From Bacillota bacterium (GTDB taxonomy: Bacteria; Bacillota; Limnochordia; DTU087), in assembly GCA_012510855.1 (NCBI GenBank), contig JAAZHE010000086.1:1-39098 (forward strand): a DNA stretch of 39,098 bases, given 5' to 3'. The notes beneath the pieces are model-generated. The model saw only the letters and a list, made by a program, of their open reading frames with translations. It searched no databases and had not been told where the DNA came from. Positions 1 through 39,098 of the stretch are shown one piece after another (the first letter of the stretch is position 1; each line of letters opens with the position of its first letter). Both the position numbers and the translations under genes were made by a program.

Positions 1-500
1 AACTCGATGGCCCAATCTAAGTAGGGCTCTTCCACTAAGAAATCTCCCCGGTATAGTTCTAGACTGCTTCGAAAGGCATCAATGGCTGCTTCTGGGTCGG
101 TCTTCTCCAGCTTCCTGCCTTCTGTATAAAGCCGCTCGAATTCTTCGGTATCTACCCAGCATTCAGGTGTATTTTCCAAGCAATAAAGGCCTCCAGAGCA
201 AGTAAGGAGATTGGATTTGGCATAACGTTTAAGATCCGGATCAATAATCCGCCGGACGAAATGGACACAGGTATGTAGGTTTTGCTCAGTTGAGGCATCT
301 AGATCGGTATCGGGCCAAAGCAGCTCATTTAATACGTCCTTAGGGACCTTTTCACCCCGCCGTGAGGCTAAGTACCGAAAAAGATTAAGAGCTTTTTTAG
401 ATTTCCACTGAGATACTGGAACCTCTTTGGAATTGACTTCCAAGGCAAATGGTCCCAAAAACCAGACTTTCAACCGAGTCCGAGGCGAGTCTGATAGCAT
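1..500 (-). CDS. SARP/BTAD-family transcriptional regulator, N-terminal part (cut by window edge)
   Basis: This gene is not in the ORF track because it runs off the window. Reading the minus strand from ATG at 500 gives an open frame of 166 codons to the edge. The start has a good ribosome site, AGGAGGGG, 8 nt upstream. The first ~95 residues look like the winged-helix DNA-binding domain of SARP/AfsR-type regulators (KVWFLGPFALEV, then WKSKKALNLFRYLASRRGE and ELLWPD). The remainder, with EFERLY and ELYRGDFL, matches the start of a BTAD tetratricopeptide-like domain. It lies 40 nt after the stop of the barrel-like protein gene on the same strand, so it is probably the last or a late gene of the secretin operon and may regulate it. 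Any C-terminal sensor or ATPase domain is outside the window. The family call is secure; the target is inferred. Confidence 0.82.
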   Translation of the reverse strand, partial: MLSDSPRTRLKVWFLGPFALEVNSKEVPVSQWKSKKALNLFRYLASRRGEKVPKDVLNELLWPDTDLDASTEQNLHTCVHFVRRIIDPDLKRYAKSNLLTCSGGLYCLENTPECWVDTEEFERLYTEGRKLEKTDPEAAIDAFRSSLELYRGDFLVEEPYLDWAIE

Positions 501-540
501 AGATCAGCCCCTCCTAAGCTGACGTACTGCATCTTGCGGC

Positions 541-1863
541 TTAATCTATCAAGAAGACTAAGCCCAAAGTGTACACTGACTCCTTCGTCGGCAGCTGGGC
601 ACAGTGGAGACTGATGCCGGCTTGAGCACCAGCGCTTCGCATAACCGCCAGTTCATGTCCTAGCTCACCGCTATCGTAGGTTAAGTCATATCGGAATCGC
701 CAGTTTTCCAAAGCTAAAGCAGCACTGCACCGCAGCCACGCTGACTCAACAAAGCGCCCTTCTTTAGGAGCATAGGCGATGGGTAAATACACCGCCTCAA
801 CTTCTACGTCGCCCCACTGCACTTCGTCGGATACTCCGCACCGAATCAGTGGGTCACTACCCTCCCTTTGGTCTATATGAACGGCGAATCCCAATTCTCC
901 CAATACGGCCCAGGCTCCGCCTATCCTGTAAGACAGACTTCCGGGAAAGGCTTCAGCTACAGCGTCTAACCTATATTTGTCCCCCTTAAGCAGCACACCG
1001 CCCCTTGTCCCGACTTCGCCCTCCATGAGGCCTACGCCCATCCAAACCTCGCCTTGGGTTCCTGCTTGTCCCCGGGTCCGAGCCATCAGCTCCTGAAGAC
1101 CCTTGATGGTTCCAATGGAGACTACAGGTCCCTGTTCTGCCAAAGCCCTCGGGCTCATGATCTCAGCACCGGCGAAGAGGGCAAAGTACCTTCTTGCCTG
1201 TTCCTTGGTGTACTTCAGATTTTGAACTAGGACTGCCAGGGGCCGGTGCTTCTCGGCAGAAAGCCAGTCTGTAATCCGGACATTGCCTAAAGCATTGGCA
1301 GGGCTTCCGTATTCCAGTTCGATGTCCGTTAGGACTCCGCTATCTGGATCGCCGTAGTACCTGGGCGTTAAGGTAATCCTCAGTCCATATTCCGCTTCCT
1401 CTTCCCGGGCAGCGGCTATCTTATCTTCTGCGACTTCTATAGAAACAGGCTGGTCACCCATGGTGACCAACCAAGTCTTGTATTCAAAGGCCGTCGCTGA
1501 GCCGGCATGCTTCCCCCGTAGCCCCACAGTGAAAGCGGCAGGAAAATCTCCTACCAGGTTCAAGAGGGCATCATCGGTAATAATTGTATAGCCGCCCTGG
1601 ACATCTTCTTCTCTTGCGTATTCGGCACTAGCCTCGATGATTTTTCCCATTTCATAACGCAGTTCAAAGAGGCTCAGCTCGTATACAATCACCGGCTCCT
1701 CCTTGGGAGCCGGAAGCTCCTCCCAGCCCGGAGCCGTAAGCTGCCTGGGTGCCTCATCGAGATCTACCTCTGCTGCTAATACGCTCAGGGTGCCGCCGGC
1801 CACGGCAGCACCGCAGAGTAAGAAAACAAGGAACAATACTATCCGTTTTTGTTGTTCGGTCAC
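541..1863 (-). CDS. Secreted protein with beta-barrel-like C-terminal half, unknown function
   Basis: A 440-residue protein with a GTG start preceded by GGGGAGG at 9 nt. The first ~30 residues form a hydrophobic signal segment ending in VLAAE, consistent with export. The central part is mixed charged sequence. The last ~150 residues alternate hydrophobic and polar residues in short strands (YRIGGAWAVLGELGFAVHI, WRFRYDLTY) and the protein ends in a hydrophobic strand, LVFLID, as many outer-membrane barrels do. The gene follows the secretin gene by 15 nt, so the two are almost surely co-transcribed. I recognise no named family. A barrel or surface role is an inference from strand pattern and from the secretin neighbour; a soluble periplasmic beta protein remains possible. 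Confidence 0.7.
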   Translation of the reverse strand: MTEQQKRIVLFLVFLLCGAAVAGGTLSVLAAEVDLDEAPRQLTAPGWEELPAPKEEPVIVYELSLFELRYEMGKIIEASAEYAREEDVQGGYTIITDDALLNLVGDFPAAFTVGLRGKHAGSATAFEYKTWLVTMGDQPVSIEVAEDKIAAAREEEAEYGLRITLTPRYYGDPDSGVLTDIELEYGSPANALGNVRITDWLSAEKHRPLAVLVQNLKYTKEQARRYFALFAGAEIMSPRALAEQGPVVSIGTIKGLQELMARTRGQAGTQGEVWMGVGLMEGEVGTRGGVLLKGDKYRLDAVAEAFPGSLSYRIGGAWAVLGELGFAVHIDQREGSDPLIRCGVSDEVQWGDVEVEAVYLPIAYAPKEGRFVESAWLRCSAALALENWRFRYDLTYDSGELGHELAVMRSAGAQAGISLHCAQLPTKESVYTLGLVFLID

Positions 1864-1878
1864 CTGTGCCTACCTCCC

Positions 1879-3087
1879 CTATTGGATGACAGGGGTGACA
1901 AATACGAGGACTTCCCGATCGCCCTCCCGCTTGATATCATTTCTAAACAGCCAGCGGATGATTGGTATATCCCCGAGGATCGGCACTTTCCGAGATAAGT
2001 TGTAAAAGTCCTGCATAGTCATACCTGCCAACACCGCCGTCTGGCCGTTGGCCAGCCGCACTGTAGTTGATACGGCATTCCGCTTGACAACCAGATCGGG
2101 CCTTGCTTCACTGACAAAATGGCTGACCTCGGGGGCCAGGTTAAGGAGTATATGATCATCCGGCAGGATAGTCGGAGTGACTTTGAGAACGACTCCTACC
2201 TCAACCCTTTCAATCCGGGATGTTTCATCTTCATCTGCTTGGATAGGCAGAATCTGCAGATCACCGATAAACAGCTCCGCGGTTTCCCGATCCGCAACTA
2301 GCACCCGGGGGTCGGCGTGGATTTCGGCTTCTTGTTTTTGTTCCAGCATTCTGAGTTCAGTTATAAGATCGCCCCAGATGTTGGTCTCCAAAGATAGAGC
2401 CCCGCCACTATAACCAATGGTCCCATACCAGCTATCATTGACACTCTGCCCTTTGTTAACGGTGAACTCACTCAAGATACCGTTCCCCAACTCTTTTAAT
2501 GCTGAGGACGACACCTCGGTTACCAGCACCTTGATCTCCACAGTCCTGCGGGGTGTGTCGATCTGATTGATCAAGTTCTTAATCCTCTCCAGCTCCAGAG
2601 GCGGTGCCGAGATGGTGAGAATGTTCCCTCCCGGGGTTCCTCTTACGTATGAAGTCAAGAAGGTTGGAAGCTGCTCAATGACTTCCTGTGCAGTTACATT
2701 ATTCAGACGGATGATTTCAGTCTCCACCAAGGCACTAAAAGTAGTATTCCGGGGATCAGGAAGGCCCACTATGTAATAGTCATCCACCTTGCGGAAGGAA
2801 AGACCTCCCGTAAAGAGAATCATCCTCAAGGCCTTTTCCAATGGTACATCCTGAAGATCCGCAGTTACCTGACCGCTCACAGTCTGATCAGCAATAATAG
2901 TCACGCCAGTCTGCAAAGAGATTTCATTGAGGGCCTCCCTGAGATCTGTTTCAAATAACATGATATTAACCAGAGGTTCATCTTCTTCCTGAGCAAAGCC
3001 GACTCCGCCAACCAAGAGCACTAACACCACTGTCCACAAACACGCTGTCAACTGCCAGTTACCTTTTCCCACTTTTCTACCCCCCAC
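1879..3087 (-). CDS. Secretin (GspD/PilQ-type outer-membrane channel protein)
   Basis: A 402-residue exported protein. A signal peptide ends near VGFAQEEDEP. Residues ~40-110 form an STN/N0-like domain (ETDLREALNEISLQTGVTI, then DVPLEKALRMIL). Residues ~120-190 form an N1/N3-like secretin repeat (EIIRLNNVTAQEVIEQL, ending LINQIDTPRR). The C-terminal ~200 residues are the secretin gate and barrel, with VGVVLKVTPTI and the family-typical ending VPILGDIPIIRWLFR ... EVLVFVTPVI. The protein is short, with only two periplasmic repeats, closer to PilQ-like or stand-alone secretins than to full GspD. No ATPase, pseudopilin or inner-membrane platform gene is in the window. A secretin implies an outer membrane. 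GTG start at 3087; a second GTG five codons downstream is also possible. Confidence 0.9.
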   Translation of the reverse strand: MGGRKVGKGNWQLTACLWTVVLVLLVGGVGFAQEEDEPLVNIMLFETDLREALNEISLQTGVTIIADQTVSGQVTADLQDVPLEKALRMILFTGGLSFRKVDDYYIVGLPDPRNTTFSALVETEIIRLNNVTAQEVIEQLPTFLTSYVRGTPGGNILTISAPPLELERIKNLINQIDTPRRTVEIKVLVTEVSSSALKELGNGILSEFTVNKGQSVNDSWYGTIGYSGGALSLETNIWGDLITELRMLEQKQEAEIHADPRVLVADRETAELFIGDLQILPIQADEDETSRIERVEVGVVLKVTPTILPDDHILLNLAPEVSHFVSEARPDLVVKRNAVSTTVRLANGQTAVLAGMTMQDFYNLSRKVPILGDIPIIRWLFRNDIKREGDREVLVFVTPVIQ

Positions 3088-3123
3088 AGTTTACCCCAAC
3101 AAGTTGCAAACAGTCCAAGTTCT

Positions 3124-3666
3124 TTACCCCGTCAACGGTACTACAGTGTAAACGATGGTTCCCCTATACGTCCCAGGGGTGTCCATCCACGTTGCCAAAA
3201 GCTGAACATCCATCCTGAGGATGTTCCTTCCCGCAGTTTGACTGGAAAATACAGGTTCTCCTGTAGCATCCCTAGTTCTAAGGGTATGCCAGGGGCTCTC
3301 ACCGGCAGAACCAATTAGCCTAAACCCCATTTGGGAACTAGGCAGGCTTGTGCCGTTGGGCCCTTGAAAGGCTTCGTCGGCTGCTGAGATATATAAAGCA
3401 TGGGGCACATTACCGGCAACTTCGATCTGCACCGCGTCCGTCTTTGAGGCTAAGATGCCTTCCTCCAGCATCACAGCATCTTTGGTGGTGTCAAAATCTT
3501 CTTCAGTAAAGACTAGCTCGGAAGTATTGACACGTACCAAGAGCATTTGGGGTATGGTGACAATTACCTGGATCTCAGCCCTATCCAATACTTGGGCATT
3601 GGCGGGACAGACGCCGAACAAGAACACCAACAACAGCCAAACAATTATCCACTTACGGCCATTCAT
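3124..3666 (-). CDS. Secreted beta-sandwich (pilin/WxL-like) protein, unknown function
   Basis: The ORF track starts at 3735, but the internal ATG at 3666 has a GAAGGGG ribosome site about 7 nt upstream and opens directly into a signal peptide (NGRKWIIVWLLLVFLFG, cleavage near ANA), so I choose it; this gives 180 residues. The mature part is predicted all-beta, with no cysteines after the signal peptide, and ends in the strand motif PGTYRGTIVYTVVPL, which resembles the last strand of pilin-like, spore-coat-U-like or WxL domains. It is the first gene of the secretin row (36 nt before the secretin) and so may be a substrate or surface subunit. The family is not recognised with certainty. Confidence 0.65.
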   Translation of the reverse strand: MNGRKWIIVWLLLVFLFGVCPANAQVLDRAEIQVIVTIPQMLLVRVNTSELVFTEEDFDTTKDAVMLEEGILASKTDAVQIEVAGNVPHALYISAADEAFQGPNGTSLPSSQMGFRLIGSAGESPWHTLRTRDATGEPVFSSQTAGRNILRMDVQLLATWMDTPGTYRGTIVYTVVPLTG

Positions 3667-3856
3667 AGGGCACCCCTTCTTATTCGCAATTTTCTCCCTT
3701 GGTTGTCTGTTTCCTCTTTTTCCTAGCCCAATCATAGAAATAAATTCTCAAAAACAAATCAAAGCGTGGTAAGACTTTAAGGACTCATATCAAGACAAGG
3801 CATGGCGGAGAGGGAAGTAGCGAGGTCTAGAGGGAGATTACCGGAGAAGGCGCTGC

Positions 3857-3888
3857 AAACAAAAGGGAGAGCTCTCCACTCTCCCTTT
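3857..3888 (-). terminator. Rho-independent terminator after glnS
   Basis: A perfect 10-bp stem (AAAGGGAGAG paired with CTCTCCCTTT) with a 7-nt loop is followed on the minus strand by TTTTGTTT. It lies ~110 nt after the glnS stop and isolates glnS from the secretin operon. Confidence 0.8.
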
Positions 3889-4001
3889 ACTGTTCCAACG
3901 ACTTATCTTATATTGTCGTCATATGTTTTACTGTTGGCTAGCTAGTCTCTTCCACTGTACCCTCTTAGGGCAAACGGCAACCCATTTTGAGGATAGCGAG
4001 A

Positions 4002-5687
4002 CTAGCTTTGGGCATCCTGCCTTTTCTGGATCTTGGCCCAGCTGTCCTTTAGGGCAACTGTTCGGTTGAAGACCAGACTGCCAGGCTTTGAATCCACTAT
4101 ATCTACGCAGAAATAACCCTGCCGCTCAAATTGATAGAAACTGCCCGGTTCCGCATCGGCTAAGCTCGGCTCAAGCTTACAATCCTTGAGCACTATCAAG
4201 GACTCGGGGTTCACATAGTTCCAGAAGTCCTCCACATCTCCGGGATTTTCGATGGTAAAGAGGCGATCGTAGAGCCGCACCTCAGCGGGGACTGCATGGG
4301 CTGCAGAAACCCAGTGAATAATTCCTCGTACCTTCCGGCCGTCGGGAGTGCTGCCTCCTAAAGTCTCAGGGTCGTAGGTGCACCGCAGCTCAACTACATT
4401 GCCGTCCTCATCCTTAATTACCTTCTCACATTTAATCACATAGCCATAGCGCAGGCGCACTTCTCTACCGGGAGCAAGTCTCCTGTATCCCTTAGGGGGA
4501 TCCTCCATGAAGTCCTCCTGCTCAATAAAGACCTCCCGGGAAAAGGGCACCTTTCTGGTCCCCATGCTGGGATCCTCTGGATTGTTGACGGCCTCCAGCT
4601 CCTCAACTTTCCCTTCAGGATAGTTCTCAATCACAACCTTCAGGGGCCGCAAGACCGCCATGACCCGTGGCGCACGGCGGTTCAAATCCTCTCTGACGCA
4701 GTGCTCCAACATGGCTATATCCACAACGCTGTTCTTCTTAGCAACTCCCACCCGCTCGCAGAAATCCCGGATAGCCTCGGGAGTGTAACCCCGGCGCCGC
4801 ACCCCGGCTATAGTCGGAACCCGGGGGTCATCCCAGCCAGCGACATAACCATCCTCGATGAGCTTCAGCAGTTTACGCTTGCTGGTGATGGTATATGAAA
4901 GATTAAGTCTAGCAAATTCAATCTGCTGCGGACGGCAGGGTACGCTCACATTTTCCAACACCCAGTCGTAGAGGGGCCTGTGATCTTCGAATTCCAAGGT
5001 ACAGATGGAGTGGGTGATGCCCTCCAACGCATCGGAAATGGGATGGGTGAAATCATACATGGGGTAAATGCACCATTTATCCCCCGTACGATAATGATTC
5101 ACCCGCTTGATACGGTACAAGATCGGATCCCTCATATTCATGTTAGGAGAAGCCATATCGATCTTGGCTCTGAGAACCTTAGAACCGTCGGGGAACTCTC
5201 CGGCCCGCATCCGCTGGAAAAGATCAAGATTCTCCTCCACAGAGCGATTCCTGTATGGACTCTCCCTGCCCGGCTCCGTTAGAGTCCCCCGGTACTCCCG
5301 GATCTCCTCCGGAGAAAGGTCGTCCACATAAGCTAATCCTTTCTTGATTAACTCAACGGCGTATTCATAGAGCTGCTCGAAATAATCCGCGGCGTGGTAG
5401 AGGTGTTCCCCCCAGTCGAACCCCAGCCATTTGACGTCCCGTTTCATGGCCTCCACATATTCGACTGACTCTTTTTCTGGATCGGTATCATCAAAGCGAA
5501 GATGACATCTGCCACCAAACTTCTCTGCCAAGCCAAAATTAAGGCAAATGGACTTGGCGTGACCTATGTGCAGATAACCATTGGGCTCAGGCGGAAATCG
5601 AGTTACAATCTCCTTATGTTTGCCGCTCTCTAGATCTTTCATGATAATGTCTTCGATAAAATTAGCTGGCTGCATTCCTTCACTCAC
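4002..5687 (-). CDS. glnS: Glutaminyl-tRNA synthetase
   Basis: A class I aminoacyl-tRNA synthetase that charges tRNA-Gln directly with glutamine. The HIGH motif is at residues 40-43 ([11 protein letters not shown]), and the KMSKS equivalent appears as TITSKRKL. Long blocks match the E. coli enzyme as I recall it, for example [19 protein letters not shown] and [11 protein letters not shown]. At 561 residues it has full length, including the C-terminal anticodon-binding barrels. The track starts at a TTG (5711). I prefer the GTG at 5687: it has GGGAAGGGAG about 9 nt upstream and yields an N-terminus ([14 protein letters not shown]) that matches known GlnRS starts. It stands alone with its own terminator. 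Many Bacillota lack GlnRS and use GatCAB, so lateral acquisition is plausible. Confidence 0.97.
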
Positions 5688-5798
5688 TGACGACGACTCC
5701 CTTCCCAACAAGCTACTACTCTATTCTAGTTTACGCCTATGATTCCTCTCCTTGGCATCGGGCATTCAAAAACTAAGTAAAAGCAATCCACTAATATG

Positions 5799-5807
5799 AT
5801 TGTACCA
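5799..5807 (-). promoter_or_regulatory. Candidate extended -10 promoter element for glnS
   Basis: On the minus strand TGGTACAAT forms an extended -10 element about 110 nt before the glnS start. No convincing -35 at 17 bp spacing is seen. The rest of the 5688-6020 gap holds a small palindrome and the terminator of the next gene; the 106-residue track ORF here has no family features. Confidence 0.35.
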
Positions 5808-5870
5808 CTATTTCGCTTTCTCCGATCAAGTTGGCAAAACCCTTGGCAGTAGTTGGGTACTAGGGTTGGA

Positions 5871-5894
5871 AGTTCTAGAACTTGCAGTTCTAGA
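5871..5894. repeat. Palindrome AGTTCTAGAACT with a partial direct repeat
   Basis: A perfect 12-bp palindrome at 5871-5882 is followed by a second copy of its first nine bases (AGTTCTAGA) at 5886-5894, a 15-bp period. It lies upstream of the glnS -10 candidate and could be a protein-binding site, or chance. Confidence 0.3.
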
Positions 5895-5945
5895 TAGGAA
5901 AAGAGAAAGGAATGGGCATTAGAGAGGAGCAGGAGACCAAGCGTC

Positions 5946-5985
5946 AAAAAAAGCAGGCGGCACTGGCTGAAAAGCTGGTGCCGCC
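5946..5985 (-). terminator. Terminator of module A
   Basis: A 13-bp stem with two G-U pairs (GGCGGCACCAGCT with AGCCAGTGCCGCC) is followed on the minus strand by TGC and seven Ts. It sits 35 nt after the stop of the URO-D-fold gene. The plus strand also has CTTTTT after the stem, so it may work in both directions. Confidence 0.85.
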
Positions 5986-6020
5986 CTTTTTCGGGTAAGT
6001 GCAAGTCATGGAAGACCAGA

Positions 6021-7184
6021 TCAATAGGTACACTTCCTGGCCTCATCGGTAAAGGCTGCGAGCAACTCTAAATCAGCATCGAAAAAGTGATCCGAGGGAG
6101 CCAGGATATAGCCGCCGTTCTCTCCAGCGGCTTCAAAGCACCGCCTGACCGCCTTCCTCGTCTCTTCAGGTGTACATCCCACAAAGTAGTGATACTGGTC
6201 AAACCCGCCGATCATGCACACCCGATGGCCGATGCGGCGCTTAGCCTCTGCCAAATCTACATCTCCACCCATTGCCGGCGGCGTAAATGTCTCCATGGCA
6301 TCGGGATTCATGTCAGCAATCATTTCTAGGATGGGCATCATCCCGCCGCATGTATGATAAACCACCCGCTGACCTACTTCGTGTATGAGGCCGATAAGCT
6401 CGCTATCATAGGGAGCCACAAACTCCTCGAAAATCTTAGGCGAGATAACCGTCGTTGAGGCATCTCCGCCCCCTAACTCCAAAAGATCGAACTTAGCTCC
6501 CGCCAGGGATCGGATGTACTCCTTCTTTCTATTTTGGAGTATGCTGAGGAATTCATGCACCCACTTTGGGTCATCGTAAGTTGCATAAATGAGATTTTCG
6601 ATGCCGTACAGACATGCTGCATCTTGCCAACAGCCGGGTTGTCCAAAAACATCGAAGGTGGCAATATGACCGCGCACAATCCCCCGATCGCCCCGTTCCG
6701 CTGCGATCCTGTTAACCTCATCGATGTCGCATTTTGGGTAGGTCATGTATTGGAGCAGTTCAATGTCCTTTTTTTCCTTGATCGGATACTCAGTCACCAT
6801 GGTGGATTTATCATCGGTCTTGACCACCATTTGCAGACTACCCTTGGGTGTGACAAAGGTATACCGCTCCACTGTGAACCAAGGATCGGGGAGCTCCTCC
6901 CGTTCAATTCGCCACTGGTCACTGACCACCCGGCGGGGTTCGAGAAAACCGGTGGTGCTTTTCTGATTGGGATCATAGTACTCGCCCCGGGATGGATCCG
7001 GCTTGTAAGCAACTACCCAAGCAATGGGGTCAAAGCCGAAACGCTCGAAAAAATCATCATTGGTATAGCCCGGCAGGTACTTGTCAAGAAAGTAGGGCAT
7101 AACATGATGGGTGGTAACCGGCAGCCGGTCGGGCACTCCGCCCGCAAGTGCCGTCAGCATCCTTTCCCTGGAAGTCATGGCCAT
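6021..7184 (-). CDS. URO-D-fold protein (uroporphyrinogen decarboxylase / methyltransferase superfamily), module A
   Basis: A 387-residue member of the URO-D/MtaA superfamily of TIM-barrel proteins. The N-terminus (SRERMLTALAGGVPDRLPV) is the family start motif. The barrel metal motif is HTCGG at residues 277-281, as in corrinoid methyltransferases that bind zinc with H-x-C. The third ligand position near the C-terminus, normally Cys in APGCG-type motifs, reads APSDH, so it is Asp (~365). ATG start with GGGGGG 8 nt upstream. It is the last gene of the module after the CUT2 permease (18 nt gap), which points to action on the imported compound or a derivative. No heme or corrinoid gene is nearby, so true HemE function is unlikely. 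The substrate is unknown. Confidence 0.85.
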   Translation of the reverse strand: MAMTSRERMLTALAGGVPDRLPVTTHHVMPYFLDKYLPGYTNDDFFERFGFDPIAWVVAYKPDPSRGEYYDPNQKSTTGFLEPRRVVSDQWRIEREELPDPWFTVERYTFVTPKGSLQMVVKTDDKSTMVTEYPIKEKKDIELLQYMTYPKCDIDEVNRIAAERGDRGIVRGHIATFDVFGQPGCWQDAACLYGIENLIYATYDDPKWVHEFLSILQNRKKEYIRSLAGAKFDLLELGGGDASTTVISPKIFEEFVAPYDSELIGLIHEVGQRVVYHTCGGMMPILEMIADMNPDAMETFTPPAMGGDVDLAEAKRRIGHRVCMIGGFDQYHYFVGCTPEETRKAVRRCFEAAGENGGYILAPSDHFFDADLELLAAFTDEARKCTY

Positions 7185-7202
7185 TACTAAATCCCCCCAG
7201 CA

Positions 7203-8231
7203 CTAAGCGGTTTGGAGAATCCTATCCCTGAAGTAATTCCTTGTCTTGTTGATGACGATTGCCACTACAACCAACAGACCGAAAATCACCCGCCGCAGAT
7301 ACGGATTCACATTGAACATGGACAAACCTGCTTCTACCAGGGCCAGGAAGATGATTCCTGCCAAAACGTTGATGATGGACCCCCGTCCACCCTGCTGCTC
7401 GATACCGCCGATAATGGCACCGGCAAAGGCCATGAAGATGTCTCCATCAGCCATACTTGGGGGGACCGAGTGTAGGTAGCCCGTATAGAAAAGTGCAGCC
7501 AGTCCTGCAAATCCACCTGCCAGTGAGAAGGTAAAGAAAGTGATTCGGGCAGGGTTAAGGCCCAACATCGCTGCTGACCGCTTGTTACCGCCTACAGCGT
7601 AAATATGAAGCCCGAAGGGTGTGTACTTGAGAATAAATGCCACTAGCAAGATGAATGCAAAGAAAAGCGGAACTGCGTTGGACGGGTCGCGCCCAATCGC
7701 CATATAAAGCTTTGGAAAACCACTGTAAATCGGATATGAATGGAGAAGTAAAGTTCCGCCTTCATAGGCCATGAAAGCTCCCAGAGTTGCTAGAAATGGA
7801 TTAAGACCGAGATAGCCCACCATGTAACCATTAATTGCGCCTCCGATGAATCCAAGGACCACTGGAATAAGGACGCAAAGAACTGGATGGATGCCTGGAA
7901 ACCACTTGGTGATGATCATGGCACTCAACATGGCAATGAAACCGGTCATCTCCGCCAGTGACAAGTCCATGGCCCCTAAGAGCTGACACAAGGACACTCC
8001 CACTACGATAAAGCCCAGGGGGATGGAGGAGTAGAGCATAAAGGAAAGTGTACTCAGCTTGAGCATTCCCTCGGGTCGCAGGATAGCAAAAATCGTGTAA
8101 AAGACGATGATCAATACCCAAGCGAGATTATCTACAAAAAGAAGCTGAAGTCTTTTCTTATCCCACCGCGGGCGTACTTCCGGCCCTTTTACTACTGATC
8201 CAACTGCGGCGTTTTGCACCCTACCCGACAT
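7203..8231 (-). CDS. Ribose-type (CUT2) sugar ABC transporter permease
   Basis: Inner-membrane permease of the RbsC/BPD_transp_2 family, about 342 residues and very hydrophobic, with several membrane segments (LGFIVVGVSLCQLLGAMDL, GAINGYMVGYLGLNPFLATL). The family motif region ALFYTGYLHS ... GAIIGGIEQQGGRGSI is present. The track start at 8258 lies inside the ATPase gene; the internal ATG at 8231 has AGGAGG 7-8 nt upstream and leaves an 11-nt overlap, so I prefer it. It works with the ATPase and binding protein upstream to import a sugar or similar solute. Confidence 0.9.
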   Translation of the reverse strand: MSGRVQNAAVGSVVKGPEVRPRWDKKRLQLLFVDNLAWVLIIVFYTIFAILRPEGMLKLSTLSFMLYSSIPLGFIVVGVSLCQLLGAMDLSLAEMTGFIAMLSAMIITKWFPGIHPVLCVLIPVVLGFIGGAINGYMVGYLGLNPFLATLGAFMAYEGGTLLLHSYPIYSGFPKLYMAIGRDPSNAVPLFFAFILLVAFILKYTPFGLHIYAVGGNKRSAAMLGLNPARITFFTFSLAGGFAGLAALFYTGYLHSVPPSMADGDIFMAFAGAIIGGIEQQGGRGSIINVLAGIIFLALVEAGLSMFNVNPYLRRVIFGLLVVVAIVINKTRNYFRDRILQTA

Positions 8232-8991
8232 GTCTCTTTCCTCCTTCTCCTGCACCATCGGCCAAGAGATCCTCTATTTCCTCCCGGCTGATCTCATCTT
8301 TGTGGACATCGAGAACCTTCTTGCCGTGAGAAATAAGAACTATTCTGTCGACAACTGCGTAGATCTGGCCCATATTGTGGGATATGAGAATGACGCTGAT
8401 GCCATTATCCCTGAGCTGTTCTATAAATGATAACACTTTCTTCTGAGCTTCAACTGAAAGGGCATTAGTTGGCTCATCGAGAATCACCATTTTTGCCTTG
8501 AAGTACATGGCCCGGGCAATGGCAACCCCTTGGCGCTCACCACCAGAGCAGAATCGAATTTCATGGTCCAGAGAAGGTACAGAAAGACCCATCTGCTGCA
8601 GCAAGGGTGCCACAATCTCCTTCATTGCTCGAAAGTCAAGAATCCGCAAGGGGCCAACCTGCTTGCAAATCTCACGTCCCATGAACACATTCTTAACGAT
8701 GCTTAGCTGATCAAAAACAGCTTGTTCCTGGTAAACTGCTTCAATTCCTAAGGCCCGGGAGTCTTTTATGGATTTGATCTTTACCTCTTCACCATTCCAG
8801 TAAAACTTGCCCGAGGTGGCTGGACTTACTCCAATGATGGTCTTAATGAGGGTCGACTTGCCGGCACCATTATTGCCCAGCAGGCCTACAACTTCCCCCT
8901 TGTGAACATCCATACTGACTCCTCTGACCGCATGTACATGACCGTAACGCTTGTGTACATCCTCCAAACGGAGCAGCGGCACTTTACCCAT
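8221..8991 (-). CDS. Sugar ABC transporter ATPase, single-domain CUT2 type
   Basis: A 256-residue ATP-binding subunit. Walker A is GNNGAGKST (~residue 38), the signature is CSGGERQGVAIARA, Walker B is MVILDEPTNALS, and the H-loop is VILISHN. Most ribose-type importers use a fused two-domain ATPase of ~500 residues; this is the one-domain form known from FrcA-like systems, which would work as a homodimer. ATG start with GGAG 8 nt upstream. It overlaps the permease gene by 11 nt, indicating translational coupling. Confidence 0.92.
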   Translation of the reverse strand: MGKVPLLRLEDVHKRYGHVHAVRGVSMDVHKGEVVGLLGNNGAGKSTLIKTIIGVSPATSGKFYWNGEEVKIKSIKDSRALGIEAVYQEQAVFDQLSIVKNVFMGREICKQVGPLRILDFRAMKEIVAPLLQQMGLSVPSLDHEIRFCSGGERQGVAIARAMYFKAKMVILDEPTNALSVEAQKKVLSFIEQLRDNGISVILISHNMGQIYAVVDRIVLISHGKKVLDVHKDEISREEIEDLLADGAGEGGKRHVG

Positions 8992-9017
8992 TCCTGTATC
9001 TCCTTCCGAGTCTTGGT

Positions 9018-9044
9018 CCTACCCGGGGATAATCCCCGGGTAGG
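9018..9044 (-). other. Intercistronic hairpin between binding-protein and ATPase genes
   Basis: CCTACCCGGGG pairs perfectly with CCCCGGGTAGG around the 5-nt loop ATAAT, 22 nt after the binding-protein stop. There is no T-run behind it on the minus strand, so it looks like an mRNA-protecting or attenuating hairpin that favours binding-protein expression rather than a full terminator. Confidence 0.75.
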
Positions 9045-9065
9045 TTGACGGTAAATCAGAGAGAA

Positions 9066-10175
9066 CTACTTCAACCAGAGCTTTGCGGCGTTACCCCAGA
9101 TAGAGGGGTCATCGAGGTTCTCAGGAGTTACCAGCATGCCCTGTACCTTAAACCACCGGTGACCGTAAGCCTCTTCCACAGTGGCCGGGGCCCAAACCTG
9201 CTCAGCCCATGGAGCTACACCCTCGTGGACTCCACCGGTAATCTGAAGATCCTCGGCAGGCACTACGGAACCGATAGGCGGCAGTGCATCCTCGCCCTGC
9301 TCGAGGATAACGGTGAGGAAGTGCATGGCCAGCGGACCGTAGAAGAGGTTGGGCTGAACCAGACCGCGGTCAGCATAACCCTGTCTGATGAGCTCGATAT
9401 ACTCGGGTGCTGCACCAATGTAGGCGATGAAGACATGGCCCTCTTCACCCCGTGGAACCAGCATGCCGGCTCTCTCGAGGGCTGTCATGGCACCTCTGGC
9501 GTTCAGGTCATTCTGAGCGACGATGGCCACCGGCCGTCCGTACTGCTGAATTGCAGCAAAGACGTTTCTCTGGGCCGTTGCGGCATCAGACTTGGTGAAA
9601 TACTCAATGAAGGTAATGTCGGGATACTGAGCAAATACGTCCTTGTATCCTTCTGCCCGCTCCCGGTCGGCGTCGTTGGCAGCATCACCCTGGACGCTAA
9701 TGACTACACCCTCAGCTTTGCCGTAGGTTTCCTCTAAGTAAGCGATGACTTCATAGGCAAGCTTCTGAGCAGCCTCATAGGAACCAAAGCGGACGTTGAT
9801 GGCAACAGCGGGGGTATCAACGTCGGTGTTATATGTTACAGTCGGGACACCCTGCTCCTTGCACCATTCGGCAATGGCAGCGGTGGCCTTGGCATCTACC
9901 GGTGACCAGATGATGCCGTCTACTCCCAACTCGACGAAGTACCGCAGCTGTTTAATCTGATCTTCAACTTTGAAATCTGCGTTCTGGGTGATTACTCTCC
10001 AGCCCTGTTCCTCGGCATAGAAGTGGATGGCCTTGTCGCAAACCTTCATCCACTCATCGCCCATGTACAGGGAGTCATGTCCAAAGAAGTACTCCTTAGC
10101 AAGACCTACGGGAGCTCAAAGCAGTGCTACAACTAAACCAAGTACTAAGCCCAGCATTACATGTTTCTTCATCAT
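9066..10175 (-). pseudogene. Ribose-type periplasmic solute-binding protein, interrupted by in-frame TGA in the signal peptide
   Basis: The track ORF begins at 10064, but the same frame stays homologous further upstream. From ATG-ATG at 10175 (GGGAGG ribosome site) it reads MMKKHVMLGLVLGLVVALL, then TGA (10116-10118, codon 20), then APVGLAKEYFFGHDSLY and on into the track ORF. With any sense codon at the TGA this is a perfect signal peptide with cleavage after GLA. The rest is a full RbsB/XylF-like periplasmic binding protein (DGIIWSPVDAKATAAIAEW, IAYIGAAPEYIELIRQGYADRGLVQ) of ~350 mature residues. The TGA could be a real nonsense mutation, a sequencing error or low-level readthrough. Initiation downstream would give a protein without a signal peptide. 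The rest of the frame is intact, so any loss is recent. Confidence 0.85.
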
Positions 10176-10301
10176 GGTGAATTCTGACCTCCCTAAATAA
10201 ATATTCAGAGACTGCAGCAAAGATGAACCCTCCAAGCCCCCTACAAAAGTCTCTTTCCATACATCCCTCCTTAATCATGAAGGATTAGTCTACCTCTACA
10301 A

Positions 10302-10313
10302 GCAGACATCTGC
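10302..10313. promoter_or_regulatory. Palindrome upstream of the module A binding-protein gene
   Basis: GCAGACATCTGC (arms of 5 around CA) lies ~130 nt before the binding-protein start, in the 190-nt gap after lacI. It is a candidate operator, though it lacks the central CG typical of LacI sites. Confidence 0.25.
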
Positions 10314-10363
10314 CTTGACCAAGTTTTTAACTAGTGTGATGAATGTGCAACAATGCTTGCCAC

Positions 10364-11347
10364 CTAACAGGATTGCCTGATTACCAGCTTGCAGTCGAGG
10401 CAGACTTCTTGGAAATCTCTTTGTTTGTCATTTATCCTTGCGAGTAAAAGCTCTGCGGCCATTTCTCCGATCCTTGGTGCAGGCTGATACACCACCGTTA
10501 AGGGAGGATCGGTGATAACGCACCATTCTTCATCATCAAAACCGATAATCGCCACATCCTCGGGTATCCGCAGGCCTTTCTCCTTAATTGCCTTCATGGC
10601 GCCCATGGTAAGTACGTTATTGCCTGCAAAAACAGCGGTAATACCCTGCTCGAGCAGTTCCAGCATGAGCTCATGGCCGCTTTCAATCCTCGAATTGCTG
10701 ACTTTAATCAGCTCCTCATCAATGGGTATTCCATATTCTGAAAGGGCCCGCTCATAACCGGCCAGCCGTTCCTCGCTGGTTGTGAGGCCGGCAATTCCTT
10801 TGATCATTCCAATCCTCCGGTGTCCCTTTTGGATTAAGAAACTGACGGCTTCATATGAAACCCGTTCATTATCTACAACAACGCGATCGCCGTGGGGATA
10901 ACCAAAAGGCTTGCAGTCAACAAACACGATGGGGTAGTATTCTTCAAATTCCCGCAAAAAAGAATGATCATCGGGAGTTGCCCTCATGATCAGACCTTCA
11001 ATAGACTGGGCTTTAAGGATCTTTAGGTGTTCCTGTTCAAGTTGAAGGTTATCATCGGAATTGCAAACCATGAGAGAATAGCCGTTAGCTCGCATAACCT
11101 TTTCTATGCCGGAAACGACTCTCATGTAAAAGGAGTTGGTGATATCAGGCATGAGGACGCCGATTAATCGGGATTTTTGGCTTCGAAGGCTGCGAGCCGC
11201 ATAGTTGGGATAATAATCAAGGACCCGCATGGCTTCGAGAACCCGCTCTTTGGTTTCTTTGCGCACAAACCGGGTTCCGTTGATGACATGGGAAACGGTT
11301 GACACCGACACACCAGCCATCTTTGCAACATCTTCCATCGTGGCCAT
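10364..11347 (-). CDS. LacI-family transcriptional regulator, module A
   Basis: A DNA-binding repressor with an N-terminal LacI helix-turn-helix (EDVAKMAGVSVSTVSHVING, hinge PNYAARSLRSQKSRLIGVL) and a periplasmic-binding-protein-like ligand domain (IVFVDCKPFGYPH, AIIGFDDEEW). The track begins at a GTG (11356); the ATG three codons later gives the usual LacI start MATMEDVAK, and I use it, although the ribosome site (GGTGGGAG) would be very close. It precedes the CUT2 importer genes on the same strand and likely controls them and itself; its promoter is well defined. Confidence 0.93.
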   Translation of the reverse strand: MATMEDVAKMAGVSVSTVSHVINGTRFVRKETKERVLEAMRVLDYYPNYAARSLRSQKSRLIGVLMPDITNSFYMRVVSGIEKVMRANGYSLMVCNSDDNLQLEQEHLKILKAQSIEGLIMRATPDDHSFLREFEEYYPIVFVDCKPFGYPHGDRVVVDNERVSYEAVSFLIQKGHRRIGMIKGIAGLTTSEERLAGYERALSEYGIPIDEELIKVSNSRIESGHELMLELLEQGITAVFAGNNVLTMGAMKAIKEKGLRIPEDVAIIGFDDEEWCVITDPPLTVVYQPAPRIGEMAAELLLARINDKQRDFQEVCLDCKLVIRQSC

Positions 11348-11382
11348 GTCTCCCACCCCGGTCGATAAAGTTTCCGAAAAGG

Positions 11383-11392
11383 TTTGCGCAAA
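11383..11392. promoter_or_regulatory. Candidate LacI-family operator TTTGCGCAAA
   Basis: A perfect 10-bp palindrome with central CG, flanked by GG and GG, lies 15-20 bp downstream of the lacI -10 box. Its position fits autorepression. Confidence 0.5.
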
Positions 11393-11407
11393 GGTTTACC
11401 TGATTTC

Positions 11408-11436
11408 ATATTATTATACTGCCTTGGATTTGTCAA
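11408..11436 (-). promoter_or_regulatory. Sigma-A-type promoter of module A lacI
   Basis: On the minus strand, -35 TTGACA (11431-11436) and -10 TAATAT (11408-11413) are separated by exactly 17 bp, about 60 nt before the lacI start. Confidence 0.8.
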
Positions 11437-11527
11437 CAAATTGTTTCAAGCCTTATGGTTATTATTCTTCAAGCCTTAATCACAGAAGCGCTGGGGATCC
11501 GTTCGTGTCCATACTCCTGTAATAATG

Positions 11528-12604
11528 TCAAAACCATTTATGTCTAAGCTTGGCGGCGGACTCCAGCAAATACCGGGCTTCCGCCTCTGTCTGGCAGCTG
11601 GTAGATAGCAGCAAGCCCCTATGTGGAAGCACTTCCAAGAGCTCCAAGACCGTCTTCCAATCTGGGACATGCATAACTAGGTTCTTCTTCTCCAGGATCT
11701 TCCTAAACAGCGCGATACTCTCGGAAGTCAAGTACTCATCAAACCTCACAGGAACCCATTGAATGCCCTGGATGCCGTCAATTTCCAGCAGCATGTCCAG
11801 ATGGGGCACCTCTCCTGGCCCATCCAAATGGTAAACCGCTGCCGGCAGCCTGCGGACCTGTTCCTCTAGTTGCGGCAGCACGAACTTCTCAAACATCGCC
11901 GGGGAGATCATGGCGGAAAAGTCGCACTGAATAGGATACCAAGGCTCCTCATGCCAAAGGCCCATCCAGGCTGAGAAACCGCACTCGGCCTTGCCGATTA
12001 TCGCCGTGAGCTCATCAAAGCATCGGTGCCAAAGGTCTATTATCCAGGCGGAGGCAGATGAGATTTGCTCGGGATAGTCATATAGGTCCAGGAGAAGCTG
12101 CGCAGAGGTACGCAAAGATGCTATCACATCCATAATGCCCCCCAGGTCTGTTACGCCGACAATAAAATCGCCGTTGCTCTCCTCTACTGCCATTTCGGCC
12201 ACCTGCTTAGTATACTGCCACCAGCGATTGTCTTCTTTGAACTCCAGGGCGGCGATGGATTCCCAATCCAGCTTAACCTCAAACCACGAGGTTTCTGTCC
12301 TTGGATCGTACAAGAGATAGTCTGTAAGATAAGCGGCCAAGACCCCTGGCCCTAGGTTAATCCAAAGCAGCGGAAACGCGGTGCCGCCGAAAAACGTGTT
12401 GGAACAGTAATCTCTGAATCTCTCTAGCTTTGTGTCCACAGCAGATGGGTCTGGATCCCTAACAAGTTCCCAGTTGCTCCAGCCGCGGGGGCCGCTGGCA
12501 CCCGCCCTGGATGCCGTTACACTGATCAGAGCCTCTTCCTGCTCCTGCTTCCACCAAGCCTTATACAGTTCTTTGACCCTCTCCCAGTCTTGATTGTACA
12601 GCAA
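11528..12604 (-). CDS. URO-D-fold protein, divergent branch
   Basis: A 358-residue protein of the URO-D-like TIM-barrel group. The characteristic barrel segment is YHLDGPGEVPHLDMLL (His259, Asp261) followed by IDGIQGIQWVP. The H-x-C zinc pair therefore reads H-x-D, while a Cys (~337, STSCQTEAE) is kept near the C-terminal ligand position. Tryptophan-rich N-terminal segments (LYKAWWKQEQ) differ from the other copies. TTG start with GGAGGG 7 nt upstream. A strong terminator separates it from module B, so it may be transcribed alone. The substrate is unknown. Confidence 0.78.
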   Translation of the reverse strand: MLYNQDWERVKELYKAWWKQEQEEALISVTASRAGASGPRGWSNWELVRDPDPSAVDTKLERFRDYCSNTFFGGTAFPLLWINLGPGVLAAYLTDYLLYDPRTETSWFEVKLDWESIAALEFKEDNRWWQYTKQVAEMAVEESNGDFIVGVTDLGGIMDVIASLRTSAQLLLDLYDYPEQISSASAWIIDLWHRCFDELTAIIGKAECGFSAWMGLWHEEPWYPIQCDFSAMISPAMFEKFVLPQLEEQVRRLPAAVYHLDGPGEVPHLDMLLEIDGIQGIQWVPVRFDEYLTSESIALFRKILEKKNLVMHVPDWKTVLELLEVLPHRGLLLSTSCQTEAEARYLLESAAKLRHKWF

Positions 12605-12915
12605 GCTGACACCCTCCCCATTTGTCTAGAGTTGCCAACAAACCTACTAGCACGGCGGCTGCTCTAGGAAGTACATTCAAGACGAAGGCCATAGGAGGCT
12701 CAGATAATCAAGACACAACCCTATAACACGGAAACACTGCTTACAGAATTCCCCATACTAATACCTTATTTGATAGCATTATTCCTCTTCTATCTTGCCC
12801 ATTATGGTATTTTGAGCTGGCACCACTGGCTCATTCTTGAGTAACGGGTTGAGGAGGGTCGGTCAAGAGGGCAGCTGGAGCCTTTCCGCTGATCGGACAT
12901 TCTTAACCTGGAGAT
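12605..12915. other. Intergenic region without a recognisable gene
   Basis: About 310 nt between a URO-D-fold gene and the module B terminator. I see no credible ORF or RNA gene. It should hold the promoter of the 11528-12604 gene on the minus strand, but no clear -35/-10 pair stands out. Confidence 0.5.
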
Positions 12916-12976
12916 TTAAATATAAAACCCGAGGGTCAACTGCTTGAATGCTTTGTCTCCAGTCAATCCTCGGGTT
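12916..12976 (-). terminator. Long-hairpin terminator of module B
   Basis: AACCCGAGG pairs with CCTCGGGTT (perfect 9 bp), and the stem continues inward through a mismatch into TTGACTG/CAGTTGA with two G-U pairs. On the minus strand it is followed by TTTATATTTAAAT. It lies ~80 nt after the URO-D-fold gene stop. Confidence 0.75.
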
Positions 12977-13054
12977 AGTCATGGTCTTCCTTATCAGGGT
13001 TCGCGAACAACGGATTCCCTGACACTACTCGTCAAGGTCCTATTCTTGATACTA

Positions 13055-14077
13055 TTATCTACCCAGCTTACCGCTTTCACTTAATTCTTGCCATGAAGCA
13101 AACACTTGCCGCACGTTCTCCGGCTTTGCCCCAGGCCCAAACTCACACTGGGCAATGACGCCACCTTGCTGATACAACGCTGCCGCCACCTCTTTCACTG
13201 CAGCATCGATCTCATCAGGTGTCCCATAGGGCAGCAGCCACTGTCGGTCCATCTCTCCCCAGAAGGTGAGCCGGCCCCGGAACTGTTTGAGATTTTCCGG
13301 GCCCATACAGAAAATCTGGCTGTTCAGTGCATCGAGACCTAGCTCGATGAGATCCGGTATGATTGCGAGAATATGGCCATCGGAATGCATAAATGCGTAT
13401 TTGCCGTGACGGTGGGCAATATCGATGTAATCCTTATATAAGGGTTTAAAGATTTCCCGCCACATGCTGGGGGAGATCAAGAGATTGGATTGGGCGCCCC
13501 AATCGTCCATAAACATAATTGCATCGACTTCTGTCTTAGCCCAGAGTTCCACTTCCTTGCAGAAATGCTCGTGAATTCGGTTAAGCAGCGTAGATAACTC
13601 TGGAGGGCGTTCCATTAAGTCAATAAAGAGATTCTCCGTTGTGCGAATAAACTGAAGCCGTTCAAAGGGTCGCGGACACGTACCGGCAATGACAAACTTG
13701 TCAGTCCCTCGACAATAGGCATTCACCTGATCCACGTCAAGGGTGAGCCTCTCAACTGGAAAACGGACTTTCTCGAAGTCCTGCCAATCGGCGAAAACCG
13801 GCTCTTTCACTTCACCGATATGGCCGCTCCCTTTATTCTCAAAAATGCAGCCCCATTCGTCAATATACTGGCCGGGTTTATACATATCGCCAACAACTGG
13901 AGATGGCTCCCGGAAAAACTCGGGACAGTTAACTATATCATCTGGAAATGTCCTTTGAATCTCTGCCAATTCCTCCGGATAGTTTTCCTCTGCCCAGGGC
14001 AATAACCACAACTGCCGAGGAACCCTCGCGGGAGAGTCAAACTCCAAGGTCCGCTTGACTAATTCTCTTGAGTCCAT
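13055..14077 (-). CDS. URO-D-fold protein, module B second copy
   Basis: A 340-residue URO-D/MtaA-superfamily protein. The start SRELVKRTLEFDSPARVPRQ is the family N-terminal motif. The central metal motif reads HSDGH (His231, Asp233), so the first zinc Cys is replaced, while the C-terminal position keeps Cys (~311) in IAQCEFGPGAKPEN. ATG start with GGGAGG 8 nt upstream. It follows another URO-D-fold gene by 93 nt in the same LacI module. The sequence is too different from its neighbours to be a recent duplicate, which suggests a distinct substrate or step. Function unknown. Confidence 0.84.
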   Translation of the reverse strand: MDSRELVKRTLEFDSPARVPRQLWLLPWAEENYPEELAEIQRTFPDDIVNCPEFFREPSPVVGDMYKPGQYIDEWGCIFENKGSGHIGEVKEPVFADWQDFEKVRFPVERLTLDVDQVNAYCRGTDKFVIAGTCPRPFERLQFIRTTENLFIDLMERPPELSTLLNRIHEHFCKEVELWAKTEVDAIMFMDDWGAQSNLLISPSMWREIFKPLYKDYIDIAHRHGKYAFMHSDGHILAIIPDLIELGLDALNSQIFCMGPENLKQFRGRLTFWGEMDRQWLLPYGTPDEIDAAVKEVAAALYQQGGVIAQCEFGPGAKPENVRQVFASWQELSESGKLGR

Positions 14078-14170
14078 GTTCTATACCTCCCTCTCTGCTT
14101 GCATCCTGGTGCTGCTGGTCCTTGCAGTAATATAGAATGAGTTCGTTGGTTGGCACTGATTGACAGTTGT

Positions 14171-15265
14171 TTAGTATCTTCCGTAAACTTCCACTAACTC
14201 CTGCACCCGAGCAACTCTCTCCCAGACGCCATCCGGAGGAACTTGGTCAGCTACTCCTAATACGAAACGGGGTTCTTGCCGCATTACGCCCAATACTCGC
14301 TCAACAAAGGCTTCGAACTCAGCATCTGTCACCTTGTCAGTGAAGTATACTCCCGGTAAACCGCCCCACAGTATGGGTCCCGGCCCAGCGGCTTCAGCAA
14401 ACTCCTCGATCTCCAGATCCCCCACCGGTGCCGGTGTTAGAGCTTCCAGAACTCTAAAACCAGTCTCAGCCACCGGCCGAATCAAACCCCGCAGAGTGCC
14501 ATCCATATGGATGAAGGAAAACTTGCCGGCTGCGTGGATCCGTTCCACCCACCTTTTCTCATACGGCTGCATATACTTGGTATAGTACCGAAGCCCGACA
14601 ACCTCCGATGATAGGTTCTCAGGGATCATCAAACACTCTGCAGGAGATTGGACAGCAATCTCCGCAGCTTCATCGGCTTTAGCTTCCAACAGCTCCATGG
14701 TCTCTGCCACTTCCTCTGGAGCATCCAAATCCAAGTACACCAGGTTCTGGATTCCTGAGTAAAGAGCCACCATCAGCATGAAGGGACTGCGGGGCAGGTA
14801 ACAAAGTGTAACTCCATTATCCCCGATTATCTTCGCCCGCCGCTCAGCTTCAGCATAATTTGGCTCAAACCGGGTATGTTCCAACCAGTACCGGAAGGCC
14901 GGCAAATCGTCGGGAGTCTCCACCATATGTTTGGTATACGCCCAGGAACAGGAGGTCGGCAAGAACCGCTGCACTTCCTTCAGACTTCCAAAGGGCGTAT
15001 GAATCTCGGTAATCCGTTCATCTTTTTCTTCCCTAACGATGACTTCCACTCCATCATAGACTGGAGTGAAGGGCTCATAGCCCTGTAGGTAAAAACCTAC
15101 TCCCAAGTCACGGTTCATCTGAAAATAACCGTCACCATCGTATTTCTCCGGGAGCTGCTGCTTATAGACCAGTGCATGGTACCAATAATCTAGATCCCCA
15201 AACCACGGTACTTGGTCGGGAACTTCGCCCCGGAGCAAAGCCAAAATCCGCTCTCTGTTGGTCAT
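14171..15265 (-). CDS. URO-D-fold protein, module B first copy
   Basis: A 364-residue URO-D/MtaA-superfamily protein. The family start motif is TNRERILALLRGEVPDQVPW. The central motif is HMDGTL (His253, Asp255), and the C-terminal ligand position is also Asp (~340, GVADQVPPDG), so neither zinc cysteine is present. ATG start with GAGAGG about 10 nt upstream. It lies 30 nt after the permease remnant and is co-directional with the module lacI. The loss of both cysteines argues against classical zinc/corrinoid methyl transfer; a decarboxylase-like or other activity is possible. Confidence 0.84.
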   Translation of the reverse strand: MTNRERILALLRGEVPDQVPWFGDLDYWYHALVYKQQLPEKYDGDGYFQMNRDLGVGFYLQGYEPFTPVYDGVEVIVREEKDERITEIHTPFGSLKEVQRFLPTSCSWAYTKHMVETPDDLPAFRYWLEHTRFEPNYAEAERRAKIIGDNGVTLCYLPRSPFMLMVALYSGIQNLVYLDLDAPEEVAETMELLEAKADEAAEIAVQSPAECLMIPENLSSEVVGLRYYTKYMQPYEKRWVERIHAAGKFSFIHMDGTLRGLIRPVAETGFRVLEALTPAPVGDLEIEEFAEAAGPGPILWGGLPGVYFTDKVTDAEFEAFVERVLGVMRQEPRFVLGVADQVPPDGVWERVARVQELVEVYGRY

Positions 15266-15295
15266 CTTGCTACATCCTCTCTATGTTGTACTACT

Positions 15296-15577
15296 TTATC
15301 CTTTGACTGCACCCGCAACACCATAGGTGAAGTGCTTCTGTGTAAGACCGAAGAAGAGCAGGATGGGGATAGTAGTAATTACTGCCCCGGCCATCAAAGG
15401 CCCCCAGTCAGTAGACCTCTCCCCGATGAACGAGTACAGTCCCACAGGCAGTGTTCGCATTGATTCAGAGGTAGTGAGAGTTACGGCAAACAGAAACTCC
15501 TGCGCTCTTATTGTTGGAAACTCTTCTAACGACAGCACCCATCTACCGGCTCTTTGCCGATGCTTTTCAATCATCAT
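15296..15577 (-). pseudogene. Internally deleted CUT1 (MalG-type) sugar permease remnant
   Basis: A 93-codon ORF whose last ~68 residues match the C-terminus of MalG-type permeases, including EFLFAVTLT, RTLPVGLYSF, LMAGAVITTIPILLFF and the terminal VAGAVKG, which parallels the module C permease end (IALSGIKG). The first ~15 residues after an AGGAG-ATG start (MIEKHRQRAGRWVL) look like a permease N-terminus, but the ~190 residues between, including the EAA loop, are missing. The simplest reading is an internal deletion in a former permease gene. It lies between lacI and the URO-D-fold gene, so module B once had its own importer. Confidence 0.75.
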
Positions 15578-15627
15578 CTCCTGTTCATTTAACCTTATAA
15601 CTCCTTACACTTCCAACTTCGAGGAAT

Positions 15628-16647
15628 TCAGCGGGTGCTCTCCCGTATCACTAGTTTAGGTTTAATTGTCATGCGCAGCGGCTCTTTAGCCTTACTCTCA
15701 TTCAGGCTGTCCAATATCCAGTTCACCGCCTGCACTCCGATTTCATATTTCGGCTGCTGTACACTGCTGAGACTGATCGGGAGATACTCCCCGATTTCCA
15801 GGTTATCGAAGCCAATGATGCCTATATCATTGGGAATATCGAATCCGGCTTCCAAGCAAGCCCTGACAGCACCTAAGGCCATGGCGTCATTGATAGCGAA
15901 GACGGCATCCGGTCGTTCCTCTGCCTCAAGCTCTCGCTTCATCAACTCATAACTGTACTGGATCGCCCTAGGGGCTGCCTCTAAATTGTCTTCAAAAAAC
16001 ACTTTCTCATAGCTGAGGTCGTTATCAGCCAGGGCTTGACGATAGCCCCGGACTCGCTCTTGTGCCTCAAAACAGGCTCCCTCCAGACCCGCTATACAGA
16101 GGATCCGCTTATAGCCTCTCTGGATCAAATAAGAAACGGCCTCATAGGCGCCGAAGAAATTGTCTGTAGTAACATAGCCGATTTCTACCTCGGGAAGATG
16201 CCTATCCACGAAAATGATGGGCAGGTTTCGCTTGAGTAGACTCCTGAAAAAACTAATGTTCTTTGAACTAGCTACAGGGGCGATAATCAAGCCATCAACA
16301 TTCTTGGCAAGAAAATCGGTTACCAACTTCCGTTCCTTGCCCGGATTCACCTCGCTGCAACCGGAAAGCAGACAATACCCCCGGTTCAAGGCCGTGTTCT
16401 GTACTCCCCGCAAAATATCGCCCGGGTAGGTATCCCCCAACGCCTGAGTAATAAATCCCAAGACCCCTGTCCGATTAGTCCGCAGGCTCCGTGCTACATC
16501 GTTGGGTATGTAGCCCATCTGAGCAGCCAGGGCTTTTACCCTATCCCTGGTAGTCTTGCTGATTCGGGGACTGTCCCGTAGAGCACGGGATACTGTGGAA
16601 CGGGAGACTCCAAGTTCTGCAGCAATTTGCTCCAATGTCACCCGCAT
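15628..16647 (-). CDS. LacI-family transcriptional regulator, module B
   Basis: A 339-residue repressor with the HTH EQIAAELGVSRSTVSRALRD and hinge IPNDVARSLRTNRTGVLGF, then a periplasmic-binding-like effector domain (LPIIFVDRHLPEVEIGYV, IGIIGFDNLEIGEYLPISLS). ATG start with AGGAG 8 nt upstream. It heads the module with the deleted permease and two URO-D-fold genes. The regulator is intact although the transporter is decayed, so it may now respond to an internal ligand or to a solute brought in by another importer. Confidence 0.94.
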   Translation of the reverse strand: MRVTLEQIAAELGVSRSTVSRALRDSPRISKTTRDRVKALAAQMGYIPNDVARSLRTNRTGVLGFITQALGDTYPGDILRGVQNTALNRGYCLLSGCSEVNPGKERKLVTDFLAKNVDGLIIAPVASSKNISFFRSLLKRNLPIIFVDRHLPEVEIGYVTTDNFFGAYEAVSYLIQRGYKRILCIAGLEGACFEAQERVRGYRQALADNDLSYEKVFFEDNLEAAPRAIQYSYELMKRELEAEERPDAVFAINDAMALGAVRACLEAGFDIPNDIGIIGFDNLEIGEYLPISLSSVQQPKYEIGVQAVNWILDSLNESKAKEPLRMTIKPKLVIRESTR

Positions 16648-16669
16648 TCAGCACACTCCTAAAGCGTGT

Positions 16670-16694
16670 ACAATCATTGTGCGCAATCGTTTGC
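16670..16694. promoter_or_regulatory. Candidate LacI-family operators upstream of module B lacI
   Basis: Two adjacent elements: ACAATCATTGT (perfect arms of 5 around C) and GCAATCGTTTGC, which fits the LacI/CcpA-like pattern with a central CG. Both overlap or follow the predicted -10, as expected for autorepression. Confidence 0.5.
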
Positions 16695-16720
16695 ATATTG
16701 ATGAGTTTCTCCATTCACAA
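16692..16720 (-). promoter_or_regulatory. Possible promoter of module B lacI
   Basis: On the minus strand, TTGTGA (16715-16720) and TATGCA (16692-16697) have a 17-bp spacer. The -10 is weak. The rest of the 16648-16962 gap holds only the upstream region of the rlmD-like gene. Confidence 0.4.
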
Positions 16721-16962
16721 CCATTTCCCTGCAACCTAAAGGTAAAAGTCATCTGTTGTTTCTGAATCCTTGTCCCATTAGAAGTGCAAAGGTGATACTC
16801 AAAACCCAATTCTTGTCGAACAGGGAAAGGACCTGAGGAGAGGAACTAGAAGGAAAGTAAGTGCTGCTGGAAAGTAAGCAAAACAGAATCCCCTAGACTG
16901 TTTATATTTCCCTCTTCTCTGCGGCATACCAATAGTGCAGTCCGGGGAAAGGAGAGAAGGTC

Positions 16963-18324
16963 ATGGTCAAGAAAGGTTCTATCCTTACTGTAACCATAGC
17001 AGATACAGTCTTTCCCAATAAAGGCGTTGCCTATGTTGATGGAGAAAGGGTTATCGTCCACGACGCTCTTGAGGGACAGACGGTCAGGATTAAGATAACC
17101 AAAAAGCGGGGCAGCAAAATCGAAGCCAAAATCCTGGAAGTGCTGGAAAGATCCCCCCTGGAACAAGAAGCCCCCTGTGCCCAGTTCGGTACCTGCGGCG
17201 GATGCACATACTTGCACATACCATATGAAAGCCAGCTGGAGCTCAAGACCCGACAGGTCCTAGAGCTCTTGGCCGATGCCGGCATCCAAGGATTCGAGTT
17301 CTTGGGCATCCAGCCCAGTCCCAACGTAACAGCCTACCGGAACAAGATGGAGTATACCTTCGGTGACACCGAGGACGGCATCCTGTCCCTCGGGCTTCAC
17401 CGAAAGCGCATGCGCTATGAGGTGTCCCCCGTTGCCGGCTGCCAGCTAGTGGATGAAGATTTCCTTTCTATCCTGGACGCAGCCTTAGACTATTTGCGCT
17501 CATCTAATGTGCCTTTTTATCATAAGAAGAGCCATCAGGGAGTCCTGCGGCACTTGGTCATCCGCAAAGCAGGGACCACTGGAGAGATCCTGGTTAACCT
17601 AGTGACCACCTCTCAAGGGGGACTGGAGCTTGCGGGTTTAGTCCAAAAGCTCTTAAGCCTTGACCTCATGGGCACCATTAAGGGTATCCTCCATACCATC
17701 AATGACGGCAAAGCGGACGCTATCCAGGTAGATGCTCTCCACGTTCTTTGGGGCAGGGATTATATAACCGAAAAGATCCTCGGGCTAACATTTCGCGTAA
17801 CAGCTTTTTCCTTCTTCCAGACCAACTCCCACGGTGCTGAGAAGCTCTTTACCGTCGTTCGGGATTTTGCCGGTCAAGACCTGGGAGTTGTCTTTGACCT
17901 CTACTGCGGCACCGGTACTATCGCCCAGATCATCAGCCCACAGGCTAAAAAAGTCATAGGGATCGAGATAGTACCTGAGGCCATTGAAGCAGCCCGGAAG
18001 AATGCACAGCTGAACGGCCTAGACAACTGCCGGTTTATTGTCGGAGATGTATTGGCAGAGCTGGATAACTTACAAGAAAAGCCAGACCTCGTTATCCTCG
18101 ATCCCCCCCGAAGCGGCATCCACCCCAAGGCCCTGGACAAGCTGATTGCCGTCCGACCACCTCGGTTAGTCTACGTCTCCTGCCAGCCTGTATCTTTGGC
18201 CCGGGATCTTGCGGTATTCAGCGCCAACGGCTACCGGGTTGTTAAAGTGAGATGCGTCGACATGTTCCCCCACACTCCCCATGTCGAGTGCGTCACATTG
18301 ATATCAAGGGTTGAGAACATATAG
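16963..18324 (+). CDS. 23S rRNA (uracil-C5)-methyltransferase, RlmD/RumA family
   Basis: A SAM-dependent RNA methyltransferase of 453 residues. The N-terminal TRAM domain is present (TVTIADTVFPNKGVAYVDG). Cysteines CAQFGTCGGC (~residues 71-80) plus VAGCQLVD are the four [4Fe-4S] ligands of the RumA group. The Rossmann motif is FDLYCGTGTI, and the catalytic region is LDPPRSG with the nucleophile Cys in YVSCQP. ATG start with AAGGAG 9 nt upstream. Bacillota usually carry RlmCD-type enzymes, so the exact uridine target (747, 1939 or both) cannot be told from sequence. It is transcribed away from module B. Confidence 0.92.
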   Translation: MVKKGSILTVTIADTVFPNKGVAYVDGERVIVHDALEGQTVRIKITKKRGSKIEAKILEVLERSPLEQEAPCAQFGTCGGCTYLHIPYESQLELKTRQVLELLADAGIQGFEFLGIQPSPNVTAYRNKMEYTFGDTEDGILSLGLHRKRMRYEVSPVAGCQLVDEDFLSILDAALDYLRSSNVPFYHKKSHQGVLRHLVIRKAGTTGEILVNLVTTSQGGLELAGLVQKLLSLDLMGTIKGILHTINDGKADAIQVDALHVLWGRDYITEKILGLTFRVTAFSFFQTNSHGAEKLFTVVRDFAGQDLGVVFDLYCGTGTIAQIISPQAKKVIGIEIVPEAIEAARKNAQLNGLDNCRFIVGDVLAELDNLQEKPDLVILDPPRSGIHPKALDKLIAVRPPRLVYVSCQPVSLARDLAVFSANGYRVVKVRCVDMFPHTPHVECVTLISRVENI

Positions 18325-18378
18325 CGTTATACAAGAAGTCGAGCTGTTGTACATCTATGAAGCAAAGGAGATGCACTG

Positions 18379-19560
18379 GTGTACTCACTGCTACTGGTCA
18401 TTATCTACATCGCATTTGTTAGCCTGGGTTTACCCGATTCCCTCCTTGGCTCGGCATGGCCCGTTATATATAAGGAGCTCAATGCTCCCATATCCTATGC
18501 GGGAATTGTAACCATGATAATAGCAAGTGGGACTATAATTTCAAGTCTTGTGTCCGAAAGAGTCACTAAGAGACTCGGAGCAGGGCTTGTAACGGCGATC
18601 AGCGTGTTTATGACCGCGGCCGCTCTGTTTGGATTTTCTATTTCAAACTCCTTTATTTGGCTGTGCATATGGGCCATTCCTTATGGACTAGGAGCTGGAG
18701 GAGTGGACGCAGCGTTGAACAATTACGTTGCGCTGCACTATTCTTCCCGCCATATGAACTGGCTGCATTGCTGCTGGGGAGTTGGAGCGGCAATTAGTCC
18801 TTACATTATGAGTTATAGCCTGATGGGCGGGTATGGTTGGAAACATGGGTACCGCTCTGTCTCAATGATTCAGATGCTGCTGACAGTGTTTCTTTTTATT
18901 AGCTTGCCGCTTTGGAAAAGAAACAAAGCGGATGACAGCAATTTCGGAAGTGGCGCGGAGACTAAATCTGAGATTATTGGGTTGAGAAAAGCTTTAAAGA
19001 TACGGGGAGTCAACCTCGTACTTATTACTTTTTTTGGGTACTGCGCCCTCGAAACAACCGCCGGTTTGTGGGCAAGTAGTTACCTTGTTATGCATCGGGG
19101 AGTCGCAAAAGAAATCGCGGCCCAATTTGCTTCCCTGTTTTTCATAGGCATAACCTTGGGGCGCTTCGTATGCGGATTTATTTCGGATAGATTTGGTGAC
19201 AAGCAGATGATTCGCTATGGATTAGCTGTTATAATCATCGGTATAGCATTGGTTGTGATTCCATTTGGTACTAATATATACGCTTTCGCTGGGCTTATAA
19301 TAGTCGGTCTGGGATGCGCTCCTATCTATCCCGCCATCATTCATTCAACGCCAGAGAACTTCGGAGCGGAAAACTCACAAGCAATCATTGGGATACAAAT
19401 GGCCAGCGCTTACACTGGTAGCACCTTAATGCCGCCCCTGTTCGGAGTAATCGCTGAAGGCATCAGCATCGGGCTGTACCCGTTCTATTTGCTGGTTTTC
19501 GCGGTACTTATGATCGTTATGTCCGAAAGGTTGAACAAAACGGTGGCGAAAGCTGGATAA
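18379..19560 (+). CDS. Major facilitator superfamily transporter
   Basis: A 393-residue integral membrane protein with about 12 hydrophobic segments. MFS signs include the loop-2-like motif SERVTKRLGAG after segment 2, an acidic FISDRFGDKQ in the second half, and the phrase PYGLGAGGVDAALNNYVALH seen in sugar/FucP-like or unknown-substrate MFS proteins. GTG start with AAAGGAG 8 nt upstream. It begins 54 nt after the rRNA methyltransferase gene, so it may be co-transcribed. It looks more AT-rich than its neighbours, which hints at a separate origin. The substrate is unknown. Confidence 0.87.
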   Translation: MYSLLLVIIYIAFVSLGLPDSLLGSAWPVIYKELNAPISYAGIVTMIIASGTIISSLVSERVTKRLGAGLVTAISVFMTAAALFGFSISNSFIWLCIWAIPYGLGAGGVDAALNNYVALHYSSRHMNWLHCCWGVGAAISPYIMSYSLMGGYGWKHGYRSVSMIQMLLTVFLFISLPLWKRNKADDSNFGSGAETKSEIIGLRKALKIRGVNLVLITFFGYCALETTAGLWASSYLVMHRGVAKEIAAQFASLFFIGITLGRFVCGFISDRFGDKQMIRYGLAVIIIGIALVVIPFGTNIYAFAGLIIVGLGCAPIYPAIIHSTPENFGAENSQAIIGIQMASAYTGSTLMPPLFGVIAEGISIGLYPFYLLVFAVLMIVMSERLNKTVAKAG

Positions 19561-19695
19561 CCAGACAGGGAAACGTCCTCTGTCTTGGAGTCCAACCATG
19601 GATCCTATTCCATGTAAGCTTGCGGTGTCGGTGCCAAGGCGAGAGAACCAAAGCTAGAAGTTAAGAGCACACCAATACGCGACCGAGCCGTCGAA

Positions 19696-19763
19696 GGGTT
19701 CTAGGATGTTGGTCTTTACCACGGCTTGAGTGGAGTACCACCACCTGGAACCCTTGTTTTTTT
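19696..19763 (+). terminator. Long-stem intrinsic terminator
   Basis: GGGTTCTAGG pairs with CCTGGAACCC (one G-U), the stem continues inward as TGTTGGT/ACCACCA with one mismatch, and TTGTTTTTTT follows. It closes the MFS transcript or a short structured RNA in 19561-19763; the 19597-19614 hairpin (CATGGA/TCCATG) lies in the same stretch. Confidence 0.75.
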
Positions 19764-19769
19764 GGAATC

Positions 19770-19811
19770 TTGACCTAGGTCATATTTTCTTTAGCGGAGC
19801 TGTGACACAAT
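19770..19811 (+). promoter_or_regulatory. FNR-type box and predicted promoter of the RIC-like gene
   Basis: TTGACCTAGGTCAT contains the perfect 12-bp palindrome TGACCTAGGTCA (19771-19782). A weak -10, CACAAT, lies at 19806-19811. The box centre is about 41-42 bp before the predicted start, the class II position for CRP/FNR activators. The box before the HMA gene has almost the same sequence and placement. Confidence 0.6.
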
Positions 19812-19863
19812 GTGCATAGAACATTGGCTCAGGACAAATGATGAGCAGAAAGGGGAATGGACA

Positions 19864-20157
19864 ATGACGACATTTAACCAAGTCTGGGAACGCAACTTGG
19901 AGAAACTAGAGTTGTATGTACCGGTTGTAGCACGGGTCCACGGCGGAAGCCATCCGGAATTCCACGATGTGCAGAGACTCTTCGATGCAATAAACGCCAA
20001 AATGAGAGAAGCTGGGTCGAATCGGCCTGAGTTGGAAGAAGAGTTTAGGAAGCTCCGGGAAATCACGGATAACTACACAGTGCCTGCTGATGTGTGCGAG
20101 ACTTACGAAGCCGTGTATAACATGCTGGCTGAGCTAGATAAAGCATACCGAGGGTAA
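19864..20157 (+). CDS. Short RIC-like protein (iron-sulfur cluster repair di-iron protein family)
   Basis: A 97-residue helical protein. The track starts at 19810, but the ATG at 19864 has AAAGGGG about 8 nt upstream and gives the natural N-terminus MTTFNQVWERN. The segment YVPVVARVHGGSHPEFHDV, with DNYTVPADVCETYEAVYNML, resembles small proteins annotated as RIC in clostridia, which I recall from memory only. The His and Glu residues (HGGSHPEFH, YEAVY) fit hemerythrin-like metal binding. RIC proteins repair iron-sulfur clusters after nitric oxide or oxidative damage. The FNR-type box upstream and the Hcp gene elsewhere in the window fit this role. Moderate certainty. Confidence 0.6.
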   Translation: MTTFNQVWERNLEKLELYVPVVARVHGGSHPEFHDVQRLFDAINAKMREAGSNRPELEEEFRKLREITDNYTVPADVCETYEAVYNMLAELDKAYRG

Positions 20158-20202
20158 GTATCTCCCTTAGCGGTGTTTACACAGGAGCTCATCATAGACA
20201 TT

Positions 20203-20256
20203 CCTCTTCCCGTGTTGGCGAATACTCGTGGGAACCGATGAGAACACGGGAAGAGG
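20203..20256. other. Stem-loop between the RIC-like and P1B ATPase genes
   Basis: CCTCTTCCCGTGTT pairs perfectly with AACACGGGAAGAGG (14 bp) around a 26-nt loop. There is no T-run on either strand, so it is not a normal terminator. Further small hairpins (GGGGTGCCCC, CCCTTGTAAGGG) lie in 20350-20375 just before the ATPase, so the leader could be regulatory RNA. Confidence 0.55.
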
Positions 20257-20410
20257 AGCCCTCCGTCTACAGCAGCTGCTGGGTTCAGAATAGACTCGAG
20301 CCGTTAGGGTCTCAAACTATCAAGATACTGTCGTGCCATAGGCAGTGGCCTCGGGGTGCCCCTTGTAAGGGAGCAGCTGCCACAGTCAAAACCGGAGAGG
20401 AGGAGAAAGC

Positions 20411-22273
20411 TTGCAGCGGTTGATTCTAAAGAATAGAAACACGATCGCCTCAATGAGCGGAGTCTTGATCGCCCTTGCCTTTCTCAGCAAATGGGTACTG
20501 GGCAATCTCGATGTTTTCCACTGGGCATTGATTATTGCCTCCATCTTAGGTGCAGCACCCATTGCCATTCAAGCCTACCAAGCTCTCAAGGTAAAGGTGG
20601 TAAGCATCGATGTCTTAGTCACCATTGCTGTTTTGGGTGCCTTTATCATTGGAAATTTTGAAGAATCGGCCATCGTCACATTCCTATTCTTGTTCGGCGC
20701 ATTCTTGGAGCAGCGCACACTGAACAAGACCCGTTCAGCCATCAGAGAATTAACAGAAATGGCGCCGGAGACAGCATTAAAGCTGATGGAAAACGGCGAG
20801 TTTGAGGAAGTCAATGTTGATGAAGTGGACGTAGGTGACGTGCTCCTTGTTAAGACCGGTGCCAAGGTCCCTGTGGACGGCACTGTAATATCCGGTGAAG
20901 GTAGTGTCAATGAGGCAAGCATCACTGGAGAGTCTATGCCCGTAGCCAAGGAAAAGGGTTCCCAGGTCTATGCAGGCACTATCTTAGATAACGGCACCAT
21001 CCAAATTGTTGCTGATCGCGTCGGTGAAGACACCACCTTCAGCAAAATCATTGAGTTGGTGGAAGAAGCGCAGGATTCCAAATCCGAGGCAGAACGCTTC
21101 ATAGACCGCTTCGCCAAATACTACACGCCGGCAGTACTGGTCTTATCTTTCATTGTGTGGCTCATCTCGAGAAACGTTGAGCTGGCCATCACTATCCTAG
21201 TCCTCGGTTGTCCCGGTGCCTTGGTAATTGGCGTTCCGGTGTCCAATGTGGCAGGCATCGGGAATGGAGCCCGCCACGGCATCCTGCTCAAGGGAAGTGA
21301 AGTGATCGGTCATTTCAGCAGATTGGATACCATAGCCTTTGACAAAACAGGTACATTAACCATGGGGCACCCATCGGTTGCTGAAACCCAATACTACGGA
21401 GAGAACATTGAAGAAGCATTGGGCTATCTTGCCAGCATTGAACGGGAATCAGATCATCCTCTGGCCAAGGCTGTATTGGACAGAATCGGGGAGACAACTT
21501 TCTCACCGGTGGAGAACACGGAGGTTATAAAGGGCGAAGGCATCGTCGCCACAATACAAGGACGCAGGGTAGCTGTCGGCAATGTCGCCTTAATGGAACG
21601 AGAACAGGTGAAGCTTGATGAAAAGGCAGTAGCAGACATAGACCGCTTTGAAAAGGATGGAAACTCCCTGGTGCTAACTGCAGTGGACGGTGAGCTCAAA
21701 ATCCTCATGGGCGTCCGGGACCAGATCCGCCCTGGCGTCAAGGAGGACCTGCAGCGGCTGAGAAAACTGGGGGTAAAGAATCTCATTATGCTTTCCGGCG
21801 ACAACCAGGGCACTGTTGACGCTGTCAGCCGGGTGCTGGGACTAACAGAAGCCCATGGGAACATGCTGCCGGAAGACAAAGCAGCCTTTATCAAGAAGTT
21901 GATTGATGACGGCAAAATCGTCGCCTTCGTTGGAGACGGAGTCAATGACAGCCCTTCCCTGGCCTTCGCCCATATTGGTATAGCCATGGGAGGCGGCACA
22001 GATGTAGCCATCGAAACATCGGATGTGGTACTGATGAATTCCGACTTCAGCCGGCTGCCCCACGCCCTGGGGCTGGCCAAAGCAACAGCGAGAAACATGA
22101 GGCAGAATATCTTCATCGCGGTGGGTGTTGTGCTGGTACTACTTGCCAGTCTGATCTTCAGTGACTGGATGAACATGTCCATCGGTATGCTGGTACACGA
22201 AGGCAGCATCCTGGCTGTTATCCTCAACGGCATGCGGCTCTTGCGGTACCGCCTTCCCCGCCGCTATGCATAG
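20411..22273 (+). CDS. P1B-type heavy-metal-translocating ATPase with CPG motif
   Basis: A 620-residue metal-pumping ATPase. The actuator motif is TGES (SITGESMPVA), the phosphorylation site is DKTGTLT, the HP motif is SDHPLAKA, and the hinge is VGDGVNDSP; there are ~8 membrane segments. The membrane metal site reads GCPGALVIGVP: the usual CPC/CPH/SPC triad has Gly at the third position. There is no N-terminal HMA domain; a separate HMA protein is encoded downstream and may deliver metal. TTG start with AGGAGGAG 6 nt upstream. Metal specificity cannot be read from the CPG motif; zinc/cadmium/lead or copper-like export are all possible. Confidence 0.92.
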   Translation: MQRLILKNRNTIASMSGVLIALAFLSKWVLGNLDVFHWALIIASILGAAPIAIQAYQALKVKVVSIDVLVTIAVLGAFIIGNFEESAIVTFLFLFGAFLEQRTLNKTRSAIRELTEMAPETALKLMENGEFEEVNVDEVDVGDVLLVKTGAKVPVDGTVISGEGSVNEASITGESMPVAKEKGSQVYAGTILDNGTIQIVADRVGEDTTFSKIIELVEEAQDSKSEAERFIDRFAKYYTPAVLVLSFIVWLISRNVELAITILVLGCPGALVIGVPVSNVAGIGNGARHGILLKGSEVIGHFSRLDTIAFDKTGTLTMGHPSVAETQYYGENIEEALGYLASIERESDHPLAKAVLDRIGETTFSPVENTEVIKGEGIVATIQGRRVAVGNVALMEREQVKLDEKAVADIDRFEKDGNSLVLTAVDGELKILMGVRDQIRPGVKEDLQRLRKLGVKNLIMLSGDNQGTVDAVSRVLGLTEAHGNMLPEDKAAFIKKLIDDGKIVAFVGDGVNDSPSLAFAHIGIAMGGGTDVAIETSDVVLMNSDFSRLPHALGLAKATARNMRQNIFIAVGVVLVLLASLIFSDWMNMSIGMLVHEGSILAVILNGMRLLRYRLPRRYA

Positions 22274-22310
22274 CCGGCAGTGTCTGCTGCCCTCTAGGAC
22301 ACCTGAAAAG

Positions 22311-22353
22311 TTGACCTAAATCAAGGTTTTGGAAACGTCTTGGGGGATATAAT
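22311..22353 (+). promoter_or_regulatory. FNR-type box and -10 upstream of the HMA gene
   Basis: TTGACCTAAATCAA (22311-22324) is an FNR/HcpR-like inverted repeat sharing its first eight bases with the box at 19770. A consensus -10, TATAAT, is at 22348-22353. The box centre is about 42 bp before the expected start, fitting direct activation of a promoter with no clear -35. Confidence 0.65.
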
Positions 22354-22406
22354 TGAATTGAAAGCCGAGAGAACCTATCAAGGACCCGATGGGAGGAGAT
22401 TGCAGT

Positions 22407-22640
22407 ATGAAAGCGGCAACAATCCAGCTGGAGACTTTGACATGCCCATCCTGCATGCAAAAGATAGAAGCAGCAGTGAAGGGACTGAACGGCATCGAGC
22501 AGGATTCGGTGAAGGTATCTTTTAACACCAGCAAAGTGAAGCTGAACTTCGACGAAGATACGGTCTCCATCGAAGAAATCGAAAACGCAATCACTAAAGT
22601 AGGCTACGAGGTTCAGAAATCCACCATAAAATCACTTTGA
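22407..22640 (+). CDS. Heavy-metal-associated (HMA) domain protein, putative metal chaperone
   Basis: A 77-residue ferredoxin-like HMA protein. The track starts at 22389; the ATG at 22407 with GGAGGAG 8-9 nt upstream is better and gives MKAATIQLETLTCPSCM. The metal motif TCPSCMQ has the CxxC pair, followed by VKGLNGIEQDSVKVSF and VGYEV, all typical of CopZ/MerP-like domains. It lies ~130 nt after the ATPase that lacks such a domain and has its own FNR-type promoter, so it likely serves that ATPase but can be induced separately. A strong terminator follows. Confidence 0.9.
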   Translation: MKAATIQLETLTCPSCMQKIEAAVKGLNGIEQDSVKVSFNTSKVKLNFDEDTVSIEEIENAITKVGYEVQKSTIKSL

Positions 22641-22666
22641 GGGCAATCAAGTCTTCTATGAATGCT

Positions 22667-22703
22667 GCGGTGCGTTTCAGTGAAGAAACGCACCGCTTTT
22701 TTT
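22667..22703 (+). terminator. Intrinsic terminator after the HMA gene
   Basis: GCGGTGCGTTTC pairs perfectly with GAAACGCACCGC (12 bp, 6-nt loop) and is followed by seven Ts. Confidence 0.95.
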
Positions 22704-22727
22704 GATGTACCTCAAACCACTAGGCGA

Positions 22728-23786
22728 TTAGTAGTCTATTAATTCTAGTCCATACTTGGAGCCATCATCTTGCTCACCTTTGTACAGAACCATCCCCACT
22801 CCAGGTGCCAGCCACCAGATACCAGTCTCATTGTAGCTGGGAGCTCTTGCGGTGATTTTCAAAGCATGAAACGTCCCAGCCCGTGTCGTTACCTCCTGCA
22901 ATTCCAGGGTTGCAAGATCCTTGTCTTTTAGGCTGTATGCAAGAACTGGAAAAGCTTTTCCGGTACCATTGGACCTTTCTTCATGATACCAATACAGTAC
23001 TCCGTCTTTGATTCTTATCCACGTTGACTCTACATCGTCATCTTGCTCTCGAACCCATTTGTAGGCGCTCACCATTTCGCCGTGAACCTAGATCAGTTCT
23101 TCCTCACCGGTTCCTGTCCAGAGCATTTCATCTCTACTTCCCGGTTCCCAATCGTCGATATAGTGCGTTACTTCATACACATAAGTGTGCTGAATATCCA
23201 CAGGATAGTAATAGGTCAAAAATCTATCTATTATCTCATTAGTAACGGCTGTTTCTCCTATGTCGGCAACGTCCCCCTGCCGAATGCAATCAATTAAGTC
23301 ACGCACCCCTCTACTATTTCTAGCAGCCGCTAGCAAGACATCAAATTCAGCGTGTGCCTCGGTACTTCTAAAGGGTAGCGCATGCATCGACTTGACGGCT
23401 GCAGTAGTAGCAATGCTTACCTCCACAGGCTCTCGAGTACCAGGCGACGCAAAACTCTGAAGTTCTTGTACACTATAGCTACTGGGTAGCGCTGCGTTAC
23501 TTAGGTATTTCCTAAATGGCGATAGACCTGAAATGGAAAAGTAACCTTGAGAATCTGTTACGGCGATAGTGCCGCCCTCCACACGGACTGTAGCTCCCTT
23601 TACTGGCACTTGGCCGTCAAGCATCCCGGTTGCATTGATCGACTTAACAGTTGCCGGTGCTGGCATCACCACGCGTCCTGTAAGAACAGCACCACCCGAT
23701 AGACGTGATTTATTCCCGCCAAAGGAACAACCTCCCGCAACAACCAGAGACATCAACACCACTATCACTACTAGGTTTCTTCTCAC
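22728..23786 (-). pseudogene. Lipoprotein gene split by an in-frame TAG
   Basis: The track shows two ORFs (23088-23831 and 22728-23075), but they lie in one frame: after GTGEEELI comes TAG (23088-23090), then VHGEMVSAYKWV continues the same protein. The likely start is the GTG at 23786, behind GGAGATGAAGAGG, which opens a lipoprotein signal with lipobox VAGGC. Residues ~35-90 look like a carboxypeptidase-regulatory-like beta domain (VKGATVRVEGGTIAVTDSQG). The remainder is not recognised. Intact, it would be ~350 residues and surface anchored. The stop may be a true nonsense mutation or a base error; the codons after it look normal. Confidence 0.72.
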
Positions 23787-23917
23787 TGCCTCTTCATCTC
23801 CTTTGCCAGGCATTGCAAATATTATTTTCACGATTCTTGATTATATCAATTCATTCCTACTTTTGTAACCCCTTCTTCTTGTACCACATGCATATATAAT
23901 CTAGCCACTCGACTGAT

Positions 23918-23932
23918 TGAAATCGCATTTCA
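23918..23932. repeat. Inverted repeat TGAAAT-CGC-ATTTCA
   Basis: Perfect 6-bp arms around CGC lie between the divergent lipoprotein and ArsR genes, ~110 bp before the ArsR operators. It could be an operator for either side. Apart from this and the ArsR promoter, the 23787-24123 gap shows nothing recognisable. Confidence 0.3.
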
Positions 23933-24043
23933 GAACCGCACCGTTTAGCATAACCCGAAAACCAGGACTCTTACAGAACATGGATGATAGAAACGTTGTA
24001 TATTCGGCTGTTGGTTTCATGATACTGACCTGCCACGATTCAC

Positions 24044-24097
24044 TTTAGTCTTGACTAAAACAAGCTTAGCAGTATAATTATTTTAGTGATGGCTAAA
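24044..24097 (+). promoter_or_regulatory. ArsR promoter with twin operators
   Basis: -35 TTGACT (24051-24056) and -10 TATAAT (24073-24078) have a 16-bp spacer. TTTAGTCTTGACTAAA (24044-24059, perfect arms of 7) covers the -35. TTTAGTGATGGCTAAA (24082-24097, one arm mismatch) lies just after the -10. The 38-bp centre spacing brackets the promoter, a layout suited to repression by an ArsR dimer pair. Confidence 0.75.
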
Positions 24098-24123
24098 TTG
24101 ATTTGCAGAAGGAAGGTGTCCTA

Positions 24124-24522
24124 ATGAATAAGAGTCTAGTGCTCAGGGCTATAGCCGATGACACCAGAATGAAAATCATAACGCTGCTCCTGAGACACAA
24201 CTACTGTGTTAGGGCCCTGGCAAGAAAACTCGAGCTTTCCGAAGGGGCTGTATCGCAGCATCTAAAGGTACTGCGGGAAGCGGGACTTCTCACCGGCGAA
24301 AGGAAAGGTCACTTCATACACTACGACGTAAACCGGGAAGTGCTAAGAACCTTGGCAGCCAAAATTGAGGAGCTGGCCTCCATAGAGCGGCAACCCTGCA
24401 CGTCGGCTCAGGGTGGATGCCAGGCCGCTGAGCAACGGGAAACCACGGGGAACGCGAAAGACTGCGGCAGCCCAGAAGAAAAGCGCTGCGGCGGCACTGA
24501 TTCTGGGAGTAGTGAATCATGA
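24124..24522 (+). CDS. ArsR-family transcriptional regulator with Cys-rich tail
   Basis: A 132-residue winged-helix repressor. The track begins at a TTG; the ATG at 24124 has AAGGAAGG ~7 nt upstream and is preferred. The HTH is CVRALARKLELSEGAVSQHLKVL with the wing GERKGHFIHYDV. The tail after residue ~90 carries four cysteines in hydrophilic sequence (CTSAQGGC, then KDCGSPEEKRCGG), unlike most family members, and may bind metal, thiol-reactive compounds or an iron-sulfur group. The stop overlaps the ATPase start (ATGA), so it controls the ABC exporter. The inducer is unknown. Confidence 0.9.
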   Translation: MNKSLVLRAIADDTRMKIITLLLRHNYCVRALARKLELSEGAVSQHLKVLREAGLLTGERKGHFIHYDVNREVLRTLAAKIEELASIERQPCTSAQGGCQAAEQRETTGNAKDCGSPEEKRCGGTDSGSSES

Positions 24523-25499
24523 ACACCGGGGAAATTGTACTGGTCAAGAATCTAACTAAGCGCTACGGAGATTTTACAGCGGTTGACCGAATTTCATTTT
24601 CCATCCGCCGGGGCGAAGTCGTTGGGCTGCTGGGGCCCAACGGTGCAGGGAAAACTACAACTATCAATATGATGATCGGGCTTGCCAGGCCTACCGCTGG
24701 CTCCATATTCATCAACGGAATTGATGTTGTGCAAGACCCAAAAAAGGCCCAGGCCATCATCGGCATTGTCCCCGATGAAAGCAATCTATACGGCGAGATG
24801 GACGGCTTTGACAACCTCTGCTTTTGCGGAGCCCTTTACGGCATGACCAGAACAGCTAGGGAAAAGCGAGCCAGGGAACTGCTGGAGCAGTTTGACCTTA
24901 CCAAAGCGGGTAAGCGCCCCTTTAGGGCGTACTCCAAGGGGATGCGGCGCAAACTGACCATTGCGGCGGGCATTATCCATGGGCCGGAGATTCTCTTTCT
25001 CGATGAGCCCACCACCGGAATCGATGTTGAAAGTGCCCGGCAGATCCGGTGGCTACTGCTGGACCTCAAGAAAAGGGGCACGACAATATTCATTACCACC
25101 CACTACATCGAAGAAGCCGAACGGGTATGCGACCAGATTGCCTTTCTCGTAGAGGGGCGAATTGTAGCTAGCGGTACGGTGCCTGAGCTGATGGAAAGCA
25201 TAACCCATGGGCACACCATCAGACTAGTTGCCGATACAGATTTAGCGCCCTATGTAGAAAGGCTTCAGGAGCGTTTCCCCCACTGCACTGTGGAGCTCCA
25301 GACGAATAACGCGATCACAATCACCTCCAACGAGCGGCTTCCCCTTTCACCCGTCTTGCAGTATCTTGACGGTTTAGGGGTGTCCATCTTTGAAGCCAAA
25401 GAGATGCGGCCGACTTTAGAAGATGTCTTTGTAAGAGTCACGGGTATCGAAGCTGCAAGGCTCCGCAAGGAGAAGGAAAAGGGAGGCTCGGGAAGATGA
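24519..25499 (+). CDS. ABC-2-type exporter ATPase (NatA/CcmA-like)
   Basis: A 326-residue ATP-binding subunit. Walker A is GPNGAGKTTT (~residue 39), the signature is YSKGMRRKLTIAAG, Walker B is ILFLDEPTTGID, and the H-loop is ITTHYIEEAERV. The C-terminal ~90 residues (HTIRLVADTDLAPYV ... LEDVFVRVTG) are the extension common to DrrA/NatA-type drug or ion exporters. It overlaps both neighbours by 4 nt, so the three genes form one translationally coupled operon under ArsR. The cargo is unknown. Confidence 0.93.
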   Translation: MNTGEIVLVKNLTKRYGDFTAVDRISFSIRRGEVVGLLGPNGAGKTTTINMMIGLARPTAGSIFINGIDVVQDPKKAQAIIGIVPDESNLYGEMDGFDNLCFCGALYGMTRTAREKRARELLEQFDLTKAGKRPFRAYSKGMRRKLTIAAGIIHGPEILFLDEPTTGIDVESARQIRWLLLDLKKRGTTIFITTHYIEEAERVCDQIAFLVEGRIVASGTVPELMESITHGHTIRLVADTDLAPYVERLQERFPHCTVELQTNNAITITSNERLPLSPVLQYLDGLGVSIFEAKEMRPTLEDVFVRVTGIEAARLRKEKEKGGSGR

Positions 25500-26239
25500 A
25501 AACATGGATCGCATTTTGGAATATCCTTAAGAAAGATGTGCGGAACTACTATCTCAAGCCGCCGAACATCAGCTGGGGTATCATTTTCCCTGTGTCGTGG
25601 ACGCTGATGCAAATGCTCCGTTCATATGGAGGCGTAAACCTTGCCGAGATCCGAAATATGCTTCCCGGGTTAATGTCGATGAGTGTACTGTTCGGCACTA
25701 CCTCCATGCTTGCGGTTACTATCACCTTTGAACGGAGGGGACGCTCTTTCGAGCGGTTGTTGCTTGCTCCAATTTCCTTATCTGCTATGGTGGCTGCTAA
25801 GCTCTCCGGCGCCATTCTCTTTGGAGTGTTCAACGCCTTTGTGCCGGTGATTTTGGCGGCCCTGTTTATTGATCTTACCGGAGTTAGATGGAGTGCGGTG
25901 CTCCTGGCAGTCTTCTTAATTGCAGTAACTTCAACTCTTCTAGGACTCATAATCGCCGTCTCTGCAAGAGAAGTCTTTGAAGCCCAGACATTTTCGAACT
26001 TCTTCCGCTTCCCGATGTTGTTTTTGTGTGGCTTGTTCATTCCAGTCAAGAGTCTCCCAATCTTTATACGCCCCGTATCTTTCTTGCTGCCCCTCACCTA
26101 TGGAACTGACCTTCTCAACCGCGGGATCCTCGGCACCAGCATGCTGCCTCCTGTACTGAGCACTCTAGTTTTGTTGGGCTTTATCGGGGCCTTCTTTGCC
26201 ATCTGCCAGTACAACATACAGAGGAAATGGATCTTCTAG
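25496..26239 (+). CDS. ABC-2-type exporter permease
   Basis: A 247-residue membrane protein with about six hydrophobic segments. The N-terminus (IAFWNILKKDVRNYYLKPPN) and the central FERLLLAPISLSAMVAAK ... LGLIIAVSAREVFEAQTF match the ABC-2/DrrB permease family, and LCGLFIPVKSLP ... LLPLTYGTDLLNRGI is the typical late motif. ATG overlaps the ATPase stop by 4 nt. It forms the export channel with that ATPase. Confidence 0.92.
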   Translation: MKTWIAFWNILKKDVRNYYLKPPNISWGIIFPVSWTLMQMLRSYGGVNLAEIRNMLPGLMSMSVLFGTTSMLAVTITFERRGRSFERLLLAPISLSAMVAAKLSGAILFGVFNAFVPVILAALFIDLTGVRWSAVLLAVFLIAVTSTLLGLIIAVSAREVFEAQTFSNFFRFPMLFLCGLFIPVKSLPIFIRPVSFLLPLTYGTDLLNRGILGTSMLPPVLSTLVLLGFIGAFFAICQYNIQRKWIF

Positions 26240-26265
26240 GAAGAAATTCCTCGGAGGAGGCTCCA

Positions 26266-26331
26266 TATGAGAATTGAAATAAGAGGGTTTCAAAGGCAAC
26301 ACTTTGATCTAACGAGATCGATAAACCGATG
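26266..26331 (+). CDS. Possible 21-residue small ORF after the ABC permease
   Basis: ATG at 26266 has a strong CGGAGGAGG site 6 nt upstream and reads MRIEIRGFQRQHFDL to a TGA at 26329. The ribosome site is better than most in the window, but the peptide has no recognisable family. It may be a small protein or the stub of a lost fourth operon gene. Confidence 0.3.
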
Positions 26332-26363
26332 ATTGCCGTCAGTATTAGCCGTAGAGATCGTTA

Positions 26364-26396
26364 AAGGGGCAGCCGTCTGGGCTACCCCTTGCTTTA
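26364..26396. terminator. Hairpin between convergent exporter and hcp transcripts
   Basis: AAGGGG-C-AGCC pairs with GGCT-A-CCCCTT around a short loop. T-tracts are weak on both sides (TTGCTTT on plus, CTTTAA on minus), so it may act in both directions. Confidence 0.6.
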
Positions 26397-26474
26397 ATGC
26401 ACAGGCAGTTCTATTTATCTAGCTTGAGCCAACTGCAGTTTTTAATTCAGAACCGGCTGAAAACCGAGCCGTTA

Positions 26475-27773
26475 TTAAGCCAGCATCTTCTCGATATCTT
26501 CCTTGGGCTCACCGATCAGCTTGACATCGTAGTTGTCCTGGAGAACCTTGAGAATATCGTCATTTACCCAGGCTGGCAGAACCGGGCCCAAGTAAATACC
26601 CTTGATGCCCAGGGACAGCAGACTCCAGAAAATGGCGATGGCCTTCTGCTCCATCCAAGCCAGCACCAAAGTCAATGGCAGTTCATTGACGCCTACTCCA
26701 AATGTGTCTGCCAAGGCTAAGGCGATCTCAACGGCTACGATAGAGTCATTGCACTGACCCAAATCGATAAGTCTCGGAACGCCATCGATATCCCCAAGGT
26801 CCAGGTCGTTAAACCGGAACTTGGCGCAGCCCAAGGTAAGGACGATGGTATCCTTAGGTAGCTGCTCCACAAACTCCCGATAATAACCCAGCCGGCGGTG
26901 GGGCGAATCACAGCCTCCTACCAGGAAGAAGTGGCGAATCTTGCCGGCTGCGATGAGTTCCTTCAATTTGTCCTTGAGTCCAAGTACCGTCGAGGCAGAG
27001 AAACCTGTCGTAAGAACTGTATCCCCCGGCTCCTCCGGCAGTTCCGGCAGTGTCATGGCCAAATCAATTACCGGTTTGTAATCATACCCCTCGATGTGAG
27101 TGACTCCCGGAAGGCGGGCCGGCCCTGTGGTAAACATGCGGCTCCTGTACTCCGGCTGCGGAATCAGCACACAGTTGGATGTCCCTAGAATAGCCACCGG
27201 ATAACGGCTGAACAGCTCCTTCTGGTCAGTCCAGGACTTACCCAAATTGCCTACCAGGTGAGGATACTTCCGGAGTCTGGGATAGCCGTGGGCAGGCAGC
27301 AGCTCTGAATGGGTGTAGATATTGATGCCCGTCCCTTCTGTCTGCCTAAGGAGCTCATCCAAAGCCTTGAGTCCATGACCGGTAACCACAATTCCCCTGC
27401 CCTTGACAGTACCGGTACTGACCTGAGCCGGCTCCGGTTCGCCGTAGGTGTCTATGAGAGCCTGCTTGAGCAGCTTCATGGTCTTCACATTCAAGCGGCC
27501 GGCTTCGAGAGCCATTTCAATGAAGCTCTCGGCATCAAAATTGACGTTGGTAAATGTAGAGTATAAGACCTTCTCTAAGAACTCGGCAGTCTCAGGGTCA
27601 GTGTATCCTAGTTCCCGCGCATGGTACAAATAAGCCGACATTCCCCGGGTAGCGATGACCAAATTATCCTGCAGCCTGGCAACCAGTGGGTTCTTGCCGC
27701 AGACTCCCATTCTGGTGCAGCCTTTACCTCCTACAGTCTGTGAGCATTGGTAGCAAAACATATCCAGTGACAT
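26475..27773 (-). CDS. hcp: Hybrid cluster protein (Hcp), short class III-like form
   Basis: An iron-sulfur enzyme linked to hydroxylamine reduction and to nitric oxide/S-nitrosylation stress. The N-terminal cysteines Cys7, Cys10, Cys19 and Cys25 (CX2C-X8-C-X5-C) bind the first cluster. Hybrid-cluster regions are visible: [47 protein letters not shown] and IDLGQCNDS. At 432 residues it is shorter than the ~550-residue class I/II proteins, as in the compact class III group. ATG start with GGGGGAG 7 nt upstream. It lies 107 nt after an Rrf2 regulator gene on the same strand and is probably controlled by it. Confidence 0.95.
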
Positions 27774-27880
27774 CAGTTTTCTCCCCCTCGTTTTTTCCCT
27801 TATTTATTTAGTAACTGCCTCACTAACTAATTAGCTCGGCAGATGACTTCCTTGCCGTAGTATTGATCGCCCCGACTGCG

Positions 27881-28297
27881 TTACTCCCTAAGCCGGAAGG
27901 AAAGATCACCTAAGGTCTTGCTCCGCAGGTAATCTGTAAACTCTCTGTTCAATCGCTCCGGTACTCCCCCTAGGATGCAGGTCGCAAAGGGACAGGTCGG
28001 CCTTCCGGTGGGACATTTTGTCTCTCCAATGGGTCCTTCAATGACTTCATATACATCCAGCATAGTCACTTCCTCAGGAGGTTTCGTCAAAGCAAACCCG
28101 CCTTTGGGCCCCCGGACGGAACGAAGTAGGCCTGCCTTGGCCAAGCGCTGTAGAACCTTTGCCAGATGGGCTTCCGAAGCACCGGTCGCAGTTGCAATTT
28201 CCTTGACGCTAACATACTCCTGATCTTTGAGGGCTATTAGCACCATACTGTGAAGCGCCAATGACAGCATCTCCGATACTGCCACAACTCCAGTCAC
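27881..28297 (-). CDS. Rrf2-family transcriptional regulator (NsrR/IscR-like)
   Basis: The track ORF (253 residues) runs far upstream of the real start. A strong promoter at 28322-28350 places transcription near 28315, so I choose the GTG at 28297 (GGGGTG ~7 nt upstream), giving 138 residues. The HTH is SVKEIATATGASEAHLAKVL, with the wing SVRGPKGGFAL typical of Rrf2. The cysteines lie in KCPTGRPTCPFATC, spacing CX6CX4C, similar in place to the cluster ligands of NsrR/IscR though not the standard spacing. It precedes hcp, so a redox or nitric-oxide sensor is likely. Confidence 0.88.
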   Translation of the reverse strand: MTGVVAVSEMLSLALHSMVLIALKDQEYVSVKEIATATGASEAHLAKVLQRLAKAGLLRSVRGPKGGFALTKPPEEVTMLDVYEVIEGPIGETKCPTGRPTCPFATCILGGVPERLNREFTDYLRSKTLGDLSFRLRE

Positions 28298-28315
28298 TTG
28301 TCTCACCCCAATTCT

Positions 28316-28350
28316 GGTATTAGAATACCTAAATACCGAAATACTGTCAA
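28316..28350 (-). promoter_or_regulatory. Rrf2 promoter with 8-bp-phased operator units
   Basis: On the minus strand, -35 TTGACA (28345-28350) and -10 TATTCT (28322-28327) have a 17-bp spacer. The -10 lies inside a perfect palindrome, GGTATTCTAATACC (28316-28329). The plus strand reads GGTATT, AATACC, AATACC, AATACT at 28316, 28324, 28332 and 28340, four units with exact 8-bp phasing. Confidence 0.75.
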
Positions 28351-28571
28351 GACCCATCTTGCAAAATTTAGGTCTTAGCTGGCAGCAGGTCAGTGTCGAC
28401 CTTAGCCCTGCTGGTCCTGGCACACTGAGTCTAGCATTGCCGGATTTGATGATTCTCCCTCGGAAATTGCACCTAAGTGCAGGACTGTGCCGCAGCAGCT
28501 CTAAATTAGTGGTTAGAAGTATAAATCGATGGATGAATCTGGAGAAGTGAGCAGGGAGGCCAAGTCTACCA

Positions 28572-28895
28572 ATGCGAGTTGCGGTAAAGATAGCAGCTGG
28601 AATCTGCGGAATGAATAGTGAAATTGAGTTGAGAGGTTCCATGGAAGGGGATTATCAAATTCTGCTGAGTAGTGACTGCCAGTTGGTTCAAAGCCTTGCG
28701 CCGTATCTTGAAGAAGCTGATCCCTTGATGGCCGCGGCCGGCCGCTTTAGCAAGAACCCCGTTTTTCAAGGGGCTGAGGCTTGCGGGCTCCATGCTGCCT
28801 GTCCGGTGCCAACGGGGATCATCAAGGCATACGAAGCTTTTTGTCAATTGGCTCTGCCTGGGGATGTGACAATCACGATGGAAAAGCAGGATTAA
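28572..28895 (+). CDS. DUF6951-like conserved Cys-containing protein
   Basis: A 107-residue small protein. VKIAAGICGMNSEIEL at the start, SDCQLVQSLAPYLEEADPL in the middle and HAACPVPTGIIKAYE with LALPGDVTI at the end match a conserved small family of anaerobic Firmicutes that I recall as DUF6951. Conserved cysteines sit in AGICG, SDC and HAACPVP, so metal or cluster binding is plausible but unproven. ATG start; the GGGAGG site is rather far (12 nt). It is divergent from the Rrf2-hcp unit and convergent with the GGDEF gene, ending 10 nt before it. Confidence 0.65.
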   Translation: MRVAVKIAAGICGMNSEIELRGSMEGDYQILLSSDCQLVQSLAPYLEEADPLMAAAGRFSKNPVFQGAEACGLHAACPVPTGIIKAYEAFCQLALPGDVTITMEKQD

Positions 28896-28904
28896 GAAAG
28901 CCCC

Positions 28905-30611
28905 TTACGATGCCAATTCCAGGACCCCAGGCAGTTGGGAGGCAACGTAAGGGTTAAACTGCTGACCAGAGAGTCTGAGAATCTCCTGTACAGCTTCAGC
29001 CGGAGTGCGGGCCCGTCCGTAAAGACCGGGACGGATCATGGCATCGTAAGCCTCCACTACTGCCAGGATTGCAGCAGTTATAGGGATATCTTCGCCTTGG
29101 AGCCCATCTGGGTATCCTGCGCCGTTCCACCATTCATGATGACAGCGGATAGCTTCTATGATGCCGTCGTGTAGGCCCAGATTGGCCAAAATAACTGCAC
29201 CCACGTCTGCATGCCGCATTAGAGTACGGTACTCCTTCCAGTTCAAAGGTCCCGGCTTTGTTAGTATGTCTTTCGGCACGGCGATATTGCCCACATCATG
29301 GAGAGCAGCTGCTTGCACAACTGTAAGCTGCATCTGTTGAGGAAGGCCTACCGCTATTCCCAAAGCCTCCGCCAATGGCACCAAGCGGGTAATATGCTCT
29401 ACACTCTCTTCGCTGACCTGGACTACGATCTCCAGCAATCTCACCATCTGGGGGGATAGGATGCCTTGCAGCACATCCCAGGGGTCGCCATAGTGGAAGG
29501 CATCGGCAGTGGCAACACGATTTCTCCCCCGGAGTTTGGCGCCAGCCATCAGTGCTCTATCAGCCTTGTTCAAGAGCTCTGTCAAGGTGATGCCGTGATC
29601 GGGATAAGTGGCGACTCCAACGGAGATACTGATGGGATACTCAGGCAGTTCCCGACCAAACACTTCCACCACCCGTTTCCTCAGGCGCTGAGCCGCCGCC
29701 ATCGCCGCTTGGTGATTGGTGTTTTTCATCAGAATGGCAAATTCATCGCCGCCGTAGCGGCAGACGATGTCATCTGCACGGATCTCCCCCTGTATAAACC
29801 TGGCGAACTGCTCAAGCACCGCATCTCCCAAGGCATGGCCGCCCTGATCGTTGATCAACTTGAAGTTATCCAGATCCAGCAGCAGAAGGCTGAGGTTCCG
29901 GCCCCTCCTCTGGGCTTCCATTAATGCTGACTTGCTCACCCACCCCAGCATCCGCCTGCTGCCCACTCCGGTAAGATCATCACAAAATCCCCGCCGGTAA
30001 AGGTTTTCCAGGAATTTGAGGCTCTGCAGCAAGAGTACGCTGAACAGCACAAAAATTAGCATTCCTATAGCGGCAGTATCATAAGAGATGACCCCGTAAA
30101 GCTCCCTTCCTTCGACGGCCATGAGAATAGCCGCCGCCCAAAGCGCCATAGCCATAAAGCCGGAACGGGAGGGCATATCCAGAGCAGAAAAGGTGAGGCC
30201 CACCAACATCAGCGCATACCCGAGGGTAACCGTCCCTGGGGAACTAACCACAATCCCGGAAAGGGCTATCCAAGCGGAGTAGTATCCAACCCAGCTTGCG
30301 GCCCAAGAAGCCCGCAGAGTGGCGATAACCCAGACTGCGCAGCTAATACCAGCCTGAACCCACAAGAAAGTTGGTACCCATGATCTCGGCTCAACACTTC
30401 GGCTGTGACCAGCAACCAATACCATTAATAGGATGATGAATGCCCAGACAAGTCGCGGGAAGTTGGAGCCTTCTCCGAGGAAGTGTGCAATGGAACGCCA
30501 GCGAATATGCCGCAGCACCTGTTCATTCTCCAGCTTGCCAAGGGTCAAACTCAGTTCACCCCCACATACTTTAGCAGTACCGCATAGAAATTGGTCTATT
30601 GTAGGCTTCAA
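28905..30611 (-). CDS. Membrane GGDEF/HD-GYP bifunctional cyclic-di-GMP protein
   Basis: A 568-residue signalling protein. The N-terminal ~200 residues have about six hydrophobic segments (VWAFIILLMVLVAGHS, IGMLIFVLFSVLLLQSL). A diguanylate cyclase domain follows with RYGGDEFAIL and an inhibitory I-site RADD five residues before it. The C-terminal HD-GYP phosphodiesterase domain carries LHDVGNIAVPKDIL (HDxGN instead of the usual HDxGK), HHEWWNGAGYPDGL and AVVEAYDAM. It can in principle both make and degrade c-di-GMP. The TTG start at 30611 has GGAG too close; a GTG ~34 codons in, behind CTGGAG, is a good alternative. Confidence 0.92.
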   Translation of the reverse strand: MKPTIDQFLCGTAKVCGGELSLTLGKLENEQVLRHIRWRSIAHFLGEGSNFPRLVWAFIILLMVLVAGHSRSVEPRSWVPTFLWVQAGISCAVWVIATLRASWAASWVGYYSAWIALSGIVVSSPGTVTLGYALMLVGLTFSALDMPSRSGFMAMALWAAAILMAVEGRELYGVISYDTAAIGMLIFVLFSVLLLQSLKFLENLYRRGFCDDLTGVGSRRMLGWVSKSALMEAQRRGRNLSLLLLDLDNFKLINDQGGHALGDAVLEQFARFIQGEIRADDIVCRYGGDEFAILMKNTNHQAAMAAAQRLRKRVVEVFGRELPEYPISISVGVATYPDHGITLTELLNKADRALMAGAKLRGRNRVATADAFHYGDPWDVLQGILSPQMVRLLEIVVQVSEESVEHITRLVPLAEALGIAVGLPQQMQLTVVQAAALHDVGNIAVPKDILTKPGPLNWKEYRTLMRHADVGAVILANLGLHDGIIEAIRCHHEWWNGAGYPDGLQGEDIPITAAILAVVEAYDAMIRPGLYGRARTPAEAVQEILRLSGQQFNPYVASQLPGVLELAS

Positions 30612-30616
30612 CTCCT

Positions 30617-30630
30617 AGGACAAATGTCCT
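30617..30630. promoter_or_regulatory. Inverted repeat AGGACA-AA-TGTCCT
   Basis: Perfect 6-bp arms lie immediately upstream of the annotated GGDEF/HD-GYP start. It could be an operator or a short mRNA hairpin near the start region. Confidence 0.4.
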
Positions 30631-30768
30631 GCCAGTTTTCTCACCTAACTGTGAATACCCGCATTTGTGCTGCTCGTTTTACCATTTTGTAATTTCCTGC
30701 AAACCAACCTCCGTTCCAATTGCGCCTCAAGGTGAAAGCTCGGGAAAACCTAGTGGCGTAAAATGCAA

Positions 30769-30802
30769 GATAGGCAGGTAGAAGAGGAATCACCTGCCTA
30801 TC
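30769..30802 (-). terminator. Hairpin terminator after the alcohol dehydrogenase gene
   Basis: GATAGGCAGGT pairs perfectly with ACCTGCCTATC (11 bp, 12-nt loop) ~50 nt after the stop. The minus-strand tail TTGCATTTTA is only a weak T-tract. Confidence 0.65.
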
Positions 30803-30853
30803 GTAACCATCAGTAAATCCCACGGGGGCTCACAATTTTACTTAGCGTCTTTT

Positions 30854-32140
30854 TTATTCCATGTTCTTGATCAGGCTGAAGTCGCCTACCTTGGCTGCTT
30901 CGAGAATCGGCGCCATGTAATCATCTATTAGATCAGCATTCAAAGGTACCGGCATGTTCTTGAGCTTCATGTCCAGCTGCGGATCCTTGGCAGCTGTGAG
31001 AGCCCGCTCGATATGCTCATCGGTAAACCCTTCCAGATCGGTTAGCTTAATCGGGAAACCGATGCGGCGGCTCAGCTCTACCATGCCGTTGGCCACTGCG
31101 ATTCCCAGATCCCTGCCGGAGAGTTTGTCCAGATCATCATTGATTAGACCAGCCCGACGATAGATGTCCCCTACCAGCCGCAGCTGCTTCTCAACAGCCG
31201 GTGCAAAGAACACGGTATAATACGGGTTCATCAGAGCACAAGCCCGTCCGTGGCTGGTAAGATCAACTAAGGAGAAACTGGTCAAGTGGGCACCGTTGGT
31301 GCCGCCGATCATGATGGCATAGCCTCCCAGGTCGGTGGCGAGACCTAAAGCTTCTCTGCCGGCTTCGTCCTCGGGATTCTCCATGACCTTCTCCAGATTG
31401 TTAACTACCAGCTCAATGCCTAAGAGGGCTACGTCTTTGATCTTGTCAAAGGTCGCCTCAGAGGCGCCGAGGAAAACCTCCAAGCAGTGGGCAACACCAT
31501 CTAGAGCTCCATCAGCGGTGAATCCCCTGGGCATTGTCTTGGTAATGGCATAATCAAAGACCGCCCGTTCCGGTACTATAGCGTCATCGACAATGAGCTT
31601 CTTCTGTCCGGCAACGACATCGGTGACATTGGAATACTTGGTTAGGTGAGCTCCGGAGCTTGCGGCAGTGGCTACAGCAATCAACGGCCGGAGCTTCTTG
31701 CCCGTTGCCTCAAGGGCCTTGGTCACTTCACCGGTGCCAAAGTAACGATCGATATTGGCATCGTAAACCCCGCCCAGGGTTGCCAGCACGTTGGCAGCCT
31801 TGGCGGCATCAATGCTGCTGCCACCGCCAATAACTACGATGACGTCGGGCTGGAAATGGAGAATGTATGTCTCGAGCCGGTAAACATCCTCCCGAGGAGC
31901 ATTCGGCGCCGCATCGGGCACGATTTCATTGGGAACCAATTCTACTCCGTTTTCCTTCAAAGAGTTGACAACTGCGTCAACGGTGGGCTTGAGCCACTCT
32001 GCCCGATTAGCAATAACCATAGCGGTTTTGCCCAGTTCAGCAGCATATTCTCCAGTCTTACCCAAAACACCTAAACCGAAAGCATAAGTATCGCCTTTCC
32101 ACTGGCGCAAAAGTTCACGGGCTTTCTGAACTTCAGTCAC
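30854..32140 (-). CDS. Iron-containing alcohol dehydrogenase
   Basis: A 428-residue group III NAD(P)-dependent dehydrogenase. The cofactor loop is VIGGGSSIDAAKAANVL. The metal region reads DGALDGVAHCLEVF (Asp-x3-His) and GAHLTSFSLVDLTSHGRA (two His). The track starts at 32170, but a TATAAT at 32169-32174 puts transcription near 32162; the GTG at 32140 with GGAGGG 8 nt upstream is the better start. It stands alone with its own hairpin and likely handles a short-chain alcohol/aldehyde pair in fermentation; the exact substrate is unknown. Confidence 0.93.
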   Translation of the reverse strand: MTEVQKARELLRQWKGDTYAFGLGVLGKTGEYAAELGKTAMVIANRAEWLKPTVDAVVNSLKENGVELVPNEIVPDAAPNAPREDVYRLETYILHFQPDVIVVIGGGSSIDAAKAANVLATLGGVYDANIDRYFGTGEVTKALEATGKKLRPLIAVATAASSGAHLTKYSNVTDVVAGQKKLIVDDAIVPERAVFDYAITKTMPRGFTADGALDGVAHCLEVFLGASEATFDKIKDVALLGIELVVNNLEKVMENPEDEAGREALGLATDLGGYAIMIGGTNGAHLTSFSLVDLTSHGRACALMNPYYTVFFAPAVEKQLRLVGDIYRRAGLINDDLDKLSGRDLGIAVANGMVELSRRIGFPIKLTDLEGFTDEHIERALTAAKDPQLDMKLKNMPVPLNADLIDDYMAPILEAAKVGDFSLIKNME

Positions 32141-32168
32141 TATTTCATCCCTCCACTTGATGTTATGC

Positions 32169-32174
32169 ATTATA
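32169..32174 (-). promoter_or_regulatory. -10 box TATAAT of the alcohol dehydrogenase gene
   Basis: A consensus -10 lies 29 nt before the GTG start; no good -35 is visible at 17 bp. The remaining gap up to 32360 holds no gene that I can see. Confidence 0.5.
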
Positions 32175-32359
32175 CAGCCAAGATTACCAATCGGACCCCG
32201 TTTTATTCTCTACGATACTTCCAGCCTGTTATCCTGCAATAATCGGGTGTTAACGTATCTTTTGCTTCTTGAGTTCTCTTTATTTCTCTAATTACTATGA
32301 TATTACCCTCTATCTGAGGGCAAAACCGCTGTCTAATGGGAGTTGTCTTCATAGTGGAG

Positions 32360-32391
32360 AAAAAAATGCCTGCCGGGGATTACACCGGCAG
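32360..32391 (-). terminator. Terminator of the module C operon
   Basis: CTGCCGG pairs perfectly with CCGGCAG around an 8-nt loop, followed on the minus strand by GCA and seven Ts. It lies ~60 nt after the last URO-D-fold gene. Confidence 0.88.
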
Positions 32392-32425
32392 TAATCAGCC
32401 TGATTTCTGGCCTAGATAACAATAT

Positions 32426-32446
32426 GAGCCCCTAAGGTGGGGGCTC
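32426..32446 (-). other. Hairpin directly after the last module C stop codon
   Basis: GAGCCCC pairs with GGGGCTC five bases past the stop, without a T-run. Together with the terminator 35 nt further on it makes a tandem 3' structure that may protect the mRNA end. Confidence 0.55.
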
Positions 32447-32450
32447 TTTG

Positions 32451-33569
32451 CTACAGACGAATTTCTTCCGGCCTTATATCCCCCTTCAGGGGATACTGAC
32501 CCCTTTGTTCAATGATAGCCGTGATGGCCAAGAGATTCTCAATGGGCGTACCGTAGGAAACTGCGTCACCACTGCTGAGGATAAAGGCCTTGCCCGGAGC
32601 CATCCGGTTGAGAACATCGACTACATACTCAACAGTCTCACTAGCCGACATCCACACCAGTGCTGGAGGCTCTATCCCACCGATGATTGCCTTATCTTCA
32701 CCCCAGACCTCACGGGCTTCATGGGCCCAGAGGTCCCCAGTAGTCGGTGGACAGAGGGAGTCAACACCATCCATAGCTCCAGCTGCTATGAGGTGAGCAA
32801 AACCTTTGAGTTTGCCGCACATATGGGTGATAAATACCTTTCCAGCCCTGTGCAGAATCTCGGCATATTCATCCAGCTGGGGAGCAGAGTAGGTGAGGTA
32901 CATCGCCGGGTTCATCACTGTCGTTGAGGTGTCCTCATATGTAAACACGACTGGTGCTGGAGATTCGGCCAACAGCCGGTAGCTCTCCAGGTTTTTCTGA
33001 TGCATGGTTTCCAACAGCTGATTCATCTCATCGGGATGATCAAACAGGTTGTAGACAACTCCCTCTACCCCCATGAGATGCTGAAGTAGACTCTGGATTG
33101 GAGTTAGGTTGCCCGAAGGAGTTGCCAGACCGTCATCACCGATAAACCTATCCCGCTCTAGAAACTCGTCAAACCGCGGTCGATAGGATGTATGCTCAAC
33201 AATATACTGATAGATCTTTATATCCTCAACAGAACGGAGCAAGTGCTTACTCCGGTAAGTGGTCTTACCAGAACGTTTGCTTTCTTCCACCAGTGTGCCT
33301 ACTGGAGTCACATATTCATGTACAATGGTGTCTCCCCTGATGATCTCCCGGAAGGATACATTATCATATACTGCCTCAAGGATGGGAACATGGCGCTCCA
33401 TGATATCACAGCGGAGAAACCGCAGCGTCTCGATGAGGTCCATGTTGTAGCCTTGTTCCGGCAGCGAACTTGTGAAGTATGCATCCATACAGGGAGACCA
33501 TGGGATGCGGTCCACATCCTCGCCCCGGAGGGCCGCCAGAAGCCGCTCTCTTCTCGTCATCTGGCTCAT
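32451..33569 (-). CDS. URO-D-fold protein, module C second copy
   Basis: A 372-residue URO-D/MtaA-superfamily protein. The family start motif is TRRERLLAALRGEDVDRIPW. The central motif HMCGKLKG (His249, Cys251) keeps the methyltransferase-like H-x-C pair. The C-terminal ligand position aligned with Cys of APGCG motifs is Asp (~335) in SSGDAVSYGTPIENL. ATG start with AAGGGG ~10 nt upstream. It closes the operon after two sugar permease genes, so it probably acts on the imported compound. It shares the HxC/D combination with the module A enzyme. Substrate unknown. Confidence 0.86.
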   Translation of the reverse strand: MSQMTRRERLLAALRGEDVDRIPWSPCMDAYFTSSLPEQGYNMDLIETLRFLRCDIMERHVPILEAVYDNVSFREIIRGDTIVHEYVTPVGTLVEESKRSGKTTYRSKHLLRSVEDIKIYQYIVEHTSYRPRFDEFLERDRFIGDDGLATPSGNLTPIQSLLQHLMGVEGVVYNLFDHPDEMNQLLETMHQKNLESYRLLAESPAPVVFTYEDTSTTVMNPAMYLTYSAPQLDEYAEILHRAGKVFITHMCGKLKGFAHLIAAGAMDGVDSLCPPTTGDLWAHEAREVWGEDKAIIGGIEPPALVWMSASETVEYVVDVLNRMAPGKAFILSSGDAVSYGTPIENLLAITAIIEQRGQYPLKGDIRPEEIRL

Positions 33570-33636
33570 CTGGCCTCTACCCCTTTCATCGACATCTCCC
33601 TATTACCCGTTTGCTCGCATAAACCTTCACCAGAAA

Positions 33637-34473
33637 TTACCCTTTAATACCACTTAGGGCTATTCCCTCAATGAAGTTCTTCTGTGCCGCGAAGAAGACA
33701 ATTAAGACCGGCAGTATAGACAGAAGGGTTCCGGCCATGATTACATTCCAATCCATCATGCCGAATTGCTGCCTGAACAGTGCTAACCCCAAAGGCAGTG
33801 TCCGTTTCGGCAGATCGTCCAAGACCAAGAGGGGCCAGAGAAAGTCATCCCAGCTGGCCATGAAGGTGAAGATCCCCAGGGCCGATAAGGCAGGTTTAGA
33901 AAGCGGCAGCACAATCCTGGCATAGATGCCAAACTCGCTGCACCCATCGATCCGGGCAGCATCGATTAGTGCAGAAGGAATGCCGCTCATAAACTGGCGC
34001 ATTAGGAAGATCCCATAAGCACTGACCAATCGGGGGATAATTAGTGCCCAGAGGGTGTTGAGCATTTTCATTTGATAAACCAAGATGTACACCGGGATTA
34101 CTATGACCTGAAAGGGGATCATCATCGTAGCCAGAATCCCTAAAAAAATCTGTTCTTTTCCCCAAAAATCGAACTTGGCGAATATATAACCCGCCAAAGA
34201 GCTGGTAAATAGTACTCCGACCGTTACCGCTACAGCCACTATTACGCTATTAGATAAGAACCGTCCAAATGGAATTTCGGTAAGCACCCGTTTGTAGGCT
34301 CCGAAGCCAGCAAACTCCTGGGGCAAAAACCTGGGAGGAAATGAGATGGCATCCCAGTTGTACTTAAAGGACGTGGAGACCATCCAGACAAATGGTGCCA
34401 ACATAATTACGCAAATAGCAAGGCAAGCAACAGCCTTGATCACAGTTTTTAGCGTCTCCATGCGGTTATGCAA
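33637..34473 (-). CDS. CUT1 sugar ABC transporter permease (MalG type)
   Basis: A 278-residue inner-membrane permease with six hydrophobic segments. The EAA loop is visible as IDAARIDGCSEFGIYARIVLP, with the usual C-terminus MAGTLLSILPVLIVFFAAQK. TTG start with GGAGGGG 5 nt upstream; the ATG four codons later is too far from that site. It pairs with the upstream MalF-type permease (16 nt apart). No ATPase gene is in the operon, so a shared MsmK/UgpC-like ATPase encoded elsewhere must power it. Confidence 0.94.
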   Translation of the reverse strand: MHNRMETLKTVIKAVACLAICVIMLAPFVWMVSTSFKYNWDAISFPPRFLPQEFAGFGAYKRVLTEIPFGRFLSNSVIVAVAVTVGVLFTSSLAGYIFAKFDFWGKEQIFLGILATMMIPFQVIVIPVYILVYQMKMLNTLWALIIPRLVSAYGIFLMRQFMSGIPSALIDAARIDGCSEFGIYARIVLPLSKPALSALGIFTFMASWDDFLWPLLVLDDLPKRTLPLGLALFRQQFGMMDWNVIMAGTLLSILPVLIVFFAAQKNFIEGIALSGIKG

Positions 34474-34489
34474 TGGTACCCCTCCAGAC

Positions 34490-35416
34490 TCAATACTCGA
34501 AGTCGGCCCTTAGATACTTTAGCTGAAGAATTGTGATGACCAATACCAGGGCAAAGAGCAAGAAGGCCAGGGCTGATGCCCTTCCCATTTCAAAGAACTT
34601 GAATCCTGTTTCATAGATGTGCATCACCAAAGTGCGGCTGGCAGTACCAGGCCCGCCCCCGGTCATCACGTATATCTGGGTGAAGACTTGAAAACCGCCG
34701 ATCATACCCGTCACCAAGGCAAAGAGCGTAGTGGGCTTTAACAGCGGTATAGTGATATGGATGAAACTCTGCAATCCAGAGGCACCATCAACCCTTGCAG
34801 CTTCATATAACTCACTTGGGATCGTAGTTAAGCCCGCCAGGAAGAGGACCATAGTATACCCCACCGACTTCCACACGCTCATGGCTACTATGGACGGCAT
34901 CACCTGGGTGGGAGAATTCAGGAAGTCGTATGGGCCCAATCCAACAAATTCGAGAACGTAATTGAGTACTCCGTACATCGGTTGATAGAGCCACACAAAC
35001 ATTAAGGATACCGCCACCATGGAGGTGACCACCGGCATAAAAATAACTCCCCGCATTACAGTAACAAAGGGCTCAACTAGGCTGTTAACAAAAACAGCAA
35101 GGACGAGCCCAAGAACTGTCCCCCACAGCACATAGTAGAAGGCATAGTAGAAGGTGTTCTTCAATGAAACCCAAAAAACTGGATCATTAAGAGCCCACTG
35201 ATAATTACTCCCACCAATAAACGGCCGGTTCAGGTCCAACAGCCCCCAGCGGTGTAAACTGATGTTAAATGCTGAGAAAACCGGATAGACAGAGAACACA
35301 AGGAAATAGAGCAGTACCGGTGTAAGGCCCAGCACTATGAACCAAACTTGCTTTGCCCGCCCGGAAGACATCCTTGGACGCCTAGGGCTCCGAGAGGTTC
35401 CTAATTCTCTAGCCAC
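34490..35416 (-). CDS. CUT1 sugar ABC transporter permease (MalF type)
   Basis: A 308-residue permease with six predicted membrane segments after a basic N-terminus (SRSPRRPRMSSGRAKQVW). The EAA-type loop is YEAARVDGASGLQSFIHITIP, followed by the typical MTGGGPGTASRTLVMHIYE. GTG start with GGGAGG 9 nt upstream. It forms the membrane channel with the MalG-type partner and receives solute from the binding protein encoded upstream. Confidence 0.95.
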   Translation of the reverse strand: MARELGTSRSPRRPRMSSGRAKQVWFIVLGLTPVLLYFLVFSVYPVFSAFNISLHRWGLLDLNRPFIGGSNYQWALNDPVFWVSLKNTFYYAFYYVLWGTVLGLVLAVFVNSLVEPFVTVMRGVIFMPVVTSMVAVSLMFVWLYQPMYGVLNYVLEFVGLGPYDFLNSPTQVMPSIVAMSVWKSVGYTMVLFLAGLTTIPSELYEAARVDGASGLQSFIHITIPLLKPTTLFALVTGMIGGFQVFTQIYVMTGGGPGTASRTLVMHIYETGFKFFEMGRASALAFLLFALVLVITILQLKYLRADFEY

Positions 35417-35443
35417 TGACTCGAGCCTCCCTAAAAGGGGAGA

Positions 35444-35462
35444 GGCCAGGGGAAACCTGGCC
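35444..35462 (-). other. Intercistronic hairpin after the binding-protein gene
   Basis: GGCCAGG pairs perfectly with CCTGGCC around 5 nt, 20 nt after the binding-protein stop; on the minus strand CTCCCCTTTT follows. It likely lowers permease expression relative to the binding protein by attenuation or mRNA protection. Confidence 0.7.
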
Positions 35463-35481
35463 CCCCACCTGTCTAAATCAC

Positions 35482-36720
35482 CTAGTTGATTTCAGCTAGG
35501 ATCTCATTTACCCGCTTCTCTGCGATCTCCAAGAACTGTTCGGCAGTAAGCTCTCCGACAGTCAACCGCTCAAGCTCCTGACCGATGGCTACATCAACCT
35601 TCTCCCAGCCGGATACTTTGGCATAGTAAATCTCCGCTACCTCCAGGGCTTCTCCAAAGGCCTTGATCCACTCATCGGATACATAGCGGGGATCTTCATA
35701 GTGGGCCTTGCGGAAACTGATGAAACCGATTTCCGTAGCCATATCGAGGTAGTTTTCATCGTTGGAAATATAATGCAGGAACTTCCAGGCATATTCCTTC
35801 TGCACCGGGGAAGCTTGGGCATTGACTACCCAGAACCAGGCATACATGGCCATTACCTGACGAGCCGGTCCCTTGAGGGGTGCAATAGCCTGGAACTCCA
35901 GCCTCGGATTGTTGGACTGGTAGAAGGCCTTGGCCCACGGACCTTGCCATTCCATAGCTGATCGTTCTAGAGTAAAAGCGTCTTCGATGAAGTTGGCGTG
36001 GGCAAGCTGCTGGTAAACCTTGGTGGCCTCCAGACCTTCCGGAGTGTTGAAGGCTGCTTTCTTGCCATCGGGCGTCACCAATTCGCCGCCAAAGGCCTTG
36101 AGGATAGTCGCCCAGTGGATTACATTCCAGCTGCCATCTTTCGATGTGGATAGCGTAGTACCAGCTTGGGTCAGGCGACCTCGGTTATCGTATTTGTCCA
36201 GCACCTTGTTGACTTCCAAGAGCTCATCATAGGTGGTAGGTATTGCCACGCCGGCTTCCCGGTACATCTTGGCATTGATAACCGGAGCCTGGATGCCGAT
36301 ATGCTGTATGTAGCCGTAGATCTTGCCGTCGTACTCAGCACTCTGCCCGGCCACTGCTACTGTATTCTCCCGAATGTCCTCCACCACGAAATCGGGTGCA
36401 GGATCAATCCAGCCGTTTTCGACAAGGTCCACCATCCAGGGTCCATACACACCGATTATCTCTGGAGCCGTACCGGCCGCCAGGGAAGTCATGAGTTTCA
36501 TGTTAAGGTCGGCATGTTCCACCGTCGTGATTACTATCTTCACATTGGGATAGAGCTTCTCGAACTCCCGGGCCTGTTTGGCCAGAAGATCATTCCACGG
36601 CTTGTAGGTATGCATCAGAAACCGCAGTGTTACCTGCTCCTCGGCCGCGGCGATGGCGCCAAAAGCCAATATGCTCGTGAGCACTACCACAAGAAACAAC
36701 TTGGTCCTGCTCCTCAACAT
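35482..36720 (-). CDS. CUT1 extracellular sugar-binding protein
   Basis: A 412-residue family 1 solute-binding protein. A signal peptide (TKLFLVVVLTSILAFG, cleavage near AIAAAEE) is followed by the lobe 1 start VTLRFLMHTYKPW and the family segment MKLMTSLAAGTAPEI. ATG start with AGGAGG ~10 nt upstream. There is no lipobox cysteine, so it is probably free in the periplasm, which fits a diderm cell better than a monoderm one. It captures the substrate for the two permeases downstream. Confidence 0.94.
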   Translation of the reverse strand: MLRSRTKLFLVVVLTSILAFGAIAAAEEQVTLRFLMHTYKPWNDLLAKQAREFEKLYPNVKIVITTVEHADLNMKLMTSLAAGTAPEIIGVYGPWMVDLVENGWIDPAPDFVVEDIRENTVAVAGQSAEYDGKIYGYIQHIGIQAPVINAKMYREAGVAIPTTYDELLEVNKVLDKYDNRGRLTQAGTTLSTSKDGSWNVIHWATILKAFGGELVTPDGKKAAFNTPEGLEATKVYQQLAHANFIEDAFTLERSAMEWQGPWAKAFYQSNNPRLEFQAIAPLKGPARQVMAMYAWFWVVNAQASPVQKEYAWKFLHYISNDENYLDMATEIGFISFRKAHYEDPRYVSDEWIKAFGEALEVAEIYYAKVSGWEKVDVAIGQELERLTVGELTAEQFLEIAEKRVNEILAEIN

Positions 36721-36771
36721 AGTCCTTAGACCTCCTATTCTGGTTGCTTATTTTGAATGGTTTCCCCCATC

Positions 36772-37782
36772 TTAGTAGCCCCTAAAGGCTTCCTCGATCA
36801 TTGCAGCGTAATTCAGCGGATTAACGTAGTCGGGGATGGTGTTGCTGGAGCCTACGCAGTATCCGCCGTCGTACCCCAGTTTTTCGATTCGGTCTCTAAC
36901 CAACTGTCGAACCTGTTCTGGAGTTCCCCTACTCAACAGATCTACATCAATGTTCCCAATGAGACAGAACTGATGTCCCCGCTTAGCTTTCACCTCCTCT
37001 GCATCCATGGATTTTGGCTCTAGCGGGTGAATTGCATTGATGCCGATTTCAACAAAATCATCGAATACTTCCCATAGATTCCCATCGGTATGATACAGGA
37101 AAGGTACATTGAGCTCCTGTGCTAGAGCCGCGATCTTCTTCATCCACGGGAAAAGGTGTTCCCTTAGGAACTCAGGTTGTACCAAGAGACCTGAATTAAA
37201 GGCTATATCATCGGTGTACCAAATAGCTCCGATTCTGTCGCCGGCTATTTCGACCGCCCGTCGGTTTACTTCATAGATGGCCTCCCCCTGTTCCCTCATC
37301 AGTTCCGCAACTAAATCGGGTTGCTCAAAAAGCGAGATACAAAAGTGGGTGTAGCCCATATGTGTCCAGGCCCTAGTGAAGATATCTCCTGTTGACATGA
37401 TTATTTTCATGTCCTGGGGGAGCCGCTTGCTCACTGCCTCCAAGAGTGAGTAGTCCACGCTGTCTATCTCGGTGCGCCACGGCCAGTCTTTCTCTCTCAA
37501 GTCCTGCCATGTCTGCAGCACACCAACACCTTCGATGTTGCCGTCCGCGTGGGTGACGGCATCGAACTGGTAATGGGGCCTTACATGTATGTAGTCATAT
37601 CCAGCCTTAATCCAGAACTCGATTTCATCATCTGCAGTGACTAAAGGCCTGCCAATAATGGCTTCTTTGATAGACTTGGCAATGGAGAATTCACCCAAAG
37701 GAGGCCGGTCAGACCGTCCCTGCAGCAGCAACGCCTTCTTGATCCGTTCAAAATCCGGCTCTGGTTTGATGTTCAGCTTCAA
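36772..37782 (-). CDS. URO-D-fold protein, module C first copy
   Basis: A 336-residue protein of the URO-D superfamily. The barrel motif is YHTDGNLWEVF (His231, Asp233) followed by INAIHPLEP. The C-terminal motif GYCVGSSNTIPDYVNP has Asn (~314) at the third metal-ligand position. Both zinc cysteines are therefore absent. The N-terminus (FERIKKALLLQGRSDRPPLG) is the family start. TTG start with GAGGG 8 nt upstream, beginning 3 nt after the lacI stop, so the two are translationally linked. It precedes the importer genes, so its product is likely needed together with transport. Function unknown. Confidence 0.84.
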   Translation of the reverse strand: MKLNIKPEPDFERIKKALLLQGRSDRPPLGEFSIAKSIKEAIIGRPLVTADDEIEFWIKAGYDYIHVRPHYQFDAVTHADGNIEGVGVLQTWQDLREKDWPWRTEIDSVDYSLLEAVSKRLPQDMKIIMSTGDIFTRAWTHMGYTHFCISLFEQPDLVAELMREQGEAIYEVNRRAVEIAGDRIGAIWYTDDIAFNSGLLVQPEFLREHLFPWMKKIAALAQELNVPFLYHTDGNLWEVFDDFVEIGINAIHPLEPKSMDAEEVKAKRGHQFCLIGNIDVDLLSRGTPEQVRQLVRDRIEKLGYDGGYCVGSSNTIPDYVNPLNYAAMIEEAFRGY

Positions 37783-37785
37783 CTA

Positions 37786-38796
37786 TTAATCCCTCACTCT
37801 CGTCGATTCTCGTCTGATGAGCATCCCGGGCACTAGAACTTGATCCCCCTTAGAAGAACCGTCAGAGATCGCCAACAGCATATCGACGGCTGTCTCCACA
37901 ATAACCCGGGGTTGAACGTCAAAGGCAGTTATACTCGGCTGACTCAGCTCGTCTAGGGACACACCCATATAGCCCATGACACCTATTTCTCCGGGGATAT
38001 CTATACCTCTAGCCCGGGCCATCTGCACAAAACGAAACCGGGGCAAACCTTCACTGATAAACACCACATCGTACTGCTGGTAGAGGTCTAGCAGATGACT
38101 AATGGCCATCTCCTGCTCACTGGCTTTACCGGTGCTCCAGATGAAAAGCGATTGATCAACTTCCATTCCTGCCCGCAGGCACTCCTGGACCAAGCCGTGA
38201 TAGATCCTAAGGTCTATGGCCACTGAAGACCGGCGTCCAAGATGAGCTACCCGCTTGTAACCCATGTCCACCATGTGCTGAACCGCTTCACGAAGCATAC
38301 CTTCGAAGTCGGCATCGACAAAGGCCAGCCCGTCGTTATTTGCACACCGCCCTACGAGAACAAAGGGCACATCCCGATCTCTCAGGACAGAGACCCGCTC
38401 ATCCAACATCTCTACCTCGAAGAGGATTACGCCATCGACTTGTCCGCTATCAACTATCCTCTGGGTATCCAACGCGGCGCTGTCCGGATCGTGGTTTGGA
38501 TAGAAAACCACCCGCTTTCCCCGCCTGGAGAGGGCTGTCATTAAGAGGGAGACAAATTCAAGGTAGCCCTCTCCCGCCTTGTAATCGGGGTCAAAGGGAT
38601 AGAGCACACCTATAGTATCAGTCTTGCCCTGAGCTAGACTTCGGGCGGCGTGGTTGGGTACATACCCGATCTCCCGCATGGCTTTCTCAACCCGCCGGCG
38701 CAGCTCCGGCCTGACTGATGGCTTGCGGTTAATGACATTGGAAACCGTTCCAACTGATACACCGGCTTTCTTGGCTACATCATAAATGGTAGGCAT
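37786..38796 (-). CDS. LacI-family transcriptional regulator, module C
   Basis: A 336-residue repressor. The HTH is YDVAKKAGVSVGTVSNVINR with hinge PNHAARSLAQGKTDTIGVL, then a sugar-sensing domain (RDVPFVLVGRCANND, GEIGVMGYMGVSLDELSQPS). ATG start with GGGAG 9 nt upstream. It is the first gene of a six-gene operon and must regulate its own expression together with the importer and both URO-D-fold enzymes. A clear promoter and operator lie directly upstream. Confidence 0.95.
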   Translation of the reverse strand: MPTIYDVAKKAGVSVGTVSNVINRKPSVRPELRRRVEKAMREIGYVPNHAARSLAQGKTDTIGVLYPFDPDYKAGEGYLEFVSLLMTALSRRGKRVVFYPNHDPDSAALDTQRIVDSGQVDGVILFEVEMLDERVSVLRDRDVPFVLVGRCANNDGLAFVDADFEGMLREAVQHMVDMGYKRVAHLGRRSSVAIDLRIYHGLVQECLRAGMEVDQSLFIWSTGKASEQEMAISHLLDLYQQYDVVFISEGLPRFRFVQMARARGIDIPGEIGVMGYMGVSLDELSQPSITAFDVQPRVIVETAVDMLLAISDGSSKGDQVLVPGMLIRRESTRVRD

Positions 38797-38810
38797 AATC
38801 CCATACTCCC

Positions 38811-38857
38811 ATGAAGCGGTTCATTTCTATTCTATTCCTGTTCTGGAAGCTTGTCAA
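38811..38857 (-). promoter_or_regulatory. Promoter and operator of the module C operon
   Basis: On the minus strand, -35 TTGACA (38852-38857) and -10 TAGAAT (38829-38834) have a 17-bp spacer. ATGAAGCGGTTCAT (38811-38824, arms of 5) lies over the expected transcription start, a classic repressor site. A second LacI-like element, CAAATCGTTTA (38884-38894), lies ~27 bp above the -35. Confidence 0.8.
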
Positions 38858-38951
38858 CTAATGACATCGTTCTATACTTCTCACAAATCGTTTACCATAA
38901 ATAAGCCTCTTGGTCGTCGATCCCACCACTGGCGGGAATTGGAGAAGCTAG

Positions 38952-38993
38952 AAAAAAATAGAACCCAGTATCCTTGAAAAGGGACTGGGTTCT
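38952..38993 (-). terminator. Intrinsic terminator upstream of module C
   Basis: AGAACCCAGT pairs perfectly with ACTGGGTTCT (10 bp, inner CCTT/AGGG extension), followed on the minus strand by A and seven Ts. It ends the transcript of the partial gene at 39019. Confidence 0.92.
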
Positions 38994-39018
38994 GATTCCG
39001 ATTTAACTACCCGTCGGC

Positions 39019-39096
39019 CTAATCCTCTTTCGCTACGCTCCTATAAGCAACGTATGAATAGACCGCGGGTACCAAGGTGACTACAAATATGACCGC
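39019..39096 (-). CDS. C-terminus of a membrane protein (possibly RND/MMPL type), cut by window edge
   Basis: Not in the ORF track. The minus-strand frame entering from the right edge reads AVIFVVTLVPAVYSYVAYRS and ends KED-stop (TAG at 39019-39021), 26 nt before a strong terminator. A final hydrophobic helix with VVTLVPAVYS resembles the last segment of RND-type exporters (VVVPVLYSL). With only 25 codons this is a weak family hint. Confidence 0.45.
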   Translation of the reverse strand, partial: AVIFVVTLVPAVYSYVAYRSVAKED

Positions 39097-39098
39097 CA

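Follow-up and report, generated by a model that had tools for sequence, protein, structure and literature searches.

An eight-gene secretin operon of outer-membrane-bearing Firmicutes and its candidate role in exporting surface fibres

Secretins are normally parts of type II secretion systems (T2SS), type IV pili (T4P), Tad pili, type III secretion systems (T3SS) or filamentous phages. The locus described here shares with type IV pili, T2SS and Tad systems a secretin from the same superfamily, but differs from them in lacking platform, ATPase and prepilin genes, in having its own secretin clade, and in occurring in genomes without a detected platform gene. Archaic (Csu/sigma-type) chaperone-usher pili need an outer-membrane conduit but no ATPase, and are the precedent for ATP-free assembly and secretion driven by donor-strand complementation (PMC9452303). 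The locus resembles them in its subunits, which are small Sec-secreted beta-sandwich proteins whose N-terminal strand alternates and whose C-terminal strand is AGxYxDTxxVTV-like, and in the best PDB-sequence match of one subunit family (c8/c18), which is CsuE. Unlike these pili, it pairs a secretin with a barrel-like protein where they have an usher (PF00577, found in 0/73 genomes of the class, with a positive E. coli control), and no PapD homology was detected in its Ig-repeat protein, c2.

Two further systems are comparable in part. In WxL clusters, WxLIP (DUF916/DUF3324) proteins are encoded together with small surface proteins bound by them (PMC10599100). The present locus likewise combines an Ig-repeat protein, weakly similar to WxLIP_PGBD in its first domain, with beta-rich surface proteins of small size; unlike those Gram-positive clusters, it lies in genomes with an outer membrane, encodes a secretin and an OMP-like protein, and has subunits in which no WxL domain was detected. 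TasA-TapA fibres and archaeal threads or bundling pili follow a donor-strand logic (PMC9674648), and the model of one subunit, P180, remotely matches filament subunits, among them a Sulfolobus 0406 filament. The difference is that no SipW or TapA was seen in the operon and that exit across an outer membrane is needed. No earlier description of such a system was found in the literature searched on orphan secretins, on Limnochordia secretins, or on secretins together with WxL or spore coat. We propose, with a probability of roughly 0.55, that in Bacillota with an outer membrane the locus encodes a dedicated, ATP-independent system for exporting surface fibres (or a surface coat), in which a secretin replaces the usher.

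Operon structure and gene order

The window, the whole 39,098-nucleotide stretch analysed, is an entire contig that breaks inside a SARP/BTAD regulator gene. Four open reading frames, all on the minus strand, are tightly packed in the order P180, secretin (SEC), P440 and SARP, separated by gaps of 36, 15 and 40 bp respectively (Table 1). The upstream neighbour of P180 is a glutaminyl-tRNA synthetase gene. The stem-loop between the two, whose form would suit a terminator, is likely the upstream boundary of the operon; it is absent from the terminator scan listing.

Table 1. Features of the secretin locus within the window
Feature	Position	Strand	Description
P180	3124..3735	minus	180 aa when started at 3666; small, secreted, beta-sandwich
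SEC, short secretin	1879..3087	minus	402 aa; Pfam/NCBIfam
P440	541..1863	minus	440 aa, secreted, no family
SARP/BTAD regulator	3..500	minus	residues 1-166 of about 400; cut by window end
Stem-loop with U-rich tail	3860..3892 (approximate)	minus	between glutaminyl-tRNA synthetase gene and P180; fold z = -3.5

An earlier note on this DNA had described these four genes as a compact secretin and SARP set, and had suggested extending the locus leftward and looking for the same gene order elsewhere. A second contig of the same genome (C55) begins three codons on, with the SARP resuming at residue 170 where the window stops at 166, and continues with the genes c3, c8, c2 and c9. The order P180 - secretin - P440 - SARP - c3 - c8 - c2 - c9 is unbroken in three other genomes, two of the same genus (L037 and L038) and one of the same family (L039), and we therefore read the locus as an eight-gene operon, half of it lying in the window. 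This operon is conserved across outer-membrane-bearing Firmicutes, and in several genomes of family f1 it adjoins the glutaminyl-tRNA synthetase gene. The core of the system comprises a secretin of about 400 aa, the Ig-repeat protein c2, a putative outer-membrane-barrel protein encoded after the secretin, and one to four small secreted beta-sandwich proteins (P180, c3, c8/c18 and c9). The four genes and their packing are as first described. The SARP does not define the set: it is absent from many relatives and was rejected as a core part. Nor is the system 'minimal', as had been supposed, since it has eight genes in this genome. An assignment of c3 and c2 as dusB and lysS, guessed from gene order, was ruled out, both being secreted proteins without a Pfam match.

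The cluster contains no gene for an ATPase, a platform protein or a type IV prepilin, which agrees with the original view of a secretin that is not part of a secretion or pilus machine. Nor was any gene of the operon recognised as belonging to a phage. An adjoining T2SS, T4P or phage cluster would have spoken against the original view; in relatives such a cluster is not generally found, and c3-c8-c2-c9 follow instead. The exception is one genome of about 40 (G084), where a T4P-like cluster flanks the operon on the opposite strand.

Small subunits and partner proteins

P180 has a signal peptide followed by an alternating hydrophobic N-terminal segment (AEIQVIVTI), and has the C-terminal strand PGTYRGTIVYTV. 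Of the two structure predictions that had been suggested, that of P180 succeeded (AF2 pLDDT 83.8, pTM 0.77) and that of P440, from a four-sequence input, reached only pLDDT 29. The P180 model finds its top Foldseek matches not among pilins but in GH123 enzymes, specifically their beta-sandwich domains; after these come TLP-1, the Sulfolobus 0406 filament, and FimG, CfaE, PapA and CsuA/B chains, with TM of at most 0.54. Profile comparison relates P180, c3 and c8/c18 to one another. Against PDB sequences, the c8/c18 profile finds CsuE as its best, weak match (E = 0.0023), over the CsuE C-terminal domain, while equivalent searches with P180 and c3 gave nothing convincing. An N-terminal alternation score of at least 8 was obtained for 59% of 92 subunits vs 22% of shuffles, with mature N-termini set by a crude rule. 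Alternation is enriched rather than universal. On the basis of the model and these similarities, P180 is predicted to be a donor-strand-type surface or fibre subunit. The earlier statement that the locus has no pilin holds for type IV prepilins alone, since four of its products, P180, c3, c8 and c9, have the look of fibre subunits of the donor-strand type.

The secreted protein c2 consists of Ig-like repeats, which among its type-2 members match fn3_5 (11/11), NPCBM_assoc (7/11) and WxLIP_PGBD (6/11). The WxLIP_PGBD matches, given by the first domain, are weak; the best has E = 8e-5, and generic Ig-like matches are equal or better. A PapD-like motif, RYAVRLNIRVERPG, picked out by eye, was dropped as evidence of homology to PapD chaperones because profile comparison gives no support: hhalign of c2 profiles against nine K-12 PapD-type chaperones returned probabilities of 0.5 and 2.4%, values from a shallow profile with which remote kinship is compatible. 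Any chaperone role of c2 is therefore proposed by analogy only. Neither c2 nor P440 found a match when its profile was searched against PDB sequences.

P440 is a putative outer-membrane protein. Many members of its family alignment end in sequences such as GIRLKF or GVRFSF, and a terminal F occurs in 34/66 genes after SEC vs 8% of the background. This C-terminal beta-signal with a terminal aromatic is a trend of the family; the copy in the window ends in FLID, with the F three residues from the end. Two loci (L066 and L090) encode fusions of STN with P440. From the C-termini and the sequence pattern, we infer a C-terminal outer-membrane beta-barrel with an N-terminal periplasmic part.

Proposed export route

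We propose that the subunits cross the inner membrane via Sec and that c2, which may act as a chaperone or as a base or anchor, then retains them in the periplasm; accessory proteins are known to aid donor-strand fibres (PMC10151520, PMC9674648). The subunits would then leave via the SEC channel and, once outside, polymerise through donor-strand complementation, the N-terminal alternating strand of each inserting into the groove of the next. If so, folding and assembly would drive export in place of a cytoplasmic ATPase. At the outer membrane, P440 or the small OMP may guide or gate the fibre or serve as its anchor, and the SARP, where present, would control expression. The narrower proposal that this is the diderm-Bacillota counterpart of the chaperone-usher pathway, with a secretin clade, c2 and an outer-membrane protein exporting and assembling pilin-like subunits without ATPase or usher, has in our estimation about an even chance of being right. 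If true, this would be the first case of a secretin working in a machine other than those of the T2SS/T4P/Tad, T3SS and filamentous-phage families. A widespread secretin clade with pilin-like and Ig-repeat partners, occurring in genomes that have none of these machines detected, suggests another way across the outer membrane, which could supply surface appendages to lineages near the diderm-monoderm transition in Firmicutes. It would also yield candidate functions, testable in a cultivated organism, for several protein families without a Pfam assignment.

A non-fibrous coat is a rival reading. Here the cargo of the secretin would be small Ig/beta-sandwich proteins, which would decorate the surface or bind polysaccharide in a layer resembling that of WxL/WxLIP systems, with c2 anchoring them to peptidoglycan or the outer membrane and no donor-strand polymer formed. 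The WxLIP_PGBD, fn3_5 and NPCBM_assoc matches of c2 are consistent with such a layer, as is the pairing of WxLIP proteins with small surface proteins in WxL clusters. However, searches of A3 and A11 subunit members found no WxL domain, the subunits have the N-terminal alternating strand and CsuE/FimG-type similarities, and WxL systems are known from Gram-positive bacteria, without a secretin. We consider a coat of this kind unlikely.

Secretin clade and distribution

SEC has a signal peptide, an STN/N0 domain (E = 6e-7), one Secretin_N domain (6e-9) and a secretin barrel (PF00263 over cut-off, 5e-38), and is predicted to be the outer-membrane gate of the system. Strong SEC matches occur in 42/399 genomes of the phylum, and all 42 carry Omp85, which is present in 103/399 (Fisher p = 1e-28, phylogeny ignored). 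The genome of the window appears to fall in class Limnochordia, whose cultivated members are diderm (PMC11456536). The locus thus belongs, as first suggested, to a diderm lineage of Bacillota, and its role is probably in export or at the surface. The restriction of SEC to Omp85-positive genomes would also suit a static link between outer membrane and peptidoglycan made of SEC, c2 and P440, with no export pore, as would the presence in c2 of domains known from wall-associated proteins and the STN domain that P440 can bear. Against such a tether, which we regard as very unlikely, the barrel of the secretin, with its VPILGDIPIIRWLFR motif, shows full conservation, and several rapidly diversifying secreted subunits travel with SEC. 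Further, SEC is patchy (42/103 Omp85 genomes at a strict threshold) and is therefore not essential to the envelope.

The SEC profile scores best as PilQ/GspD-type, and many carriers have T2SSE or T2SSF genes elsewhere in the genome, as expected of an orphan secretin serving a T4P, T2SS or Tad machine encoded at a distant site, its neighbours being incidental or minor pilins. In contrast, three genomes that carry the operon (G026, G032 and G019, two of them single-contig) have no T2SSF match and only below-cut-off T2SSE matches, and in G032 and G019 SEC is the sole secretin. The two strong T2SSE matches of the window's own genome adjoin its two Tad secretins. The c2-linked secretins form a single clade (support 100/98), separate from the Tad (CpaC), PilQ-like, HofQ and other secretins sampled, in a tree from which GspD itself is absent. 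The partnership with c2 is near-invariant: c2 matches occur in 39/42 SEC-positive genomes of the phylum, and SEC and c2 are no more than 5 kb apart in 65/74 loci, eight of the other nine being at contig ends and the ninth (L158) holding a different secretin. Given the genomes without a detected platform gene and the separate clade, the orphan-secretin reading was rejected as a general explanation; it is largely refuted and now highly improbable. A machine may nonetheless be shared with the SEC operon in some genomes, because the T4P-like cluster of G084 and a T2SSF pair about 9 kb from the operon in G158 lie nearby. The existence of the system and its independence from T2SS and T4P are well supported.

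An origin as the pIV-like extrusion secretin of an integrated filamentous phage or mobile element is extremely improbable: the size and N0-N3-barrel layout of SEC do resemble the virion export protein 7ofh, but its partners are Ig-like and subunit proteins rather than recognised phage genes, its distribution is vertical-like and its neighbourhood beside the glutaminyl-tRNA synthetase gene is stable.

As for the regulator, the SARP fragment in the window matches BTAD at 1e-5, and a full 400-aa homologue does so at 2e-19, over cut-off, with Trans_reg_C, the winged helix of OmpR type, at 5e-4, below cut-off.

Gene content, layouts and outer-membrane link

The genes P180 (small secreted beta-sandwich protein), SEC (short secretin, 402 aa), P440 (predicted outer-membrane-barrel-like protein) and SARP/BTAD (first part only) are separated by gaps of 36, 15 and 40 bp. 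A stem-loop upstream of P180 probably ends the glutaminyl-tRNA synthetase transcript. The window is an entire contig, and its left end truncates SARP at residue 166. Contig C55, from the same genome, opens at residue 170 of this protein and then carries c3, c8, c2 (Ig-repeat secreted protein) and c9; unbroken copies of this gene order are present in L037 and L038 (same genus) and L039 (same family).

The SEC/c2 system has a defined gene content, a genuine secretin (STN, one Secretin_N and a full barrel) and clear co-conservation. Of the 73 genomes of the class, 55 have c2, a protein of about 510-550 aa with Ig-like repeats; at 65 of 74 loci the short secretin has c2 no more than 5 kb away. The other nine comprise eight loci at contig ends, including the window, and L158, whose secretin is a different, PilQ-like one. 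Simple ORF rules were used for gene calls in fragmentary assemblies. Three arrangements recur: type 1 has the gene order of the window, the intermediate layout is c3-c8-c2-SEC-P440, and type 2 runs in order from secreted proteins of ~350 and ~250 aa through c2 and SEC to a protein of 240-300 aa whose C-terminus is OMP-like. In L118 (G267) and L119 (G243) the c2-SEC unit is tandemly duplicated, the second secretin copy being shorter with a diverged C-terminus.

The search for P440-like proteins covered 101 genomes and found them in 33; the fusion proteins among them bear an STN domain. Outer-membrane barrels typically end in F, as does the product of the gene following SEC in 34/66 cases, versus 8% of background genes.

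SEC/c2 is an outer-membrane system, restricted to outer-membrane genomes. At E <= 1e-60, SEC was detected in 42 of 399 phylum genomes, from 20 families, and 39 of these 42 have a c2 match. Omp85 accompanies SEC in 42/42 genomes, versus 103/399 overall (p = 1e-28, which overstates the evidence because the test ignores phylogeny); among the 399 genomes searched, no SEC-positive genome without Omp85 was seen.

Relation to known secretion machines

The surveys consulted place diderm Firmicutes secretins only in T4P, Tad or T2SS (PMC5007114, PMC6668835, PMC4793230), and we found no prior description of the SEC/c2 system among the open-access papers covered by the search. It differs from these machines in having no platform or ATPase and a secretin in a separate clade, and from chaperone-usher systems in having no usher (0/73 genomes) and no detectable PapD chaperone. 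Some carriers lack known partner machines. INDEPENDENCE from known secretin machines is seen in G026, G032 and G019 (the first two single-contig), which carry SEC and c2; no T2SSF platform protein was found in these three genomes, nor a T2SSE ATPase over the cut-off, and SEC is the only secretin of G032 and of G019.

The window's own genome has three secretins. The two besides SEC are long and CpaC/RcpA-like, adjoining CpaB genes and Tad-type ATPases. L057 and L058, on its contigs C116 and C99, are distinct Tad/Flp loci whose long CpaC secretins bear multiple BON domains; the C99 locus comes after FtsW/RodA, PBP2 and PASTA-kinase genes.

In a maximum-likelihood tree, the 34 c2-linked secretins fall on one side of a branch (support 100/98), set apart from Tad, PilQ-like and HofQ secretins and two other G026 secretins; sampling beyond the c2-linked group is small, and the separation therefore applies to the 10 outside sequences in the tree. 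Two genomes depart from the general isolation from type IV filament genes: in G084 a T4P-like cluster adjoins the operon on the opposite strand, and in G158 a T2SSF pair lies ~9 kb away. Two further G026 secretins, in L154 and L155, are near-identical, with no c2 nearby and no T2SSF match in the genome, and possibly represent another secretin-based export system.

Coordinates of the loci and neighbouring features
Location	Genome	Feature
window 3-3735, minus strand	own genome	P180, SEC, P440, start of SARP/BTAD gene
window 6021-8258	own genome	uroporphyrinogen-decarboxylase/methyltransferase-like gene adjoining sugar ABC transporter permease gene (names are sequence impressions only)
L066:2579-4261		P440-like protein, ~560 aa; N-terminal STN fusion, joining a periplasmic domain of secretin type to the barrel-like partner
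L068:2188-3873		P440-like protein, ~560 aa
L090:6784-8472		P440-like protein, ~560 aa; N-terminal STN fusion as in L066
L110:2852-4722	G084	type IV prepilin-like and prepilin-peptidase-like genes adjoining operon
L129:10072-10854	G172	lone prepilin-peptidase-like gene adjoining operon
L154:9881-11347	G026	further secretin, 488 aa, adjoining giant secreted protein, 1589 aa
L155:8881-10287	G026	further secretin, 468 aa, adjoining giant secreted protein, 1315 aa

Proposed export mechanism and small subunits

The system as a whole probably works in secretin-based export of donor-strand surface fibres. Judging from its anatomy, Sec would bring the subunits and c2 into the periplasm, where c2 would either hold subunits assembly-competent or anchor the fibre base; the subunits would leave through the SEC channel, which would pair with P440 or the small OMP in the outer membrane. 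Polymerisation and export would then be driven by donor-strand complementation on the outside of the cell, as they are in archaic chaperone-usher pili (PMC9452303). The proposed help from an accessory protein resembles that given to TasA by TapA (PMC10151520).

Fold evidence hints, tentatively, at the polymerisation step; the main alternative is that the subunits form a non-polymeric surface coat. P180, c3 and c8/c18 are mutually related (hhalign 96-98%). The predicted structure of P180 is confident (pLDDT 83.8, pTM 0.77), and its remote structural matches are GH123 beta-sandwich domains first, followed by TLP-1 chains, a Sulfolobus filament, FimG, CfaE, PapA and CsuA/B. Searched against all PDB sequences, the c8/c18 profile has CsuE as its first match (E = 0.0023), and the alignment of the C-terminal strand reads AGeYkgTVTlTV/AGTYQDTVTVQV. 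Donor strands typically carry an alternating hydrophobic segment, and such a segment is present at 59% of mature N-termini versus 22% in shuffles. c2 gave no match to PapD chaperones; its domain matches are fn3_5, NPCBM_assoc and WxLIP_PGBD.
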